Shown: piece by piece, positions 1 to 64,000 of the stretch
How positions within the stretch are numbered: the stretch's first letter is position 1
Layout: the number at the start of each line of letters is the position of its first letter
Notes under the pieces: model-generated
What the model was told of the DNA's origin: nothing
Seen by the model: the letters and a program-made list of their open reading frames with translations, nothing else
The model's database searches: none
Made by a program: the position numbers and the translations under genes
Assembly: GCF_019744875.1 (NCBI RefSeq)
Contig: NZ_JAIETU010000002.1
Coordinates: 496,001-560,000 of the forward strand
Source: Hyphomicrobium sp.
GTDB taxonomy: Bacteria > Pseudomonadota > Alphaproteobacteria > Rhizobiales > Hyphomicrobiaceae
DNA: 64,000 bases
Direction: 5' to 3'

Positions 1-54
1 CAGCAGGCCCACTCCCAAACCGATCACAAGTCCGCGCCGTTGTTTCCTCGTCAT
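1..54 (-). CDS. ccmE: Cytochrome c-type biogenesis protein CcmE, N-terminus only (runs off window start)
   Basis: Reverse complement of 1-54 reads MTRKQRRGLVIGLGVGLL, a typical CcmE N-terminus, directly downstream of ccmI. Confidence 0.7.
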   Translation of the reverse strand, partial: MTRKQRRGLVIGLGVGLL

Positions 55-64
55 GCGTCTCGTC

Positions 65-1270
65 TCATTCCTTTGTCGGCAGGCTCAGGGCCTGCTCGGC
101 TTTATCGATTTCGGCGAGCGCTGCCGTCTCGGTCGCGAAATGGGTACGAGCGGACTTCAGCGCGCCGCGCGCTTCGTCATCCTTGCCCAGCACCTTATAG
201 GCGCGCGCGAGGCGGAGCCATCCGTCGAGATCCTTACCGTCTTTTTCGAGGCGGTCGGCCAGCCGTCCGACCATCGAGGCAATAAAGGCATCGCGCTCGG
301 CGGGCGACATCTTTGCGATGTCGGGGGGAGCGTCGCCCTGAGATGCGCCGGGCGTCTGAGGTTGAGAGGGGGCGGCGGCGGCGGGCGCGGCGGCAGACGG
401 CTTGGGCTCGTCCGGCACGCCCGCGATCCTCTTTTCGACCAGCGCCAGCCGATCGGACACGGCCTTGCGCCACGGTGCGTCGGCGGCGCTCTTCGTCAGG
501 ATGTCGCGATATTCGGCGGCGGCGGCCTGAAGATCGCCGTCCTGCTCCTTGGCGAGCGCCAGCCAAACACGGACCTCGATCCTGCTCGGCTCGAGTTCGA
601 GAATGCGGAGCGTCGCGCGGCGGACAGGCTCGGTCACGATGCCGTTCTCCGCCATCAGCGTCGCCTCGGCAAAGCCGGTCAGGCGGCGCACGGTCTCGCC
701 TTCGAGGCGATTGGCCTCCGCAAAGGCGTGCGCGGCGTCCGCAAAGCGGCCGAGACGCAGATAGACGGGCGCGATTGCGTTCCAGCCCTTACCGTCCTGC
801 GGATCCTCCCTGAGACGGGCCTCGACCCGCTGGATGAGCTCGACAATCCCGGCCGCCTGGTTTGCATCAGGGATGTCTTTGCTCTGGCGCTCGGCAAAGG
901 GGCGCGCCGGAAGTTGCGGCGAGCCCGTGAACACGTAGAGGCCGATGGCGAGCACGGGCAACGCGATGGCAACGGCAGTGTAGATGGTGCGGGCTCGGGC
1001 GGGATCGGAGGGGGCCGCGGGGCCGGCATCCGGCCCGGCGTTCGCGCGCTTGATGAGACGGCGCGCAACTTCCGCGCGGGCACCTTCGACGTCGCTGTCG
1101 CCGATCAGGCCGCGTTCGCGTTCCGCTTCGAGTTCGCGGAGCTGATCGCGATAGACCGCGAGGTCGGCTTCAGCGGGCGCAACGGCTCCGTTGCCGCCAG
1201 CGCGGAGCGGGCGAAGAAGCATCGCGACCACGGCCGCCGTCAAAAATGCAAAGCAAAGCCAAAGGAGCAT
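65..1270 (-). CDS. ccmI: Cytochrome c-type biogenesis protein CcmI/CycH
   Basis: 401 aa; N-terminal TM, 'AVYRDQLRELEAERERGLIGDSDVEGARAEVARRL' and C-terminal TPR-like region; next to ccmE. Confidence 0.9.
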   Translation of the reverse strand: MLLWLCFAFLTAAVVAMLLRPLRAGGNGAVAPAEADLAVYRDQLRELEAERERGLIGDSDVEGARAEVARRLIKRANAGPDAGPAAPSDPARARTIYTAVAIALPVLAIGLYVFTGSPQLPARPFAERQSKDIPDANQAAGIVELIQRVEARLREDPQDGKGWNAIAPVYLRLGRFADAAHAFAEANRLEGETVRRLTGFAEATLMAENGIVTEPVRRATLRILELEPSRIEVRVWLALAKEQDGDLQAAAAEYRDILTKSAADAPWRKAVSDRLALVEKRIAGVPDEPKPSAAAPAAAAPSQPQTPGASQGDAPPDIAKMSPAERDAFIASMVGRLADRLEKDGKDLDGWLRLARAYKVLGKDDEARGALKSARTHFATETAALAEIDKAEQALSLPTKE

Positions 1271-1464
1271 TTGAAGCCTTGTCGCCTAAGTGTCCCGGTT
1301 CAATAGGGGGTGAGACTTGGGCCGACAAGAGGCGCAGGGCCGTTTGGGCGCGCCGCTAAGGTCGCACACAGCCTTAAATGTCGTGCGGCGCAATCATTAT
1401 GCTGCGCCGCAACGATAACAATCTGAAGGTGATCGGGAGGGTATGGCCCCCGTTAATGTCAGCG

Positions 1465-1935
1465 TTAGCTGACATTGCTCCAAGTGCCGTCGGGATTGCG
1501 GCAGGCGGTGCCGCGCATCGACTGGGGCTGGCCGTTAATGTAGATCTTGTGGGTGTAGTCGCGGCAGTCGATGGCGCCGCGCTTGTAGGGCCGGCTCGGC
1601 ACAACTTCACCGTAGCGGCCGTTGTCGGGGTTGCGCCACTGACGGGAAACACCCGACTGGCCACGCTCCAGCGCTTCGAACTCGGCATCCTGTGCGAGAC
1701 GGCGGTCCTGTGCATCGAGCGAGCGGCCGATTTCGCTGCCGACGATGCCGCCAACCACGGCGCCGAGGGCGGTCGCTGCGATGTTGCCCGTGCCCTTGCC
1801 GACCTGGTTGCCGAGAATGCCGCCGGCTACGGCGCCAACGACCATGCCCGTGTCAGCCTTGTTCGGACCTTCCCCGCTGCAGCCGACGAGGCCGATCGAG
1901 ACGATCAAAATTGCGGTAGCGCAAAGAGAGCGCAT
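1465..1935 (-). CDS. Glycine-zipper lipoprotein (17 kDa surface-antigen/RT0821-like)
   Basis: Lipobox 'LVGC', glycine zipper 'GAVAGGILGNQVGKGTGNIAATALGAVVGGIVGSEIG', C-terminal surface-antigen-like region; start placed at internal Met (MRSLCATAIL). Confidence 0.75.
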   Translation of the reverse strand: MRSLCATAILIVSIGLVGCSGEGPNKADTGMVVGAVAGGILGNQVGKGTGNIAATALGAVVGGIVGSEIGRSLDAQDRRLAQDAEFEALERGQSGVSRQWRNPDNGRYGEVVPSRPYKRGAIDCRDYTHKIYINGQPQSMRGTACRNPDGTWSNVS

Positions 1936-2110
1936 GAAGATCCCCGTGTTTGCCCGAGAGCACATCTCGGCCTCAGCACTGCCGAGCTAAACTCCACACG
2001 CCCAAACACTGCCTAGAATGTTGACTCGACTTCAAGCACATCCGCCCCTCGGTTTCTACGGGGAATCAGGCGGAAATTCGGCACTTATCACCGAAAAAGC
2101 GCCGTCACTT

Positions 2111-3484
2111 TCACGCGGCGGGAAGCGTGATCTCGACCTGCAACCCACCAAGCGGCGAGCGCGCCAGTTGCAGACTGCCTAGATAGGATTGAACAAGATC
2201 TGTCACAATCGAGAGGCCAAGTCCCGAGCCGGGCTTGCTTTCGTCGAGACGCACGCCCCGCTTGCCGATCCTGGCCCGCTGGTCGGCGGAGAGACCCGGG
2301 CCGTCGTCGTCGATGAAAATCGAGAGGCGGGCGCGCCCGGTTCGGGCCGGGCCGGGGGTCACTTTCACGCTGACGCGCGATTTCGCCCATTTGCAGGCGT
2401 TGTCGGACACATTCCCCAGAATCTCCTCTAGATCCTGCCGTTCGCCCGCGAACCGGACGCCGGGGGGGCACTCGATGCTGACCGAGATGTTCCGCTCGCG
2501 GTGGATTCGCTCGAGCGCACGGGCCAGGGGCTCCAGCACCTCGTGCACGGGCGTCGCGCGGCCGATCACGCCCACCTGGGCAGCCACACGCGCACGATCC
2601 AGATAGTGCGTGACCTGGTCGCGCATGATCGCGGCCTGCTCTGCGATCTTCGTCCCGAACGGCCCCTTGTCCTCGCGCGCCTCGTTGGTGATCACCGCGA
2701 GCGGCGTCTTCAGCGCATGGGCGAGGTTTCCGACCTGCGTGCGGGCGCGGTCGATGATCTCCTGATTGGATTCGATCAGCGCGTTCAGCTCCTGCTGCAG
2801 CGGCTCGATCTCGGCCGGCAACGCGCCTTCGAGCTTCGTGGCGCGCCCCGAGCGGACCTCGGCCAACCCCTGCTCGATACGCCGCAAGGGCAGCAGCCCG
2901 AAGCGGACCTGGAAGAGCGTCACGGCCACGAGCCCGACGCCGGTGAGGAACAACGCAATCGAAAGGCGCGTCATGAAGTTGGCGAGACGGCTGTCGAGCC
3001 AATCGATGGGGCCCGCGACGATGACCGAATAGCGCGGTCCCTTGCCGAGCGGATCGGGACCGTCGATCACCTCGACCATGCGGATGCCTTCGTGCGCGGG
3101 GCCGACGGCGTTCATCCAGCGGGCGCCGTCTTCGTCCGCCTTGACCTTGCGTTCAATGGGGAGATCGATTGCGGCATCACCCAGCGAGACCGAGCGCAGC
3201 GGCGGGCCGCCGGTCGGATCGAGCGGCTTGATCTGCCAGTACCAGCCCGAGCGGGGATCCTCGAAGAGGGGCTCGTAGCGGTTCTTGGGCGCGATGGGCT
3301 GGCCGCCGCTGCCCATGCTGTCGATGGCGATGGAGTTGACCAGCTTTTCGAGGCGCGCGTCGAACGCGGTCTGCAGGTCGTCGCGGTAAAGCTGATAGAT
3401 GATGAAGCCGGCGATCGGCAGCACAAGCAGCACCCACCCCGCCGACGTCGCGAGCAGCCGGAACGCGAGAGACTTAAACTTCAT
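2111..3484 (-). CDS. feuQ: Sensor histidine kinase, FeuQ-like
   Basis: Two TMs, HAMP-like region, H-box 'GNLAHALKTPLAV', ATPase 'GSGLGLSIV'; overlaps response regulator; feuPQ next to ccmI/cycH is a known rhizobial arrangement. Confidence 0.75.
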   Translation of the reverse strand: MKFKSLAFRLLATSAGWVLLVLPIAGFIIYQLYRDDLQTAFDARLEKLVNSIAIDSMGSGGQPIAPKNRYEPLFEDPRSGWYWQIKPLDPTGGPPLRSVSLGDAAIDLPIERKVKADEDGARWMNAVGPAHEGIRMVEVIDGPDPLGKGPRYSVIVAGPIDWLDSRLANFMTRLSIALFLTGVGLVAVTLFQVRFGLLPLRRIEQGLAEVRSGRATKLEGALPAEIEPLQQELNALIESNQEIIDRARTQVGNLAHALKTPLAVITNEAREDKGPFGTKIAEQAAIMRDQVTHYLDRARVAAQVGVIGRATPVHEVLEPLARALERIHRERNISVSIECPPGVRFAGERQDLEEILGNVSDNACKWAKSRVSVKVTPGPARTGRARLSIFIDDDGPGLSADQRARIGKRGVRLDESKPGSGLGLSIVTDLVQSYLGSLQLARSPLGGLQVEITLPAA

Positions 3485-4151
3485 TGTCGCCGTCGCCGCG
3501 GCTCATGCGGTAGCCGAGACCGCGCACGGTTTCGATGGCGTCGTCGGGCAGCTTCTTGCGCAGACGGCCGATGAACACCTCGATGGTGTTGCTGTCGCGG
3601 TCGAAGTCCTGATCGTACAGGTGCTCGACGAGCTCGGTGCGCGAGACGACGCGCCCGCCGTGGTGCATCAGATACGACAGCAGGCGGTATTCGTGGGAGG
3701 TGAGCTTGATCTGCTGGCCGTCGCAGGTGACGCGCGAGCTCTTGGTGTCGAGGCGGATGGGACCGCATTCGATTTCGCTCTTGGCGTGCCCCGAGGCGCG
3801 GCGCACCTGGGCGCGCACGCGCGCGAGTAGCTCTTCCATGTGGAAGGGCTTGGCGAGATAGTCGTCGGCGCCCGCGTCCATGCCGGAGACCTTGTCGCTC
3901 CACCGGTCGCGGGCGGTGAGCAGAATGACCGGCATGTTGCGGGCGGTGCGGCGCCACTGCTCCAGCACCGAGATGCCGTCCATTTTCGGCAGGCCGATAT
4001 CGAGAATGACGACATCGTATGGCTCGGTATCGCCGAGGAAATGCCCCTCCTCGCCGTCGAACGCGGCGTCCACCGCATAGCCGGCGCCGGTCAGCGCGAC
4101 ATTGAGTTGCCGGTTCAAGTCTTTATCGTCTTCAACGACGAGTATTCTCAC
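3474..4151 (-). CDS. feuP: OmpR/PhoP-family response regulator, FeuP-like
   Basis: Receiver domain 'VRILVVEDDKDLNRQLNVALTGAGY' plus winged-helix 'SNTIEVFIGRLRKKL'; GTG start at 4151. Confidence 0.8.
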   Translation of the reverse strand: MRILVVEDDKDLNRQLNVALTGAGYAVDAAFDGEEGHFLGDTEPYDVVILDIGLPKMDGISVLEQWRRTARNMPVILLTARDRWSDKVSGMDAGADDYLAKPFHMEELLARVRAQVRRASGHAKSEIECGPIRLDTKSSRVTCDGQQIKLTSHEYRLLSYLMHHGGRVVSRTELVEHLYDQDFDRDSNTIEVFIGRLRKKLPDDAIETVRGLGYRMSRGDGDNEV

Positions 4152-4344
4152 GGGGTTCGTCTCTCGAAGGCTGCCTCGGGATTGCGAGGGCTCCGAGTAT
4201 AGAGGGGCGAGAGAGCGGAGCCTAGGCCGTGTCCGCACAAACCCCTAACCGCCCGGCAAATCTCTGCCAATACTGCCGAGACTGCCCCAGCGGCCCTCCC
4301 GTCATGGCGCGCTGTTTCCTCACCCTCGAACGTGGAGCCCGTCC

Positions 4345-5301
4345 ATGCCGGAGCAGTTCCCGCCCATCGAACCCTACGCAAGCGGGTGGCTCGACGTTGG
4401 CAGTGGGCACGAGGTGTACTGGGAGAGTTGCGGGGCTCCGGACGGCAAGCCCGCGCTCTTTCTGCATGGCGGTCCCGGGTCTGGCTGTTCGCCCGGTCAG
4501 CGTCGCTTCTTCGATCCGAGCCTCTATCGCGCGGTGCTGTTCGACCAACGCGGTTCGGGGCGCAGCCGGCCGCTCGCGAGCGAGCCCGATGCCGACCTCG
4601 GCGCCAACACCACCGCTCACCTTATCGCCGACATCGAGATGTTGCGCGAGAGGCTGGGTGTGGATCGCTGGACCATTCTCGGCCTGTCCTGGGGCACCAC
4701 GCTCGGCCTGGCCTATGCGCAGGCGCATCCCCATCGTGTGACGGCGATGGTGCTGGGGTTCGTCACGACGACCTCGCGCCGCGAGGTGCAATGGATCACG
4801 GAGGATGTCGGGCGCATCTTTCCACGCGAGTGGGAGCAGTTTGCGAGCGCCGTTCCCGGCCACTTGCGCCAACGCCGGCTCGTCGATGCTTATGCCGCCC
4901 TGCTCGCCGATCCCGACCCTGCCGTTCGCGATCGCGCGGCAATCGCGTGGTGCGCGTGGGAAGATGCTCACGTCTCGCTCACGCCTGGGCATACGCCAGA
5001 TCGGCGCTATCAGGACCCGCCGTTCCGCCTGCGGTTCGCGCGCCTCGTGACGCACTATTGGCGCCACGCCGCGTTCCTTGAAGAGAACCAACTGATCCGG
5101 GATGCCGCCAGTTTGAACGGCATCCCGGGCGTGTTGATCCACGGGCGCTACGATGTCAGCGGACCCTTGGTGACCGCGTGGGATTTGTCGCGCCGCTGGA
5201 CGACCAGCCGGCTGCACATCCTCGACGACGCCGGACACGGCGGGGGCAACGACTTCATGCCCCTCGTGCTCGGTGCGTTGAGAGAATTTGCAGCGCTCTG
5301 A
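4345..5301 (+). CDS. pip: Proline iminopeptidase (alpha/beta hydrolase)
   Basis: 'FLHGGPGSGCSPGQRRFFDPSLYRAVLFDQRGSGRSRP' and 'GLSWGTTLGLAYAQAHP'. Confidence 0.93.
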   Translation: MPEQFPPIEPYASGWLDVGSGHEVYWESCGAPDGKPALFLHGGPGSGCSPGQRRFFDPSLYRAVLFDQRGSGRSRPLASEPDADLGANTTAHLIADIEMLRERLGVDRWTILGLSWGTTLGLAYAQAHPHRVTAMVLGFVTTTSRREVQWITEDVGRIFPREWEQFASAVPGHLRQRRLVDAYAALLADPDPAVRDRAAIAWCAWEDAHVSLTPGHTPDRRYQDPPFRLRFARLVTHYWRHAAFLEENQLIRDAASLNGIPGVLIHGRYDVSGPLVTAWDLSRRWTTSRLHILDDAGHGGGNDFMPLVLGALREFAAL

Positions 5302-5329
5302 TCAGCCGCTCACGTCATGCTCCCTGCCG

Positions 5330-6445
5330 TCACCGCTTCGGCTTCAGGATCACGCGCTGGATCGGCTGATCGGCGCGCACACGGCCATAGATCGTAAGCA
5401 GCGTTCCGATCAGAGCGCCCACGGCCTGGACGGTCTCGACCACGCCGCGGCCTGCGCTCTCGATCAGATCGGGCGTCACGTCGATGCCGGTCACGGGCGC
5501 GAGCGCGGGCAGAACGCTCGACAGAACGGTCACGATGGTGCCCCAGATCGTGAGGGAATGCCCCCACCACTTTCCGTCGGACGGCATGCTGGGCGTCAGG
5601 TTCATATCGGCATCTCCTTGCTCTGTGTTTGAAGTTTCACGATGGGTGTCGAGCGCGGCGCGGGCGCGCGAGAGCGTGACGTCGACGCGGCGCAGCCAGC
5701 CGCGTCCGAAGCGCCAGAAGTGCGGAAGCGCGCGGTAGCGGCGTTCGCGGATCGCGGCGTAGGCGTCGAGCGTCGCGGCTATGGATGCGCGCGCGGCGGC
5801 GGCGCGCGTCTCAGGGCCGACCTCGCCATCGATCGACACGCCCAGCGCCTCCTGCAGGCAACGGATCGCAGTGCCGACGCCGTGGTTCACGGCCGCATCG
5901 AAATGCATGAAGGCGATTGGAGCCGGCAGCGCATCGCAGTGTGCTGCGTCCCAGTATCGGGTGCGGTAGATCGCCGTGACCGTCGCGCGATCGATCGCCT
6001 TGAGGTCGCGGATCAAGCGGGCGCGATTTGCAGCACTGACCGCCGTCTTGCGCCATGCCGCGAACACCGCGAGCGTAATGCCGAGATTTGTCGGGCCCCC
6101 AGGGTCATGTGGATCATCTGTAAAGCCCCCTTCCATTTCGAGGACATGGCCGAGCGCGGGATCGCTGCCGCGCGAGAACACCGCCACCGCGCCCATGCGC
6201 GGTTCCGCAAGCGCTTCACCCCACGCAAGATACGAGCGCGCCATCAGCGAGCGCGTGGAACGGATGCCTGCTCTTTCGAGGGATGCCCCGCAGTACGCCG
6301 CGCACCATGCCACCTCGTCGCGCACGACGGACGCGTGCCCCGCATCGCGAAACATCGCAACGATGCGCGCGTTCTCTTTCGCGCCCGCGTGCTCGGCCTG
6401 GCCGAACTCGCGCCAGGCCTGACTGAGCCAGCGTTCGCTATCCAT
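5330..6445 (-). CDS. Composite lysis protein: TIGR02594-like N-terminus + GH108-type muramidase + C-terminal holin-like TM region
   Basis: 'WCAAYCGASLERAGIRSTRSLMARSYLAWG' (TIGR02594-like), 'LEMEGGFTDDPHDPGGPTNLGIT' (GH108), C-terminal hydrophobic 'HSLTIWGTIVTVLSSVLPALAPVTG...VGALIGTLLTIYGR'. Confidence 0.8.
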   Translation of the reverse strand: MDSERWLSQAWREFGQAEHAGAKENARIVAMFRDAGHASVVRDEVAWCAAYCGASLERAGIRSTRSLMARSYLAWGEALAEPRMGAVAVFSRGSDPALGHVLEMEGGFTDDPHDPGGPTNLGITLAVFAAWRKTAVSAANRARLIRDLKAIDRATVTAIYRTRYWDAAHCDALPAPIAFMHFDAAVNHGVGTAIRCLQEALGVSIDGEVGPETRAAAARASIAATLDAYAAIRERRYRALPHFWRFGRGWLRRVDVTLSRARAALDTHRETSNTEQGDADMNLTPSMPSDGKWWGHSLTIWGTIVTVLSSVLPALAPVTGIDVTPDLIESAGRGVVETVQAVGALIGTLLTIYGRVRADQPIQRVILKPKR

Positions 6446-6466
6446 GAGGGTCTCGTTGTTCGTTAG

Positions 6467-9400
6467 CTAGACGACGGCGATCTTCGGCGTACCGCGGCCA
6501 TAGGTGGCGCTGATCTGATAGACCGCGACCGACAGTGTGCTTTGCGGCGCGCCGAAATCGGCCGTCTGGTGCGCGGCGGAATACGCGCACGCGGGCGCCG
6601 TGACGGACAGCGTCCGCACAACCGAAAGGCCGGACAGCACATCGACCTCGTAGCGCTCGCTGTCCTCGGCGAGGGGCACTTCCGTTGCGCCCCAGTTGTC
6701 GCCGCCGATGCGGGTCCGCCGCTTCCAGGTCATCGCGATGTCGCCCGCGCTCCGTGCTGCACGAACGTGCGCCGGAGACAGCGGGCGCAGCCCGCGGCCC
6801 GTAAAAGCATGGATCGCCGTCTGATAGGACGCGTGAGAGATGTCGCGCGTGGCAGGACCGTAGCGCCAATTGAGCGGAGCGCCGACCTCGCCCGCCGCGA
6901 GCGGCACGGCTGTGACCTCCGGGCCGAGCAGCACGAACGATGCGCCTGCCGCGAGGGGTGCGCGCATTTCGTTCTCGGTGCCGGCCTGCCCACGCAGCAG
7001 GTTCGACAATTCATACGTGCTCGCGCCGACGAGGGTCGCCGTTTCGAATTGCAGCACCTCCCAACCGCCGTCCGGATTGCGGATCGCGGCGGCGTTACGG
7101 CCAGCCAGCAGTTGCGTGCGCGTCACCGATTCCAGCGCGCCGCTGCCGAGCTTGACGCGCACGCGCGTGCCGCGATCCAAAAGGCCCACGACGCCCCGCG
7201 GCAACGGATCGAGCGTCTCGCCCATGACGGCGGGAGCCAGCGGGCGCGCACGCAGATCGTAGCCCGCGACCTCGGGCGAGCCATAAACCGCAATCGCGCC
7301 CGGCCAGGGCAATTGGAACGCCGCGACATATCCGGCGTCCGGCGCTTCATCGCCGCGCAGGAGCGGCAGGTCGAGAAATTCGAGATACGGCGCGCCTTCG
7401 AAGACTGGCGTGTCGACCGGGCTTCCACGCGGGCGCGGGGCAACGCCACCGTAGACATCGGGATCGATGCTCCGGCCTTCGATTTCCCGCAGGCCGCGCT
7501 CGCCCACCTCCGTCACACGCACGAGCAGGCTCGATCCGCCCTTGTCGACGGAGACGACATCACCCGGCTCGATGGCAAGCGCGCTCGGCGGCAACTTGAA
7601 CGCCGCCCGCTCGCGCGCGGCCCAGGCTTCGAACAGCCATGAGTCCGCGATCTGCGACGCACTCTCGTGCTCCAGCACGATAGGCAGGTCGGCGCGCGCC
7701 ACGCGCCCGCTCGCGCCCGCAAGACGGCGCGCCTCGGATACGGCCTGCCGGTAGTCGCCGCTCGCCGCGATGTGGTTGACCTTGGCGGAGGCGGGCAGAT
7801 CCGTTTCCTGCGCGCGCGTCAGCGTCACGAGCGCATCGCCCGCGCGCTCCTCGACGAGATCGTCCTCCGTCAGGTCGAGCACGGGGGCTGCGGCTCCACG
7901 ATGGCGGAACAGAATGCGCCCTTCGCTTTCGAGACTGTCGAAGAAGTAGGCCAGCTCGAGCGGCTGCAAGGCATCGCGCGGTGACATCAGGCGGTCGATG
8001 ACGTAGCCCGGCACGACGCCCGCAAGCTTCGACGCATCGGGGCCTGAGACGCCATAGTCCGTCATGATCTGGTCGACCAGCTCGGCGAGCGGGGCGGCCG
8101 AGAAGCGTCCGTTGAGCCAATGGCCGAGCCGCCAGTTCTCGCCGTCGCTCCAGATTTCAAGGTTGTAGGGGAAGGCCGGATAAGGCCGCGCATCCCAGCA
8201 ATAGACGTGGATGCGCGCCAGATCGACCATGCGCGCGCCGTACACGCTCGATACGGGATTGAGCCCCGTGACGTAGCGCGGGCTCGCCGGATCGAAGGCA
8301 TCGATCAGCGCCATCAGATACCGGCGCTGCACCAGGTCGTCGCGTACGCCACGCGAGAAATAGGGATAGGCGGACTCGGCGCTCTTCGGGTCGATGAACA
8401 CGTTCGGCTGGTTGGCGCCCTTGTCGACTGCGGGGCAGCCGATCTCCATGAACCAGAACGGCTTCGACTGCGGCACCCACGCGGTGGGCGATCCGCTCGG
8501 CACGCCCGCCGGGCGGTTGTGATGGAGGTTGAGCCACCACGACTTGATGTCCTTGTAGCGAAAGACCCACGGCTTACCATGCCCATCCGTGATCGCCGTG
8601 CGCACCTGCAGCTCGCGGTTCGACGTGTTGGCGTAATACCAGTCATAGCCCTCGCCGCCGGCCACGTTGGCGCGCAGGTAGTCTCCATCGTAGATGGCGC
8701 TCGCGCCGGCCTGCGCATCGAGATGCGTCGTGCCGTCACGCCAATCGGCAAGCGGCCAGTAGAGATCGATGCCGATGGCGTCGATGCCGGCGGAGGCCCA
8801 GAGCGGATCGAGATGAAAATAGACGTCGCCCGTGCCGTCGCCCGGGTGGTGGCCGAAGTACTCCGACCAGTCGGCGGCGTAGACGACTTTCGTGCCTGGC
8901 CCGAGCACGGTCTTCACGTCTGCTGCAAGCGCGATCAGCGCCGTGACGAACGGATAGGTGGACGCGGCGCTGCGAACCCAGCTTAGCCCGCGCAACTCGG
9001 TGCCGATGACGAACGCATCGACGCCGCCCGCCGCCTTGGCCAGGTGCGCGTTGTGCAGCACCATGCGCCGGAACGTCCACTCGTTGGGACCGGAGTAGGT
9101 GACGTTCGTGCCTGAGATGGAAAAATGTCCGATCGCCGCGGTGCCGACGAAGGCCGCGATCTGGCTGGCGGCGGTCGCCGTCTTGTCCGCCGTGCCCGGA
9201 CGGCCCGGCGCGGGATAGCACGTGATGCGACCGCGCCACGGATAGGAGGGCTGGAACGCCGCCGCGCTATAGGGATCCGGCAGCGCGTTGCCGTCCGCCA
9301 CGTCCATCAGAATGAACGGCGTCAGCACGACGCTCAGGCCGCGCGCCTTGAGGTCGGTAATCGCCTGGACGACAGACGCATCCGACGGCGTTCCGCCATA

Positions 9401-10420
9401 CGCGGGCCGGCCGTCCTTCTGGCTGACGAGATGAGCCGTCGCGCGCGTGAGTCCGGCTGCGCTCCATGTCACGGGCGTCGTGACCTTGGCGGTGGTGTCG
9501 ACGCCGGGCTTGATCCGGCATTGCGCCGCGCGCAAATCCGTGCCGAACCAGCTCACGACCAGCGACACGGATTTCGCATTCGGCAGTGTTGCCTGAAGCT
9601 GATCGATCGCGACGTTCCAATCCGCGCCGCCCTGCTTGGTGTGAACGTTCTCGGCATCCGAGATGCCCCGGCCGATGGATTTCGAAACGGCGCTCGTCGC
9701 GTAGACGAATTCTCCCGATCCTGGGATCAGCACGACGCCCTTGATGTCCTCTCCGAACGGCTCGACGGAGCGGTGCACTTCGAATGAGAGCTGCGGGATG
9801 CGATTGCCAAAATCCGCAAGCGCCATGTTCTCGAAGACGACGTAGGCGAGACCGCGATAGGCGGGCGCGCGCGCCGCGCCCTCGATGGCGACGACCGCCG
9901 GATCGGGCGCCTGCGTTTCGCTTCCCTCATGAAGACGATAGGTGAGCCGCGAGAGGTCGAGCTCCGCGCCGTCGGCCCAGATGCGGCCGATGCCGCTGAT
10001 CTCACCCTCGGCCAGCGCCACGGCGAACGTGGCCGAATAGCTGTACTCGGTCGTTTCCGTCACGGGGCCGGACTGCGGCGCGCCCTTGCCGCTGCCGCCC
10101 GAGCGCGACGTCCGGATCGTCTCGCGAATGTCGTCGCTCCAGATGATCTGGCCGCCGAGGCGGGCGCGCCCAAACAGCCGCGGGATCGGCGCGCCTTCGG
10201 TCGACGACGTGATGTGCAGATCGGAAAGGCGCGGCCCCTCGACGCTGCGTTTCTGGCCCGACGCGCCGAACAGCGCGTTGTCGATGTAGGATCCCGCGAA
10301 CGCGCCGATCTGGCTGCCTATGGTGGCGCCGGTCAGCGTCATGCCGAGCACGGAGAGGCCGGTCGGCAGCAGAGCTCCGCCGGCGGCGGCGCCGACGGCT
10401 GCGAGTGCGAGCGTGGCCAT
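6467..10420 (-). CDS. GTA gp15-like phage host-specificity / baseplate multidomain protein (GTA TIM-barrel)
   Basis: 1317 aa, largest cluster ORF at the distal end; 'ASTYPFVTALIALAADVKTVLGPGTKVVYAADWSEYFGHHPGDGTGDVYFHLDPLWAS', typical of the GTA_TIM domain. Confidence 0.92.
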   Translation of the reverse strand: MATLALAAVGAAAGGALLPTGLSVLGMTLTGATIGSQIGAFAGSYIDNALFGASGQKRSVEGPRLSDLHITSSTEGAPIPRLFGRARLGGQIIWSDDIRETIRTSRSGGSGKGAPQSGPVTETTEYSYSATFAVALAEGEISGIGRIWADGAELDLSRLTYRLHEGSETQAPDPAVVAIEGAARAPAYRGLAYVVFENMALADFGNRIPQLSFEVHRSVEPFGEDIKGVVLIPGSGEFVYATSAVSKSIGRGISDAENVHTKQGGADWNVAIDQLQATLPNAKSVSLVVSWFGTDLRAAQCRIKPGVDTTAKVTTPVTWSAAGLTRATAHLVSQKDGRPAYGGTPSDASVVQAITDLKARGLSVVLTPFILMDVADGNALPDPYSAAAFQPSYPWRGRITCYPAPGRPGTADKTATAASQIAAFVGTAAIGHFSISGTNVTYSGPNEWTFRRMVLHNAHLAKAAGGVDAFVIGTELRGLSWVRSAASTYPFVTALIALAADVKTVLGPGTKVVYAADWSEYFGHHPGDGTGDVYFHLDPLWASAGIDAIGIDLYWPLADWRDGTTHLDAQAGASAIYDGDYLRANVAGGEGYDWYYANTSNRELQVRTAITDGHGKPWVFRYKDIKSWWLNLHHNRPAGVPSGSPTAWVPQSKPFWFMEIGCPAVDKGANQPNVFIDPKSAESAYPYFSRGVRDDLVQRRYLMALIDAFDPASPRYVTGLNPVSSVYGARMVDLARIHVYCWDARPYPAFPYNLEIWSDGENWRLGHWLNGRFSAAPLAELVDQIMTDYGVSGPDASKLAGVVPGYVIDRLMSPRDALQPLELAYFFDSLESEGRILFRHRGAAAPVLDLTEDDLVEERAGDALVTLTRAQETDLPASAKVNHIAASGDYRQAVSEARRLAGASGRVARADLPIVLEHESASQIADSWLFEAWAARERAAFKLPPSALAIEPGDVVSVDKGGSSLLVRVTEVGERGLREIEGRSIDPDVYGGVAPRPRGSPVDTPVFEGAPYLEFLDLPLLRGDEAPDAGYVAAFQLPWPGAIAVYGSPEVAGYDLRARPLAPAVMGETLDPLPRGVVGLLDRGTRVRVKLGSGALESVTRTQLLAGRNAAAIRNPDGGWEVLQFETATLVGASTYELSNLLRGQAGTENEMRAPLAAGASFVLLGPEVTAVPLAAGEVGAPLNWRYGPATRDISHASYQTAIHAFTGRGLRPLSPAHVRAARSAGDIAMTWKRRTRIGGDNWGATEVPLAEDSERYEVDVLSGLSVVRTLSVTAPACAYSAAHQTADFGAPQSTLSVAVYQISATYGRGTPKIAVV

Positions 10421-10938
10421 CAGGTCTCAATCCCAGGAAAGGAGTAAACGGCGGCGACGCGGCGGCGCCACCATGCGGTGAACGGAATCTCGGCCGCCAG
10501 GCGATCCTCGATGGCGTGCACGATGGTGCCCGGCGTCGCGAGCACGGCCGCATGCTTGGCGACGGCGCCTTCCCGCATGCGAAAAACGAGCACGTCTCCG
10601 GGCGTTGCTCGCGCGATGTCCTTGCGGACGAGGTGGCGCGTGGCGGCTGCGATCAGCGTTTCCTCTCCGCTCGCCTCACCCCAGTCGCGCGAGTAGCCCG
10701 GCGGGCGCTCCGCTTCCGTGCCGTAGAGATCGCGCCAGACGCCGCGAATGAGCCCGAGACAATCCGTACCCACACCCTTCAGGCTCGCCTGATGATGATA
10801 GGGCGTTCCGATCCAGCTTCGCGCGGCCGCGACCACGTCGTCAGGCGTTGGGCGGATCTCGCGCGCGTGCTGGCTTTCTCCCTCCCCGGCTCTCGCAAGA
10901 GAGAGTGGTGCGGGGCGCGGTCCTGTCAGATTGGCCAT
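10420..10938 (-). CDS. GTA gp14-like NlpC/P60 peptidase
   Basis: 'VVAAARSWIGTPYHHQASLKGVGTDCLGLIRGVWRDLYG'; abuts gp15. Confidence 0.9.
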   Translation of the reverse strand: MANLTGPRPAPLSLARAGEGESQHAREIRPTPDDVVAAARSWIGTPYHHQASLKGVGTDCLGLIRGVWRDLYGTEAERPPGYSRDWGEASGEETLIAAATRHLVRKDIARATPGDVLVFRMREGAVAKHAAVLATPGTIVHAIEDRLAAEIPFTAWWRRRVAAVYSFPGIET

Positions 10939-10947
10939 GGTTAGTCC

Positions 10948-11817
10948 TCAGCGCGATTTGCCGGGCCGGCGAATGGCCGTCAGGAAGTCGTTGCCGGGCA
11001 TGTCGGGGAAGCCGCGGAAGTTCGCGACGTTGGCGAACTTCGCCTGGCAGGTCTCAACGCGCTTGTCGCATCCGGCCGTGATCGTGAATGTCTGCGCCGG
11101 CGTCAAAGGCAGACGCGCGCGACTCCAGATTTCAATCGTCACGACACCGCCGGCCTTGCCGTGGCTCTTCACTTCGATGGCCTGGCCGCTGGCCGCGCCC
11201 GACGTGAACGTCAATAGCCCGTGCGTGAACCACGCATCCTGGAAGGCCGAGAGACCGCTCACCGTAAAGCGCCGCGGGCTCTGGACGCTCACAATCGCGC
11301 CCGTGCCGCGATAGGCCGGATTGGTGAGGCCGATCCCGCAGCGCGTATCGCCGAGATCGGCATCGCAGGCGTATTGAAACAGCCGCCCCTTCGTTTCGCC
11401 GAGCCGATGGGCAAGGCCGCGCACTTCAGCCGCAAACACGATGCCGCTGCGCTTGACCTCGCCGAGGTTGCCGCTGCGCATGAGAGCGCGTTGCGCGGGC
11501 GCCGTCCAGTTGACGCGGAAGATCTCGACCGACGCATCGTCGTAGACGCCAGCCGCCAGATCTTCCTCATCCAGGCTGTCGGACGTGACCGCACTCGTGA
11601 TCTCGAGGTTGTCGACGCTGAGCCCGACCGACTCCCGCATTTCACTTGCCGTCATGCCGCTGGCGGCTTCGAACGTCGTTCCGTCGAACACCACGTCGCG
11701 GTCGTGATCGGTGAAGCCCTGCACCGTGCCGTCGCGGCGCACCAGCCGCCAACACCAGCACAGCGTCGTCGCCCCCGTTGCAATGTGTGCGGCAAGCCCG
11801 CTTTCGAGCTGCTTCAT
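10948..11817 (-). CDS. GTA gp13-like DUF2163/phage BR0599 protein
   Basis: 'TTLCWCWRLVRRDGTVQGFTDHDRDVVFDG' and 'CDKRVETCQAKFANVANFRGFPDMPGNDFL'. Confidence 0.92.
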   Translation of the reverse strand: MKQLESGLAAHIATGATTLCWCWRLVRRDGTVQGFTDHDRDVVFDGTTFEAASGMTASEMRESVGLSVDNLEITSAVTSDSLDEEDLAAGVYDDASVEIFRVNWTAPAQRALMRSGNLGEVKRSGIVFAAEVRGLAHRLGETKGRLFQYACDADLGDTRCGIGLTNPAYRGTGAIVSVQSPRRFTVSGLSAFQDAWFTHGLLTFTSGAASGQAIEVKSHGKAGGVVTIEIWSRARLPLTPAQTFTITAGCDKRVETCQAKFANVANFRGFPDMPGNDFLTAIRRPGKSR

Positions 11818-12452
11818 AGGCGGATCTCCACCACGGGAATGCTCGGAATGGCGCCACTCTGAAAGCCGGACAGGTTGATCTCGAGCTTGTCGGTATCGAA
11901 GCGCACCGGCACGTCGAACTCGAAGCCCGCCGTGACGAGCGCGCCATTGGCAGGCGCTTGCCCGCCCGCAAACGTGATGAGCCCGGTTGAGGCGTTGACG
12001 GTGAAGTGCGTGCCGAGGGTCCTGGTCGCGCCGGCGACCGCGATTTTCACGGTGCCTGACACAGGCTTTTTGATATCGCGCGCGTAGGGCGCGTGCGCGG
12101 CGCCGTAGGTCTTTTTAAGCTGGAACGTCAGCGCCGCTCCGGTGCCGGTGCCGATGACCTGATCGAGCGGCGTCGTGGCAGCGCCGGGCGGGCCGGATTT
12201 CCAATCCGCATGATCGCGCCAGCGGAACCCGTGGAAGCGTCCACGCCGCTCCTCGAAAAAGGCGATCACCTCATGCAGCGCATCGAGCGAGCGCACGCCG
12301 TAGCCCGCGTTGTAGCTCCTGCGCGAGTTGGCCCAGCGGCTGTTGCGCTCCTCGTAGCCGGAGCCGAGCACGACGACGTCCGTGCGACGCTCCGGACCGC
12401 CCTGCGCCCCGCGCGAAATCGCGGTCGGAAAGCGGATCTCGTGAAAGGACAT
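11814..12452 (-). CDS. GTA gp12-like DUF2460/TIGR02217 tail protein
   Basis: 'FHEIRFPTAISRGAQGGPERRTDVVVLGSGYEERNSRWANSRRSYNAGYGVRSL'. Confidence 0.93.
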   Translation of the reverse strand: MSFHEIRFPTAISRGAQGGPERRTDVVVLGSGYEERNSRWANSRRSYNAGYGVRSLDALHEVIAFFEERRGRFHGFRWRDHADWKSGPPGAATTPLDQVIGTGTGAALTFQLKKTYGAAHAPYARDIKKPVSGTVKIAVAGATRTLGTHFTVNASTGLITFAGGQAPANGALVTAGFEFDVPVRFDTDKLEINLSGFQSGAIPSIPVVEIRL

Positions 12453-12512
12453 GGGATCCTCCGGATTGGCAGTAGGCAGTGAGGCAGTCGGTCGTCGGGA
12501 AGTGCCTGCTGC

Positions 12513-13100
12513 CTACAGATTGCGTTGACCGAGCGAGACGGCGCGGCTCAGCATGGCGGCAACCTGCGTTTCCGATTTCAAGAAGCTCTGCGCGTCCTGG
12601 GCTTGGACGTTGACGGTGACCTGCACGCCTCCGCCGCCGCGCGATGCGATACCGAGACGGCCGTCCGGGCCGCGCGAGAGCGGCATGATGGCTTCCGCGC
12701 CGCGCTCGCCCGCGATGCCGTAGCGGCCGCCCGCGAGTGGAAATGCAATCGGGCTCTGGATCACGCCGCCCGAGGCGAACGGCACTGGCATCCCGCCCTG
12801 GAACGCGCCGCCCTTGGCAAAGCCGAGGCCGCCCGAGACAAGCCCGGACACTAGGTTTCCAAACCCCTGCTCCAGCGGTTTCAATGCGGCCTTGAGCACG
12901 ATGTCGGAAAGACGCAGTGCGAGGGTGCGCAGCACGTCGCCGACGTTCTTGCCTTTGATGGCGATCCCCTCGAAGGCGCCGATCAGCGCACTCGAAAACT
13001 GCCGCCCCATGCTCGCGGCCTGGCGCAGCTCCGTCTGCAGCGCCGTCGTGTCGGCGTTGATGGCGACCGTCCACGTTTCAACCGGCTGGTTGGCATCCAT
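12513..13100 (-). CDS. GTA gp11-like phage tail tape-measure protein
   Basis: 'LSDIVLKAALKPLEQGFGNLVSGL...GGVIQSPIAFPLAGGRYGIAGERGAEAIMPLSRGPDGRLGI'. Confidence 0.9.
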   Translation of the reverse strand: MDANQPVETWTVAINADTTALQTELRQAASMGRQFSSALIGAFEGIAIKGKNVGDVLRTLALRLSDIVLKAALKPLEQGFGNLVSGLVSGGLGFAKGGAFQGGMPVPFASGGVIQSPIAFPLAGGRYGIAGERGAEAIMPLSRGPDGRLGIASRGGGGVQVTVNVQAQDAQSFLKSETQVAAMLSRAVSLGQRNL

Positions 13101-13106
13101 GCGCGC

Positions 13107-13298
13107 TTATCCTTCGATTGTTGGGCGTTGCGTATCGGGGTAGCGCTGTTCGAGCGCGCTCAGATCCCGGCGTGACAGGGGCCGCTCGATCGACGCCGTG
13201 CCGAAGCGTCCGCGAACGGCCGCGTTGAGCTCGGCCAGTGTGAAGCTCCAGAACGCGCGCGGCTCCAGCCCCAGCAGACCGAAGCCGACCGCCATCAC
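13107..13298 (-). CDS. GTA gp10.1-like phage tail assembly chaperone
   Basis: 63 aa 'AVGFGLLGLEPRAFWSFTLAELNAAVRG'. Confidence 0.82.
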   Translation of the reverse strand: MMAVGFGLLGLEPRAFWSFTLAELNAAVRGRFGTASIERPLSRRDLSALEQRYPDTQRPTIEG

Positions 13299-13669
13299 GT
13301 CGTCCCAGGGAAAGGGCCGTTTGCCTCTCCCCTCGCGGCTTCACCCGGTTCCGTTCCGGGTGCTGCCGAGAACGTCGCGGCCAGCAGACGCGCAACGATG
13401 TCGACGTATCCCGCCGCCCCGCCCTCCGTGCGCATGGCGGCCACGGCCTGATCCGTGACGTCGAAGCCTCCGCCGCGCAGGCCCGCGCCGATAATGCGCT
13501 GGCAGTCGCGCGCCGAAATGCGCCCCTTCTCGAAGCGCGTGGCGAGCGCAAGCATGTCCTCCTCGCCGAACGCCGCCTCGAGATTGGCGAGCGCGCCCAG
13601 CGTGAGGCAGAGCTGATACGTCTTGCCGTCGAGCACGGCGTCGATCTCGCCCCGGTGCCGGTTTGGCAT
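13295..13669 (-). CDS. GTA gp10-like tail tube assembly chaperone
   Basis: 'NRHRGEIDAVLDGKTYQLCLTLGALANLEAAFGEEDMLALATRFEKGRISARDCQRIIGAGLRGGG'. Confidence 0.88.
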   Translation of the reverse strand: MPNRHRGEIDAVLDGKTYQLCLTLGALANLEAAFGEEDMLALATRFEKGRISARDCQRIIGAGLRGGGFDVTDQAVAAMRTEGGAAGYVDIVARLLAATFSAAPGTEPGEAARGEANGPFPGTT

Positions 13670-13696
13670 GCTGTCCTCCTTAGTTCGTTGCTGCAG

Positions 13697-14110
13697 CTAC
13701 GCGGCGGCGAACGTCAGCTCGCCAGCGGATTCGAGGGAAAGCTCGAAGCTCACCTCGCCGTCGTGCCTGCCGGTCAGCTCGAACGATGAAATCTGGAACG
13801 CGCCCTCGACCGTTCCGAAATCGGGCACGACCACCTGCCAGTCGCGGATGGTGCCATCGAATACGTAACTGCGGATGAGCGCATCCGACGCGGCATCCTT
13901 GAAAATGCCCGACCCCGAGATCCGGGCCGATCGCACGCCCGCGCCCGCCAGAAGCTCACGCCACTGCCCCACACTTTCCTGGTGCGTGATGTCCACGCTT
14001 TCGGCGTTGAACGCCACCGCGCGCGATCGCAATCCCGCAACCGTCGTGAAGCTGCCCGCGCCGTTGCTGTCGACCTTCAGGAGAAGGTCTTTGCCTTTCT
14101 GTGCCGCCAT
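13697..14110 (-). CDS. GTA gp9-like phage major tail protein
   Basis: 'AAQKGKDLLLKVDSNGAGSFTTVAGLRSRAVAFNAESVDITHQESVGQWRELLAGAG' (TIGR02126-like). Confidence 0.92.
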   Translation of the reverse strand: MAAQKGKDLLLKVDSNGAGSFTTVAGLRSRAVAFNAESVDITHQESVGQWRELLAGAGVRSARISGSGIFKDAASDALIRSYVFDGTIRDWQVVVPDFGTVEGAFQISSFELTGRHDGEVSFELSLESAGELTFAAA

Positions 14111-14171
14111 GTTTGGTCTCCTTTATTGTCGCTCACGCGCCTGGTCGCGCGCCGTCAAAGACGGCGCGCTT

Positions 14172-14244
14172 GCGCTCCGCTGGGGCGGCGCACTCGCGCC
14201 GGGTCGCGTCCAAGCGGAGCTTGGCTTCGCCAAGACGCTCCCGG
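14172..14244. repeat. Intergenic dispersed repeat, copy 1 (between gp8 and gp9)
   Basis: 'gcgctccgctggggcggc...gggtcgcgtccaagcggagcttggcttcgccaagacgctcccgg', near-identical to 15929-15998; flanked by 'cgctcacgcg' at about 14131 and 14270. Confidence 0.85.
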
Positions 14245-14298
14245 GCTGCGTTGCCGCAACGTGGTTGTTCGCTCACGCGCGTGGTCGCGCGCTTCGCA

Positions 14299-14709
14299 TC
14301 AGGCCGTCGGTTCGGTGACGGCGCGGAAGCGCGCGACGCCAGCGTAAATCTCGCCGTCCGATCCACGCGCCGCGTCGCTCAATTCGTGTCGCAAGCTGAT
14401 GAGGCGGTGGCCCGCCAGCACAAGCGACGCGTCGTGCAATGCCGTCCGAATGGCTTCGAGCACGAGATGCACCTGCTTCTCTCCGCCGGCTTTCGACCAG
14501 ACGCGGAGCGTCACGACGTGCTCGCTGCCGGTTTCCGTGCCGGTGCTCCAGTCGCGCGTGGTGCTCGGCCCAAACGAAACGTACGGAAGCGCTGCCCCGC
14601 GCGGCACGTCGTCGTAAACACGCGCGCCGCCGAGCAGCGCCAGCAAGGGCGCGTCTGCTATGAGCGCGGCAAAGATTGCCTTCTGTAACTCCCAAGCGGG
14701 ACTGCTCAT
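14299..14709 (-). CDS. GTA gp8-like DUF3168 protein
   Basis: 'SPAWELQKAIFAALIADAPLLALLGGARVYDDVPRGAALPYVSFGPSTTRDWSTGTETGSEHVVTLRVWS'. Confidence 0.9.
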   Translation of the reverse strand: MSSPAWELQKAIFAALIADAPLLALLGGARVYDDVPRGAALPYVSFGPSTTRDWSTGTETGSEHVVTLRVWSKAGGEKQVHLVLEAIRTALHDASLVLAGHRLISLRHELSDAARGSDGEIYAGVARFRAVTEPTA

Positions 14710-14906
14710 GGGCTGCCTCGCTTGCCGTCGGCCAACTCCTGCGCGCGCCGCTCGGTCATCAGGCGCACGTCGCGCCTCATCGCGGCTCGCGCTTCCCGCG
14801 CGGCGCGTTCTGCCTCCCGGCGCGCGATGGCGCGGCGGCGAATGTCCTCGACGCGGCTCGCCACATGGGCAAAGCCGAGCCCCACGACGTCGGCGGATAT
14901 CTTCAT
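14706..14906 (-). CDS. Small Arg/Ala-rich hypothetical protein within GTA cluster
   Basis: 66 aa from MKISADVVGLGF; start overlaps end of gp7, end overlaps start of gp8. Confidence 0.55.
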   Translation of the reverse strand: MKISADVVGLGFAHVASRVEDIRRRAIARREAERAAREARAAMRRDVRLMTERRAQELADGKRGSP

Positions 14907-15229
14907 GCGATGCGCTCCTCGGCCAGGCAGCGCAGGAACCGATGCCTTTCGCCCGTGTCGATCACGCTCCGAATCTCGAACACCCGCGTGCCGAGCCTGA
15001 AGCGCATCTCGGGCAGCACGCCCGTGCGATACCTGATCCAAATCTCATGGCTGACGCGTCCCGAGACGCCGTCCGCCTCGCTCACCTCGTTGCCCGAAAC
15101 CGGCTGGAGCGCGGCCCAGACTTCCGCAACGAGCGACCACGTGCGCGTCACGCCACCGCCGCCATCCGCGCTTGTCAGGGGCGCTTCGAGCTGCAGGCGA
15201 TGACGCATGTCTCCGATGGTCACGCTCAT
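14903..15229 (-). CDS. GTA gp7-like phage head closure/head-tail adaptor
   Basis: 'IGDMRHRLQLEAPLTSADGGGGVTRTWSLVAEVWAALQPVSGNEVSEADGVSGRVSHEIWIRYR'. Confidence 0.92.
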   Translation of the reverse strand: MSVTIGDMRHRLQLEAPLTSADGGGGVTRTWSLVAEVWAALQPVSGNEVSEADGVSGRVSHEIWIRYRTGVLPEMRFRLGTRVFEIRSVIDTGERHRFLRCLAEERIA

Positions 15230-15801
15230 AGCCGCACCTCGCGATAGGGCTTGAGCAGATCCGAAACGGCTGCCGGGATCAGAGCGGCGGCCTGGCCGAT
15301 TTCGAGCGGATCGCGGTGCTCGTACCAGTGCGCCACGAGCAGCAGGATGGCGTGGCGGATCGGTGCGGGAACATCGGCGGCGATTGCCCCGATGCCGGCC
15401 TCGAACTCGATTTCAATTCCGGCGTGCGCCCGTCCCGGCGCCGTCCATCCGCCGTTCGGGATCAGGCGCGGCGACAAGGCCTGGCCGTCGAGCAAGTAGC
15501 GATCGCTCGTGATGAGCGTTGCGTCGCCGTTCGCGTCGTAGAGCGTGACGGACGTCACCGCCGCAATGGGGCGCAATGGAAAACGCACCGGCTCGCGGCC
15601 CGGCGGCCATTGATCCAGCGTCAGCCGCCAGCCTTGCGTGATCAGCGCGAGCCCCAGCGCGGCTTCGACGTGCAGACGCGAGGTGACGATCAGGCTCGCG
15701 ATCAGAATGTCTTCAGCGGAACCATCGAGGCGCAGATGGGCCTTCGCCTCGGAGACCGTAACCGGCTCCACGGCGGGCCCGCTCGTCAAAGCGAGGGACA
15801 T
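15226..15801 (-). CDS. GTA gp6-like head-tail connector
   Basis: 'PVTVSEAKAHLRLDGSAEDILIASLIVTSRLHVEAALGLALITQGWRLTLDQWP'. Confidence 0.92.
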   Translation of the reverse strand: MSLALTSGPAVEPVTVSEAKAHLRLDGSAEDILIASLIVTSRLHVEAALGLALITQGWRLTLDQWPPGREPVRFPLRPIAAVTSVTLYDANGDATLITSDRYLLDGQALSPRLIPNGGWTAPGRAHAGIEIEFEAGIGAIAADVPAPIRHAILLLVAHWYEHRDPLEIGQAAALIPAAVSDLLKPYREVRL

Positions 15802-15928
15802 GCTGGCGTCTTTCTTTTTTCGGGCCTCTAACGAGCGAAGCCGCCGGAGGGGGAACCGGCGGCTTCGCTCTGGCCCGGCGGGAGGGAGGAGGCCCGCCGG
15901 GAGTTGGTTGTGCGCTCACGCGCAGTAG

Positions 15929-15998
15929 GCGCTCCGCGGGGGCGGCCTTCGGCCGGGTCGCATCCAAGCGAAGCTTGGCTTCGCCAAGACGCTCCCGG
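15929..15998. repeat. Intergenic dispersed repeat, copy 2 (between gp5 and gp6)
   Basis: Near-identical to 14172-14244; also bracketed by an exact 27-nt direct repeat 'tgcgctcacgcgcagtaggcgctccgc' at 15911-15937 and 16022-16048. Confidence 0.85.
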
Positions 15999-16064
15999 CC
16001 CCTTCGGGGCTGAGACAAACCTGCGCTCACGCGCAGTAGGCGCTCCGCCGTGTGGGTTACACTC

Positions 16065-16160
16065 ACTTCTCCCTCCCCCTCGTGGGGAGGGCCGGGGTGG
16101 GTGGAACCCCAACGGCTGTTGGTACGCAATCCCCACCTCCCCCACACAGGGGGAGGTGAA
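16065..16160. repeat. Inverted-repeat-rich element ('ccctccccctcgtggggaggg' / 'cctcccccacacagggggagg')
   Basis: Two adjacent perfect/near-perfect hairpins just downstream of the capsid gene; resembles short palindromic intergenic repeats common in Rhizobiales. Confidence 0.6.
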
Positions 16161-16172
16161 GACTCGCTTCTG

Positions 16173-17420
16173 CTACGCTTCGAACTTCAGGAGCTTGATG
16201 GCGTTGAAGTCCTGTACGCCGCCGCCGACGCGCTTGGTCGTGTAGAAGAGCACGTACGGCTTCGACGAGAACGGATCGCGCAGCACGCGGATGCCGACGC
16301 GGTCGACGATCAGATAGCCGCGCCGAAAATCGCCGAACGCCACCGAGTAGCTGTCCTCGGCCATCGCCGGCATATCCTCGGACTCGACGACCGGATAGCC
16401 CAACAGCAGCGACGGCTCGCCCGCGCTGGCCGCCGGCTGCCACACGTAGTGGCCGTCGCCGTCCTTCATCTTGCGGATCGCCGCCTGCGTGCCGCGATTG
16501 AACACGAACGTGCCGTTGCCGCGGTAGCCTGCCTTCACCGTGTAGATGAGGTCGATCAGCTTGTCGGCCGGATTGCTGGCCGGAAACGCCCCGTCGACGC
16601 CGGTCGTGATGTAGCCGATGTTCTCCCAAGCCCAGGAGCCGTTGGCGACCTTGGTGTAGTCGAGAAAGCCCCTCGGCTTGGCGCTGCCGTTACCCGAGAC
16701 GAACGCCGTGCCTTCCTGCTGGGCGAAGGTGTCGCGCACCTCCTCGGCGATCCACTCGTCGATGTTGACGGCGCTGTCGTCGAGGAGCGTCGAGGTGGCC
16801 GCCGGCATGGCATAGAGCTCCATGGTCGGGAAGGTCAGCTCATCGAGCGTCGGGGTGGCCGTCTGCGTGCGCGCCGCCGTCTCCGCGACCCAGCCCGTGA
16901 CCGCACCCGTGATGGCGAAGGGCTTCTTGTACACGGAGCCCGACACCTGCCGCACCGAGGCGATGGAGCGGATCGGAGAGATATCCTTCAGCGCCGAAAT
17001 GACGGCGCGCTCGGTCTCGTCCGGTACGAGATAGCCGCCGTCTGCGCCCGCATTCGTCGAGACGGCGAGCGCCTTGGCTTCGAGGCGCGACAGGTTCGCG
17101 GTCTCGCCTTTGCGCACGTAGTCGTTGAAGGCGCGCCGATGGTCGCGCACCGCCGTCGTCTCGAGCGTGCTCGCGCCGCCGAGATGCGGGCGCTGCGCCT
17201 TGACGGCCAGGGCGTCGGCGACGCGCTTGGTTTCGTCGAGGGCCCGGTCGAGGCGGGCGAGCTTGTCGTCGATCAGCGGATCGGAGGCGGAGCGGCGCTC
17301 GAGATCGGCCAGGCGCTCGTCGTTTGCGTCCTTGTAGCTCTCGAAGGCGCGCATGAACTCCTCGAACGCCGCGCCGACACTGCCGCCGGACTTCGTTTCG
17401 AGTTGGGTGGGGTCTGTCAT
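16173..17420 (-). CDS. GTA gp5-like HK97 major capsid protein
   Basis: 'LSRLEAKALAVSTNAGADGGYLVPDETERAVISALKDISPIRSIASVRQVSG'; start at MTDPTQLETKS. Confidence 0.95.
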   Translation of the reverse strand: MTDPTQLETKSGGSVGAAFEEFMRAFESYKDANDERLADLERRSASDPLIDDKLARLDRALDETKRVADALAVKAQRPHLGGASTLETTAVRDHRRAFNDYVRKGETANLSRLEAKALAVSTNAGADGGYLVPDETERAVISALKDISPIRSIASVRQVSGSVYKKPFAITGAVTGWVAETAARTQTATPTLDELTFPTMELYAMPAATSTLLDDSAVNIDEWIAEEVRDTFAQQEGTAFVSGNGSAKPRGFLDYTKVANGSWAWENIGYITTGVDGAFPASNPADKLIDLIYTVKAGYRGNGTFVFNRGTQAAIRKMKDGDGHYVWQPAASAGEPSLLLGYPVVESEDMPAMAEDSYSVAFGDFRRGYLIVDRVGIRVLRDPFSSKPYVLFYTTKRVGGGVQDFNAIKLLKFEA

Positions 17421-17448
17421 GATTTCTTCCTCTTGGATGCGATTGAGA

Positions 17449-18186
17449 TCATTGCTTGAAGAGAGCGCGCGCGGCGTCGCGTATACGGACCGCGAGACGC
17501 GCCTCGTCCGATTGGCCCGAGCTCGCATCCCGCAAAGCCTTGAGGCCCGCGAGGCCGCCGCGGAGCACCGCGCGCGCCTCGCTTCTCGTCAGCCCAGCAT
17601 CCCGCGTGAGCCAGCGTTCGAATTCCCGCTCGGTCGGGGGAGCCGCCGAGAACGGTGTCTGTTTGGCCGACGTGATCCGCGCGTCCGGCAGCAGCGGAAA
17701 GGTCACGATCGAGATTTCCCAGAGGTCGATTTTTTCGAGGCGGCGCACTCCGGTCACGCGATCGCGCCGCGCGCGCGCCGCCTTGAAGCCGATGGAGAGG
17801 CCGTCCAGCGCACCCACTCGCATCAGCGCCATCACCTCACGCGCGCGGGCCACATCGCGCATCAGGCGGCCCTGGGCATAGAGCCCGCGGCTGTCCTCCT
17901 GCAGCGTCGTCCAGATGCCGATCGGCTGGTTTGCGTCGTGCTGGTAGAGCAGCTTCACACCGCGTGCGCCGCGTTGCGCGAGGCTCTCGCGGAAGGCGCC
18001 CGGCAGTACGACGTCGCGGCCGAGATCTTCGCGATTGAAGAGGCTCGCATAGCCTTCGAACGTGCCGTCGATATCCGCCCGCTTGAAGTCGAGGGACGTG
18101 AACTTCACCTCGGGCACGGGAAGATGCTCGGAAGGCGGCATCGCAAATCCTGCCCGTTCCCATGCGCGAATGGCCATGCGGTTCAT
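17449..18186 (-). CDS. GTA gp4-like HK97 prohead protease
   Basis: 'DGTFEGYASLFNREDLGRDVVLPGAFRESL', 'GALDGLSIGFKAARARRDR...IDLWEISIVTFPLLPDARI'. Confidence 0.94.
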   Translation of the reverse strand: MNRMAIRAWERAGFAMPPSEHLPVPEVKFTSLDFKRADIDGTFEGYASLFNREDLGRDVVLPGAFRESLAQRGARGVKLLYQHDANQPIGIWTTLQEDSRGLYAQGRLMRDVARAREVMALMRVGALDGLSIGFKAARARRDRVTGVRRLEKIDLWEISIVTFPLLPDARITSAKQTPFSAAPPTEREFERWLTRDAGLTRSEARAVLRGGLAGLKALRDASSGQSDEARLAVRIRDAARALFKQ

Positions 18187-18233
18187 CTCCGGATTGTTTT
18201 CGAGTTTCGTGCGGTTACGCCCAGCGGCCCGCC

Positions 18234-18265
18234 AAACAAAAAAGCCCGAGCGGGGCTCGGGCTTT
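18234..18265 (-). terminator. Rho-independent terminator between immunity array and prohead protease
   Basis: Minus strand: AAAGCCCGAGC-CCC-GCTCGGGCTTT followed by TTTGTTTGG. Confidence 0.8.
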
Positions 18266-18330
18266 CAGCGGGCGCTCATTGGCGCGTTCGGTTCGGCGGA
18301 TGTTCCAGACGGTTTCTAATGAGCATGAAA

Positions 18331-18360
18331 ATCGCTCGTCAGCGCCTCGATCTGGTCACT
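18331..18360 (-). repeat. Portal-gene remnant B'' ('DQIEALTS')
   Basis: 26-nt exact match 'tcgctcgtcagcgcctcgatctggtc' to portal gene at about 20488-20514; about 20 nt downstream of the 18383 immunity-like gene. Confidence 0.85.
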
Positions 18361-18382
18361 CTGACTTTGCGGGACCTGCCTG

Positions 18383-18757
18383 TCAGCGGCGACTGGTTTC
18401 GAGGACGCGGCGCGTCACAAACCAGAGATCGTCCCATTCTGGACGTGGCGAACCCTTCGCGACCCACTCCGCTACAATCGCGGCTGCACGTTCCTCATTG
18501 GTCGAGCCATAGTTGATCTGTTCGACCCAAGTCAACGGGCCCTCGGCAGCGAACAGAACCGGGACCGCCCCCGAGTCCAGAAGTCTCAACATGCAGAGCC
18601 GCAGGAACTCCTGCAACTCCTCACGCTCATACCCTAGATGCTGCGCAGCGTTTGCAATCCTGAACCACGACTCACCATCCCCGTCGATTTCGTTCGGCAG
18701 CCACTGCAAATATTGTCTTGCTGAATACCTGGAATGAGAACGGCTGAGATCAATCAT
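18383..18757 (-). CDS. Orphan immunity-like protein (paralog of 18878..19291)
   Basis: 124 aa; 'FLRLCMLRLLDSGAVPVLFAAEGPLTWVEQINYGSTNEERAAAIVAEWVAKGSPRPEWDDLWFVTRRVLETSRR' closely matches the neighbouring ORF. Confidence 0.7.
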   Translation of the reverse strand: MIDLSRSHSRYSARQYLQWLPNEIDGDGESWFRIANAAQHLGYEREELQEFLRLCMLRLLDSGAVPVLFAAEGPLTWVEQINYGSTNEERAAAIVAEWVAKGSPRPEWDDLWFVTRRVLETSRR

Positions 18758-18776
18758 CGCAGTGGATCCTCATTCC

Positions 18777-18830
18777 GGGCCGCGATGAAGTCCATGTCCT
18801 TCGGCGAGAGCGACAGCGGTTTCCAATGGA
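18777..18830 (-). repeat. Portal-gene remnant A' ('WKPLSLSPKDMDFIAARN')
   Basis: About 50 nt nearly identical to portal gene 20726-20780; encodes the portal peptide WKPLSLSPKDMDFIAARN in frame, then EDPLR and a TGA overlapping the ATG of the next immunity-like gene. Confidence 0.9.
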
Positions 18831-18877
18831 GACCCGCAGCCGGCGGCTCGCATATGCAGCATCGGGCGACGTCTCGG

Positions 18878-19291
18878 CTACTCAGCCCGATTTGGGATAT
18901 CCGCCGGCTCACGACGATCAGTTTCCAACACGCCACGCGTCACGAACCAAAGCCAATGCCACTCTGGATCACCACCGCCCGCCTCTAGCCATTCCGCGAC
19001 AATCGCATCCGCGACCTCCTCGTTCGACGAGCCGTATTGCGTTTGCTCGACCCAATTGAGAGGACCTTCGTCGGCATGGCGCACGGCAACCGCACCAGCT
19101 TCGAGGAGGCGCAATACGCATAGCCGCACGAACTCCGCAAGCTCGTCCCCATCGAAGCCGAATGTTCGGCCGCCGGGAACTATTCGCCAAAGGCTCTCAC
19201 CGTCGCTATCGATGTAGTAAGATATCGTTTCGATATAATTCGAGACGGTATCCTCAGGTGCATCGCGACGACTGCGCTTCATCTCAATCAT
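18878..19291 (-). CDS. Orphan immunity-like protein
   Basis: 137 aa from MIEMKRSRRD; 'FVRLCVLRLLEAGAVAVRHADEGPLNWVEQTQYGSSNEEVADAIVAEWLEAGGGDPEWHWLWFVTRGVLETDRR'; acidic; in the toxin-immunity array. Confidence 0.7.
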   Translation of the reverse strand: MIEMKRSRRDAPEDTVSNYIETISYYIDSDGESLWRIVPGGRTFGFDGDELAEFVRLCVLRLLEAGAVAVRHADEGPLNWVEQTQYGSSNEEVADAIVAEWLEAGGGDPEWHWLWFVTRGVLETDRREPADIPNRAE

Positions 19292-19392
19292 TGCAGGATA
19301 CTCGCTCCAGCATTGAAGGCTCGAACACCCGAACACGTCATTGGTGTCGCACGCTTGTCGTTTGGGATGCCTGCCTCCGGCAGGACACTTCG

Positions 19393-19433
19393 CGTTCGCT
19401 CGTCAGCGCTTCGATCTGATCGAGGTCGGGGCG
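19393..19433 (-). repeat. Portal-gene remnant B' ('RPDLDQIEALTSERE')
   Basis: About 40 nt, few mismatches, to portal gene 20484-20524; begins two codons after the stop of the 19437 ORF. Confidence 0.9.
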
Positions 19434-19436
19434 TGA

Positions 19437-19673
19437 CTAGTCGCTTTCATACTCATCGGGGAACCCCAGAAATACTTCTCGAAGCTCCTCATTACCCAAG
19501 TCACCGAGCTGATTGCTCAGTTCGTCATATTCGTGCGGCTCAAAAAAGCCCCACTCCATCAATGCCGCGAGATAACCTTTCCAGAGAAGAGTGACTGTGT
19601 CGCTGTTACTGCGACGCCTGAGGTGGATGGAAATGCGGCTCAGCATTTCCTCTTTAGTCGGGACGCTTGCCAT
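19437..19673 (-). CDS. Predicted cognate immunity protein for the portal-fused toxin
   Basis: 78 aa acidic protein (MASVPTKEEMLSR...LREVFLGFPDEYESD); starts 3 nt after the portal-toxin stop codon; lower local GC. Confidence 0.65.
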   Translation of the reverse strand: MASVPTKEEMLSRISIHLRRRSNSDTVTLLWKGYLAALMEWGFFEPHEYDELSNQLGDLGNEELREVFLGFPDEYESD

Positions 19674-19676
19674 GAC

Positions 19677-21602
19677 TCACGGTTTCCTCACTGTTGATAT
19701 AGGTCCTTGGGGGGTGAATATCGTAATACTATCTATTCCGCCTTTTTGGGCATCGACACCGAACGCGCGCTTAATGGCCCGCTCTGCCACATCACGTGTC
19801 ATTCCCGCCTGATCTCTGGCGTTGACGACAATGTCTCGCGCCTGACCGCGTGCGTCCAGGATTCGACTCGATATTGCAGATGATAATCCCTCTTCATCCG
19901 TTCTCTTGACACCCGATACCGTTTTTAGCTCATGGGGCTTGCCGTTCAGTTTCACATCCGGTGTCCGCCCAGCGCCTCTCGGTACAATCTCCACTTCGTT
20001 GCCGAGGTCGCGCATCTCCTCGAAGAAGCGCCGCTCGTCTGGGGTCACGTCGTCCAGCTTGCCAGTGATTTTTCCCGGCGTAGGCTTCTTCGTAAGAAAG
20101 TCAGGGAGCTTTTCCGGAACCTTCGGTTTGGCTGCCAAAAGACGACGCGCCAATTCCTGAAGAAGCTTAGCTCTATTGGCGACTTGAGTTCCCGCTTCGG
20201 TTGGCTTCTTTCTTCGCGGCGCGCCGACGCCGCTCGCGACGCTCGTGCCGAGGCGACTGCCGCTTCCACCACCTGATCCGCCGCCCTCGTCCACCCACTG
20301 GCCGCCGTCGGCGTCGCCGCGAGGCGCGCGGGCTTGGTCGGGGCGATACTTTCTTAAAACGGACGATTGTTCGCTTTCCGTCGCAGCGGGCGGCGGCTCT
20401 TCGAGGGGCGTGTAGCCGACTGCCGCGCGCTTCTCGTTCAAGGTGAGGAAGCTCACCTTTTCGATGCGAGCCCACAAGGCCTCACGCTCGCTCGTCAGCG
20501 CCTCGATCTGGTCGAGGTCGGGACGCAACTCTAGCGACGTATTCCAAGCAGGCGCCAGCCACGACGCCAGCGCCTTCGCCGTACGCGTGACGAGAGGCAG
20601 CACGGTACTTCTCCAGAAGGCGCGCTGCGCTTCCTGGTAGTTGGAAAACGTGTTGTCGCCCGGGATGCCGAGCAGCATCGGGGGCACGCCAAACGCCAAC
20701 GCGATCTCGCGCGCGGCCCCGTTGCGCGCCGCGATGAAGTCCATGTCCTTGGGCGAGAGCGACAGCGGCTTCCAGTCGAGACCGCCCTCCAAGAGCAGCG
20801 GACGCCCGGCGCGCTTCGGGCCCTGGAAGCCATCCTCCAGCTCGGCCTTCAGACGCTCGAACTGCTCAGGCGACATGCGCCCGTCAGCGCCGCCGTAGAC
20901 GAGCGCGCCCGAGGGCCGCGCGGAATTGTCGAGCAGCGCCTTGTTCCAGCGGCCGGCCGTGTTGTGGATGTCGATGGCCTGCGCCGCGGCCTCGATGGGG
21001 CTCATACCGTAGTGGTCGTTGACCGGATGGAACAGGCGCACGTGCAGGATCGCGCGCACGCCCGAAACCGGCTCCTCCTCGAAGTGGATCGTGCGCCCGC
21101 CGCACGTGTACTCGTAGGCCTCGGGCCATCCCTCGGCGCCGGGCACCACCTTCATGCGGTCGGGGCGCAGTGCGTGCAGCTCACGGAGCTTGCCGTCGAG
21201 TGCGACCGCTTCCACATAGGCATTGCCGGCGACGAGCAGGTAGCCATACCAGGCTTCGAGAAAATCCGTGCCGGTCTGGTCGAGGCTCGGGCGCGCAAGG
21301 AGATCGAGCAGCGGATGATGCTCCTGCTCGTCGTCGCCTTCATAGAGGAGGAGCGGCACGGAGGCGGCGGCCTCTGCGATCATGCGCACGGCGCGGTAGA
21401 CGATGGCGTTCTGCATGAAGCCTTCGCGGGCGAAGGCCTCGTAGTCGCGCGGCGTCCACACCGGGCGGCCGAGCGTTTCGAGCAGGATGAGCGGACCGGT
21501 GGCGCTGGCCTTCTCTTCGTGCGCGACGGCGCTGCGCAAGGCAGCATCTGGCATCGCCGGGCGAGACCAAAGTCCCGCCAGCGTCTCAAGAATACGCGGC
21601 AT
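19677..21602 (-). CDS. GTA gp3-like portal protein with C-terminal polymorphic-toxin-like nuclease domain
   Basis: Portal: 'YEAFAREGFMQNAIVYRAVRMIAEAAASVPLLLYEG...GMSPIEAAAQAIDIHNTAGRWNKALLDNSARPSGALVY...FGVPPMLLGIPGDNTFSNYQEAQRAFW'. Linker 'RPDQARAPRGDADGGQWVDEGGGSGGGS'. C-term 'TPDERRFFEEMRDLGNEVEIVPRGAGRTPDVKLNGKPHELKTVSG...GQARDIVVNARDQAGM'. Confidence 0.9.
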   Translation of the reverse strand: MPRILETLAGLWSRPAMPDAALRSAVAHEEKASATGPLILLETLGRPVWTPRDYEAFAREGFMQNAIVYRAVRMIAEAAASVPLLLYEGDDEQEHHPLLDLLARPSLDQTGTDFLEAWYGYLLVAGNAYVEAVALDGKLRELHALRPDRMKVVPGAEGWPEAYEYTCGGRTIHFEEEPVSGVRAILHVRLFHPVNDHYGMSPIEAAAQAIDIHNTAGRWNKALLDNSARPSGALVYGGADGRMSPEQFERLKAELEDGFQGPKRAGRPLLLEGGLDWKPLSLSPKDMDFIAARNGAAREIALAFGVPPMLLGIPGDNTFSNYQEAQRAFWRSTVLPLVTRTAKALASWLAPAWNTSLELRPDLDQIEALTSEREALWARIEKVSFLTLNEKRAAVGYTPLEEPPPAATESEQSSVLRKYRPDQARAPRGDADGGQWVDEGGGSGGGSGSRLGTSVASGVGAPRRKKPTEAGTQVANRAKLLQELARRLLAAKPKVPEKLPDFLTKKPTPGKITGKLDDVTPDERRFFEEMRDLGNEVEIVPRGAGRTPDVKLNGKPHELKTVSGVKRTDEEGLSSAISSRILDARGQARDIVVNARDQAGMTRDVAERAIKRAFGVDAQKGGIDSITIFTPQGPISTVRKP

Positions 21603-21701
21603 GCAGGAGTCCTTCGTGAGATGGGCAGCAGGGCAGCCGGCAGCGGGCAGCAGAGCAATCGCGATTTCCGGCTGCCTGTTGCCTGCTGCCCGTTGCCTAC
21701 T

Positions 21702-23198
21702 TCAAAGTTGCCGGATGGACGGTGCGGCGGCGCGGTCGAGCATCAGATCCGTAATGGCCCAGACCAGCGCATCGACGCGGTCGGGGCTGCGGCCGCGAGA
21801 CAATCCGTCGGCGCCGAAGGCGAGCATCTGTTCTTCGAGTGTCGCGTGCAGGCCCACATGCGCGATGCGGCCCTCGGCGTAGAGCGCGGCCACCGGCTCG
21901 GCGCGCAGCCACTTGCCGCGCGTGGCGCGCACGGTGCGCACCGCGACCGTCTCGTCGATCTGGCGAAGTATTGCGATCACGAGATCGCCGCCCTGGTTGA
22001 CCTCGGCCACGACGCGATCGGCCATGAACTCCTGATAGGCCCGCACGGCGGCGCGTGCCCAGACGTGCGGCTCGCGGCCCTGCAATGAACGGTCGGCCGC
22101 GATGTAGGCGCGCCCGTCCGCGCCGAGCCCGGCCACGACAATTCCGCACGCGTCCGAGTTGGCGGTCGCAGTCACCGGCGGATCGACGGCGACGACGATG
22201 CTCGTCAGCTCCGGACATTCCTTGACGCGATGGCGCTCAATCCAGTCGCGGCGCCACAGGCTGCCGGACTGCTCGTCGACGATCTCGCCCATCAGCTCCT
22301 GCCGGCCGAGCGCGGTGCCCGCATAGCGCCGCTCCATTTCCGCAATGAAGGCCGGCGCCAGATGCGCGGCGTTGGCGACTGTGGCCGCGCGCGTGATGAC
22401 GGTCGCGGGATCAGCCATGATCGCCTTCAACATCGGCAGCGGGCGCGGCGTCGTCGTCACCGCGATCGACGGGGACGATCCGAGACGCATGCCGAACTGA
22501 AGCATGTCCCAGGTCTCCTCGGCGCGACGCCACTTGGCGAGCTCATCGCACCATGCCGCATCGAATTGCGGCCCGCGCAGACTGTCCGGATCCTCGGCCG
22601 AGAACATCTGCGCGATGCTCCCGTTCGGCCAGACGAGCTGGGCCTTCGTAATCTCAAGCTCGGGGCGCTCGCCATCGGCATGGATCGCGAGCAGGCCCGA
22701 GACGCCATCGATCATCACGCGCCGCACATCGCCCAGCGTTTCGCCGATCAGGGCGATGCGGCGCGCAGGCTCCGCTCCGAGCGGGGCGATGCCGAGCGCC
22801 TTGGCGCGCACCCACTCGGCGCCCGCCCGCGTCTTGCCCGCGCCGCGCCCGCCGAGGATCAGCCAGACGCGCCAGTCGCCGCCACCGGCAGCGTTGCGCG
22901 GGGGAAGCTGATCATCGCGCGCCCAGACCTGCCAGTCGCCGAGAATGAACGCGAGCGTCTCAAGATCGAGACCCGCCAGGACCTCGGGCAATCGGCCCGC
23001 CTCCGCCGAGGCGTTCAAGACGCTCCGCAATTTCGCGGCGCATGCGCTCCGCATCGGTTCCGGCCGCGCTTCTGGCGCGGCTTGCTCCCCGGTTGTCTTC
23101 CAATTCAGCGACGGCCTCCGTGACCTTCTCGAAGTTGCTGATAAGGGTCGCGAGGGCGCGGCTTTCGCGCTCCTCGTCCTGGGCCGAACGGTCCTCAC
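21702..23198 (-). CDS. GTA gp2-like large terminase (start possibly internal, about 23054)
   Basis: Walker A 'LILGGRGAGKTRAGAEWVRAKALG', 'RIALIGETLGDVRRVMIDGVSGLLAIH', 'FDAAWCDELAKWRRAEETWDMLQFGMRLG'. Confidence 0.95.
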   Translation of the reverse strand: MRTVRPRTRSAKAAPSRPLSATSRRSRRPSLNWKTTGEQAAPEARPEPMRSACAAKLRSVLNASAEAGRLPEVLAGLDLETLAFILGDWQVWARDDQLPPRNAAGGGDWRVWLILGGRGAGKTRAGAEWVRAKALGIAPLGAEPARRIALIGETLGDVRRVMIDGVSGLLAIHADGERPELEITKAQLVWPNGSIAQMFSAEDPDSLRGPQFDAAWCDELAKWRRAEETWDMLQFGMRLGSSPSIAVTTTPRPLPMLKAIMADPATVITRAATVANAAHLAPAFIAEMERRYAGTALGRQELMGEIVDEQSGSLWRRDWIERHRVKECPELTSIVVAVDPPVTATANSDACGIVVAGLGADGRAYIAADRSLQGREPHVWARAAVRAYQEFMADRVVAEVNQGGDLVIAILRQIDETVAVRTVRATRGKWLRAEPVAALYAEGRIAHVGLHATLEEQMLAFGADGLSRGRSPDRVDALVWAITDLMLDRAAAPSIRQL

Positions 23199-23559
23199 CG
23201 CTCGCCATGCGTTTCTCCATATGCTCGAGCTTCACTGTGATGGCGCGATAGAGGCGCGCGATGACGGCCCTCTGCGCGGTCTTGGTCGGCAGCGCGCCGC
23301 GCGGCTTGGCGGCGTTTGACGGTGTTGCGAGGGCGGCGGATGCGCTCTCAGGCTGGGCCGGAGCGGCCACGCCTGGCGTTGAGGCCTTGCTACGCCTGCC
23401 CGGTTTGGGCCCAGGGGACCGCGCCCAACCCTCCTTCTTGGCTTTCGCGCCGATGCGTTGCGGTGTCAGGCCGAAGCGAGCGGCGATGTCCTTGAGGGGC
23501 ACCGAGCCGTCGGCGTACGCGAGGCGCACCTCGGCCCACGTTTCGTCGCCGACCTGCAT
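22960..23559 (-). CDS. Small-terminase-like (gp1 position) HTH protein
   Basis: 'WAEVRLAYADGSVPLKDIAARFGLTPQRIGAKAKKEGW' HTH; first gene of cluster, overlaps terminase. Confidence 0.7.
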   Translation of the reverse strand: MQVGDETWAEVRLAYADGSVPLKDIAARFGLTPQRIGAKAKKEGWARSPGPKPGRRSKASTPGVAAPAQPESASAALATPSNAAKPRGALPTKTAQRAVIARLYRAITVKLEHMEKRMASGEDRSAQDEERESRALATLISNFEKVTEAVAELEDNRGASRARSAAGTDAERMRREIAERLERLGGGGPIARGPGGSRS

Positions 23560-24022
23560 GCCGCCGCCACACCGCTTGGTTTCGTGTTCAAATTTTCAGG
23601 AGAGGAGCGCTGTTCAAGCGCGAAATCTGGGCCTTCGCGGACGTAAGCCGTCCCGATGCGAGATGCCGACACATGATCCCGCGCAACTTCGCGCCAGACA
23701 CAAGTTCGACCATGCCAAAATACTACATAACGACCGTTGCGCTGTCAAATACTTTTGGCGACATGCGCACGTTTTATTTGCCTGGTCTTCTTTTTATCAG
23801 AATAACTACTTCGATTACTCAACACGCCAGAATAGATCGGTGTCTTGCCGCGGGGATATCTTTCAGGCGCCACGCAAAAATCCCGTGCGAATCCAAGCGT
23901 CGGAGCGCGATGTTTGCGCTGCGCCGCCTTCCGGTGGGCGCATAAATAACCATAATGCGGGGCGATGATTTGAGTCCCGCCGCGGCACCGGAGCCTGCGG
24001 CGCTCATGGTGTTTCGTCTCCG

Positions 24023-26359
24023 GTGTGTTTTTTGACCGGCGTGTTCGATCGGCAAAACGGGGCGGCAGGCTTGAGCGACTGGTTCTTCAAGCGCGGACGA
24101 CGCGACGGCATCGACTGGATGGCGCTCGACTCGCGCCTCGATTCCTCCGTGTCCGAGTTCTGGTCGCGCGCCAAGGATATCTGGGACGCGGGCTCGAGCT
24201 TCTTTGCGCGCTTCAAGCTCACGGGCGGCAAACGCCTCGCCAGCGAAGCAGCCTCCGAGTGCCTGACGCTTGCGGTGGGTGGCTTCTTCGTTCTCTACGC
24301 GCTCGCGCTCCCCGCCTTCCTCGATTTCGACGAAGGGCGCTTTCTCACCGGCCAGTACAGCGTGAAGTTTCTCGACGCGGCCGGCAACGAGATCGGCCAG
24401 CGCGGCATTCTGCATAACGATGCGGTGCCGCTCGAGGAAATTCCCGACGCCATCATCAAGGCCACGCTCGCAACCGAAGACCGGCGCTTCTTCGAGCATT
24501 TCGGCATCGACGTGCTCGGCACGGCGCGCGCGCTCGTCGAGAACCTGCGCGCCAACGACGTGGTGCAGGGCGGCTCGTCGCTGTCGCAGCAGCTCGCCAA
24601 GAACCTGTTCCTCTCGTCGGAGCGCTCGATCGACCGCAAGATCAAGGAAGCGTTTCTCGCGCTCCTACTCGAGACACGGTTCACCAAGCGCGAGATCCTG
24701 AAGCTCTATCTCGACCGCGCCTATCTCGGCGGCGGCGCGTTCGGTGTCGAAGCGGCGGCGCAGTTTTACTTCGGCAAGTCGGTGCGCGAGGTGAACCTCG
24801 CCGAAGCCGCCATGATGGCGGGCCTCTACAAAGCCCCCACGAAGTATGCCCCGCACGTCAACCTGCCGGCTTCGCGCGCGCGCACAAACGAAGTGCTGCA
24901 GAACCTGGTCGAGGCGGGCTTCTACACGGCCGCGCAGGTTCACGAAGCGCGTCTCCACCCCGCGCAGATCGTCGAGACGCGCGCGACCACCAGTCCGGAC
25001 TGGTTCCTCGACTGGGCGTACGAGGAGGTGCAGCGCCTCACGGAAGGCAAGAACCAGTACGTTCTGACCGCGCGCACGACTGTCGATCTCACGCTCCAGA
25101 AGCAGGCCGACGAAGCGCTCGTCACCTTCCTTAAGCAGCGCGGCCGCAGCCTGCGCATCAACTCCGGCGCCCTCGTCGCCATGGAACCGGACGGCGCCGT
25201 GCGCGCGCTCGTCGGCGGCCCGGACTACGGCGAGAGCCAGTTCAACCGCGCCACGCATGCGCGCCGCCAGCCGGGCTCGTCGTTCAAGATCTACGTCTAC
25301 GCCGCCGCACTCGAAAACGGATACAAGCCGGACACCGTCGTGCGCGATGCGTCGCGCACCTGCGGCCGGTGGCACCCCCAGAACTATGGCGGCAGCCATG
25401 GCGGCGGGGGACGCATGCCGCTCTGGATGGCGCTCGCGAAATCGCTCAACACGGTCGCGGCCGAGCTGTCCTTCGCCGTCGGGCGCGAGAAGGTGATCGA
25501 GATGACGCAGCGGCTCGGCATCACCGGCATCCGCAAGACCTGCTCGATGGCGCTCGGTGACTATGGCATCACGCCGCTCGAGCACACGGGCGGCCTCGCC
25601 ACGTTCATCAACGGCGGCAAGAGCGCGCGCCCGTTCGCCATCCTCGACGTGGTCAACTCGCGGGGCGAGATGGTCTACAGCCGCGAGACGGACGAGCCCG
25701 AGCCCGCGCAGATCGTGCCCGTCAACGTGGCCGAAGGCATGAACCAGATGATGCGGCGCGTCGTGACGGACGGCACCGCGCAGAAAGCCTCGCTCGACTT
25801 CACCAACGTCGTCGGCAAGACGGGTACGAGCTCCGGTCCCAAGGACGTCTGGTTCGTCGGCGCCACCGGCAAGTATGTCGGATCGGTCTGGCTGGGTAAC
25901 GACGACAACCGGCCCATGGCGGGCGGCAACACGGGCGGCCAGCTTGCCGCGCCGCTGTGGCACTCGTTCATGTCGGTCGCGCATCGCGACATGAACATTC
26001 CCAACATTCCCGGCCTCGAGCCGCATCCGGTGCAAGTCGCCGAAGCGCAGCGGATCGCCGAGTTCAAGCGTGCAAACCCGACGGCGGCGGCCGATGGGGA
26101 CGGCTCGAAAGGTGTTTCACCGACGATGACCGCGCAGGCGCGCGACGCGTTGAAGCGCATCACGACCGCGTTGCGCAAAGCCGCCGGTGTCGCCGAACCG
26201 ACCACCGCGCCGCAACACACCCCGATCGACGGGCGGCCCGCCGGCCCCGCTACGCCGCCGCGCGGCGACCGCGCCGAACTCGACACGCGCGGCAAGCCGG
26301 CCGCTCTCGCGTCTCAATCCGGCGCGCGATCGCCGCTCTCACCCGCGGGCGTTCCCTGA
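24023..26359 (+). CDS. Penicillin-binding protein 1A family (transglycosylase/transpeptidase)
   Basis: 'ATEDRRFFEHFGIDVLGTARALVENLRANDVVQGGSSLSQQLAKNLFLSSERS' and 'QPGSSFKIYVY', 'GKTGTSSGPKDVWFVG'. Confidence 0.95.
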   Translation: MCFLTGVFDRQNGAAGLSDWFFKRGRRDGIDWMALDSRLDSSVSEFWSRAKDIWDAGSSFFARFKLTGGKRLASEAASECLTLAVGGFFVLYALALPAFLDFDEGRFLTGQYSVKFLDAAGNEIGQRGILHNDAVPLEEIPDAIIKATLATEDRRFFEHFGIDVLGTARALVENLRANDVVQGGSSLSQQLAKNLFLSSERSIDRKIKEAFLALLLETRFTKREILKLYLDRAYLGGGAFGVEAAAQFYFGKSVREVNLAEAAMMAGLYKAPTKYAPHVNLPASRARTNEVLQNLVEAGFYTAAQVHEARLHPAQIVETRATTSPDWFLDWAYEEVQRLTEGKNQYVLTARTTVDLTLQKQADEALVTFLKQRGRSLRINSGALVAMEPDGAVRALVGGPDYGESQFNRATHARRQPGSSFKIYVYAAALENGYKPDTVVRDASRTCGRWHPQNYGGSHGGGGRMPLWMALAKSLNTVAAELSFAVGREKVIEMTQRLGITGIRKTCSMALGDYGITPLEHTGGLATFINGGKSARPFAILDVVNSRGEMVYSRETDEPEPAQIVPVNVAEGMNQMMRRVVTDGTAQKASLDFTNVVGKTGTSSGPKDVWFVGATGKYVGSVWLGNDDNRPMAGGNTGGQLAAPLWHSFMSVAHRDMNIPNIPGLEPHPVQVAEAQRIAEFKRANPTAAADGDGSKGVSPTMTAQARDALKRITTALRKAAGVAEPTTAPQHTPIDGRPAGPATPPRGDRAELDTRGKPAALASQSGARSPLSPAGVP

Positions 26360-26362
26360 TCC

Positions 26363-27028
26363 ATGGCAACCTCCACGCTTCGATCGCGCATCACGTTCAA
26401 CGCTCTGTCCTTCGCGCTCCACCGGCTGCGCAAGCGCGTTGCCGCATTGGTCGCCTACACCACCGACTGGGCGCTCTTCATCGGTGTCGTGCTGATCCTC
26501 GGGCTCGGGTCGAGCTGGTACATGGTGGAGCGCGGATCCTCGCTGACCACAGTCACGGTCGGGCCGTGGGTCTCCTGGACGTCGGCGGGGCGGCCGGACG
26601 CCGATCCCTATACGCGCGCCAACGCCGCGCGCCTCGGCATCATGCCGCTCACCACCGCCGTTTCGCAGACCTACGTCGCGCGCGTGGATGACGAAGGCCG
26701 CGCGCTGCATTCGTCCTGCCACTATGCGGTCGAAGGGCACGAGGCGACCGGCTTCTGGTGGAGCCTCGCTGTCTACGACGCGCAGGGGCGCATGATCCCG
26801 AACACGCTCGGACGCTTTGCGTTCACGAGCGACACGGTCGCCGTCAATTCAGACGGCAGCTATCTCGTGGCGCTGTCGCGCGACGCCAATCCAGGCAACT
26901 GGCTCCCCGTCGGCGGCGCGGGCAAGCTCGTGCTGGTGTTCACGGTCATCGATCTCGACACGCGCACGATCTCGCAGGACGGCGAAATCGACCAGCTCGC
27001 GCCGACCATCGTGCGGAAGGCGTGCTAG
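26363..27028 (+). CDS. DUF1214-domain protein
   Basis: 'VGPWVSWTSAGRPDADPYTRANAARLGIMPLTTAVSQTYVARVDDEGRAL...CHYAVEGHEATGFWWSLAVYDAQG'. Confidence 0.85.
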   Translation: MATSTLRSRITFNALSFALHRLRKRVAALVAYTTDWALFIGVVLILGLGSSWYMVERGSSLTTVTVGPWVSWTSAGRPDADPYTRANAARLGIMPLTTAVSQTYVARVDDEGRALHSSCHYAVEGHEATGFWWSLAVYDAQGRMIPNTLGRFAFTSDTVAVNSDGSYLVALSRDANPGNWLPVGGAGKLVLVFTVIDLDTRTISQDGEIDQLAPTIVRKAC

Positions 27029-27133
27029 CGCCATGATCGAGACATTCGCCCCATCGAGCACCCAGGTTCCGAGCGAAGCTTGCTCCTGCGTGTGCCGGCA
27101 ACAGCCGCGCGCTTCGGAGGCAGGACACTCGCC

Positions 27134-27715
27134 ATGCTGAAGCGCCTCTGGACCCGCATCACCTCGATCAACGTGCCGCTGGCCGCCGCCGCGGTGTTCG
27201 CGAGCGGCATCCTCCACATCCTGGCGACGCTCGCGACGCCGATGCTGACGCCGACGTCCGCCTATGGCCGCCTGGCCGGGGATCTGCCGGAAAACTCCAT
27301 GGAACTCCTGCCGGACATCACGCCGGACACGCAGCCGCTGCCGTTCATGTCGTCGGACGCGCGCTATGCGATGTGCCGGTTCGACACCACCGATGGGGCC
27401 GTCAGCATCACGGCCGTGCTTCCCGATCCGGGCTGGGTGCTCGCGCTCTACTCACCGGCAGGCGACAACTTCTTCACGTCCGTGGCCGGTCCGGGCCGCA
27501 GGCCGGAAGTGTCGTTGCTGATTGTGCCGGGCGAATCCGCCTGGCGTCCCGCCGTCCAGCCGGACGCAAACCTCGAAGGGACGGCGCTCACGCTGCATGC
27601 CAACGAAGGGCTCGCCGTGCTGCGTGCGCCGGATCGCGGCGAAGCCTACAGCACGCGTGCGCTCGCTCAGCTCAAGCGCGCGAAGTGCCATTACCGGCGC
27701 ACCGCCGCGCGGTAG
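27134..27715 (+). CDS. DUF1254-like membrane-anchored protein
   Basis: N-terminal TM, 'ILHILATLATPMLTPTSAYGRL'; paired with DUF1214 gene. Confidence 0.8.
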   Translation: MLKRLWTRITSINVPLAAAAVFASGILHILATLATPMLTPTSAYGRLAGDLPENSMELLPDITPDTQPLPFMSSDARYAMCRFDTTDGAVSITAVLPDPGWVLALYSPAGDNFFTSVAGPGRRPEVSLLIVPGESAWRPAVQPDANLEGTALTLHANEGLAVLRAPDRGEAYSTRALAQLKRAKCHYRRTAAR

Positions 27716-28155
27716 TTTCAGGCGCTCGTTGTGATTTTTGCCGGCGCTTCGATGTCAGAAGCGCTTCAGTCCTCGAAATCGAGATGATCGCGCTGGCGCG
27801 ACCGGCGGCGCGATCTGCAGCGCGAGGTTTCCTCGACTGTCCGCTCGTAACGCACGCCCGGAAACAGAACGATTTCCGCCGACCCTTGCGGAGATCTACT
27901 CGATGGCCGTGCTTGCAGCCCGACCCGTTTGAATTCCACGACACTTGCCATCTCTGCGGCTCCCTCAAGCCTGGCTTCCGTTCGCGGTTCACGCCCGGCG
28001 AACGACGGGAACATGCACGCCTTGCAGTGCCATCAATTCGCTGCTGCTTTGGTTAACGAAAGGTTAACTGTCCGCTGTCTGCAGACCGAGGCGCGGATGT
28101 GCGTGTCCGGAACAACACGCTCGATGCCGGTGGAACGCGCCGCGCAGGCGGCGGA

Positions 28156-28503
28156 TCAGTCTTCCGAGAGCCAGCCTTCGAGGCCGTGCTGGCCGTCGCG
28201 GCTTTCGACTTCGACGAGCCAGAGATCCGGGTCGGTGCGGTGCTCGCGCTCGAGATAGTTGTCCACTTCGCTATCGGGTCGAAGCTCGCCCTTGAAGTGC
28301 ATCACCCAGCGCCGGTCGGTCTCGGTGCCGGAGAGGCCGCTTGGGGCGGGGCCGAACAGAGCGGACGTTCCATCGAGACGATTGATGCGGATGTAGATTG
28401 CGCCCGCGTCGTCGTCGCCATGGCGGATGACGTAGGACGGGTGTCCCCCGGCCGACATCCGGCGCACGTAAGCCTTGACCCAGATTTCGGATTTGAGCCG
28501 CAT
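28156..28503 (-). CDS. DUF1491 family protein
   Basis: 'MRLKSEIWVKAYVRRMSAGGHPSYVIRHGDDDAGAIYIRINRLDGTSALFGPAP'. Confidence 0.85.
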   Translation of the reverse strand: MRLKSEIWVKAYVRRMSAGGHPSYVIRHGDDDAGAIYIRINRLDGTSALFGPAPSGLSGTETDRRWVMHFKGELRPDSEVDNYLEREHRTDPDLWLVEVESRDGQHGLEGWLSED

Positions 28504-28596
28504 TCTGCCTTCTTGTTGGATGGCTTCGCGCACAGCGCGAGACGCGTTAGCGGGTGGCGGCGCTGCACACGCGATGCTGCCCCGTGCGCATCTTCC

Positions 28597-28660
28597 GTGC
28601 TGCGCTGTGCGCGTTGTTAGTGCTGCGCTGTGCGCGTTGTTAGTGCTGCGCTGTGCGCAG
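28597..28660. repeat. 23-bp tandem repeat (about 2.8 copies) spanning the 3' end of the peptidoglycan-binding gene
   Basis: 'gtgctgcgctgtgcgcgttgtta' at 28597, 28620 and partial at 28643. Confidence 0.9.
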
Positions 28661-29326
28661 GGCATCCCCGGCCACGCTCGCCAGTTTGGCCAGCAGCTCG
28701 CCCGAGATCCGCCCCGTTTCCTTCAGTTTCCGGTCCAGCTCGAACTTCCGGATCGCACGTCTCGTCGCGTCGTTCAAGCGTCCATCGGGAACGGTCGTCA
28801 GGTAGCCGAGCTGGCGGAAGGCGCTCTGAACGGCGCGGATCACCTGTTCGGCCTCAGGGCTGGGCGCCTGCCGGTCGCCGCCGCCAGACGATCCTGCATC
28901 GGCCGAGCCGAGCACGAGATGCTGCAACAGAGCCGGGCGCGGCTCGCCCGTCAGCGGCAATCCCGCATCCGCCTCGTAGGCCATGATGGCGCCGCGGGTC
29001 ACGAGGCCGGCCACGCCGTCCACGGCGCCGGCTTCGTAGCCCTTTTCCTTTAGCTCGCGCTGGATGGCGCGCGTCAGATCGGTTTTGTCGGCGGTCTCGG
29101 GCAGTGGCTTCACCGCTCCGGTTTCAATCGGCGGCACAATGGCTGAGCGCGTAACAGCCTGATCGGCCGTCGCGACGCTGGATCCGGACTGGGGAGACGT
29201 GCGTGCGCGAGCCTGCTCGGTCGCCGCCATGCGGCCCGGCGGCTGCAGCACGAACAGGTTCGTGAGCATCGCCCCCGTCAGGACTGCGAAAAGCAGGAAC
29301 GAGAACCTCGCTGTCAGCGGCGTCAT
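28640..29326 (-). CDS. Peptidoglycan-binding domain protein (membrane anchored)
   Basis: Two PG_binding_1-like repeats 'LTRAIQRELKEKGYEAGAVDGVAGLVTRGAIMAYEADAGLP' and 'VIRAVQSAFRQLGYLTTVPDGRLNDATRRAIRKFE'. Confidence 0.85.
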   Translation of the reverse strand: MTPLTARFSFLLFAVLTGAMLTNLFVLQPPGRMAATEQARARTSPQSGSSVATADQAVTRSAIVPPIETGAVKPLPETADKTDLTRAIQRELKEKGYEAGAVDGVAGLVTRGAIMAYEADAGLPLTGEPRPALLQHLVLGSADAGSSGGGDRQAPSPEAEQVIRAVQSAFRQLGYLTTVPDGRLNDATRRAIRKFELDRKLKETGRISGELLAKLASVAGDALRTAQH

Positions 29327-29590
29327 CTCTTGGTCGGCCTGCTCTTGCTCGCACCCCCGGGAGGGGAGAGTATCGTGGAGCGGCTGTTAACATCGCGTTA
29401 ACCCCGCCTGTCCCACCCTCCAATCCGAGCCCCGCGAACGCATAAAATTTTACGCGCTTTTTCGGCTAACTCGCTTCAATGACGTCTTAAATTGTCACGC
29501 TGCGAGCCGGCCTTCCTCAAACCTTCTCCCGTAGCTTCGGTCCATCGAGGCCTTCCAAGGCCAATTCGTATCGACCGGAGTTGCACCATC

Positions 29591-29941
29591 ATGTCCTTGT
29601 TCAGGATCGCCGTCGTTCTGTCGCTTGGCGTCGCCGTGATGCCATCCGATCAGCAGCAGCAGGACGCCCTTTACGAGCGTGCGGCCACCGCCGCGCATTG
29701 GACCATCACCTACTGCGATCGCAACGCCCAACAGTGCGAAGCGGCGGGCGGTTTGTGGGACGCGTTCATGCGTAAGGCGCAGTTCGCGGGCAAGCTCGCC
29801 TATGACGTCGCGCTGCGTTCGACGATGGAGGACGGCCTGGAGCCGCGCACGCAGACGATCTCGGACAAGGCGCGCGGAACGCTGCAGCCGACCGACCTCG
29901 CCCCGGGCTGGCGCGGCCTCGAGCGCGAAAACGGCGCCTGA
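29591..29941 (+). CDS. DUF5330-like secreted small protein
   Basis: 'MSLFRIAVVLSLGVAVMPSDQQQQ...TYCDRNAQQCEAAGGLWDAFMRKAQFAGKLAYD'. Confidence 0.65.
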   Translation: MSLFRIAVVLSLGVAVMPSDQQQQDALYERAATAAHWTITYCDRNAQQCEAAGGLWDAFMRKAQFAGKLAYDVALRSTMEDGLEPRTQTISDKARGTLQPTDLAPGWRGLERENGA

Positions 29942-30111
29942 TCGCCGGCACTCGCGTTTCCGGATCATCCCGGTCATCTCCGACCTACCTCGGCGGCGAA
30001 ACGCGCGGTTTCGCCGCCGTCCGCGTTGCATCACCAGCGCGACAATCCCGCCGTAGCCTCCTATATGTCCGACGAGGGGCCAATCCGGGCTCCCCGGCGC
30101 GAGGACACTTT

Positions 30112-30537
30112 ATGACGATTGCTCGTCTCCAGTCCGATTTCGAGCTCCTGGACGACTGGGAAGATCGGTATCGCTACATCATCGAGCTCGGGCGAACGCT
30201 GAAGCCGCTGCCGGACGCACTCCGGACCGAGGCGACGAAAGTGCGCGGCTGCACCAGCCAGGTGTGGCTCGCGAGCGAGACCCGCGCGGGCTCGGGCGAT
30301 AATGGCCCGGTGCTGCATTTCCAGGGCGACAGCGATGCGCACATCGTGCGCGGGCTCGTCGCCATCATCTTCGCGCTCTACGACGGCAAGTCAGCCAAGG
30401 AGATCCTGGCAATCGAGCCGGAGACCGTGTTCTTGTCGCTCGGCCTCAAAGACCATCTCTCGCCGCAGCGCTCGAACGGGCTCGCATCGATGGTCGAGCG
30501 GATCCGCGCCGACGCGCGCGCCGCGCTCGACGCCTAG
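30112..30537 (+). CDS. sufE: SufE family Fe-S metabolism protein
   Basis: 'FELLDDWEDRYRYIIELGRTLKPLPDALRTEATKVRGCTSQVWL'. Confidence 0.94.
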   Translation: MTIARLQSDFELLDDWEDRYRYIIELGRTLKPLPDALRTEATKVRGCTSQVWLASETRAGSGDNGPVLHFQGDSDAHIVRGLVAIIFALYDGKSAKEILAIEPETVFLSLGLKDHLSPQRSNGLASMVERIRADARAALDA

Positions 30538-30570
30538 TCTCGTCTACGCCGCTGCTCGCGGCACAAGCGT

Positions 30571-31182
30571 TCACGCGCCTTCGGTTTCGGTTTCGTCCCC
30601 TGCGTCGATGCCGGGGCGGTAGCCGTCCGCGCCCCAATGACGGACACGCGCGACGCGTGGGCACGCGTCAGGTGTGCGCGTGAAGCCGTAGTGGCGCGCG
30701 AGAGCCGAGAGCGCCACGCCCAGCACGATCTTGCCCGAGCGCTGCGGCCAGCCGGCCTTCCGCTCCGCATCTTCAAGCCCCTTCAGGAAGCAGCAGACGT
30801 CGAGCAGAATGCCCGACAGCTCGGGACCGACGGCTTCCAGCGCGTGGCGGACACGATCGGATGCCGCAATGGCGCGATCCGTCATGTCGACGCCCGCCCC
30901 CGGTGCGCCGCGCTTGCCTCCCCCCGCGCCACCGGCCGCGCTCCAGCTCTGCGTGATGCTCGGAGACATCTGCGCGAACGAGAAGTCGCGCCTGAGCCGT
31001 TCTCCGGCGCTGAACTGGGCTTCGGTGATCAGCGGATTGCCGGCGGCGTCGCGCCTGCTGAACAGCCAGGCGATGGGGCTCTCTGCGTGGTTGCGCGTCG
31101 GCTGGCTGGGCGCGGGGCGGGCCTGGCGCGGCTTTCGCGCGCGCGCGGACGCGCGGCCTCGCGACGAGGACGTTTGTGTCAT
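30571..31182 (-). CDS. DUF6456-like protein
   Basis: 'SPIAWLFSRRDAAGNPLITEAQFSAGERLRRDFSFAQMSPSITQSW'. Confidence 0.7.
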   Translation of the reverse strand: MTQTSSSRGRASARARKPRQARPAPSQPTRNHAESPIAWLFSRRDAAGNPLITEAQFSAGERLRRDFSFAQMSPSITQSWSAAGGAGGGKRGAPGAGVDMTDRAIAASDRVRHALEAVGPELSGILLDVCCFLKGLEDAERKAGWPQRSGKIVLGVALSALARHYGFTRTPDACPRVARVRHWGADGYRPGIDAGDETETEGA

Positions 31183-31215
31183 GTCGGAAATCTCCGGGGT
31201 TCGGTCTGGCCGGGG

Positions 31216-31716
31216 TTAGCCTGCGCTCGTCGCGTGGAGTCCGTTCCAGAGCACGAGCGACGGGACGATCCATTCCATCAGTTCGAGGGCGCGGTCGAAC
31301 ACGGCGTCGTCGCGGCGATCCTCGATAACGGCGCAGGCGTGCGCGACGGTGGTCCGGTCGCGCGCAAAGATGTGGCCGACGTCGGTCAGGCTCAAGCCAC
31401 ACGAGACGTGCGCGAGATACATGGCGACCTGACGCGCGAGCGCGATCGGGGCTTTGCCGCGCGTCGGGCGGCCGAGATCTGTGCGCGAAACGGCAAACAC
31501 TTCGGCGACGGCGGCTTCGATCACGGTTCGCATCCGCAGCGCCTCGCGATCCGGCAGAGCAAAGGAGCGCCGCGCCGTCTGCTCGTGCCGGTCCATGCTC
31601 CGGTCCAAATCGGACGCGCGCGAGAGATCGAACATCAGGGCGACTTGGCCTCCTGCCCCCATTGCACTGCCCGGGCCTGCAAGCCGGGCTCGATCAAGTT
31701 CCCTGGTGGTGGTCAT
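31216..31716 (-). CDS. DnaA C-terminal (domain IV)-like helix-turn-helix protein
   Basis: 'LARQVAMYLAHVSCGLSLTDVGHIFARDRTTVAHACAVIEDRRDD'. Confidence 0.8.
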   Translation of the reverse strand: MTTTRELDRARLAGPGSAMGAGGQVALMFDLSRASDLDRSMDRHEQTARRSFALPDREALRMRTVIEAAVAEVFAVSRTDLGRPTRGKAPIALARQVAMYLAHVSCGLSLTDVGHIFARDRTTVAHACAVIEDRRDDAVFDRALELMEWIVPSLVLWNGLHATSAG

Positions 31717-31873
31717 GCGCCTGCCCTCGATCGTGCCAACGTCACCGTGTCCTTGCGGAAGATAAGCCGGGATGCGGTGAAGCTCGTCTCGAAACTACTG
31801 GAGCGGTGAACGGCGAGGATAAGTCGGCCGGGTCCGACTGGCGGGGACGCGGCGGATGGGCGGCGCATCGCAT

Positions 31874-31914
31874 CCATCAACCAATCCCCGCGGCCATCAA
31901 CCAATCCCCGCGGC
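31874..31914. repeat. 20-bp tandem direct repeat
   Basis: 'catcaaccaatccccgcggc' twice in tandem. Confidence 0.8.
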
Positions 31915-31961
31915 GCGGTGCGGCCCGACACTCGCCCCCTCACAACGAGGGTCGCTCGTCC

Positions 31962-32324
31962 ATGAACACTCCCGATCGCAGGGCCGGCCGTGCCGCGCGC
32001 CGCACACCTCCGGGCGCGCCGCCGCCGCCCCTTTCCGCAGACGAACGGCGGCTCGCGCTTGTGCGCCTCGTGCCGATGTGGCCCGCCGAGATCGACGATC
32101 TCTCGGTGCCGGGGCGCCGGCGTCTCGTCGGCATCCTGGAACGCGCGCTCCTTGCCGAGCGGCGGCGCGGGCGGGCGGGACATTGGACCTACGATCTTGC
32201 GCGGCACGGCGCATTGCTCGCCGCATGGCGGCGGGAGCGCGCAGCCCTCGACGCGCTGATACGAACCCACAAAGATGCCGGACACGAAAAAGGGCGCCGG
32301 CCACGCGGCCAGCACCCTCGGTAG
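31962..32324 (+). CDS. Hypothetical protein
   Basis: 120 aa 'LSADERRLALVRLVPMWPAEIDDLSVPGRRRLVGILERALLAERRRGRAGHWTYDLARHGALLAAWRRERAALDAL'. Confidence 0.6.
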   Translation: MNTPDRRAGRAARRTPPGAPPPPLSADERRLALVRLVPMWPAEIDDLSVPGRRRLVGILERALLAERRRGRAGHWTYDLARHGALLAAWRRERAALDALIRTHKDAGHEKGRRPRGQHPR

Positions 32325-32378
32325 TTTCGCGGCCCTCCTTCGCGGAGGGCGGCGCATTCGATCTCGTTTTCGTGCCGC

Positions 32379-32789
32379 TTACTTTTCCCGGCGCGTGCCG
32401 AGGCCCATCTTCTTGGCCAGGTCGGAGCGTGCGCGCGCATAGTTCGGCGCGACCATCGGGTAGTCGTGCGCGAGGCCCCACTTCTCGCGGTACTCTTCCG
32501 GCGAGAGATTGTAGTGGGTGCGCAGATGGCGCTTCAGCGACTTGAATTTCTTGCCGTCTTCCAGACAGACGATGTGATCCGGCATTACGGATTTCTTGAC
32601 GGGAACTTTCGGCTTAAGCTCCTCGCGCTCCGGCAGCGGCGCCGATCCGGTGGCGCGGCTCAACGCGGCGTGCGTGTCGTTGATCAACTGCGGGAGGTTT
32701 TCGGCGCCAATCGTATTATTGCTCACGAACGCAGACACGATCCTCGCTGTGAGTTCGACCAGTTCCGGCTGGGAACCGTCATCCATCAT
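32379..32789 (-). CDS. mucR: MucR/Ros family zinc-finger transcriptional regulator
   Basis: '[63 protein letters not shown]'. Confidence 0.94.
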
Positions 32790-33367
32790 TACAACCCTTT
32801 CAGACACTTCTGAAGCGCTCCCCAAACAGTGGTTACCCGTTGAGCAAGTCAAACTCAAGGCTAGCCGATTTTCTATTTCAGCCCGACAAGCTGAGATCAA
32901 TATCGACCAGCCCAAGACACAAAGGGGCGATCCGGTTGCCGACGACTAGACCGTCGAGGTCTTTGGACAGCATTACCCCCTAGATGTCAACGGCGGTCCA
33001 TCAGTTCTTATTCTATGCCTAATTGCAACGCGCGGGCCTGTAGACCAACCAAGGCGTGTCTGAACTGATCTTGTTGATCACGCCTTAGGCAGAACTAAGT
33101 TTAATTCTTAGTTCGATTGCCTCGTCCGAGTAGTGGGGTGCGTCAGTTCACCCGGGGATGAGCCAATTTCGACTTTAGTTGCTGATGCGACGCACGCCGC
33201 TACCTTGCCCGATTGCCCGGGCAAACACGCGGAGTGCGGGTGACGCTGAAATGACCGGCGCGGGTCCCTGGCAACCGGCTGTAAGCTGCGGCAGCATTTG
33301 ACAAAGTTGATCGCAATTGCGGAAACATGGCGCCCGCTGCCGCCTCTCGCACCCGGAAGGATCCGCC

Positions 33368-35509
33368 ATGGACGACACCCCCTCGCGCGCGCCGCTCACG
33401 CAACCTTCTTTCGCGCCGCCTGTCGCGTCCCGCCGTCCGGTCGTCACCACGCATCACCACGTCAAGCTGGTCGATAACTACGGGTGGCTGAGAGCGGAGA
33501 ACTGGCAGGACGTGATGCGCGATCCGGCGCTGCTCGATCCTGAGATCCGGGCCTACCTCGAAGCCGAAAACGCCTACACCGAAGCCGTGCTCGCGCCGAC
33601 CAAGCCGCTGCAGGAGGCGCTGTTCTCCGAGATGAAGGCGCGGCTCAAGCCGGACGACAGCGGCGTGCCCTCGCCGGATGGCGCCTTCGACTACTTCTCC
33701 GATTTCGTCGCCGGCGGGCAGTACCCGCGGCTCTGCCGCCAGCCGCGCGGCGGCGGCGAGATCCAGGTGCTGCTCGACGGCAACGTGGAAGCCGCCGGCA
33801 AGCCCTACTGGGATCTCGGCGCCAAGGCGCACAGCCCCGACCACAAGCTGCTGGCCTACTCCGTCGATGAGAAAGGATCGGAACTCTACACGATCCGAAT
33901 CCGCGATCTCGCGACCGGCCAGGATCTTCCCGACGTGCTCGCGGACACACGCGGCGAGATCGTCTGGGCCAACGACAGCCAGACGATTTTCTTCATCCGC
34001 CTCGACGACAACCACCGCCCCCTGTTCGTCCATCGCCACCGCCTCGGCACGCCGGAAACCGACGACGCACTTGTTTATGCCGAAGAGGACACGGGGTTCT
34101 ACGTCTCGCTCAACAAGACGCTGTCGTCGAAGTTCATCCTGATCGACGTGCACGATCACCAGACGAGCGAAGTGCGCCTGATCGATGCCGATGCGCCGAC
34201 GGGCGACGCCCTGCTCGTGACGCCGCGCGTGACGGGCCATGAATACCAGGTGAGCCATCACGGCGACCGGCTGATCCTGACCACGAACTCGGGCGGCGCG
34301 GAAGACTTCCGCATCTGCTCGACACCCATCACGGCGCGCGGCCTAGACAATTGGACGGAACTCGTAGCGCACAAACCCGGCCGCCTGATCATCGACACCG
34401 TCGTGTTCGCCAATCACCTCGTGCGCCTCGAACGCGAGGACAGCCTGCCGCGCATCATCGTGCGCGTGCTCTCCGACGGGGCGGAGCATGCGATTGCGTT
34501 CGACGAGGACGCGTACGCTCTCGGCATGTCGGACGGCTACGAGTTCGACACGACGACGTTGCGCTTCACCTATTCGTCCATGACGACGCCGGCCGAGACG
34601 TTCGACTACGATCTCGTGACGCGCGACCGCGTGCTGCGCAAACGCCAGGAGATCCCCTCCGGACACAATCCCGGCGACTACGTCACGCGCCGCGTGCTCG
34701 CGCCCGCCTCCGACGGCGAGACCGTGCCCGTTTCCCTGCTCTATCGCCGTGACACGCCGCTCGACGGATCGGCGCCGCTGTTCCTCTACGGCTACGGATC
34801 CTACGGCATCTCCATCCCCGCCTCATTCTCGTCGGCGCGGCTGTCGCTGGTCGATCGCGGATTCATTTTCGCCATCGCCCACATCCGCGGTGGCAAGGAC
34901 AAAGGCTATCGCTGGTACAAGGACGGCAAGCACGAGAAGAAGCTCAATACGTTCACCGACTTCATCGCGGCGGGCGAGCACCTCGTGCGGCAGGGCTTGA
35001 CGCAGCGCGGGCGCATCGTCGCCAACGGCGGCTCGGCGGGCGGCATGCTGATGGGCGTGGTCGCGAACCTCGCGCCGGAACTCTTCCTCGGCATCATCGC
35101 GGACGTGCCGTTCGTGGACGTCCTAAACACCATGCTCGACAAGGATCTCCCCCTCACGCCGCCCGAGTGGCCGGAGTGGGGCAACCCGATCGAGAGCGAG
35201 CGCGACTTCGCGATCATTCGCTCCTACAGCCCCTACGACAACGTCGAAGCGAAGCGTTATCCGCACATCTTCGCCTATGGCGGGCTGACCGATCCGCGCG
35301 TGACCTACTGGGAGCCCGCGAAGTGGATCGCCAAGATGCGCGCGCTCAACACCAGCGACAACCTCGTGCTGCTGAAGACCAACATGGAAGCGGGCCACGG
35401 GGGTGCGTCCGGCCGGTTCGAGCGCCTGCGCGAGGTGGCGCTGGATTATGCGTTCGCGCTCGAGGTTGCGGGATTGGCGAACGCGGCCGTGCCATCACCG
35501 AAAGCTTGA
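33368..35509 (+). CDS. Prolyl oligopeptidase family serine peptidase (oligopeptidase B-like)
   Basis: 'LYGYGSYGISIPASFSSARLSLVDRGFIFAIAHIRGGKDKGYRWYKDGK' and 'IVANGGSAGGMLMGVVANLAPELF'. Confidence 0.93.
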   Translation: MDDTPSRAPLTQPSFAPPVASRRPVVTTHHHVKLVDNYGWLRAENWQDVMRDPALLDPEIRAYLEAENAYTEAVLAPTKPLQEALFSEMKARLKPDDSGVPSPDGAFDYFSDFVAGGQYPRLCRQPRGGGEIQVLLDGNVEAAGKPYWDLGAKAHSPDHKLLAYSVDEKGSELYTIRIRDLATGQDLPDVLADTRGEIVWANDSQTIFFIRLDDNHRPLFVHRHRLGTPETDDALVYAEEDTGFYVSLNKTLSSKFILIDVHDHQTSEVRLIDADAPTGDALLVTPRVTGHEYQVSHHGDRLILTTNSGGAEDFRICSTPITARGLDNWTELVAHKPGRLIIDTVVFANHLVRLEREDSLPRIIVRVLSDGAEHAIAFDEDAYALGMSDGYEFDTTTLRFTYSSMTTPAETFDYDLVTRDRVLRKRQEIPSGHNPGDYVTRRVLAPASDGETVPVSLLYRRDTPLDGSAPLFLYGYGSYGISIPASFSSARLSLVDRGFIFAIAHIRGGKDKGYRWYKDGKHEKKLNTFTDFIAAGEHLVRQGLTQRGRIVANGGSAGGMLMGVVANLAPELFLGIIADVPFVDVLNTMLDKDLPLTPPEWPEWGNPIESERDFAIIRSYSPYDNVEAKRYPHIFAYGGLTDPRVTYWEPAKWIAKMRALNTSDNLVLLKTNMEAGHGGASGRFERLREVALDYAFALEVAGLANAAVPSPKA

Positions 35510-35562
35510 GGGGCCACTCCCTTCAGTGACACACTCACGGCTTGTCGCGTACAGGAGAGAAG

Positions 35563-36846
35563 ATGTTCGGAAGTAAATCGCTGACGGAAGCCGCGGTCCA
35601 GAAACGGGAGACCGACATCGAGCTGCTGCTCGCCGAGGTCAACGCGTCCAGCGCGTCGGCGCGCAGCGCCTGGATCCTGCTGATCGCGCTTGAAGCCTAC
35701 TTCCTCATCGCGCTGGCGGGCATCAGCCATCGCGACCTTCTGCTCAACACGCCGGTCGCCCAGCCCATCCTGCAGGTCTCGATCCCGCTGCGCTCGTTCA
35801 TTCTGTTCGGACCGGTGGTGCTGCTGGCCATGCAGGCCGGCGTGCTGCAGCAGCACATCATCCTGGCGCGCAAGCTCAAGGCGCTCGACGCCTTGTTCGC
35901 CGCCAACGAGTTTCCGGCGCTGTCGCATCCGGGCCGGCTGCGCGTGAACAGCTACTACTTTTCGCAGATCGAAGCCGGGCCCGAGACGAACCTCGTGCTA
36001 CGCGGCTGCTTCCGCGCCATGGACTGGCTGTTCCTGCGGCTGGTGCCGGTGGGCCTGCTGCTCGCCTTCCAGATCACCTACCTGCCCTCGCACGACCTCG
36101 AAATCACCGGCTGGCACCGCTTCTACGTGCTGGTCAGCTTGCTTATGGTAGCGGGCGCATCCTCGTTCCTGGCCGGGCTCGACAAAGTCTATCCGGGCAG
36201 CGAGACGCTGACGCGGGACTCGGTGTTGCGCAAGTTCGCGGCGGGCTTTGCGGCCACGGCGGTGATGGTGTTCTCGGTCGCGATCGCGACCATTCCCGGC
36301 GAATGGATCGACCGCCTGCTCGGCTCCGTCGAGGCGGTCGCCGCGCCCGTGCCCTACCAGGGGCTCGGCAACGTCACCCACACGCCGCCGCCGGGCGCGC
36401 GCGGCCGGACGGCCTTCGCGCCGACCGCATTTCTCTTCGAGGGCGAGGTCGACGACTGGACGCGGCGGCGGACCAGCCTCTTTTCGCGCAACCTGATCGT
36501 GATGGACGAGGATCTCGTGCGTGACCAGGAGACGTCCAGCGGCGAGACGAGCCTCTCGCTGCGCGGGCGCGACCTCAACTTCGCGAATTTCGACCGCTCC
36601 GACATGCACCGGGCGGATCTCACGGACTCGTCGCTCAAGGGGGCGAGCTTCGTCGACGCCAACCTCGAGAACGCCAAGCTTGTGCGCGTGCGCATGCAGG
36701 GCGCGGACCTTTCGTTCGCGCGCCTGGCCGGCGTCTTTACGCAGGGCGTGTTGCTGGATGGCGCGCGACTTTGCGCGGGCGATACGCCGTTGCCGATCGA
36801 AACCAGCACGGGCATCGAGCGGATCCCGTGCGGCCGGGACCGCTGA
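35563..36846 (+). CDS. Membrane protein with C-terminal pentapeptide repeats
   Basis: Hydrophobic N-terminal segments; 'LRGRDLNFANFDRSDMHRADLTDSSLKGASFVDANLENAKLVRVRMQGADLSFARL'. Confidence 0.85.
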   Translation: MFGSKSLTEAAVQKRETDIELLLAEVNASSASARSAWILLIALEAYFLIALAGISHRDLLLNTPVAQPILQVSIPLRSFILFGPVVLLAMQAGVLQQHIILARKLKALDALFAANEFPALSHPGRLRVNSYYFSQIEAGPETNLVLRGCFRAMDWLFLRLVPVGLLLAFQITYLPSHDLEITGWHRFYVLVSLLMVAGASSFLAGLDKVYPGSETLTRDSVLRKFAAGFAATAVMVFSVAIATIPGEWIDRLLGSVEAVAAPVPYQGLGNVTHTPPPGARGRTAFAPTAFLFEGEVDDWTRRRTSLFSRNLIVMDEDLVRDQETSSGETSLSLRGRDLNFANFDRSDMHRADLTDSSLKGASFVDANLENAKLVRVRMQGADLSFARLAGVFTQGVLLDGARLCAGDTPLPIETSTGIERIPCGRDR

Positions 36847-36856
36847 TCGCGCCCCT

Positions 36857-37561
36857 TTACTGGCTCGCGAGAAGCTTCTCGACGTAGACCGGCACCACGC
36901 GCGTGGCGGGGCCGTGGATCGCTTCGGCGAACATTCGCCGGCCCTCGGACGGCTCAAGGTTGAGCTCGACGGTGTGGGCGCCGTGGCTGCGCGCCTCGGC
37001 GACCAGCCCCGCGGCGGGATAGACGTTGCCGCTGGTGCCGATCGAGAGAAAGAGATCGGCCGCGCCCACCAGCTCGCGAATGCGATCCATGTGATGGGGC
37101 ATCTCGCCGAACCAGACGACGTCCGGGCGCATGCCGCGGGGCTCGCCGCAGGCCCCGCAGATAGTCGCGAGCGCGAGGTCCTGATCCCAAGGGCTGCGCG
37201 CGCCGCACCCCGCGCACAGCGCGCTGAAGATCTCGCCGTGCATGTGAATGAGATTGCGGCTGCCGGCCTGCTCATGCAGCGCATCGACATTCTGCGTCAC
37301 GATCCACACCTCGCCTTCGTGCTCGCGCTCGAGGCGGGCCAGCGCCGCGTGCGCGGCGTTGGGGCGGACGGTGGCGTGCGCGCGGCGGCGCATGTTGTAG
37401 AACTCATGCACGAGATCGGGATTGCGGGCGAAGCCTTCCGGGGTCGCGACCTCGCGGTAGTCGTACTTTGCCCAGATGCCCGTCTTGTCGCGAAAGGTCG
37501 GCACGCCGCTTTCGGCCGATAACCCGGCGCCCGTCAGGACGACGATGCGTTGTGCGCTCAT
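36857..37561 (-). CDS. cobB: Sir2-family NAD-dependent protein deacylase
   Basis: 'IVVLTGAGLSAESGVPTFRDKTGIWAKYD', 'VTQNVDALHEQAGSRNLIHMHGEIF', Cys pairs. Confidence 0.95.
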   Translation of the reverse strand: MSAQRIVVLTGAGLSAESGVPTFRDKTGIWAKYDYREVATPEGFARNPDLVHEFYNMRRRAHATVRPNAAHAALARLEREHEGEVWIVTQNVDALHEQAGSRNLIHMHGEIFSALCAGCGARSPWDQDLALATICGACGEPRGMRPDVVWFGEMPHHMDRIRELVGAADLFLSIGTSGNVYPAAGLVAEARSHGAHTVELNLEPSEGRRMFAEAIHGPATRVVPVYVEKLLASQ

Positions 37562-37674
37562 GTCGGTCCGTCCCGGCCCCGCGCGCCCCCCAAAAGCGAA
37601 CGGCCGCCTACGTGGCGGCCGCTCCTCTCCCGAGCCACTTTATGAATGGCGGATGCGCCATCCGGGCCATTCGG

Positions 37675-38193
37675 TTACTTCACCGTCACCTTGAACGAGA
37701 TGTCGGCCTTCTTATTCTCAGAGCCGCCGCGCGTGATCGTGGCGCCGCATTTGTAGTTCTGTGCGAAGCCTTCGATGATGCAGCTGCGCGTGTCGACGGT
37801 GAAATCGAGATCGCGCTTGTTGGGCAGGCGGTTGATGTCGATCGGATCGTCCACCGAAAGGTCCTTGTCGATCAGCTCGAACTTGACCTTGTGCACGCCG
37901 GCCGGAACCGTGGCAGTCAGGATCCAGTCCTTCGGATGGACCTCTTCCTTGTCGCTGATCACGCTCGTCGACTGGGCCTTGCCGTCGACAGTGATGCGCG
38001 CGAAGAAATCGCCGCGCGACAGCTCGTCGGCACGGTCGAGTGCCTTGAAGCGCGTCACGGTGACGGTGATGTCATGCGTCTTCTGTGCGGCGGCCTGGCT
38101 GGGTGCCCACGTCAACGCTGCACCGATCACGGCGAAACCCGTAGCGGCCATCGACACGCTCCGGAAAGCTGCCTTCAAACGTACTCCAAACAT
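37675..38193 (-). CDS. Secreted hypothetical protein
   Basis: Signal peptide-like N-terminus 'SMAATGFAVIGAALTWAPSQAAAQ'. Confidence 0.6.
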   Translation of the reverse strand: MFGVRLKAAFRSVSMAATGFAVIGAALTWAPSQAAAQKTHDITVTVTRFKALDRADELSRGDFFARITVDGKAQSTSVISDKEEVHPKDWILTATVPAGVHKVKFELIDKDLSVDDPIDINRLPNKRDLDFTVDTRSCIIEGFAQNYKCGATITRGGSENKKADISFKVTVK

Positions 38194-38446
38194 GATGTCA
38201 CTCCCCTAGAATTTGTCCCGGCTTGGAAAATCGAGCCGCGCGCCATCGGTAATCGCCCTTCGGCAGCGGCAGTCGAGGAGATGCTAGCAGCAAAAAGGGC
38301 GGCGTGTCGTCGAGGGGAATTCGGGCGGAAAGTGATCATTGTGAGGGCGTTGCCGAACAGTGACATGGTTGCGGCGGCGAACCGGGGTCCGCCGCCGCAG
38401 CGCTTATTGTCATGAAATCAAGCTCGTCGAGCCCTCACCCGGTCGC

Positions 38447-39424
38447 TTACTGGGTGCGGCGGCCGAACGAGATGGCGTAGGCCGGCGAGCGGAACTCGAA
38501 GATGCGGTCGTTCTCTGGTCCCGCGATCCCGTCAACCACGTTGGTGGGGTCGAAGATGCCCGCGTCGCAGGTCGCGTCGGGCTCAAGGGCGGAAATGGCC
38601 AGATCACCGACCTTGACCGCCTTGCGCGTCTCCGGCCAAAGGGCCGTCGGGTCGTCGGTCGCGTCACCCGGCTCGCCGAGGATCGCGGACAGTTCGAACT
38701 CCGCCGGTCCCTTGGCCAGACGCTCGGTCAGCTCGGGGCGGTAGAAATCGGGATCCTTGGCCTTGGCTTCCTCGTCGGTCAGGCCAACCTCGCCGGCCTT
38801 AGGCGTCCACTTCCATTTGATGATCTGGCTTTTGCCTTCCGCATTCGTCAGCGTGAAGGTGTGCACGGCGTAATAGCTCACGGTTGCGTAGCTGGCCGGG
38901 ATGGGGCGCGACTTGAACCACTCACCCTGCGCCTTCGCTTCCGGGTTTTCGGTGAAGTAGGCCTCGATCTTCGCCTTGTCCTTGCTGGCGACGCGCTGCA
39001 GGAAATCGAGAAATTTCTCCGGCGTCTTGGCCACGAAGACGGGAGCCGAGATCGACACCATATCCGTCACGGTCCCGCCGCCGAGGTCGAAATGGACCGC
39101 AAGGGCGCGCGCGTTGCCCCGGTCGGCGTTCGAGGCCTTCGGGTTGCCTCCGCCCATCGAGAAGCGCCCGATCACCGGCCAGGGTCCCTTGCCCGAAAGA
39201 TGCGGGGCTTTCGAAAGTCCCGCGGCTTCGGCGGTCGGCACGAACGAGCCTTTGACGCAGAAGCCGTTGGCGTGGCCCGAGCGCGTGCCGGGGTATTTGC
39301 CGAAGACTGCGTTCAACGCGTTGACAAGGGATTCGGGATCGGTGTCGGCGCGTACATCGACGGCGGACACGGTGGCGAGCAATCCGGTCATGGCGGATGC
39401 CAGAACATAACGGCGCAACGACAT
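38447..39424 (-). CDS. Catalase family peroxidase (SrpA-like), secreted
   Basis: 'NALNAVFGKYPGTRSGHANGFCVKGSFVPTAEAAGLSKAPHLSG...VIGRFSMGGGNPKASNADRGNARALAVHF'. Confidence 0.92.
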   Translation of the reverse strand: MSLRRYVLASAMTGLLATVSAVDVRADTDPESLVNALNAVFGKYPGTRSGHANGFCVKGSFVPTAEAAGLSKAPHLSGKGPWPVIGRFSMGGGNPKASNADRGNARALAVHFDLGGGTVTDMVSISAPVFVAKTPEKFLDFLQRVASKDKAKIEAYFTENPEAKAQGEWFKSRPIPASYATVSYYAVHTFTLTNAEGKSQIIKWKWTPKAGEVGLTDEEAKAKDPDFYRPELTERLAKGPAEFELSAILGEPGDATDDPTALWPETRKAVKVGDLAISALEPDATCDAGIFDPTNVVDGIAGPENDRIFEFRSPAYAISFGRRTQ

Positions 39425-39502
39425 AAAACACTCCTCCGAGAACTGCGTGGAGACACTATCAGATGTTCAGCCTCGCAGGCGATCACGACCCCGCGACAAA
39501 AA

Positions 39503-39562
39503 AAAGCCGCCCCCTGAGGAGCGGCTTTCCAAAAATGCGAAGGGCCCCGCGAAGGGGCCCCT
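39503..39562 (-). terminator. Double hairpin terminator(s)
   Basis: 'aaagccgc...gcggcttt' (39503-39528) flanked by A8, and 'aggggcc'-type hairpin 39541-39562. Confidence 0.7.
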
Positions 39563-39575
39563 CTAATTTGTTTGC

Positions 39576-40799
39576 CTATGCGGCTTCGGCGTGGAAGGCC
39601 GGCAACTTCTTATCCTCCTCGACGTCGAGATCGGACTTGAGTGCAATTCCTACGTACCGGACACCGTCCTTCTTTTTGACTTTCTGGATACCGAACTCTG
39701 CAATTTCGCGACCAAACGTCGGTAGTGCGAGAGGCTCCTTCTGTCGTTCTTCACACCAGACACAATAGGCTTCGTAAAGTGATGTTGCGGAGACGGTATG
39801 GCCATCCTGGCTGTCAACGCTCTCCTTGTAGAACCGCTGGACGTCCGTTTCGGGGACCAGCAGTTTCGTCGGCGCCAGCGTACGATTGTCGTTGGCTCCG
39901 AAACGCGGCTTTTTGACTGCCACGGCTGCAACTGCGGGTGCAGGTTGCGGGGCCGCCACCGCTGCCGCAGCGGTGCTCTGTACCGTCGCCATCTTCGGCG
40001 CGGCAGGGGCTTCACGTTCGTAAAGGCGCCACTGGCTGAACGCGACGTACATGCCAAAGCCGGAGCCGACTTCAAGGAGAAGCGCGATGAAAATCGTCAT
40101 CGCCATCTGAACCTTTTCGACGTCGAGTCCCGAAAGCTTCGACAGCACCGCGGCCTGCGGATCTGCCTCACCCATGACCGTCATGGCATCGGTCTTGCCC
40201 AGCTTGCCCTGAATATCAGCGATACGGGCTTCGAGCGCTTGCGCCTGCTGGCCAGAGGCCATTTCGGCGGTCAGTCCATGATACTTCTGACAGAAATCGC
40301 GGCCCTGCTTGCCGGACACGCTCGAGCATGCGCTCGTGAACGTCCAAGCCTTCTGGTTCTTCAGGCCTTCGATCTCACCCTGCACGGTCGCGGCAGGACG
40401 GTGCTGCGGGATCCAGGACAGCTGGTCCTGTGCCCGCTTGAGGTCGCCGCGCAGATCCTTGTAGACCTGAGCTTCGACGGCGCGGTGGCCGGTGGTGTCG
40501 AACCGGTTCAGCGCTGCATGGCCGAGGGCCGATGTCAGCGAGTAAGCGGTGACGACGATGCCGACGACGGCGGATGCCGCTGCCTGCGACCACATTCTGT
40601 TTTTAATCGCGGCGAAAAAGAAAAACGGGATCAGCGCCTTCAAACAATCCGCTGCCACGCTTGCCGAACCGTAGATGAAGCCATCGAATTCGGTTCTTCC
40701 CAAGCTGTACCCGAAACGCCAGTTCATGGCTGCTGACACGGCGAGTAGTACGCCGGCTGCCAGGATCCCGAACACGCCTAGAGCATGTCGTATCTTCAT
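39576..40799 (-). CDS. Membrane protein with C-terminal D5/P4-primase-like winged-helix domain
   Basis: N-terminal TM segments; C-term 'VQRFYKESVDSQDGHTVSATSLYEAYCVWCEERQKEPLALPTFGREIAEFGIQKVKKKDGVRYVGIALK'. Confidence 0.6.
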   Translation of the reverse strand: MKIRHALGVFGILAAGVLLAVSAAMNWRFGYSLGRTEFDGFIYGSASVAADCLKALIPFFFFAAIKNRMWSQAAASAVVGIVVTAYSLTSALGHAALNRFDTTGHRAVEAQVYKDLRGDLKRAQDQLSWIPQHRPAATVQGEIEGLKNQKAWTFTSACSSVSGKQGRDFCQKYHGLTAEMASGQQAQALEARIADIQGKLGKTDAMTVMGEADPQAAVLSKLSGLDVEKVQMAMTIFIALLLEVGSGFGMYVAFSQWRLYEREAPAAPKMATVQSTAAAAVAAPQPAPAVAAVAVKKPRFGANDNRTLAPTKLLVPETDVQRFYKESVDSQDGHTVSATSLYEAYCVWCEERQKEPLALPTFGREIAEFGIQKVKKKDGVRYVGIALKSDLDVEEDKKLPAFHAEAA

Positions 40800-41518
40800 T
40801 GCCCTCTCCATTGTCGGCCCGCGCGCACTGCCCAATGGCAGCCGAAACAGGCCCGTTCCTTTTGGGTCTCGGAGGTTCAAGACCGGTCAGCGCTGACACA
40901 TGCGTCCGATTGGGTGCGCACCTGGATGCCCGTTGAGCAGACCCGCCCCCCAAGGCGGATCATCAGACATTTGGCGCCGCCCCCCGGCGGTCACACAGAG
41001 CTGAACCCGCTCACGTTCGATGCTGGTTTTGCACAGGCGGTATCGCCGCTCGATCTCGATGTGCACAACAAGTCGTAACCGTGAGCGAAGTACGCGGAAC
41101 ACATCCCTCGGGGCCGAGGCTAATGCGATTCGACCGAAAGGCCGCTACCGTTTGTTAAAGAGAATCAGTTTGGTAGGCTCGCGCCGTTGCCGAAACGCGC
41201 CAAATTGCATCATCTGTTGCAGATTTGCATGCGCAGATCGTCCACATTGCGTGCCCAGGTTATGCACGCGTTGTCCTCAGGATGGCCCGCCTGTCCACAG
41301 ACCCATCTGCCGCTCTTTGCGACACTGGTGGTCACGCCAAGATCACCCCTCCCAACCGTCCGCACACGCTGCGCCCGCTGCTAAACCCGAGCCCAGCGCT
41401 CTGCGCTTATTTACGTTGAGCGGGCGCGGTTCCACGTGGCCGTGCGCGCCGGAATTTGATATGATCGGGGCATTGCGGGGACTGGCTCTTTTTCGACCTG
41501 TCCGGGAGTTCTTATTTT

Positions 41519-42733
41519 ATGCGGTGGTATTTCAGCTATCCCGTTCTCGCCGCCGGTCTCGTGTTCGGCGTGCATACGTATCTTCCGCAGGACCACGCAC
41601 GCCCCCGCCACGTCGCGGCCGCGGAGCCCGCGCCGCCCGTCGACGCCTTCGATTTCGTACAGGTCGAAATGCCGGACATGTCCCGGCTCGGGTCGTTCTC
41701 TCCTGATGCGCGGCTGTTCGCCGTCGCCGATGAAGCCCCGCCAACCTCGGTTCTCGATTATCTCGCGCGCACGCTGACGTCGGGTGCGATTACGCCCGCG
41801 CTGTTCACGCCTGCGGTACCCCAGCAGCCGGTGACCGCGCCCGAATGGAAGAGCGCGGTGGTGCTCGATGTGCTCGCTGACGAATCCAGCGCGCCGCCGC
41901 AGGCGCAGCCCACGCTTGCGCCACGCGTGTCGCTCACGCGCGACATCCAGCGCGAGCTGAAGCGCGTCGGTTGCTATGTCGGCGATGTCGACGGCGTGTG
42001 GGGCGGCGCCTCGAAGCAGGCCATCGTACTGTTCATGGACCGCGTCAACGCCTCGCTTCCGACGCAGGAGCCGGACGTCTTCATGCTGTCGCTGCTGCGC
42101 GCCGAAGACGCCGCCGTCTGCGGCACGTCTTGCCCGGCAGGCCAGAGCCTGAGCAGCAGCGGACGCTGCGTGCCGAGCACGCTGCATGCCCAGAACGACC
42201 GGGGCGGCGAGCGGTTGCAGCGCATCGCGCGCGCCGACCTCACTTCGGCCACGACCGCGATCGACGAGGAGCCGGATCGCTCTTTCGAGGAGCGCACCGC
42301 GGCTTGGGCTCCGGTCGTGAAGACCAAGCCCACGCGTCGCGTATCGCTCGAGGGCCGCATGGCCATCGGCGGGCCTGTGCCGGCCCCCACACCTGCGGTC
42401 AGACCTTCTGCTCTCGAAGCTCCGGCGCTGGAAACTGGCTCGCTGCAACGTACGGCGGCGCTCGAACCGCAGACCGCGGCATCCGTCGACATCCCGCGCG
42501 AGGCCCTGGGCAGCGACAGTTCGCAGGAGGCGGCAATCGTCGATGTCCCTGCGGCCAGGACGCCGGTTCGCCCGACATCGTTCGACAACGATGCCGTGAT
42601 CGAGCGTCCGGCGCGGGCGACGGCATCGCGCGCCAAGGCGCCTCAGCGTGCCGTGCAGCAACAGCGTCGCGGTGGCACCAACACGTATCGCCACGTGCAG
42701 CGGCTGTTCCAGCACCCGCTCGGCAGTTTGTGA
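41519..42733 (+). CDS. Hypothetical protein with peptidoglycan-binding-like motif
   Basis: 'TRDIQRELKRVGCYVGDVDGVWGGASKQAIVLFMDRVNASLP'. Confidence 0.7.
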   Translation: MRWYFSYPVLAAGLVFGVHTYLPQDHARPRHVAAAEPAPPVDAFDFVQVEMPDMSRLGSFSPDARLFAVADEAPPTSVLDYLARTLTSGAITPALFTPAVPQQPVTAPEWKSAVVLDVLADESSAPPQAQPTLAPRVSLTRDIQRELKRVGCYVGDVDGVWGGASKQAIVLFMDRVNASLPTQEPDVFMLSLLRAEDAAVCGTSCPAGQSLSSSGRCVPSTLHAQNDRGGERLQRIARADLTSATTAIDEEPDRSFEERTAAWAPVVKTKPTRRVSLEGRMAIGGPVPAPTPAVRPSALEAPALETGSLQRTAALEPQTAASVDIPREALGSDSSQEAAIVDVPAARTPVRPTSFDNDAVIERPARATASRAKAPQRAVQQQRRGGTNTYRHVQRLFQHPLGSL

Positions 42734-42826
42734 CGCTTGCCGAATTCGTGAACCCTTCGGCCCCTGTGTGAAGCTGGCCCCTGCCGCTTGACGACGAGCC
42801 TTCCGGTCTTGGCCGGGCTCGCGCGC

Positions 42827-43225
42827 TTATCCGCTCACTGAGGGGTCGCTGGGATCGACGGGTGCGGGATTGGCGGTCTGGCCGAAAATCCAGTCGAGAT
42901 AGCGCGGCGACCCACCCTCCACCGGCAGCACGAGGACGGCCGGCGTCTCATAAGAATGCCGCCGCAGCGTTTCGGCGACGACGCGGTCGGCCAGGGTCGC
43001 GCGCGTCTTGACGATCATGACCGCCTCGGCGTCGCGCTGTCGCGCGCCCTCCCAGACGTAGATCGATACCATTCCGGGCAGAATGTTCACGCATGCGGCG
43101 AGCCCCATGTCGACCAGGGCCGCGCCCGTCTGCTCTGCGGCTTCGACGCCGGGGTAGGTAACGTAAACGAGAACGGCCTTGTCGTTTTGTTGCAAGTAAG
43201 CGAGCCTCCCTGTTCTGGGCCTCAC
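42827..43225 (-). CDS. cutA: Divalent cation tolerance protein CutA (start may be downstream)
   Basis: '[42 protein letters not shown]'. Confidence 0.92.
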
Positions 43226-43391
43226 GAGTCTCAGGTGGGCCCCAGCGCCTCGCCTGAATCCGGGCCCCGATCGGCGCTCGCCGCGGCGGCCGCCGGAACT
43301 CCCAGTCGGTCAACTCCCGGTCGGTCACCTCCCGGTCGATCTGTTTTCAATCGATCCCGGCGCCGCTCGGCATCCCCACACTCTAGGCATC

Positions 43392-44174
43392 ATGGCCAAA
43401 TCGAAAAACAAATTCGACAATATCGCGTTCGTGGCGAGCGACGTGGCGGAGGCGCAGGATGCACTCAAGCGTCTGACGGAGCGCTATGGGGCCGTGGAGC
43501 CGGGACGGGCTGAGGCGATCGTCGCGCTCGGCGGCGACGGCCTGATGCTGCAGACGCTGCACCGGTTCATGAACGATCGCATTCCGATCTACGGCATGAA
43601 CCGCGGTTCGGTGGGCTTCCTGATGAACGAGTACCGCGAGGACGGGCTTTTGGAGCGGCTGCAGGAAGCGGAGATCAGCCGCGTGCATCCCCTGTCGATG
43701 GTGGCCTACGACGCGCAGGGCAAAGCCAGCAAGGCGCTCGCCATCAACGAGGTGTCGCTGTTCCGCGAGACGTTCCAGGCGGCGAAGCTCAGGATCTCGA
43801 TCGACGGCACGGTGCGCATGGAGGAGCTGATCTGCGACGGGGTGCTGGTCGCCACGCCCGCGGGCTCGACCGCCTACAATCTTTCAGCACATGGACCGAT
43901 CCTGCCGATCAACGCGCCGCTGCTCGCGCTGACGCCGATCAGTCCGTTCCGCCCGCGCCGCTGGCGCGGCGCGCTGCTGCCGAACAAGGCGCGCATCACG
44001 GTGTCGGCACTGGAGGAAGACAAGCGTCCCGTGAGCGCGGTCGCCGACGCGGCCGAAATGCGCAACATCGTCAAAGTCGAGATCGAGCAGGCGCGCACGA
44101 TCGATCTCTTCATGATGTTCGACCCCGGCCACAACCTCGATGAGCGCATTCTGGCGGAGCAGTTCCGCTTCTAA
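43392..44174 (+). CDS. nadK: NAD kinase
   Basis: '[39 protein letters not shown]' and '[22 protein letters not shown]'. Confidence 0.96.
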
Positions 44175-44240
44175 GAACTGCCGTCGATACCCGCGTCCAT
44201 GCCGGCGCGGGCCTCAGGTTCCAGTACTAGGCGGGACCAA

Positions 44241-44585
44241 TCACTCCTGGCGATCGTCCGTCATGCTGCCGATGCCGGGGTCGGGAACGACGGCCGAGCT
44301 GCGCACGAAGACCGTGCTGCCGTCCCCTCGCTGCACGCGCATGTAATCGTTGAAGCCGGCGCCTGCTTCGGGCTGATCAAGCAGTCTCTCGCCCGCATAA
44401 AGCTCGACGCATCCTGCGGGCGGGCGGGCGCTCCGTTCCGACGCGTTTTGCGACGCGAAGGCGCTGACCAGCGTTTCGCGGTCGCCGCATCCGAGCTCGC
44501 CGGACGATCTGACCATCCAGACTTCCGCGCAGGCCGGTGCCGCCGCGGCGCAGATGACAAAGGCCATGATCGTTCGTCGCAACAT
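44241..44585 (-). CDS. Small secreted hypothetical protein
   Basis: Signal-peptide-like 'MLRRTIMAFVICAAAAPACAEVWMV'. Confidence 0.6.
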   Translation of the reverse strand: MLRRTIMAFVICAAAAPACAEVWMVRSSGELGCGDRETLVSAFASQNASERSARPPAGCVELYAGERLLDQPEAGAGFNDYMRVQRGDGSTVFVRSSAVVPDPGIGSMTDDRQE

Positions 44586-44881
44586 CGGCGGTCTCATCCC
44601 TTGCTGCAGAGCGCTCGGACCGCGCTCGCCCGCATGTCCTTCGCGCGCGCGCAGGTGGGAGACAAGTGCAAGTGTTCCAGGCCCGCTGTGAAATGTTCCC
44701 ACCTGGCTTGTCGGGCTGCGGCTTGACGGGCATTGGCGTACGGGCGCGGTGCGGGACGCCGCCGCGTTAAGGGAATGCGCGCAATCCCCCTCGCCGGCCC
44801 CTCAACCACCCTGGAGCGCCCGGCCGGACGTGCTAAACTGATATCCGGCAGATCACAGCCGCGACGCCTCCTGGGTGCGCC

Positions 44882-45415
44882 ATGCAAGAAGCGCGGATCG
44901 AACTTCTGCAGCGAATGCCAATCTTTGGCGGGATCAAGTCGGAGATCCTCCAATTCCTGCTCGGCTTGTGCCCGGTCGTATCGATGCCTGCGGGCGAGTT
45001 TTTCTTCCGCGAGTTCGACCAGGGGGACTCGATGTTCGCCCTAGAGGTGGGCCGCGCCGACGTTCTGAAATCGTGGTGCGGGCAGGACTACCTCCTTCAG
45101 ACCCTCAATGCGGGCGACTGCTTCGGGGAGATGGCCGTCATGGACCACTGCGCGCGGAGTGCCTCCGTGCGGGCCGCGCAGGATTGCAGCGCGATCCGTA
45201 TTTCCGCGGCCAATCTCTATCAGGTCTACGCGAAGGACCTGAAGCAGTTCGCGCTCATCCAGATGAACATGGGGCGCGAAGTCAGCCGGCGCCTCCGCGA
45301 CGCGGACAGTCGCCTGTTCGGCGCGAGAATGGCGGCGCCCAGCGCCGACGGCAGCGCATCGTACAGTCCCGCGCCCGGCGGTTCGAGTGCCGCGGGTTGG
45401 CAATGGAAGTGCTAA
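44882..45415 (+). CDS. Cyclic nucleotide-binding domain protein
   Basis: 'LLQRMPIFGGIKSEILQFLLGLCPVVSMPAGEFFFREFDQGDSMFALEVGRADVLKSW...LNAGDCFGEMAVMDHCARSASVRA'. Confidence 0.9.
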   Translation: MQEARIELLQRMPIFGGIKSEILQFLLGLCPVVSMPAGEFFFREFDQGDSMFALEVGRADVLKSWCGQDYLLQTLNAGDCFGEMAVMDHCARSASVRAAQDCSAIRISAANLYQVYAKDLKQFALIQMNMGREVSRRLRDADSRLFGARMAAPSADGSASYSPAPGGSSAAGWQWKC

Positions 45416-45419
45416 CCGA

Positions 45420-46421
45420 TCAGAACAGAGCGTCGACGGGGCCAAGCCGCAGCAGCACGGTCGGGCGTTCGTTGTCGTTGTCCGTCACCGCATAGATCTG
45501 GCCATCGGCGGCCAGCGCCAGGCCTTCGATCTCCTTCTCCACTTTTCGACCCGCGTCGAGGAACATGGGGACGAGATCCAGCGCGCGGCGCTTGGTGAGC
45601 CGGGGCAGCGCCTGCCCGTCGGTGACGCCGGACGCGGCCGTTGCGCTGGCGGGCGGGAGATCGAAGGTGGTGATCCACTTGATCGATTTCTTTCCGCCTT
45701 TGCCGTCTCTCTCGATCGCCGCGAATGTCCTGTCGCGGAGATGAAGAACCTCGCTCACGCCGGTGAGATCGCCCGATCCGGTTCGATCGAGCGGGTACAG
45801 ATAAAAGCTCCAATCCCCGGTCGCAGGATCGACCACGCCGATCCGCGTGCAATCGGAGGGATCTCCATCGAGCGGAGCCTGGAACGCCACAACGAGGCGC
45901 GCGCCGGGTGCGGCGCTTTCAAGCGCAACGCCCTCGAAGCCTTTCTTGCCGATGCTCGGCGCCAGCGCTTCCGGCAGGCCGATCGTGCGCAGGATTTTTC
46001 CTTCCGGGTCGACCTCGAGCAACCGGTTGGCCGGTACGTTTCCCGCCCCACCTTCGGACGCGAGCCAGAAGCCGCCGTCCGGCTTGGCGACGATGCCTTC
46101 CGTATCGAGGTTCTCGCCTCCGGGACCGGTCACGCTGATCTGGCGGACGACCTTGGCCGCCTGCGCCGTCAGCTCGATTTCAACGATGCGAATGGGAGCC
46201 GAATCCTGATCGGTCACGGCGTAGAGCCGATTTGGATCGCTGGGATGGGCGGTGAGGCCCGAGAGCGTCCCCCAGCCCGGCCCATCACCGATCTCGATCT
46301 CCTGGATGCTGCCACGCGCCGGTGGAATGTCCCACGTTGCGTCAGCCCCCGTTGTGGCCGCCAAAGTCGCGAGCGCACTGCCGACGAGCGACTTCAGAGC
46401 CGCGACCAGATTGTCGAACAT
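45420..46421 (-). CDS. Esterase-like activity of phytase family protein
   Basis: 'LSGLTAHPSDPNRLYAVTDQDSAPIRIVEIEL...NLDTEGIVAKPDGGFWLASEGG'. Confidence 0.85.
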   Translation of the reverse strand: MFDNLVAALKSLVGSALATLAATTGADATWDIPPARGSIQEIEIGDGPGWGTLSGLTAHPSDPNRLYAVTDQDSAPIRIVEIELTAQAAKVVRQISVTGPGGENLDTEGIVAKPDGGFWLASEGGAGNVPANRLLEVDPEGKILRTIGLPEALAPSIGKKGFEGVALESAAPGARLVVAFQAPLDGDPSDCTRIGVVDPATGDWSFYLYPLDRTGSGDLTGVSEVLHLRDRTFAAIERDGKGGKKSIKWITTFDLPPASATAASGVTDGQALPRLTKRRALDLVPMFLDAGRKVEKEIEGLALAADGQIYAVTDNDNERPTVLLRLGPVDALF

Positions 46422-46522
46422 GGGGATGCCCTTTCGCCGAGGACGACGCGATCAGGCTCGCGTTGTGCGCCGAGACCCGCGCGGCACGTTCGCGCGCGGA
46501 TGCGGCTGGCGTGAGGCGGTGC

Positions 46523-47095
46523 CTACGCCCCCCAACGCGTGACGATTGCCTCTAGTTTCGGGCGCTCGCGCTCCTCGGGCTTTTCTTTCGGTGTGCCGAT
46601 GTGGACGAAGCCCGCGATGCGCTCGCTGTCGGCAAGCCCGAGCTTCTCGCGCACGAATGGGCTGTAGGCGACCCATTCCGTCAGCCACGACGTGCCGTAG
46701 CCCAACGCGTTGGCGGCAAGGCACAGGTTGTACGTCGCGGCGCCTGCCGACAGGATCTGTTCCCATTCCGGTGCGCCGGGGCGCTTGGACACGCGCGAGA
46801 CCACGGCGATGACGAGGGGCGCGCGCAGGAAGCGCTTGCGCTCCGTGTCGAGACGAATGGGCGAGGGCTCGTTCTCTTCCGCGAGGCACGCGGCGGCGAA
46901 GATCTCGCCGGCGGCGGCCCGCGCGTCGCCCTCGAACACCATGAAACGCCAGGGAACCAGCTTCTTGTGGTCCGGCACGCGTGCGGCGACTGTCAGGATG
47001 CGGGTCAGCTCGTCGCCCGAGGGCGCGGGGGCGGCCAGAAGGTCCGGCTTGACCGACCGGCGGGTGGCAAGGGCTTCAAACAGGGCGTCGTTCAT
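46523..47095 (-). CDS. Nitroreductase family protein
   Basis: 'LFEALATRRSVKPDLLAAPAPSGDELTRILTVAARVPDHKKLVPWRFMVFEG'. Confidence 0.93.
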   Translation of the reverse strand: MNDALFEALATRRSVKPDLLAAPAPSGDELTRILTVAARVPDHKKLVPWRFMVFEGDARAAAGEIFAAACLAEENEPSPIRLDTERKRFLRAPLVIAVVSRVSKRPGAPEWEQILSAGAATYNLCLAANALGYGTSWLTEWVAYSPFVREKLGLADSERIAGFVHIGTPKEKPEERERPKLEAIVTRWGA

Positions 47096-47282
47096 TGCTG
47101 CCTTTCATGCCTTCGTGAGCGCGAATTCCCGCGCCAGAATGATGGGATTCGGGCAAATCCTGGTCTAGGTTGCGCCTGCCTCGCTCGCCCAAGCCTCGCT
47201 AAAGCAAGCCTCGCTAAAGCAAGTCCGGCGCCGTGACAATCGTTGCGTTGAGCCCCTGGTTATCAGTCGGATCCCGAACCGC

Positions 47283-49271
47283 ATGCAGATGCTTCGCCGT
47301 TGTGCCGCTCTTCTGATGCTAGCCCCAGCCGGCCCGGTGCCGCTTGCTGCGCCCGCGCGGGCCGCGGATGCGCCTGCCGACGGGCCCGCGGTCATCGTGC
47401 TCGACGGATCGGGGTCAATGTGGGGCAATGTCGGCTCAGAAAAGCCTTCCAAGTTCGATCTCGCGCGCGGCGCGTTGCGGCAATCCCTCTCCAGCATCTC
47501 GCCACGGGTGCGGCTCGGACTGATGTCGTTCGGGCACCGGCGGCGCGCCGACTGCAGCGACGTCGAGGTGATCCTGCCGCCCGAGGCGGGCCCGCCCGAA
47601 CGCGTGCTCAGCCTCGTGGATAAGCTCAGCCCGAAAGGCAAGGGCCCGCTGGCGCTGACCCTCACGGAAGCCGCCAAGCAGATTCCGGCCGGAGAGCACG
47701 GCAGCATCATCGTCGTGCACGACGGCCTGGACAATTGCTGGCAGGATCCGTGCGCGGCCGCGGCCGGCATCGCCAAGGCCAACGCCAACATCCGCATTTT
47801 CCTGATCGGGTTCGGCATCGAGCCCGGCGACGCCCAGCGCCTCCAGTGCGTGGCTGAAGCCACCAACGGGCGCGTGATCGAGGCGCAGAGCTCCACGGCG
47901 CTGGCGGATTCGATTTCCGACGCACTGACGCTCGCCAACCTCGAACGCGTCGACGCGGCGACCGGGATTGCGGTCCCCGTGCCGAAGGCAGCCAAGCCGC
48001 CCACGCCGGCCGGCGCGCCGGGTGTTCGGCTGACCGCGTCGCTGGCGCCGGACGGCCCTCCCCTGGCCACAGCAGTTGCGTGGACGCTTTACAAGTCGGG
48101 CGACGAGAGCACCCCCCTCAAAATCACGCGCGGAAAGGAGCTTTCCGCCGATCTCGACCCCGGTTCCTATGTCGTCGAAGCGCGCTTTGGCCAGTCGTCC
48201 CGGCGCCAGACCATCGAGGTCACCTCGGAAGGCCCGACGACGGCGCGGATCTCGCTCGGCGCGGGTTTTCTCAAGCTCAATTCGCTCGCAGACAAGGCCG
48301 GGGCGGCGCTGGCTGATCCGCTGATCACGGTGACAGCGAAGGACGGGGGCACCGCCAAGGACGGGGCGGCCGCGGCCGGTGCGCCGATCTGGATCGGACG
48401 CGACGCGGGCGCGCGCCTAGTGCTGCCGGCCGGGACCTATGTCGTGCGCGTGCAGGACGGGCTCGCCGAGCAGACCACCGACGTCACCGTGGCGGAAGGG
48501 ACCAGCACCGAAGCGCGGCCGGTTCTTGGCACGGGGCGGCTCGAGCTTTCGGCGATTTCGGCGGCGAACGGCGCGCCGTTGCAGGCCGTGACCTACGCGG
48601 TCGAGGAGGACGATCCGGATTCGCCCCAGGGCCGGCGCGAAATCGTCCGCTCCGCCGCGCCTGCCGCCTCATTCACGCTTCCGGCTGGCACCTACTACGT
48701 GTCGGCGCGCTCCGGAGTTGCGGAGGTTCACCAGCGCATCGCCCTCGGCAGCGGCGACGTGGTCAAGAACGTGTCGAGCTTCAATCTCGTGCCGATCACG
48801 ATTTCCGTTATCACCGGGGAGGCCGCCGACGCTACGACCGACGCATCGCATCCGATCCTGATCCGGGTGCTGAGCGCCGATGCCACGCCACGCGAGATCG
48901 CGCGGGCCCACGGCGCCACCGGGACGTTCCAACTGCCGCCCGCCCGCTATCGGGTCGAGGCGATGGCGAGCGGCCTCAATATCGCTGCGCGCGGCACCAT
49001 CGACCTCAGCACGGGGCGGGGCGGGACGACCCAGCTCAAGCTCGACCATGGCGAGGTGGCCATCGACGAGGCCGGCGCTCTGGGCGCCTATTGGCGCGTC
49101 AAGGACGAGACGGGGCGAACGGTGATGCATTCCGGGGCCGGGCGGCCGAAACAGGCGCGCCTCGCTCCCGGCCGCTACACGCTGCTGATCGAGGTCGAGG
49201 GAAACCGCGCCGAGCGGGTCTTCGACATCAAGGCGGCCGAGCGGCAGTCTATCCCCCTCATCGGGCCTTAG
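47283..49271 (+). CDS. Secreted von Willebrand factor type A protein with repeated beta-sandwich modules
   Basis: MIDAS 'VIVLDGSGSMWG'; repeated 'GTYVVRVQDGLAEQTTDVTVAEG' / 'GTYYVSARSGVAEVHQRIALGSGD' modules. Confidence 0.88.
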   Translation: MQMLRRCAALLMLAPAGPVPLAAPARAADAPADGPAVIVLDGSGSMWGNVGSEKPSKFDLARGALRQSLSSISPRVRLGLMSFGHRRRADCSDVEVILPPEAGPPERVLSLVDKLSPKGKGPLALTLTEAAKQIPAGEHGSIIVVHDGLDNCWQDPCAAAAGIAKANANIRIFLIGFGIEPGDAQRLQCVAEATNGRVIEAQSSTALADSISDALTLANLERVDAATGIAVPVPKAAKPPTPAGAPGVRLTASLAPDGPPLATAVAWTLYKSGDESTPLKITRGKELSADLDPGSYVVEARFGQSSRRQTIEVTSEGPTTARISLGAGFLKLNSLADKAGAALADPLITVTAKDGGTAKDGAAAAGAPIWIGRDAGARLVLPAGTYVVRVQDGLAEQTTDVTVAEGTSTEARPVLGTGRLELSAISAANGAPLQAVTYAVEEDDPDSPQGRREIVRSAAPAASFTLPAGTYYVSARSGVAEVHQRIALGSGDVVKNVSSFNLVPITISVITGEAADATTDASHPILIRVLSADATPREIARAHGATGTFQLPPARYRVEAMASGLNIAARGTIDLSTGRGGTTQLKLDHGEVAIDEAGALGAYWRVKDETGRTVMHSGAGRPKQARLAPGRYTLLIEVEGNRAERVFDIKAAERQSIPLIGP

Positions 49272-49391
49272 GGTGTCCAGCCCCATGACCGCGTGCCGTG
49301 CCATACTTCAACCACTGTCTCGGGGCGACATCCCCGGCACACGAGCGCATCTCTCGGGATCGATTCCGGCCCACATGACATTCCAGCCCAC

Positions 49392-50357
49392 ATGACTATG
49401 GCACGCGCATCCTCTTCCGGCCGCCCCTGGGCGAGCACCTTCATTCTCGTGGCGCTGATGGCGGTTGCGGGCCTGTTTGCGCGCGCGGGGGAAGCGGGCG
49501 CGCAATCTCCCGCCGACTGGCTGACGGGCCTGCAGCAGCAGGTGGCGCCCGGAACGCCCGAGAAACACAAGGAACCGGCCGCCGATCCCGGAGCGGTCGT
49601 TCTGGTGCCGATGACGGCGCGGCTGACGGCGGACGGCGAGGAGATCGAAGAGGGACTCGTCTGGCGCGTGTTCGGACATTCACCCTCGGGCGAAAACGGA
49701 ACGGCGCTTCTCTTTACGCAGCAGCAGGCGCGCCCGACGTTCAAACTGCACGTCGGCGACTATCTCGTGAATGCCGCGTTCGGGCGGGCGCACATCACCC
49801 GGCGCATCTCCGTCAAACCCGGGCAGACGGACGGCGTCGTCGAGGACTTCGTGCTCAACGCGGGCGGGCTACGCATCAAGGCTCAGGTGGGCGGCTCGGA
49901 TGCGCCGCAGAATACCGTGAGCTTCAGCATCTATTCCGATCGCGACCAGACCGACAACCGCAAGCTCATTCTGTCGGCGGCGCGGCCTAATCTGGTCGTG
50001 CGGCTCAACGCCGGCATCTATCACATCGTGTCGACCTACGGCGACTGCAACGCCGTGGTGCGCAGCGACGTGACAGTGGAGGCCGGCAAGCTTACGGAAG
50101 CGGTCGTCACGCATTCGGCGGCGAAGGCGACTCTCAAGCTCGTGCACCGCGCGGGCGGCGAGGCGCTGCCCGATACGCAATGGACGATCCAGACGCCCGA
50201 AGGCGAAGAGATCAAGGAAAGTGTCGGCGCGCTGCCGACGCATATCCTGGCGCCGGGCAAGTACATCGTGCTCGCCAAGTCTCAGGGGCGCTCGTTCCAG
50301 CGCGAAATCACACTCGCCAACGGCGAGACGACGCAAGTCGAGCTGGTGATGAACTGA
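49392..50357 (+). CDS. Secreted protein sharing beta-sandwich modules with upstream vWA protein
   Basis: Signal-like N-term; 'GDYLVNAAFGRAHITRRISVKPGQTDGVVEDFVLNAGGLRI', similar in pattern to the upstream gene. Confidence 0.7.
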   Translation: MTMARASSSGRPWASTFILVALMAVAGLFARAGEAGAQSPADWLTGLQQQVAPGTPEKHKEPAADPGAVVLVPMTARLTADGEEIEEGLVWRVFGHSPSGENGTALLFTQQQARPTFKLHVGDYLVNAAFGRAHITRRISVKPGQTDGVVEDFVLNAGGLRIKAQVGGSDAPQNTVSFSIYSDRDQTDNRKLILSAARPNLVVRLNAGIYHIVSTYGDCNAVVRSDVTVEAGKLTEAVVTHSAAKATLKLVHRAGGEALPDTQWTIQTPEGEEIKESVGALPTHILAPGKYIVLAKSQGRSFQREITLANGETTQVELVMN

Positions 50358-50391
50358 GTTGGGCAGTAGGCAGCTGCCAGTCGGAAGTTGA

Positions 50392-51078
50392 TCAGAAATC
50401 GTTCAAGACCCAATCGGTCGGGCAGCCGTGCGTGCGCATGAGCGTTTCCGTCTCGTCGAGTTCGCGTTTGCTCGAGAGTTCGTGGAACAGGGCGCGCGCG
50501 ATCTGCCAGTGCTCGCAGGCCGTGGTGAGATCGCCCTCGGCGCGCGACAACTCCGCGAGTTCGAGGCGCGCCTCCGCCTGCAGAGGGCGATTGCGCGTGC
50601 GGGCAGCGAACTGGAGGCATGCGCGAAGCTGATTGCCGGCCTGGGCGTTGCGACCCTCGGCGATTTCGGCTTTCGCATATCCGAGATGGGCTGACGCGAG
50701 GGCGGCGTTGTCGCCGCGCTCGGCGGCCTCGGCGATGAGCGTCGGCCAATCTACCGGCGACGATGGCGGCAGGGTGCGCTCGTCGGCGGGAGGCGTCACC
50801 GTGGTTTCGGCAACGGGCGTCGCCATTTCAGGAACGGCAGGCGCGGTTTCGGCGGCGGACGTCCGTGCGGCCTCGGCGGCCAGCACCCCCGCTTCAAGGG
50901 CACCAAGCGCACCGGGCGACAGCGCGCCCAAGGGCGCGTCGAAGGACTGTTTCAGCATGTGCCGCTCACCCGGCCCGGTCGCGGCGGCACGACGGCCCGT
51001 CCGCCAGACAACGACCGCCAGCACGGCAATCGGCGCCAGCAAGGCAAGCTTGCCGGCAATCCCCTCGATCTCGATCAT
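50392..51078 (-). CDS. Membrane-anchored TPR-like hypothetical protein
   Basis: N-terminal TM 'KLALLAPIAVLAVVVWRTGR', C-terminal helical repeats. Confidence 0.6.
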   Translation of the reverse strand: MIEIEGIAGKLALLAPIAVLAVVVWRTGRRAAATGPGERHMLKQSFDAPLGALSPGALGALEAGVLAAEAARTSAAETAPAVPEMATPVAETTVTPPADERTLPPSSPVDWPTLIAEAAERGDNAALASAHLGYAKAEIAEGRNAQAGNQLRACLQFAARTRNRPLQAEARLELAELSRAEGDLTTACEHWQIARALFHELSSKRELDETETLMRTHGCPTDWVLNDF

Positions 51079-51090
51079 GATGACCCTGCC

Positions 51091-52110
51091 TCACCGCAGC
51101 GGCGCGGCTGAAAACAGGCCGCCCTTCGTCCAGAGGTTGTTTGCGCCGCGGTCCAGCCGAAGGCGGGATGACGCGCCGACGTTGCGGTCGAAGATCTCAC
51201 CGTACGATCCCACCTGCTTGATCACCTGATAGCTCCAGTCGCGGGCGAGGCCCAGGCTGCGACCGAGATCGGATTCGGCGCCCAGGAAACGGCGCACGTC
51301 GATGTTGGCCGATCCCCGCTGGGCGTCGATATTCTGTTGCGAGATGCCGAGCTCTTCGGCGGCGACCAGCGCTTCGATGGTCCAGCGCACGATCGAGAAC
51401 CACTGCTCGTCGCCGGTCCGCACCACCGGTCCGAGCTTATCCTTGGCGATCAGTTCGGGAAGGATGACGTGATCGGACGGCGTGGTGAAGCGGCTGCGTG
51501 CCGCAGCGAGCGCCGTGATGTCGCCGGTCAGCAGAGTGCAGGCGCTGTCGGCGTAGGCCTTCACGGCCTCGGACCAATGCTCGGAGGCCAGCACGGAATA
51601 GCGCATGTTGCGCGACTGGAAGTACGTTTCGAGGCCCTGCGCCGCGCCGCCCGGCGCCATGACGCAGACGGATGCGCCGGACAGCTCCAGCACGCTTGCC
51701 ACCGCGTATCCGCGGCGGACGAGAAATCCCTGCCCCTCGTGAAAGGTCGTCTCGACGTAGCGAACGCCGTACTCGGTATCGCGTGACAGCGTGCGCGCGT
51801 TGGCGCGCGGCAGCAGATCCACCTCGCGCGCCATCAAGGCGGGGAAGCCGCTCGCCGGCGTCACGACGCGATATTTGACGGCGTCCTTGCGGCCCAGCGT
51901 GGCGGTTGCGACGGCGGCGCAGATATCGATATCGAAGCCGGTCCAGTTGCCCCGCTCGTTCAGCTCGGCGAAGCCCGGCATGCCTTCGGTCACGCCGCAG
52001 ACGAGATGACCGCGGGCCTTCACGTCATCGAGGGTGGTGGCGCCTGCGGGGGCGATGGCGGCCAGCGTTGCGGCCCATGCCGCGCCTGCAAGCCAGCCGA
52101 GCCGCGCCAT
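51091..52110 (-). CDS. Amino-acid ABC transporter substrate-binding protein (AapJ-like)
   Basis: 'TTLDDVKARGHLVCGVTEGMPGFAELNERGNWTGFDIDICAAVATATLGRKDAVKY'. Confidence 0.93.
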   Translation of the reverse strand: MARLGWLAGAAWAATLAAIAPAGATTLDDVKARGHLVCGVTEGMPGFAELNERGNWTGFDIDICAAVATATLGRKDAVKYRVVTPASGFPALMAREVDLLPRANARTLSRDTEYGVRYVETTFHEGQGFLVRRGYAVASVLELSGASVCVMAPGGAAQGLETYFQSRNMRYSVLASEHWSEAVKAYADSACTLLTGDITALAAARSRFTTPSDHVILPELIAKDKLGPVVRTGDEQWFSIVRWTIEALVAAEELGISQQNIDAQRGSANIDVRRFLGAESDLGRSLGLARDWSYQVIKQVGSYGEIFDRNVGASSRLRLDRGANNLWTKGGLFSAAPLR

Positions 52111-52421
52111 CGGGGCGCGGACAAAACAAGTGCCAATCGGACGAACGGCCGTCACGCCTCTAGCTCTCCAGATTTCAGGAACGTGATTGGTCACAGGGCT
52201 CGTGCGCACCGTGTCTTGGTGTGCGGCGAATTTCGTGTACGGTCCCGGATCGCGTCTCACGCACACCGATGCCGCGCGTGTCACACATCCCGCGTTGCGG
52301 TACGATGGTCAAGCCCTTGACCAATGTGGGAAGTTGCGCCAAAGGGCGCTCGGCACCGCGCTCTCCGGGCGGCCGGGCCATCTGCGCCAGCCCATATGCC
52401 GCCAGCCAAGGACCCGACCTC

Positions 52422-53618
52422 ATGAGCAAAGCACCCACGGGCAAGGGGACCGGCACGTCGCGCCATCCGGCCACAGAAATCCTGCATAGCGGCCGCGACC
52501 CGGCGGCGCAGCACGGATTCGTCAATCCCCCCGCCTACCGCGGCTCGACGGTGCTGTTTCCGACCCTGGACGCGATCGAAGACTACGACAATCAGCCCTA
52601 CCGCTACGGACGCCACGGCACGCCCACGACGGCCGCCCTAGAAGACGCCCTGTGCCGCCTCGAGGGGGGCGAGCGCACGCTGTTGACCGCCTCGGGCTAC
52701 CAGGCCGTGACCACCGCGATCCTGGCGTTCGTCAAGACCGGCGATCACATCCTGATGGTGGACAGTGTTTACCAGCCGACCCGGAAATTCTGCGACACGA
52801 TCCTGGCGCGGCTCGGCGTGGCCACCACCTACTACGATCCCGCGATCGGCGCCGGCATCGCCGACCTGATGCAGCCGAACATGCGCGTGGTGTTCACCGA
52901 AAGCCCCGGCTCGCTGACCTTCGAGATGCAGGACATCGGCGCCATCGTCGCGGCGGCGCATGCGCGCGACGCCTTTGTGCTGATGGATAACACGTGGGCC
53001 ACGCCCTACTACTTCCGCCCGCTCGCGCTCGGCGTCGACGTTTCGATCCTGGCGTGCACGAAATACATCGTCGGCCATGCGGACGCGATGCTTGGCGCGA
53101 TCACGTCCAACGCGCGCGCCGCGAAGCTCGTCGAAGACGCGCGCGCCACGCTCGGCGGCTGCCCCGGTTCCGAGGAAGTCTATCTCGGCCTTCGCGGCCT
53201 CAGGACGCTCGGCGTCAGGCTCGACCGTCATCAGCGCTCGGCGCTGGAGGTGGCCCGCTGGCTGTCCGCCCGGCCCGAGGTCGCGCGCCTGCTGCACCCT
53301 GCGCTGCCGTCCGATCCGGGTCATGCGTTGTGGAAGGCGCAGTACAAGGGTGCGTCGGGGCTGTTCTCGATGATCCTCACGCCGACACCACGCAAGGCGC
53401 TGGCCGCGATGCTCGATGGGCTTGAGCTGTTCGGCATGGGATTTTCGTGGGGCGGCTTCGAAAGCCTCATCATTCCGTTCAATCCGAAGCGCTATCGCAC
53501 CGCCACGGACTGGACGGCGGAGGGACCTGCGTTCCGGTTGCATATCGGGCTCGACGACGTCGGCGATCTGATCGCCGATCTCGAAGCGGGCTTCAAGCGG
53601 CTCAACGCGGCGCGCTGA
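52422..53618 (+). CDS. metC: Cystathionine beta-lyase
   Basis: 'NPPAYRGSTVLFPTLDAIEDYDNQPYRYGRHGTPTTAALEDALCRLEGGERTLLTASGYQAVTTAIL', 'CTKYIVGHADAMLGAI'. Confidence 0.94.
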   Translation: MSKAPTGKGTGTSRHPATEILHSGRDPAAQHGFVNPPAYRGSTVLFPTLDAIEDYDNQPYRYGRHGTPTTAALEDALCRLEGGERTLLTASGYQAVTTAILAFVKTGDHILMVDSVYQPTRKFCDTILARLGVATTYYDPAIGAGIADLMQPNMRVVFTESPGSLTFEMQDIGAIVAAAHARDAFVLMDNTWATPYYFRPLALGVDVSILACTKYIVGHADAMLGAITSNARAAKLVEDARATLGGCPGSEEVYLGLRGLRTLGVRLDRHQRSALEVARWLSARPEVARLLHPALPSDPGHALWKAQYKGASGLFSMILTPTPRKALAAMLDGLELFGMGFSWGGFESLIIPFNPKRYRTATDWTAEGPAFRLHIGLDDVGDLIADLEAGFKRLNAAR

Positions 53619-53633
53619 TGAGGCGCGGCGCGT

Positions 53634-55166
53634 TCACCTCACGCCGCCCATCAGGCGCTTGATCGAAGGCGTCAGTGCGAAGAACGCGAGTGCTGCCAGC
53701 GCGGCGACGCCCGCCTGCCAGGCGAAGCTCCAGGCCAGAGCCTCGGCATCGGTCGCGGTGAAGGTGCTGCCCAGCACGCCCGCGAGCTTGCTGCCGAGCG
53801 CGAAGCCCAAAAACCAGATGCCGAGCACGAAGCCCACGGCGCGGCGCGGGGCGAGTTGCGTCATCGTGCTCAAGCCGACCGGGCTCAGCAGCAGCTCGCC
53901 GGAGGTCTGCAGAAAAAACAAGCCGACCAGCCAGAGCGGGCTGATGCGCCCTTCCGCCGTCAGCAGCGCAGCGGGAACCATCAGCAGGAACGACAGCGCG
54001 AGCAGCGCCAGCGCGAGACCGAATTTCACGGGGCTCGACGGCTGCCTGTCGCCGAGACGCATCCAGAGGGCCGCGAAGACCGGCGCCAGCAGGATCACGA
54101 ACAGCGGATTGAGAGACTGGAACCACGCGGACGGAAACGCCCAGCCGCCGACTTCCGACCGCGTGAGCTGGTCTGCAAAGAGCGCGATGGTGACGCCCGC
54201 TTGCTCGAAGATGGCCCAGAACAGGATCGATCCGATCAGCAGGATGGCCATGGCGCCGTAGCGGCGCGGCTCCTCCTTCGGCGACACTCCGAACCAGACG
54301 GCGACGGCTGCGGGCACGAGCACATACGCCCAGCGCAGCGGTTCGAAGCCCGGGCGATCGGACAGCACGATGAGGCCCATCAGGCCGAGCGTCCCGAGGG
54401 TCGCGAGAAAGAGCGTCACCAGGGTTTGGCGCGCGGCTTCGGCCGTGGGCTTCGCGAGCATGGACACGGGGCCCTCGGCGCTGCCCCGCGCTTTGTCGAA
54501 CATGATGAAGATCGCGAGCCCGATGACCATGCCGGCGCCCGCCGCCGCAAATCCCCAGTGCCAGCTCTGCAGCGGATCGAGCCCCTGGGCTGCCAGCCAG
54601 CCCTTCATGGCGGGGCTTTGGGCCAGGAAGCCGGTCACGAGCGGAGCCAGGAAGCCGCCGATGTTGATGCCCATGTAGAAGAGCGAAAATCCGGCGTCGC
54701 GGCGGGTGTCCTGCGGGCCGTAGAGCGCGCCGACGAGCGCGCTGATGCTGGGCTTGAACAGTCCCGTGCCGAGCGCGACAAGCGCGAGCCCCAGGTAGAA
54801 GGCGGCCGGATCGGCGATCGCAAGTGTGAAGTGCCCGGCGGCAATGACGGCACCGCCGATCAGCACCGCGCGCCGGGCGCCGAGCAGAGTGTCGGCCGCC
54901 AGTCCGCCGGGGATCGCGAGCAGGTACACAGCCATCGCGTAGTTGCCGTAGACGAGCGCCGCCTCAGCGGCGGACCTGCCGAGCCCGCCCTCCGCCACAG
55001 GCGTGATCATGAACAGCACGAGCAGGGCCCGCATGCCGTAATAGGAGAAGCGCTCCCACAGCTCTGCGAAGAACAGCACGGACAGTCCCGGCGGGTGCCC
55101 CGCGAGGCCGATGTCCGTCAACCATCCGCGGGCGCGCGGGGGCGCGCTGTCCGTCCGTTCCCTCAT
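53634..55166 (-). CDS. POT-family peptide MFS transporter
   Basis: '[30 protein letters not shown]', '[25 protein letters not shown]'. Confidence 0.95.
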
Positions 55167-55443
55167 CCGAAGACTGTCGGCGACGCCCGGCTTCGGCGCA
55201 AGTCGCGAAAATGCGAACGGCGCGCACGCGCAGACCCATTGTTTTCACAATCAGAGGGTCCAATATGGGGGCTATCGCCAATCCGATGACCGCCCTTGGC
55301 GGTTGCCTTTCGACTTTGGACCATTGGCGTATAGACGCAGTTGGTACGCCTCTCTAATTAAGCTTCACCCGAACCATAAGAAAAAACGCAGGCCAGCCTG
55401 TTGGCGGCGGCCTGATCCAGCCGAGCCCCCAAGGAGGAACCCC

Positions 55444-56964
55444 ATGATTCAACAGGCTTTAAACGAGCTTTCACAGCAGATCCGCATTCGTCCGCGCTAC
55501 GATAACTTTATCGGCGGACAGTGGGTTGCACCCGTCAAGGGGCAGTACTTCACCAACCTCACGCCAGTCACGGGCAAGCCGCTTTGCGACATCGCCCGCT
55601 CGTCGGCCGAAGATATCGAACTCGCGCTCGATGCGGCGCACAAAGTGCGCGCCGAGTGGGGCAACAGCTCTCCGGCCGTGCGCGCCGGCGTCCTCCTCAA
55701 GATCGCCGATCGCATGGAGAGCAATCTCAAGCTGATCGCGATGGTGGAAACCCTCGACAACGGCAAGCCGATCCGCGAGACGATGGCTGCCGACATCCCG
55801 CTCGCCATCGATCACTTCCGCTACTTCGCAGGCTGCCTGCGCGCCCAGGAAGGCTCGATCGCCGAGATCGATCATGACACGGTCGCCTATCACTTCCACG
55901 AGCCGCTCGGCGTCGTCGGCCAGATCATCCCCTGGAACTTCCCGCTGCTGATGGCCTGCTGGAAGCTGGCTCCCGCTCTCGCCGCAGGCAACTGCGTCGT
56001 GCTGAAGCCCGCCGAGCAGACGCCCATGAGCATCATGGTGCTGATGGACCTCATCGGCGACCTGCTGCCGCCGGGCGTTCTCAACGTCGTCAACGGCTTC
56101 GGCATCGAAGCCGGCAAGCCGCTCGCCCAGAACAAGCGCATCGCCAAGATCGCGTTCACCGGCGAGACGACGACCGGCCGCCTGATCATGCAGTACGCTT
56201 CCGAGAACATCATCCCCTGCACACTCGAACTCGGCGGCAAGTCTCCGAACATCTTCTTCGCCGACGTCGCCGATCATGACGACGACTTCTTCGACAAGGC
56301 GCTCGAAGGCTTCTCGATGTTCGCGCTCAACCAGGGCGAGGTTTGCACCTGCCCGTCGCGTGCGCTCGTTCACGAGAGCATCTACGACCGCTTCATGGAG
56401 CGCGCCGTCAAGCGCGTCCAGGCTATCAAGCAGGGCCACCCGCTCGACAGCTCGACGATGATCGGCGCTCAGGCCTCGAACGACCAGCTCGAGAAGATCC
56501 TGTCGTACATCCAGATCGGCCGTGACGAAGGCGCCAAGGTGCTGACGGGCGGCGAACGCAACCTCATCGCCGGTGAAACCTCCGAAGGCTACTACGTCAA
56601 GCCGACGATCCTCGCTGGCCACAACAAGATGCGCGTGTTCCAGGAAGAGATCTTCGGACCGGTTGTTTCGGTCACGACGTTCAAGGACGACGACGAGGCG
56701 CTCGCCATCGCCAACGACACGCTCTACGGCCTCGGCTCGGGTGTGTGGACGCGCAACGGCACGCGCGCTTATCGCTTCGGTCGCGCCATCCAGGCAGGCC
56801 GCGTCTGGACCAACTGCTACCACCTCTATCCGGCTCACGCCGCGTTCGGTGGCTACAAGCAGTCGGGCATCGGCCGCGAAACGCACAAGATGATGCTCGA
56901 CCACTATCAGCAGACCAAGAACATGCTGGTCTCCTACAGCCCGAAGGCACTGGGCTTCTTCTAG
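55444..56964 (+). CDS. Aldehyde dehydrogenase (acetaldehyde-type, ExaC/AldB-like)
   Basis: '[23 protein letters not shown]', '[28 protein letters not shown]', '[14 protein letters not shown]'. Confidence 0.96.
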
Positions 56965-56972
56965 GCCTCGTG

Positions 56973-57000
56973 AAAAGGCCGGACTTCGGTCCGGCCTTTT
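56973..57000 (+). terminator. Rho-independent terminator after aldehyde dehydrogenase
   Basis: Perfect 12-bp stem with TTCG loop: aaaaggccggac-ttcg-gtccggcctttt followed by tcatttt. Confidence 0.9.
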
Positions 57001-57096
57001 TCATTTTCACCGCCGCGCGCGAGGGGCCATTGTGTCTCTCGCCCGGCGTTCTGCCGGCCATTGCCCGTTGGCCCGGCGTGAAGGCTTGCAGATGGG

Positions 57097-57447
57097 GTGA
57101 CCGCCATCACTGCGACCGTCATTGCAACAGAGGCCGCACGCGAGCTCGTCGGCGCACTCTACGCCGAGCACGGGCCGATCAGCCTGCACGTCTCCGGCAG
57201 CTACGGCGTCAGCGTCGTCTGCCTTACGCTTTCCGAGCTCAAGATCGGACCGCGGGACGTGCTCATGGGCGACGTGCGCCTGAGCGAGACCGAGACGGTC
57301 CCGCTTTACTTCATGACGAGCGAAGTCGAATACTGGGCGGGCAGCACTGTCGTGATCGACGTTGCGCGCGGCGTTGCGGCCGGCTTTTCGCTCGAAGGAC
57401 CACGCGGCGTTCACTTCACGCTGCGCAAGCGTGCCGACCCGCGCTAG
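57097..57447 (+). CDS. DUF779-family paralog lacking the cysteine motif (GTG start)
   Basis: Aligns along length to 58156..58554 but has 'LHVSGSYGVSVVCL' where the canonical copy has 'FHQSGGCCDGSAPMCY'. Confidence 0.75.
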   Translation: MTAITATVIATEAARELVGALYAEHGPISLHVSGSYGVSVVCLTLSELKIGPRDVLMGDVRLSETETVPLYFMTSEVEYWAGSTVVIDVARGVAAGFSLEGPRGVHFTLRKRADPR

Positions 57448-57517
57448 AGACTCTGGGACGCCGATGCCATTCTGGCCAGAGGCGCGCCAGCCACTTACCA
57501 ACCGAGGACCTCCACCG

Positions 57518-58123
57518 ATGACTGATGCCCGCCCCACCCTGCGCTCGCTTCTCGCTCTCCCGGATGTGCCTGCGCCGCTGTCTAAATCCGCGCTCGTGCT
57601 GATCGACTGCCAGCAGACCTACCGCGAGGGCATCATGCAGCTCGAAGGCGTCGAGCCCGCGCTCAAGCAATGCGCGACGTTGCTCAAGCGGGCGCGCGAT
57701 GCGGGAGCACCCGTCATCCACATCCAGCACGACGCGGGCGCAGGCACGCCCTACGACACCAAGGCCCCGATCGGCGCGATCGCGGACGTGGTGGCGCCGG
57801 TTGCGGGTGAGAAGATCATCACGAAAGCGTTTCCGAGCTCGTTCGAGCAGACGGATCTCGACCAGGAATTGAAGCGTCTCGGCGTGACAGACCTGGTGAT
57901 CGCGGGCTTCATGACGCACGTGTGTGTGAACTCGACGGCGCGCGCCGCGTTCAATCATGGCTACCGGGCGACGGTCGTCGGCAACGCCACGGCGACGCGC
58001 GCGCTCGCCAATCCGGCGGGCGGCGGGGTCGTCTCGGCGGAGGAGCTGCACAACGGCGCGCTGACCGCGCTTGCGGACATCTTCGCGATCGTGGTACCGT
58101 CGGAAGACAAGGTTCCGAGCTGA
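57518..58123 (+). CDS. Isochorismatase-family cysteine hydrolase
   Basis: 'KSALVLIDCQQTYREGIMQLEGVEPALKQC', 'TDLVIAGFMTHVCVNSTARAAF'. Confidence 0.93.
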   Translation: MTDARPTLRSLLALPDVPAPLSKSALVLIDCQQTYREGIMQLEGVEPALKQCATLLKRARDAGAPVIHIQHDAGAGTPYDTKAPIGAIADVVAPVAGEKIITKAFPSSFEQTDLDQELKRLGVTDLVIAGFMTHVCVNSTARAAFNHGYRATVVGNATATRALANPAGGGVVSAEELHNGALTALADIFAIVVPSEDKVPS

Positions 58124-58155
58124 TCTCTGGCCGGCGTTCTGGAAAGGACACTGCA

Positions 58156-58554
58156 ATGGTCGAACGCGTAACGGCAACGGCGGGCGCGCTGGCGATGATC
58201 GAAAAGCTTTCGGGCATGCACGGCGCGCTGCTGTTTCATCAGTCGGGCGGGTGCTGCGACGGGAGCGCGCCCATGTGCTATCCGCGCGGAGAGTTCCGCG
58301 TCGGCGCACAGGATGTGTACCTGGGCGAGATCGGCGGGCAGCCGTTCTACATGGGAGCTGCCCAGTTCGACTACTGGAAGCAGATGCATCTCATCATCGA
58401 CATCGTGCCGGGGCGGGGCTCGGGCTTTTCCCTCGAGGCTCCCGAAGGTGTGCGCTTCCTGACGCGCTCGCGCGTGTACACCGAAGCCGAGTACGACGAG
58501 CTCGACAAGATCGGCCCGCCGCCCACCGGCGTCGAGCGCCCGGTGGCGGCTTAG
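58156..58554 (+). CDS. DUF779 family protein (canonical)
   Basis: 'MHGALLFHQSGGCCDGSAPMCYPRGEFRVGAQDVYLGEIGGQPFYMGAAQFDYWKQMHLIIDIVPGRGSGFSLEAPEGVRFL'. Confidence 0.93.
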   Translation: MVERVTATAGALAMIEKLSGMHGALLFHQSGGCCDGSAPMCYPRGEFRVGAQDVYLGEIGGQPFYMGAAQFDYWKQMHLIIDIVPGRGSGFSLEAPEGVRFLTRSRVYTEAEYDELDKIGPPPTGVERPVAA

Positions 58555-58586
58555 CTGTCGAGACCCCGGCCCAGCGCGTCGGGGCC

Positions 58587-59057
58587 TTACTTCTTCGGCG
58601 CGACGATCAGTTCCGAAGTCATGGTCGGGAGGTGGGCCGAGCAGACGATGCTGTGGCGGCCCGGCTTGTCGGCGGTGAATGTCACCTTGTTGACGTGGCC
58701 GCGCTTCAACTCGAATGTTTGGCCGTAGGCGTCGATCGTGATCGGGTGGCTCGCGCCATTGATGCCCACGAACTCGAGGGTCACGTTGTCTCCCTCGTCC
58801 ACGAAGATCTGGCGCGGCTCGAACACGTAGACCGCGACTTCCCAGCGGCCTTCGTCATTCGGCTTCTTGAGAACGTAGCCGCCGCCTTCGGGTAGCGCCC
58901 CGGGAAACGGCTCCTTCTCGACATTGGCGCCGCCCTTGGGCTCGACCGCGGTGACGAAGATGTGGCGGTCGGCGGCGAACGCCTGCCTCGTGGCGGGAAG
59001 GAGTGCGAGTGCGCTCAACGCAAGGGCTGCGAGGACGTGCGGCCGTGCTGCTGTCAT
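58587..59057 (-). CDS. Secreted cupredoxin-domain protein
   Basis: Signal peptide; 'IFVDEGDNVTLEFVGINGASHPITIDAYGQTFELKRGHVNKVTFTADKPGRHSIVCSAHLPTM'. Confidence 0.85.
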   Translation of the reverse strand: MTAARPHVLAALALSALALLPATRQAFAADRHIFVTAVEPKGGANVEKEPFPGALPEGGGYVLKKPNDEGRWEVAVYVFEPRQIFVDEGDNVTLEFVGINGASHPITIDAYGQTFELKRGHVNKVTFTADKPGRHSIVCSAHLPTMTSELIVAPKK

Positions 59058-59225
59058 CGTGATGCTCTCCGGTGTTTCTTGCACACTCCGACAGTCGCGG
59101 ATGCGTGGTCAACGCTGCCCATCACCTAGGGGATGGGCGCGCTTAGGGATGCTCGCGCGGCGGCGCGTGTCTCTGTTGCCAGGACGCGGATCCAGGGTCT
59201 TGCTGTTTCGTGTTCGAACGGATGC

Positions 59226-59585
59226 CTAGCGGCGCGCGCCCTTGCCGCCATTCTTGGCAGGCTTGGCGGCGGTCTTCGCGGCTTCAGCGGCAGCAACGTT
59301 GCCCTGGGCCACCAGCGCGTCGGCTGCGGCCTTCGCCTCTGCCGCCGTCGAGAAGCCATGCATGTCGGCCTTGAGCTTCTGCAGCCCCTTCAAGGTAATG
59401 GGATCCAGACCTGCGCCGCCTTCGTCGAGAAACGCGAAGATCTGCTTCTTCATGCGTGGTTCCCAGAACTTCTTGATGTGATCGGCGATCCCCGCAACAC
59501 CGCGCTCGTCGCCCTGGGCGGCGAAGAACTTGCCGATCTGGTTGGCCATGCGGACCAGGTTGTCAGTGGGAGAGTGATCGTGCAT
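59226..59585 (-). CDS. fdsD: Formate dehydrogenase delta subunit, Ala/Lys-rich C-terminal extension
   Basis: 'NLVRMANQIGKFFAAQGDERGVAGIADHIKKFWEPRMKKQIFAFLDEGGAGLDPI'. Confidence 0.9.
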   Translation of the reverse strand: MHDHSPTDNLVRMANQIGKFFAAQGDERGVAGIADHIKKFWEPRMKKQIFAFLDEGGAGLDPITLKGLQKLKADMHGFSTAAEAKAAADALVAQGNVAAAEAAKTAAKPAKNGGKGARR

Positions 59586-60441
59586 GTGCGTGAACCTCTT
59601 GGCGGATGGCCTCGCCGCGCGCGTTGGGCAGCGTGATGCGATCGGGGTGGGTGAAGATCTCGAAGGCGTCGGGCCGCGCGATGGCGACCAGCGTGATGCC
59701 CGCTTCCTCGGCGACGCGCAGGGCGAGCGCAGTCGGCGCCGAAACGGCGACGATGATTTCCGCGCCGAGCATTGCGGTCTTCTGGACCATCTCGACGGAG
59801 ATGCGGCTGGTGAGAATGACAAAGCCCTTGGCCGGATCGAGGCCCGCGCTCGCGATGGCGCCGACGAGCTTGTCGAGCGCATTGTGGCGGCCGACGTCCT
59901 CGCGCACGAAGGCGATGGCGCCTGCTTTCGCGTCCCAGAAGGCGGCAGCGTGAACGGCCCGCGTCGCGACGTTGAGCGTCTGCGCGGGCGGCAGGGCGGC
60001 GAGCGCCTCGTGAATGAGTGCGGCGGTCGTGGTCGCGGTATGGCCGACATGGCGCGGGGCGGGAACGGCGGCGTCCAGGCTTTCGACGCCGCACAGCCCG
60101 CAGGCCGTGGGGCCGGTCATGCGTCGGCGGCGCTCGCTATGCTGGCGCCCTGCGTCGGGGATGAGCCACATCCGGGCTTCGAGACCCTTCTCATGCTCCA
60201 CGACCTCGAAGTCGTGGATCTCGGAGCGCGCCGCAATTACGCCTTCGGTGATGGAAAAGCCGACGGCAAAGTCCTCGAGGTCGGCCGGGGTCGCCATCAT
60301 GACGGCATGCGTCGAGCCGTCATAGACGAGCGCGACCGGCACCTCTTCCGGGATGAGACGGCTCGTATCCTCAGCGACCGCCTGCCCGGCGCCGGGTTGC
60401 GAAACCCGGCGCGACGGCACGCGGCGTGACGTCTCGGCCAT
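59563..60441 (-). CDS. fdhD: Formate dehydrogenase accessory sulfurtransferase FdhD
   Basis: 'TGPTACGLCGVESLDAAVP', 'AAFWDAKAGAIAFVREDVGRHNALDKLVGA'. Confidence 0.95.
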   Translation of the reverse strand: MAETSRRVPSRRVSQPGAGQAVAEDTSRLIPEEVPVALVYDGSTHAVMMATPADLEDFAVGFSITEGVIAARSEIHDFEVVEHEKGLEARMWLIPDAGRQHSERRRRMTGPTACGLCGVESLDAAVPAPRHVGHTATTTAALIHEALAALPPAQTLNVATRAVHAAAFWDAKAGAIAFVREDVGRHNALDKLVGAIASAGLDPAKGFVILTSRISVEMVQKTAMLGAEIIVAVSAPTALALRVAEEAGITLVAIARPDAFEIFTHPDRITLPNARGEAIRQEVHAHARSLSH

Positions 60442-60445
60442 AGCC

Positions 60446-63322
60446 CTACTCCGCGGCCTCGGCGGGCACGATGCGACGCGTGAGATCCGAGAACTCCTCG
60501 TACTCCTGCTGGTAAGTCGACGGGCCGTTCGAAGGCGAAACCTCGACCGCCGTCACCTTGTACTCGGGGCAGTTCGTCGCCCAGTCCGAGAAGTCGGTGG
60601 TGATGACGTTGGCCTGTGTGAGCGGATGGTGGAACGTGGTGTAGACCACGCCCGCCGCCACGCGGTCGGTGATCAGCGCGCGCAATGCGGTCTCGCCGGC
60701 GCGGCTGCGCACCATCACCCAGTTGCCGTCCTTGATGCCGCGATGCTCGGCGTCGAACGGGTTGATCTCGAGGATGTCCTCGGGATGCCAGGCGACGTTC
60801 TCGGTGCGGCGCGTCTGAGCGCCGACGTTGTACTGCGAGAGAATGCGGCCCGTGGTGAGGATCAGGGGGAAGCGAGGGCCGGTGCGTTCATCGGTCGGGA
60901 TGTACTCCGTCATCATGAACTTGCCCTTGCCGCGGTCGAACGTGCCGACGTGCATGATGGGCGTGCCTTCGGGGTGCTGCTCGTTGCACGGCCACTGGAC
61001 CGAACCCATCTTCCGGATCTTTTCGTAGGACACGCCCGTGAACGACGGCGTGAGGCGCGCGATCTCGTCCATGATCTGGGCCGGATCGGTGTAGTTCCAG
61101 TTCATGCCGAGCTTCTGGGCGATCATCTGCGTGATCTCCCAGTCACCGAAGCCGTTCTTCGGCTGCATGACCTTGGTGACCATCTGGATGCGGCGCTCTG
61201 CGTTCGTGAACGTGCCGTCCTTCTCGAGGAAGGTGCAGCCCGGCAGGAAGACGTGAGCGTAGCGTGCCGTCTCGTTCAGGAAGAGATCCTGCACGACCAC
61301 GCATTCCATGTGCTCGAGGCCGGCGGCGACGTGATGCGTGTTCGGGTCGGACTGGAGAATGTCCTCGCCCTGGATGTAGAGCGCCTTGAACGTGCCTTCG
61401 ACGGCCGCGTCCAGCATGTTCGGAATGCGCAGGCCGGGCTCCGGATCGAGCGTGCAGTTCCACTCCTTCTCGAACATCGCGCGCGTCGCGGCGTCCGAGA
61501 TGTGACGGTAGCCCGTCAGCTCGTGCGGGAACGAGGCCATGTCGCAGGAGCCCTGCACGTTGTTCTGGCCGCGCAGCGGGTTCACGCCGACGCCCGGACG
61601 GCTCATGTTGCCGGTCGCCATCGCGAGGTTGGCGATCGCCATGACGGTCGTCGAGCCTTGCGAGTGCTCCGTGACGCCGAGGCCGTAGTAGATCGCGGCA
61701 TTGCCGCCCGTCGCATAGAGGCGGGCTGCGCCGCGGACGAGCTCAGCCTTGACGCCCGTGTACTGCTCCATCGCTTCCGGAGAGTTGCGCTCCTCGGACA
61801 CGAATGCGCGCCACTCGTTGAAGTCTTCGAGCTCGCAGCGTTCGCGGACGAACTGCTCGTTGATCAGGCCCTCGGTCGCAATGACGTGACCCATCGCCGT
61901 GACGATGGCGACGTTGGTGCCGGGCTGCAGCGGCAGATGGAAATCGGCTGCGATATGCGGCGACTTCACGAGGTCGGTGCGGCGCGGATCGATGACGATC
62001 AGCTTTGCGCCTTCGCGAATGCGCTTCTTCATGCGGCTCGCGAACACGGGATGGGCATCCGGCGGGTTGGCGCCGATGACGAGGATGACGTCCGAGTGCT
62101 CGACCGAGTCGAAGTCCTGCGTGCCCGAGCTTTCGCCGAACGCCGTCTTGAGGCCGTAGCCGGTCGGCGAATGGCAGACGCGGGCGCAGGTGTCGACGTT
62201 GTTCACGCCGAAGCCCGCACGAATGATCTTCTGGACGAGGTAGGCTTCCTCGTTGGTGCAGCGCGACGAGGTGATGCCGCCGACGGCCGTGCGGCCGTAC
62301 TGGTCCTGGATGCGCTTGAACTCGGAGGCGACGCGGCCGATGGCCTCTTCCCACGTGGTCTCGCGCCACGGATCGGTGATCCTGTCGCGCACCATCGGCA
62401 GCATGATGCGGTCGGGGTGGGTGGCGTAGCCGTAAGCGAAGCGGCCCTTGACGCAGGAGTGGCCGCGGTTGGCCTTGCCGTCCTTCCAGGGAACCATGCG
62501 CACGACTTCTTCACCGCGCATCTCCGCCTTGAAGGCGCAGCCGACGCCGCAGTAGGCGCACGTGGTGATGGCCGAATGCTCGGGCTGGCCGATCTCGATG
62601 AGGGCCTTCTCGCTCAGCGTTGCAGTCGGGCAAGCCTGGACGCAGGCGCCGCATGACACGCATTCGCTCTCGAGGAAGTCTTCGCTCATGCCGGCGGAAA
62701 CGCGGCTGTCGAAACCGCGGCCGGAAATGGTAAGCGCGAAGGTGCCCTGCACTTCTTCGCAGGCGCGGACGCAGCGGTTGCAGACGATGCACTTCGAAGG
62801 GTCATAGGTGAAGTACGGGTTGGACTCGTCCTTCGCCATCCAGAGATCGTTGGCGGCGCCATCCATCTTGGCGAAGACGTGGTTGTCGCCCTCGTAGCCG
62901 TAGCGCACTTCGCGCAGGCCGACGGCGCCGGCCATGTCTTCCAGCTCGCAGTCGCCGTTGGCCGGGCAGGTCAGGCAGTCGAGCGGATGGTCCGAAATGT
63001 AAAGCTCCATCACGCCCTTGCGGATGGCGGCCAGACGCGGGGTCTGGGTCTTGACGGAAATGCCGGGGGCGACGGGCGTGGTGCAGGACGCCGGGGTGCC
63101 GTTACGGCCTTCGATCTCGATAAGGCAGAGGCGACAGGAGCCGAAGCTGTCCAGCATGTCGGTGGCGCAGAGTTTGGGGATCGTGGTGCCCATCTCCATC
63201 GCCGCGCGCATGATGGACGTGCCCTCCGGCACCGTCACTTCGACGCCGTCGATCTTGAGGGTAACGAGCTTCTCGGATTTGGAAGCCGGGGTCCCGTAGT
63301 CGGTTTCTTTGATAAGGGCCAT
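60446..63322 (-). CDS. fdsA: NAD-dependent formate dehydrogenase alpha subunit
   Basis: Ferredoxin-like N-term, 4Fe-4S clusters, molybdopterin oxidoreductase 'CAYCGVGCAFKAEMRGEEVVRM', 'NNVDTCARVCHSPTGYGLKTAFGESSGTQDFD'. Confidence 0.96.
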   Translation of the reverse strand: MALIKETDYGTPASKSEKLVTLKIDGVEVTVPEGTSIMRAAMEMGTTIPKLCATDMLDSFGSCRLCLIEIEGRNGTPASCTTPVAPGISVKTQTPRLAAIRKGVMELYISDHPLDCLTCPANGDCELEDMAGAVGLREVRYGYEGDNHVFAKMDGAANDLWMAKDESNPYFTYDPSKCIVCNRCVRACEEVQGTFALTISGRGFDSRVSAGMSEDFLESECVSCGACVQACPTATLSEKALIEIGQPEHSAITTCAYCGVGCAFKAEMRGEEVVRMVPWKDGKANRGHSCVKGRFAYGYATHPDRIMLPMVRDRITDPWRETTWEEAIGRVASEFKRIQDQYGRTAVGGITSSRCTNEEAYLVQKIIRAGFGVNNVDTCARVCHSPTGYGLKTAFGESSGTQDFDSVEHSDVILVIGANPPDAHPVFASRMKKRIREGAKLIVIDPRRTDLVKSPHIAADFHLPLQPGTNVAIVTAMGHVIATEGLINEQFVRERCELEDFNEWRAFVSEERNSPEAMEQYTGVKAELVRGAARLYATGGNAAIYYGLGVTEHSQGSTTVMAIANLAMATGNMSRPGVGVNPLRGQNNVQGSCDMASFPHELTGYRHISDAATRAMFEKEWNCTLDPEPGLRIPNMLDAAVEGTFKALYIQGEDILQSDPNTHHVAAGLEHMECVVVQDLFLNETARYAHVFLPGCTFLEKDGTFTNAERRIQMVTKVMQPKNGFGDWEITQMIAQKLGMNWNYTDPAQIMDEIARLTPSFTGVSYEKIRKMGSVQWPCNEQHPEGTPIMHVGTFDRGKGKFMMTEYIPTDERTGPRFPLILTTGRILSQYNVGAQTRRTENVAWHPEDILEINPFDAEHRGIKDGNWVMVRSRAGETALRALITDRVAAGVVYTTFHHPLTQANVITTDFSDWATNCPEYKVTAVEVSPSNGPSTYQQEYEEFSDLTRRIVPAEAAE

Positions 63323-63326
63323 GGTC

Positions 63327-64000
63327 CTACTCCGCTGCCTCGGCCAGCTTCTTCGCCGGCCGGCCGAAATCTTCAGGGAAATGTGTCAACGCGCTCGTAA
63401 CAGGATATGGGGTGAACCCGCCCAAAGCGCAAAGTGATCCGAACTTCATCGTGTTGCAGAGGTCTTCAATCACGGCGAGGTTCTTTTCGACGTTCTGGCC
63501 GGCCATGACCTTGTCCATCGTCTCACGGCCACGTGTCGAACCGATGCGGCAGGGCGTGCACTTGCCGCAGCTCTCGACCGAGCAGAAATCGAAGGCAAAC
63601 CGGGCCATCTTGGCCATCTGGGCCGTATCGTCGAACACGACGACACCGGCGTGGCCGATGAGACCGTCGCGGGCGGCGAAGGCCTCGTAATCGAACGGCG
63701 TGTCGAACAGCTTGCGCGGGAAATAGGCGCCAAGCGGGCCACCGACCTGAACGGCTTTCACGGGACGGCCCGAGAGCGTGCCGCCGCCGATGGCGTCAAC
63801 CAGCTCTCCGAGCGTGATGCCGAACGCCGTTTCGAACAGGCCGCCGAACTTCAGGTTGCCGGCGAGCTGAATGGGCATCGTGCCGCGCGAGCGGCCCATG
63901 CCGTAGTCAGCGTAGGCCTTCGCGCCCTCGGCCATGATGTAGGGCACGGCGCACAGCGACAGCACGTTGTTGATGACGGTCGGCTGGCCGAACAGGCCCT
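63327..64000 (-). CDS. fdsB: NAD-dependent formate dehydrogenase beta subunit (NuoF-like), 5' end beyond window
   Basis: 'FGQPTVINNVLSLCAVPYIMAEGAKAYADYGMGRSRGTMPIQLAGNLKFGGLFE', 'ESCGKCTPCRIGSTRG'; open to window edge. Confidence 0.93.
   Translation of the reverse strand, partial: GLFGQPTVINNVLSLCAVPYIMAEGAKAYADYGMGRSRGTMPIQLAGNLKFGGLFETAFGITLGELVDAIGGGTLSGRPVKAVQVGGPLGAYFPRKLFDTPFDYEAFAARDGLIGHAGVVVFDDTAQMAKMARFAFDFCSVESCGKCTPCRIGSTRGRETMDKVMAGQNVEKNLAVIEDLCNTMKFGSLCALGGFTPYPVTSALTHFPEDFGRPAKKLAEAAE

What the first reader, a model, noticed from the sequence alone, without database searches (positions are those of the whole stretch)
19677..20360. Polymorphic/CDI-type nuclease toxin domain fused to the C-terminus of a GTA portal protein
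Seen in sequence: the portal homology ends near 'NEKRAAVGYTPLEEPPPA'. The ORF then continues without a stop through 'KYRPDQARAPRGDADGGQWVDEGGGSGGGSGSRLG' and a basic helical stretch into about 122 aa: 'TPDERRFFEEMRDLGNEVEIVPRGAGRTPDVKLNGKPHELKTVSG...GQARDIVVNARDQAGMTRDVAERAIKRAFG...'. The PD(x9)ELK arrangement fits a PD-(D/E)xK nuclease core. The 'GxxVEIVP...(R)TPDVKLNGKPHELK' layout resembles C-terminal CDI/polymorphic toxin nuclease domains. The domain's DNA (19677-20200) is visibly less GC-rich than the flanking GTA genes, suggesting separate acquisition. Established: phage morphogenesis proteins fused to toxins are known for the MuF/SPP1 gp7 class; I do not know of a toxin built onto a GTA portal. 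Inference: the toxin would be carried once per portal subunit (12 per particle), perhaps inside the capsid or freed by the neighbouring prohead protease. A GTA particle could then poison recipients or producer-lysis bystanders that lack immunity, giving kin-selective gene transfer.
Basis: partly seen in the sequence, partly recalled or inferred. Interest (0 to 1): 0.95.

Follow-up and report, generated by a model that had tools for sequence, protein, structure and literature searches.

The report
Swappable toxins on GTA portal protein
In Hyphomicrobium and relatives, the portal protein of a domesticated, gene-transferring phage particle carries an exchangeable antibacterial toxin with its own immunity gene, so the particle may be a weapon against non-kin as well as a gene carrier.

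Summary
The portal gene (21602-19677, minus strand) belongs to a complete RcGTA-type cluster. It matches the RcGTA portal over residues 15-402, to the last residues of RcGTA, then continues 239 aa in frame through a disordered 'KYRPDQARAPRGDADGGQW' linker into a domain that hits Pfam CdiA_C above its curated cut-off. A 78-aa gene follows after 3 nt; homologues of this toxin/78-aa pair travel together in other genera.
Downstream lie two further immunity-type genes, each preceded by a fragment of the portal gene: remnants of displaced cassettes, as in CDI loci. Of 51 Hyphomicrobiaceae portals compared, 17 carry C-terminal extensions, most with recognisable toxin types; 6 have toxin cassettes beside the portal, 18 are plain, 10 are other or cut off. 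Each major toxin type has its own partner gene. Portal sisters about 90% identical carry different toxins. The GTA sits at one chromosomal locus across the genus.
This is therefore a polymorphic toxin-immunity system built on a GTA portal. Toxicity, packaging into particles and delivery to recipients are inferred, not shown. I found no earlier report; the nearest precedent is MuF phage toxins.

The parts
20397..21602 (-). GTA portal core (HK97 type), residues 1-402
   Evidence: RcGTA portal 6TBA E 2.7e-130 over residues 15-402; Pfam Phage_portal 1.6e-94; TIGR01537
20082..20396 (-). Linker and pre-toxin region, residues 403-507: predicted disordered 403-475 and 491-506, helix 470-490
   Evidence: AlphaFold2 model of the whole portal; variants of the same linker precede other toxin types in related portals
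20274..20348 (-). Pre-toxin motif YRPDQARAPRGDADGGQWVDEGGG (residues ~419-443)
   Evidence: Conserved as [KF]YR.DQPRVPAG..GGQW.D in other portal-toxins and displaced cassettes and in stand-alone cassettes of other families
19677..20081 (-). C-terminal toxin domain, residues 508-641; PD-(D/E)xK-like core with D and E-L-K; Pfam CdiA_C at 19704-19967
   Evidence: Pfam PF18451 E 1e-6 above its cut-off; D, E and K invariant in the five GTA-locus copies aligned, while the CdiA-like Rhizobium copy reads ELA; AF2 pLDDT 81, pTM 0.76; dN/dS 0.18 against L159
19437..19673 (-). Cognate immunity gene, 78 aa, 3 nt after the portal-toxin stop
   Evidence: Homologues directly follow homologous toxins in G057, G096 (two copies), L159, L192-L194 and G349; orphan copy in G007
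19390..19438 (-). Portal-gene fragment (copy of 20482-20530, 86%)
   Evidence: Direct repeat
18878..19336 (-). Orphan immunity-type gene (<=152 aa, probable start ~19291), family I2
   Evidence: I2 genes follow a different toxin type (T2) in G052 and G049; a 143-aa homologue overlaps the end of T2 in G003
18768..18834 (-). Portal-gene fragment (copy of 20717-20783, 88%)
   Evidence: Direct repeat; tblastn 95% over portal residues 274-294
18383..18757 (-). Second orphan immunity-type gene, 124 aa, family I2
   Evidence: Clusters with the preceding gene
18332..18357 (-). Portal-gene fragment (copy of 20488-20513, 100%)
   Evidence: Direct repeat
18240..18266 (-). Intrinsic terminator closing the cassette array just upstream of the protease gene
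   Evidence: 12-pair stem plus T run; fold z -5.0; same hairpin at the same place in G007 and G003
17449..18186 (-). GTA prohead protease (S78)
   Evidence: PF04586 3.4e-36
16173..17528 (-). GTA major capsid protein (ORF as listed; true start probably ~17420)
   Evidence: RcGTA MCP E 1.2e-101
21702..23198 (-). GTA terminase large subunit
   Evidence: PF03237/PF17289
5330..15801 (-). Remaining GTA tail and lysis genes, syntenic with the same cluster in relatives
   Evidence: Gene order conserved in G001, G005, G007, G048 and G053

Best explanation
The portal protein of the resident RcGTA-type gene transfer agent serves as the scaffold of a polymorphic toxin system. Residues 1-402 build the normal portal ring. 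A flexible linker carries a C-terminal nuclease of the CdiA_C family, and the 78-aa gene 3 nt downstream encodes its immunity protein. New toxin/immunity cassettes enter by recombination in the portal segment just before the toxin; old ones are pushed downstream with a piece of portal gene and decay to orphan immunity genes (two in the window). These points are supported by the sequence comparisons. Inferred: portal C-termini face the head interior, so up to 12 toxins per particle would be held inside the GTA head, kept safe in the producer by the immunity protein, and freed by proteolysis or particle disassembly. With the ejected DNA they would reach the recipient periplasm, then the cytoplasm, harming cells that lack the matching immunity gene while kin survive.
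For: The RcGTA portal ends where the extension begins. CdiA_C lies above its Pfam cut-off in the window and in G057; RNAse_A_bac 3.6e-17 is fused to the G060 portal; WHH/Colicin-DNase ~1e-14 is in a displaced G012 cassette. Toxin-to-next-gene pairing is type-specific: T0 with I1 11 of 12, T1 with I3 6 of 10, T3 with I4 4 of 4, T4 with I8 3 of 3; 81 concordant pairs against a mean of 12.7 and a maximum of 36 in 10,000 shuffles. Portal fragments peak at residues 341-480 and are absent for 1-120. The window and G007 are tree neighbours yet carry different toxins, and toxin type changes about 10 times among 16 portals. The toxin is under purifying selection, dN/dS 0.18. The GTA locus is syntenic in two genera. 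The linker is predicted disordered and the toxin forms its own domain. Papers: CDI loci carry orphan toxin/immunity modules and orphan immunity genes (PMC9086364); MuF-phage toxins kill bacteria and are neutralised by adjacent genes (PMC11699363).
Against: No toxicity, immunity or particle data exist. RcGTA ejects DNA into the periplasm (PMC7296036), so the toxin would need its own route inward. The portal stays in the particle, so release from it is required and no cleavage site was shown. Immunity genes sit inside the GTA cluster, and no consensus promoter was found for them (the scan covers only the sigma-70 consensus), so non-producing kin may be unprotected. An intrinsic terminator before the protease gene could lower expression of later GTA genes. 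Foldseek gave no PDB match at E<=0.001, so the fold is by motif and predicted topology.
Confidence: 0.72

Rival explanations
1. The toxin acts in the producer cell (help with lysis, growth arrest, or an addiction module that punishes loss of the locus); it is not delivered by particles.
For: GTA genes are typically expressed in few cells, which lyse (established knowledge of RcGTA). G003 lacks a detectable portal apart from one fragment and lost the protease-to-lysozyme stretch, yet keeps a toxin-like ORF and an immunity gene there. The array has its own terminator.
Against: A self-acting toxin does not explain the rapid swapping of toxin types, type-specific partners and orphan immunity genes of other types, which suggest conflict between strains. 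Fusion to a head protein would be unnecessary.
Confidence: 0.17
2. The extension arms the GTA or its host against competing phages or other GTAs rather than against cells.
For: Phage head and portal proteins fused to effectors thought to counter host immunity are described (PMC9503650). The domain sits in the packaging module.
Against: The named domains are the CDI/colicin kind with dedicated partner genes. No PADLOC hit.
Confidence: 0.05
3. An ordinary structural or DNA-processing part of the portal (extended crown, packaging nuclease).
For: It is fused in frame to a packaging protein and has a nuclease-like motif.
Against: 18 family portals, including two of the same genus, do without it. 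The domain differs in type between close relatives, and RNase A-like types have no role in packaging. The linker is predicted disordered.
Confidence: 0.03
4. Assembly error or chance read-through joining two genes.
Against: A metagenome contig identical over the locus, one with the same arrangement at 88% portal identity, and many fused portals in other genomes.
Confidence: 0.01

Closest known systems
Polymorphic toxin systems, CDI type (CdiA-CT/CdiI with orphan cassettes)
   Same: C-terminal interchangeable toxin after a conserved pre-toxin motif; small specific partner gene directly downstream; displaced cassettes and orphan immunity genes; a shared toxin family (CdiA_C) and the CdiA-CT RNase A family
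   Different: The N-terminal carrier is a GTA portal protein, not a secreted two-partner filament; no secretion signal; delivery, if any, would be by a phage-like particle
MuF polymorphic toxins of temperate phages (Jamet 2017, PMC5576092; Bxa, PMC11699363; proposed in Zhang 2012, PMC3482391)
   Same: Toxins fused to a phage head protein encoded in the packaging module next to portal and terminase, with adjacent immunity genes
   Different: The carrier is the portal itself (12 copies in RcGTA) rather than the minor head protein MuF; the element is a fixed chromosomal GTA rather than a temperate phage; tandem displaced cassettes bearing carrier-gene fragments
Phage portal/MuF proteins fused to effector enzymes (Iyer et al. 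2022, PMC9503650)
   Same: Enzymatic domains fused to portal proteins, thought to be packaged and injected
   Different: There: Nudix, 2H or ART domains in phages with proposed counter-defence roles; here: CDI/colicin toxin families with partner genes, in a GTA
RcGTA and RcGTA-like gene transfer agents
   Same: Portal, capsid, protease, terminase and tail genes, gene order, fixed chromosomal location
   Different: RcGTA portal is 396 aa with no toxin; no cassette array between portal and protease

Membership tests
Polymorphic toxin system | C-terminal toxin domain of a known polymorphic-toxin family | tested here: met
   CdiA_C in window and G057, RNAse_A_bac in G060, WHH/Colicin-DNase in G012, above curated cut-offs
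Polymorphic toxin system | Same carrier with exchangeable toxin types in relatives | tested here: met
   At least six C-terminal types fused to homologous portals; about 10 changes of type among 16 portals on the portal tree
Polymorphic toxin system | Specific immunity gene directly downstream | tested here: met
   Type-specific partner, gaps -37 to +23 nt for the main pairs; 81 concordant pairs vs shuffle maximum 36. Neutralisation itself not tested
Polymorphic toxin system | Displaced/orphan cassettes with carrier-gene homology | tested here: met
   Three portal fragments and two orphan immunity-type genes in the window; up to about eight cassettes in G012
Polymorphic toxin system | Toxicity to bacteria lacking immunity, and export or delivery | not testable with these tools
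   Needs expression and particle experiments
CDI system (CdiA/CdiB) | Filamentous-haemagglutinin CdiA with CdiB transporter | tested here: not met
   Carrier is a portal protein; neighbours are GTA genes
MuF phage toxin | MuF domain fused to the toxin | tested here: not met
   Only Phage_portal and CdiA_C above cut-off in P0001; no MuF hit at E<=1
RcGTA-like gene transfer agent | Homology and gene order of the RcGTA head-tail cluster | tested here: met
   Portal and capsid best matched by RcGTA structures; cluster order conserved
RcGTA-like gene transfer agent | Fixed chromosomal locus inherited with the lineage | tested here: met
   Between PBP1A and a response regulator in G001, G005, G007, G048 and G053 as in the window
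RcGTA-like gene transfer agent | Packages and transfers random host DNA | not testable with these tools
   Experimental
PD-(D/E)xK nuclease superfamily | D(x8)ExK catalytic motif on the alpha-beta-beta-beta-alpha-beta core | tested here: inconclusive
   Motif invariant in five GTA-locus copies, ELA in the Rhizobium CdiA-like copy; topology fits the confident AF2 model; Foldseek finds no significant PDB match, weak hits to XisH-type proteins and Hjc

The most novel reading that the evidence does not exclude
Hyphomicrobiaceae GTAs are armed: their particles deliver portal-borne toxins together with host DNA, so that only cells with the matching immunity gene survive contact. Gene transfer would thus be restricted to kin and GTA production would pay as warfare, which would help explain why GTAs are kept.
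Probability: 0.45. Interest if true: 0.95.

Novelty: new variant of a known kind. Interest (0 to 1): 0.88.

Why it matters
Why bacteria keep GTAs, which kill the producer to spread random DNA, is a long-standing puzzle. A GTA whose portal is a rapidly diversifying toxin carrier offers a directly testable answer: producers may gain by harming competitors and by sharing DNA with kin only. It adds a carrier class to polymorphic toxins, gives a natural example of protein cargo built into a phage-like head, and flags many genomes in which an annotated 'portal protein' is also a toxin.

Tried and rejected
PDB sequence search with the toxin domain alone: no hit at E<=10 (a first attempt failed on reading frame). 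Immunity protein P0002 in PDB: nothing meaningful. PADLOC: no hits. Phage records with the toxin domain: no match; plasmids: one weak CdiA-like hit in Rhizobium. Toxin-portals outside the family: 40 loci chosen from the order search because of long frames or long matches, plus 21 named loci; all portals found there outside Hyphomicrobiaceae end within about 100 aa of residue 400 and none carries a recognisable toxin. Foldseek of the toxin model: nothing significant. Sigma-70 promoter scan: nothing. An automatic gene chain picked a wrong-frame ORF after the toxin in G003; the true partner there is the 143-aa I2 homologue. Assembly error, normal portal crown, and membership in CDI proper or MuF proper were considered and rejected.

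Full report
Observation. The minus strand encodes one open 641-aa portal frame, 21602-19677. The RcGTA portal (6TBA) aligns to residues 15-402, ending at RcGTA residue 395 of 396. Everything after residue 402 is therefore extra relative to a standard GTA portal. Residues 546-633 match Pfam CdiA_C above its cut-off. GC drops to about 0.52-0.62 over the extension and the genes after it, against 0.65-0.70 in flanking GTA genes.

Surroundings. Three nt after the portal stop is a 78-aa gene (19673-19437). Beyond it are two related genes (19336-18878 and 18757-18383). Between and after them lie three short, 86-100% identical copies of portal-gene DNA (19390-19438, 18768-18834, 18332-18357). An intrinsic terminator (18266-18240) closes the stretch just before the GTA protease gene.

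It is a GTA. Portal and capsid are closest, among solved structures, to RcGTA. The cluster from terminase to the tail genes and lysozyme lies between PBP1A and a response regulator, in the same order in three other genomes of the genus and in two genomes of another genus.

Comparative survey. Seventy of 103 family genomes match the portal. For 51 loci with a usable portal core, 17 have C-terminal extensions of more than 60 aa, 6 have cassettes next to an unextended portal, 18 are plain (protease starts within about 140 nt of the end of the portal core), 5 have other inserts and 5 end at a contig edge. Two of the 17 (L063, L109) have no assigned toxin type. Array length reaches 7.9 kb in G012. 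Outside the family I found none, but the 40 order-level loci were hand-picked for long frames or matches and are not a random sample.

Toxin types and partners. Clustering the C-termini gave T0 ('RIM...YYYRYR', 12 copies), T1 (RNase A-like, 10; PF18431 3.6e-17), T2 (4), T3 (nucleotidyltransferase-like by eye, 4), T4 (the window's CdiA_C type, 3) and smaller ones, including T7 (WHH/Colicin-DNase, 2). The gene after each toxin is type-specific; the concordance (81 pairs) exceeds all 10,000 shuffles (maximum 36). The shuffles ignore relatedness, but the same pairs occur in different genera. Homologues of the window's own pair occur in G057, G096 (two copies), L159, L192-L194, and in G349 on an unrelated 622-aa protein. 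Among 103 family genomes the 78-aa family is found only in the window genome, G057, G096 and, as an orphan inside its array, G007. The two I2-family genes in the window belong with type T2, so they are most likely orphan immunity genes of lost toxins.

Recombination and selection. The 57 portal-fragment pieces pile up on residues 341-480 and never include residues 1-120: the repeated segment is the one just ahead of the toxin. Window and G007 portals are tree neighbours with different toxins. Between window and L159, identity falls from portal core (92%) to linker (80%), toxin (71%) and immunity (49%); dN/dS of the toxin is 0.18, so it is maintained as protein.

Structure. The toxin alone is modelled with pLDDT 81 and pTM 0.76 from three sequences; its alpha-beta-beta-beta-alpha-beta order and D(x8)ExK motif fit PD-(D/E)xK nucleases. 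Foldseek gave no significant PDB match. In the whole-portal model residues 403-475 and 491-506 are low-confidence and the toxin forms a separate domain of modest confidence.

Mechanism, shown and inferred. Shown by sequence: fusion, toxin family, partner specificity, cassette exchange and displacement, GTA identity, purifying selection. Inferred: toxicity, neutralisation, location inside the head (from the portal crown facing inward, general knowledge; the RcGTA portal is a dodecamer, PMC7296036), release, delivery. RcGTA ejects DNA into the periplasm (PMC7296036), so a toxin would need further import; CDI toxins face the same problem. Whether kin that are not producing GTA express immunity is the weakest link.

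Literature. No paper in the held library combines GTA, portal protein and toxin domain, and other searches found no report of GTA toxins. Nearest: MuF toxins (PMC5576092, PMC3482391, PMC11699363) and phage portal/MuF fusions to effector enzymes (PMC9503650). Subscription papers and preprints are not covered.

Verdict. A real toxin-immunity system on a new carrier, a GTA portal, hypervariable across a bacterial family. I put about 0.93 on its being a polymorphic toxin-immunity system and about 0.5 on delivery by GTA particles to other cells; the single confidence given (0.72) is for the statement as a whole.

Noticed in passing
window 18240-18266; L010 ~11090; L013 ~1160 (both in portal-plus orientation): A conserved intrinsic terminator separates the cassette array from the GTA protease gene in three Hyphomicrobium genomes; it is not seen between portal and protease in the plain loci L011 and L012. 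It may be polar on later GTA genes or require antitermination.
   Followed up: partly
L058 5708-6232, 10142-10813, 14273-15109: A Bradyrhizobiaceae MAG with a plain GTA portal has three stand-alone cassettes with the same GGQW linker inside its GTA cluster: after terminase, after protease (HNH-like) and after capsid (zinc HNH-like).
   Followed up: partly
L059 7881-8597; L060 7869-8588: In Shinella the same linker and pre-toxin segment precede a zinc HNH-like domain in a stand-alone 238-239-aa gene; in L059 this lies near dnaK/dnaJ, away from any GTA portal.
   Followed up: no
L075, L076, L169: In one clade the toxin is a separate ORF starting shortly after the portal stop (3 nt in L076) rather than fused; a frameshift or split design was not tested.
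   Followed up: no
L013 (G003:C56): G003 has no portal match except a fragment and has lost the GTA stretch from within the protease to the lysozyme gene, but keeps a toxin-like ORF and immunity gene at the locus.
   Followed up: partly
L010, L068, L073, L092, L106: Toxin types T0 and T3 share a pre-toxin segment (RVRELDPxWRPxPS...EGAI...EA), possibly an entry or processing module comparable to CdiA cytoplasm-entry domains.
   Followed up: no
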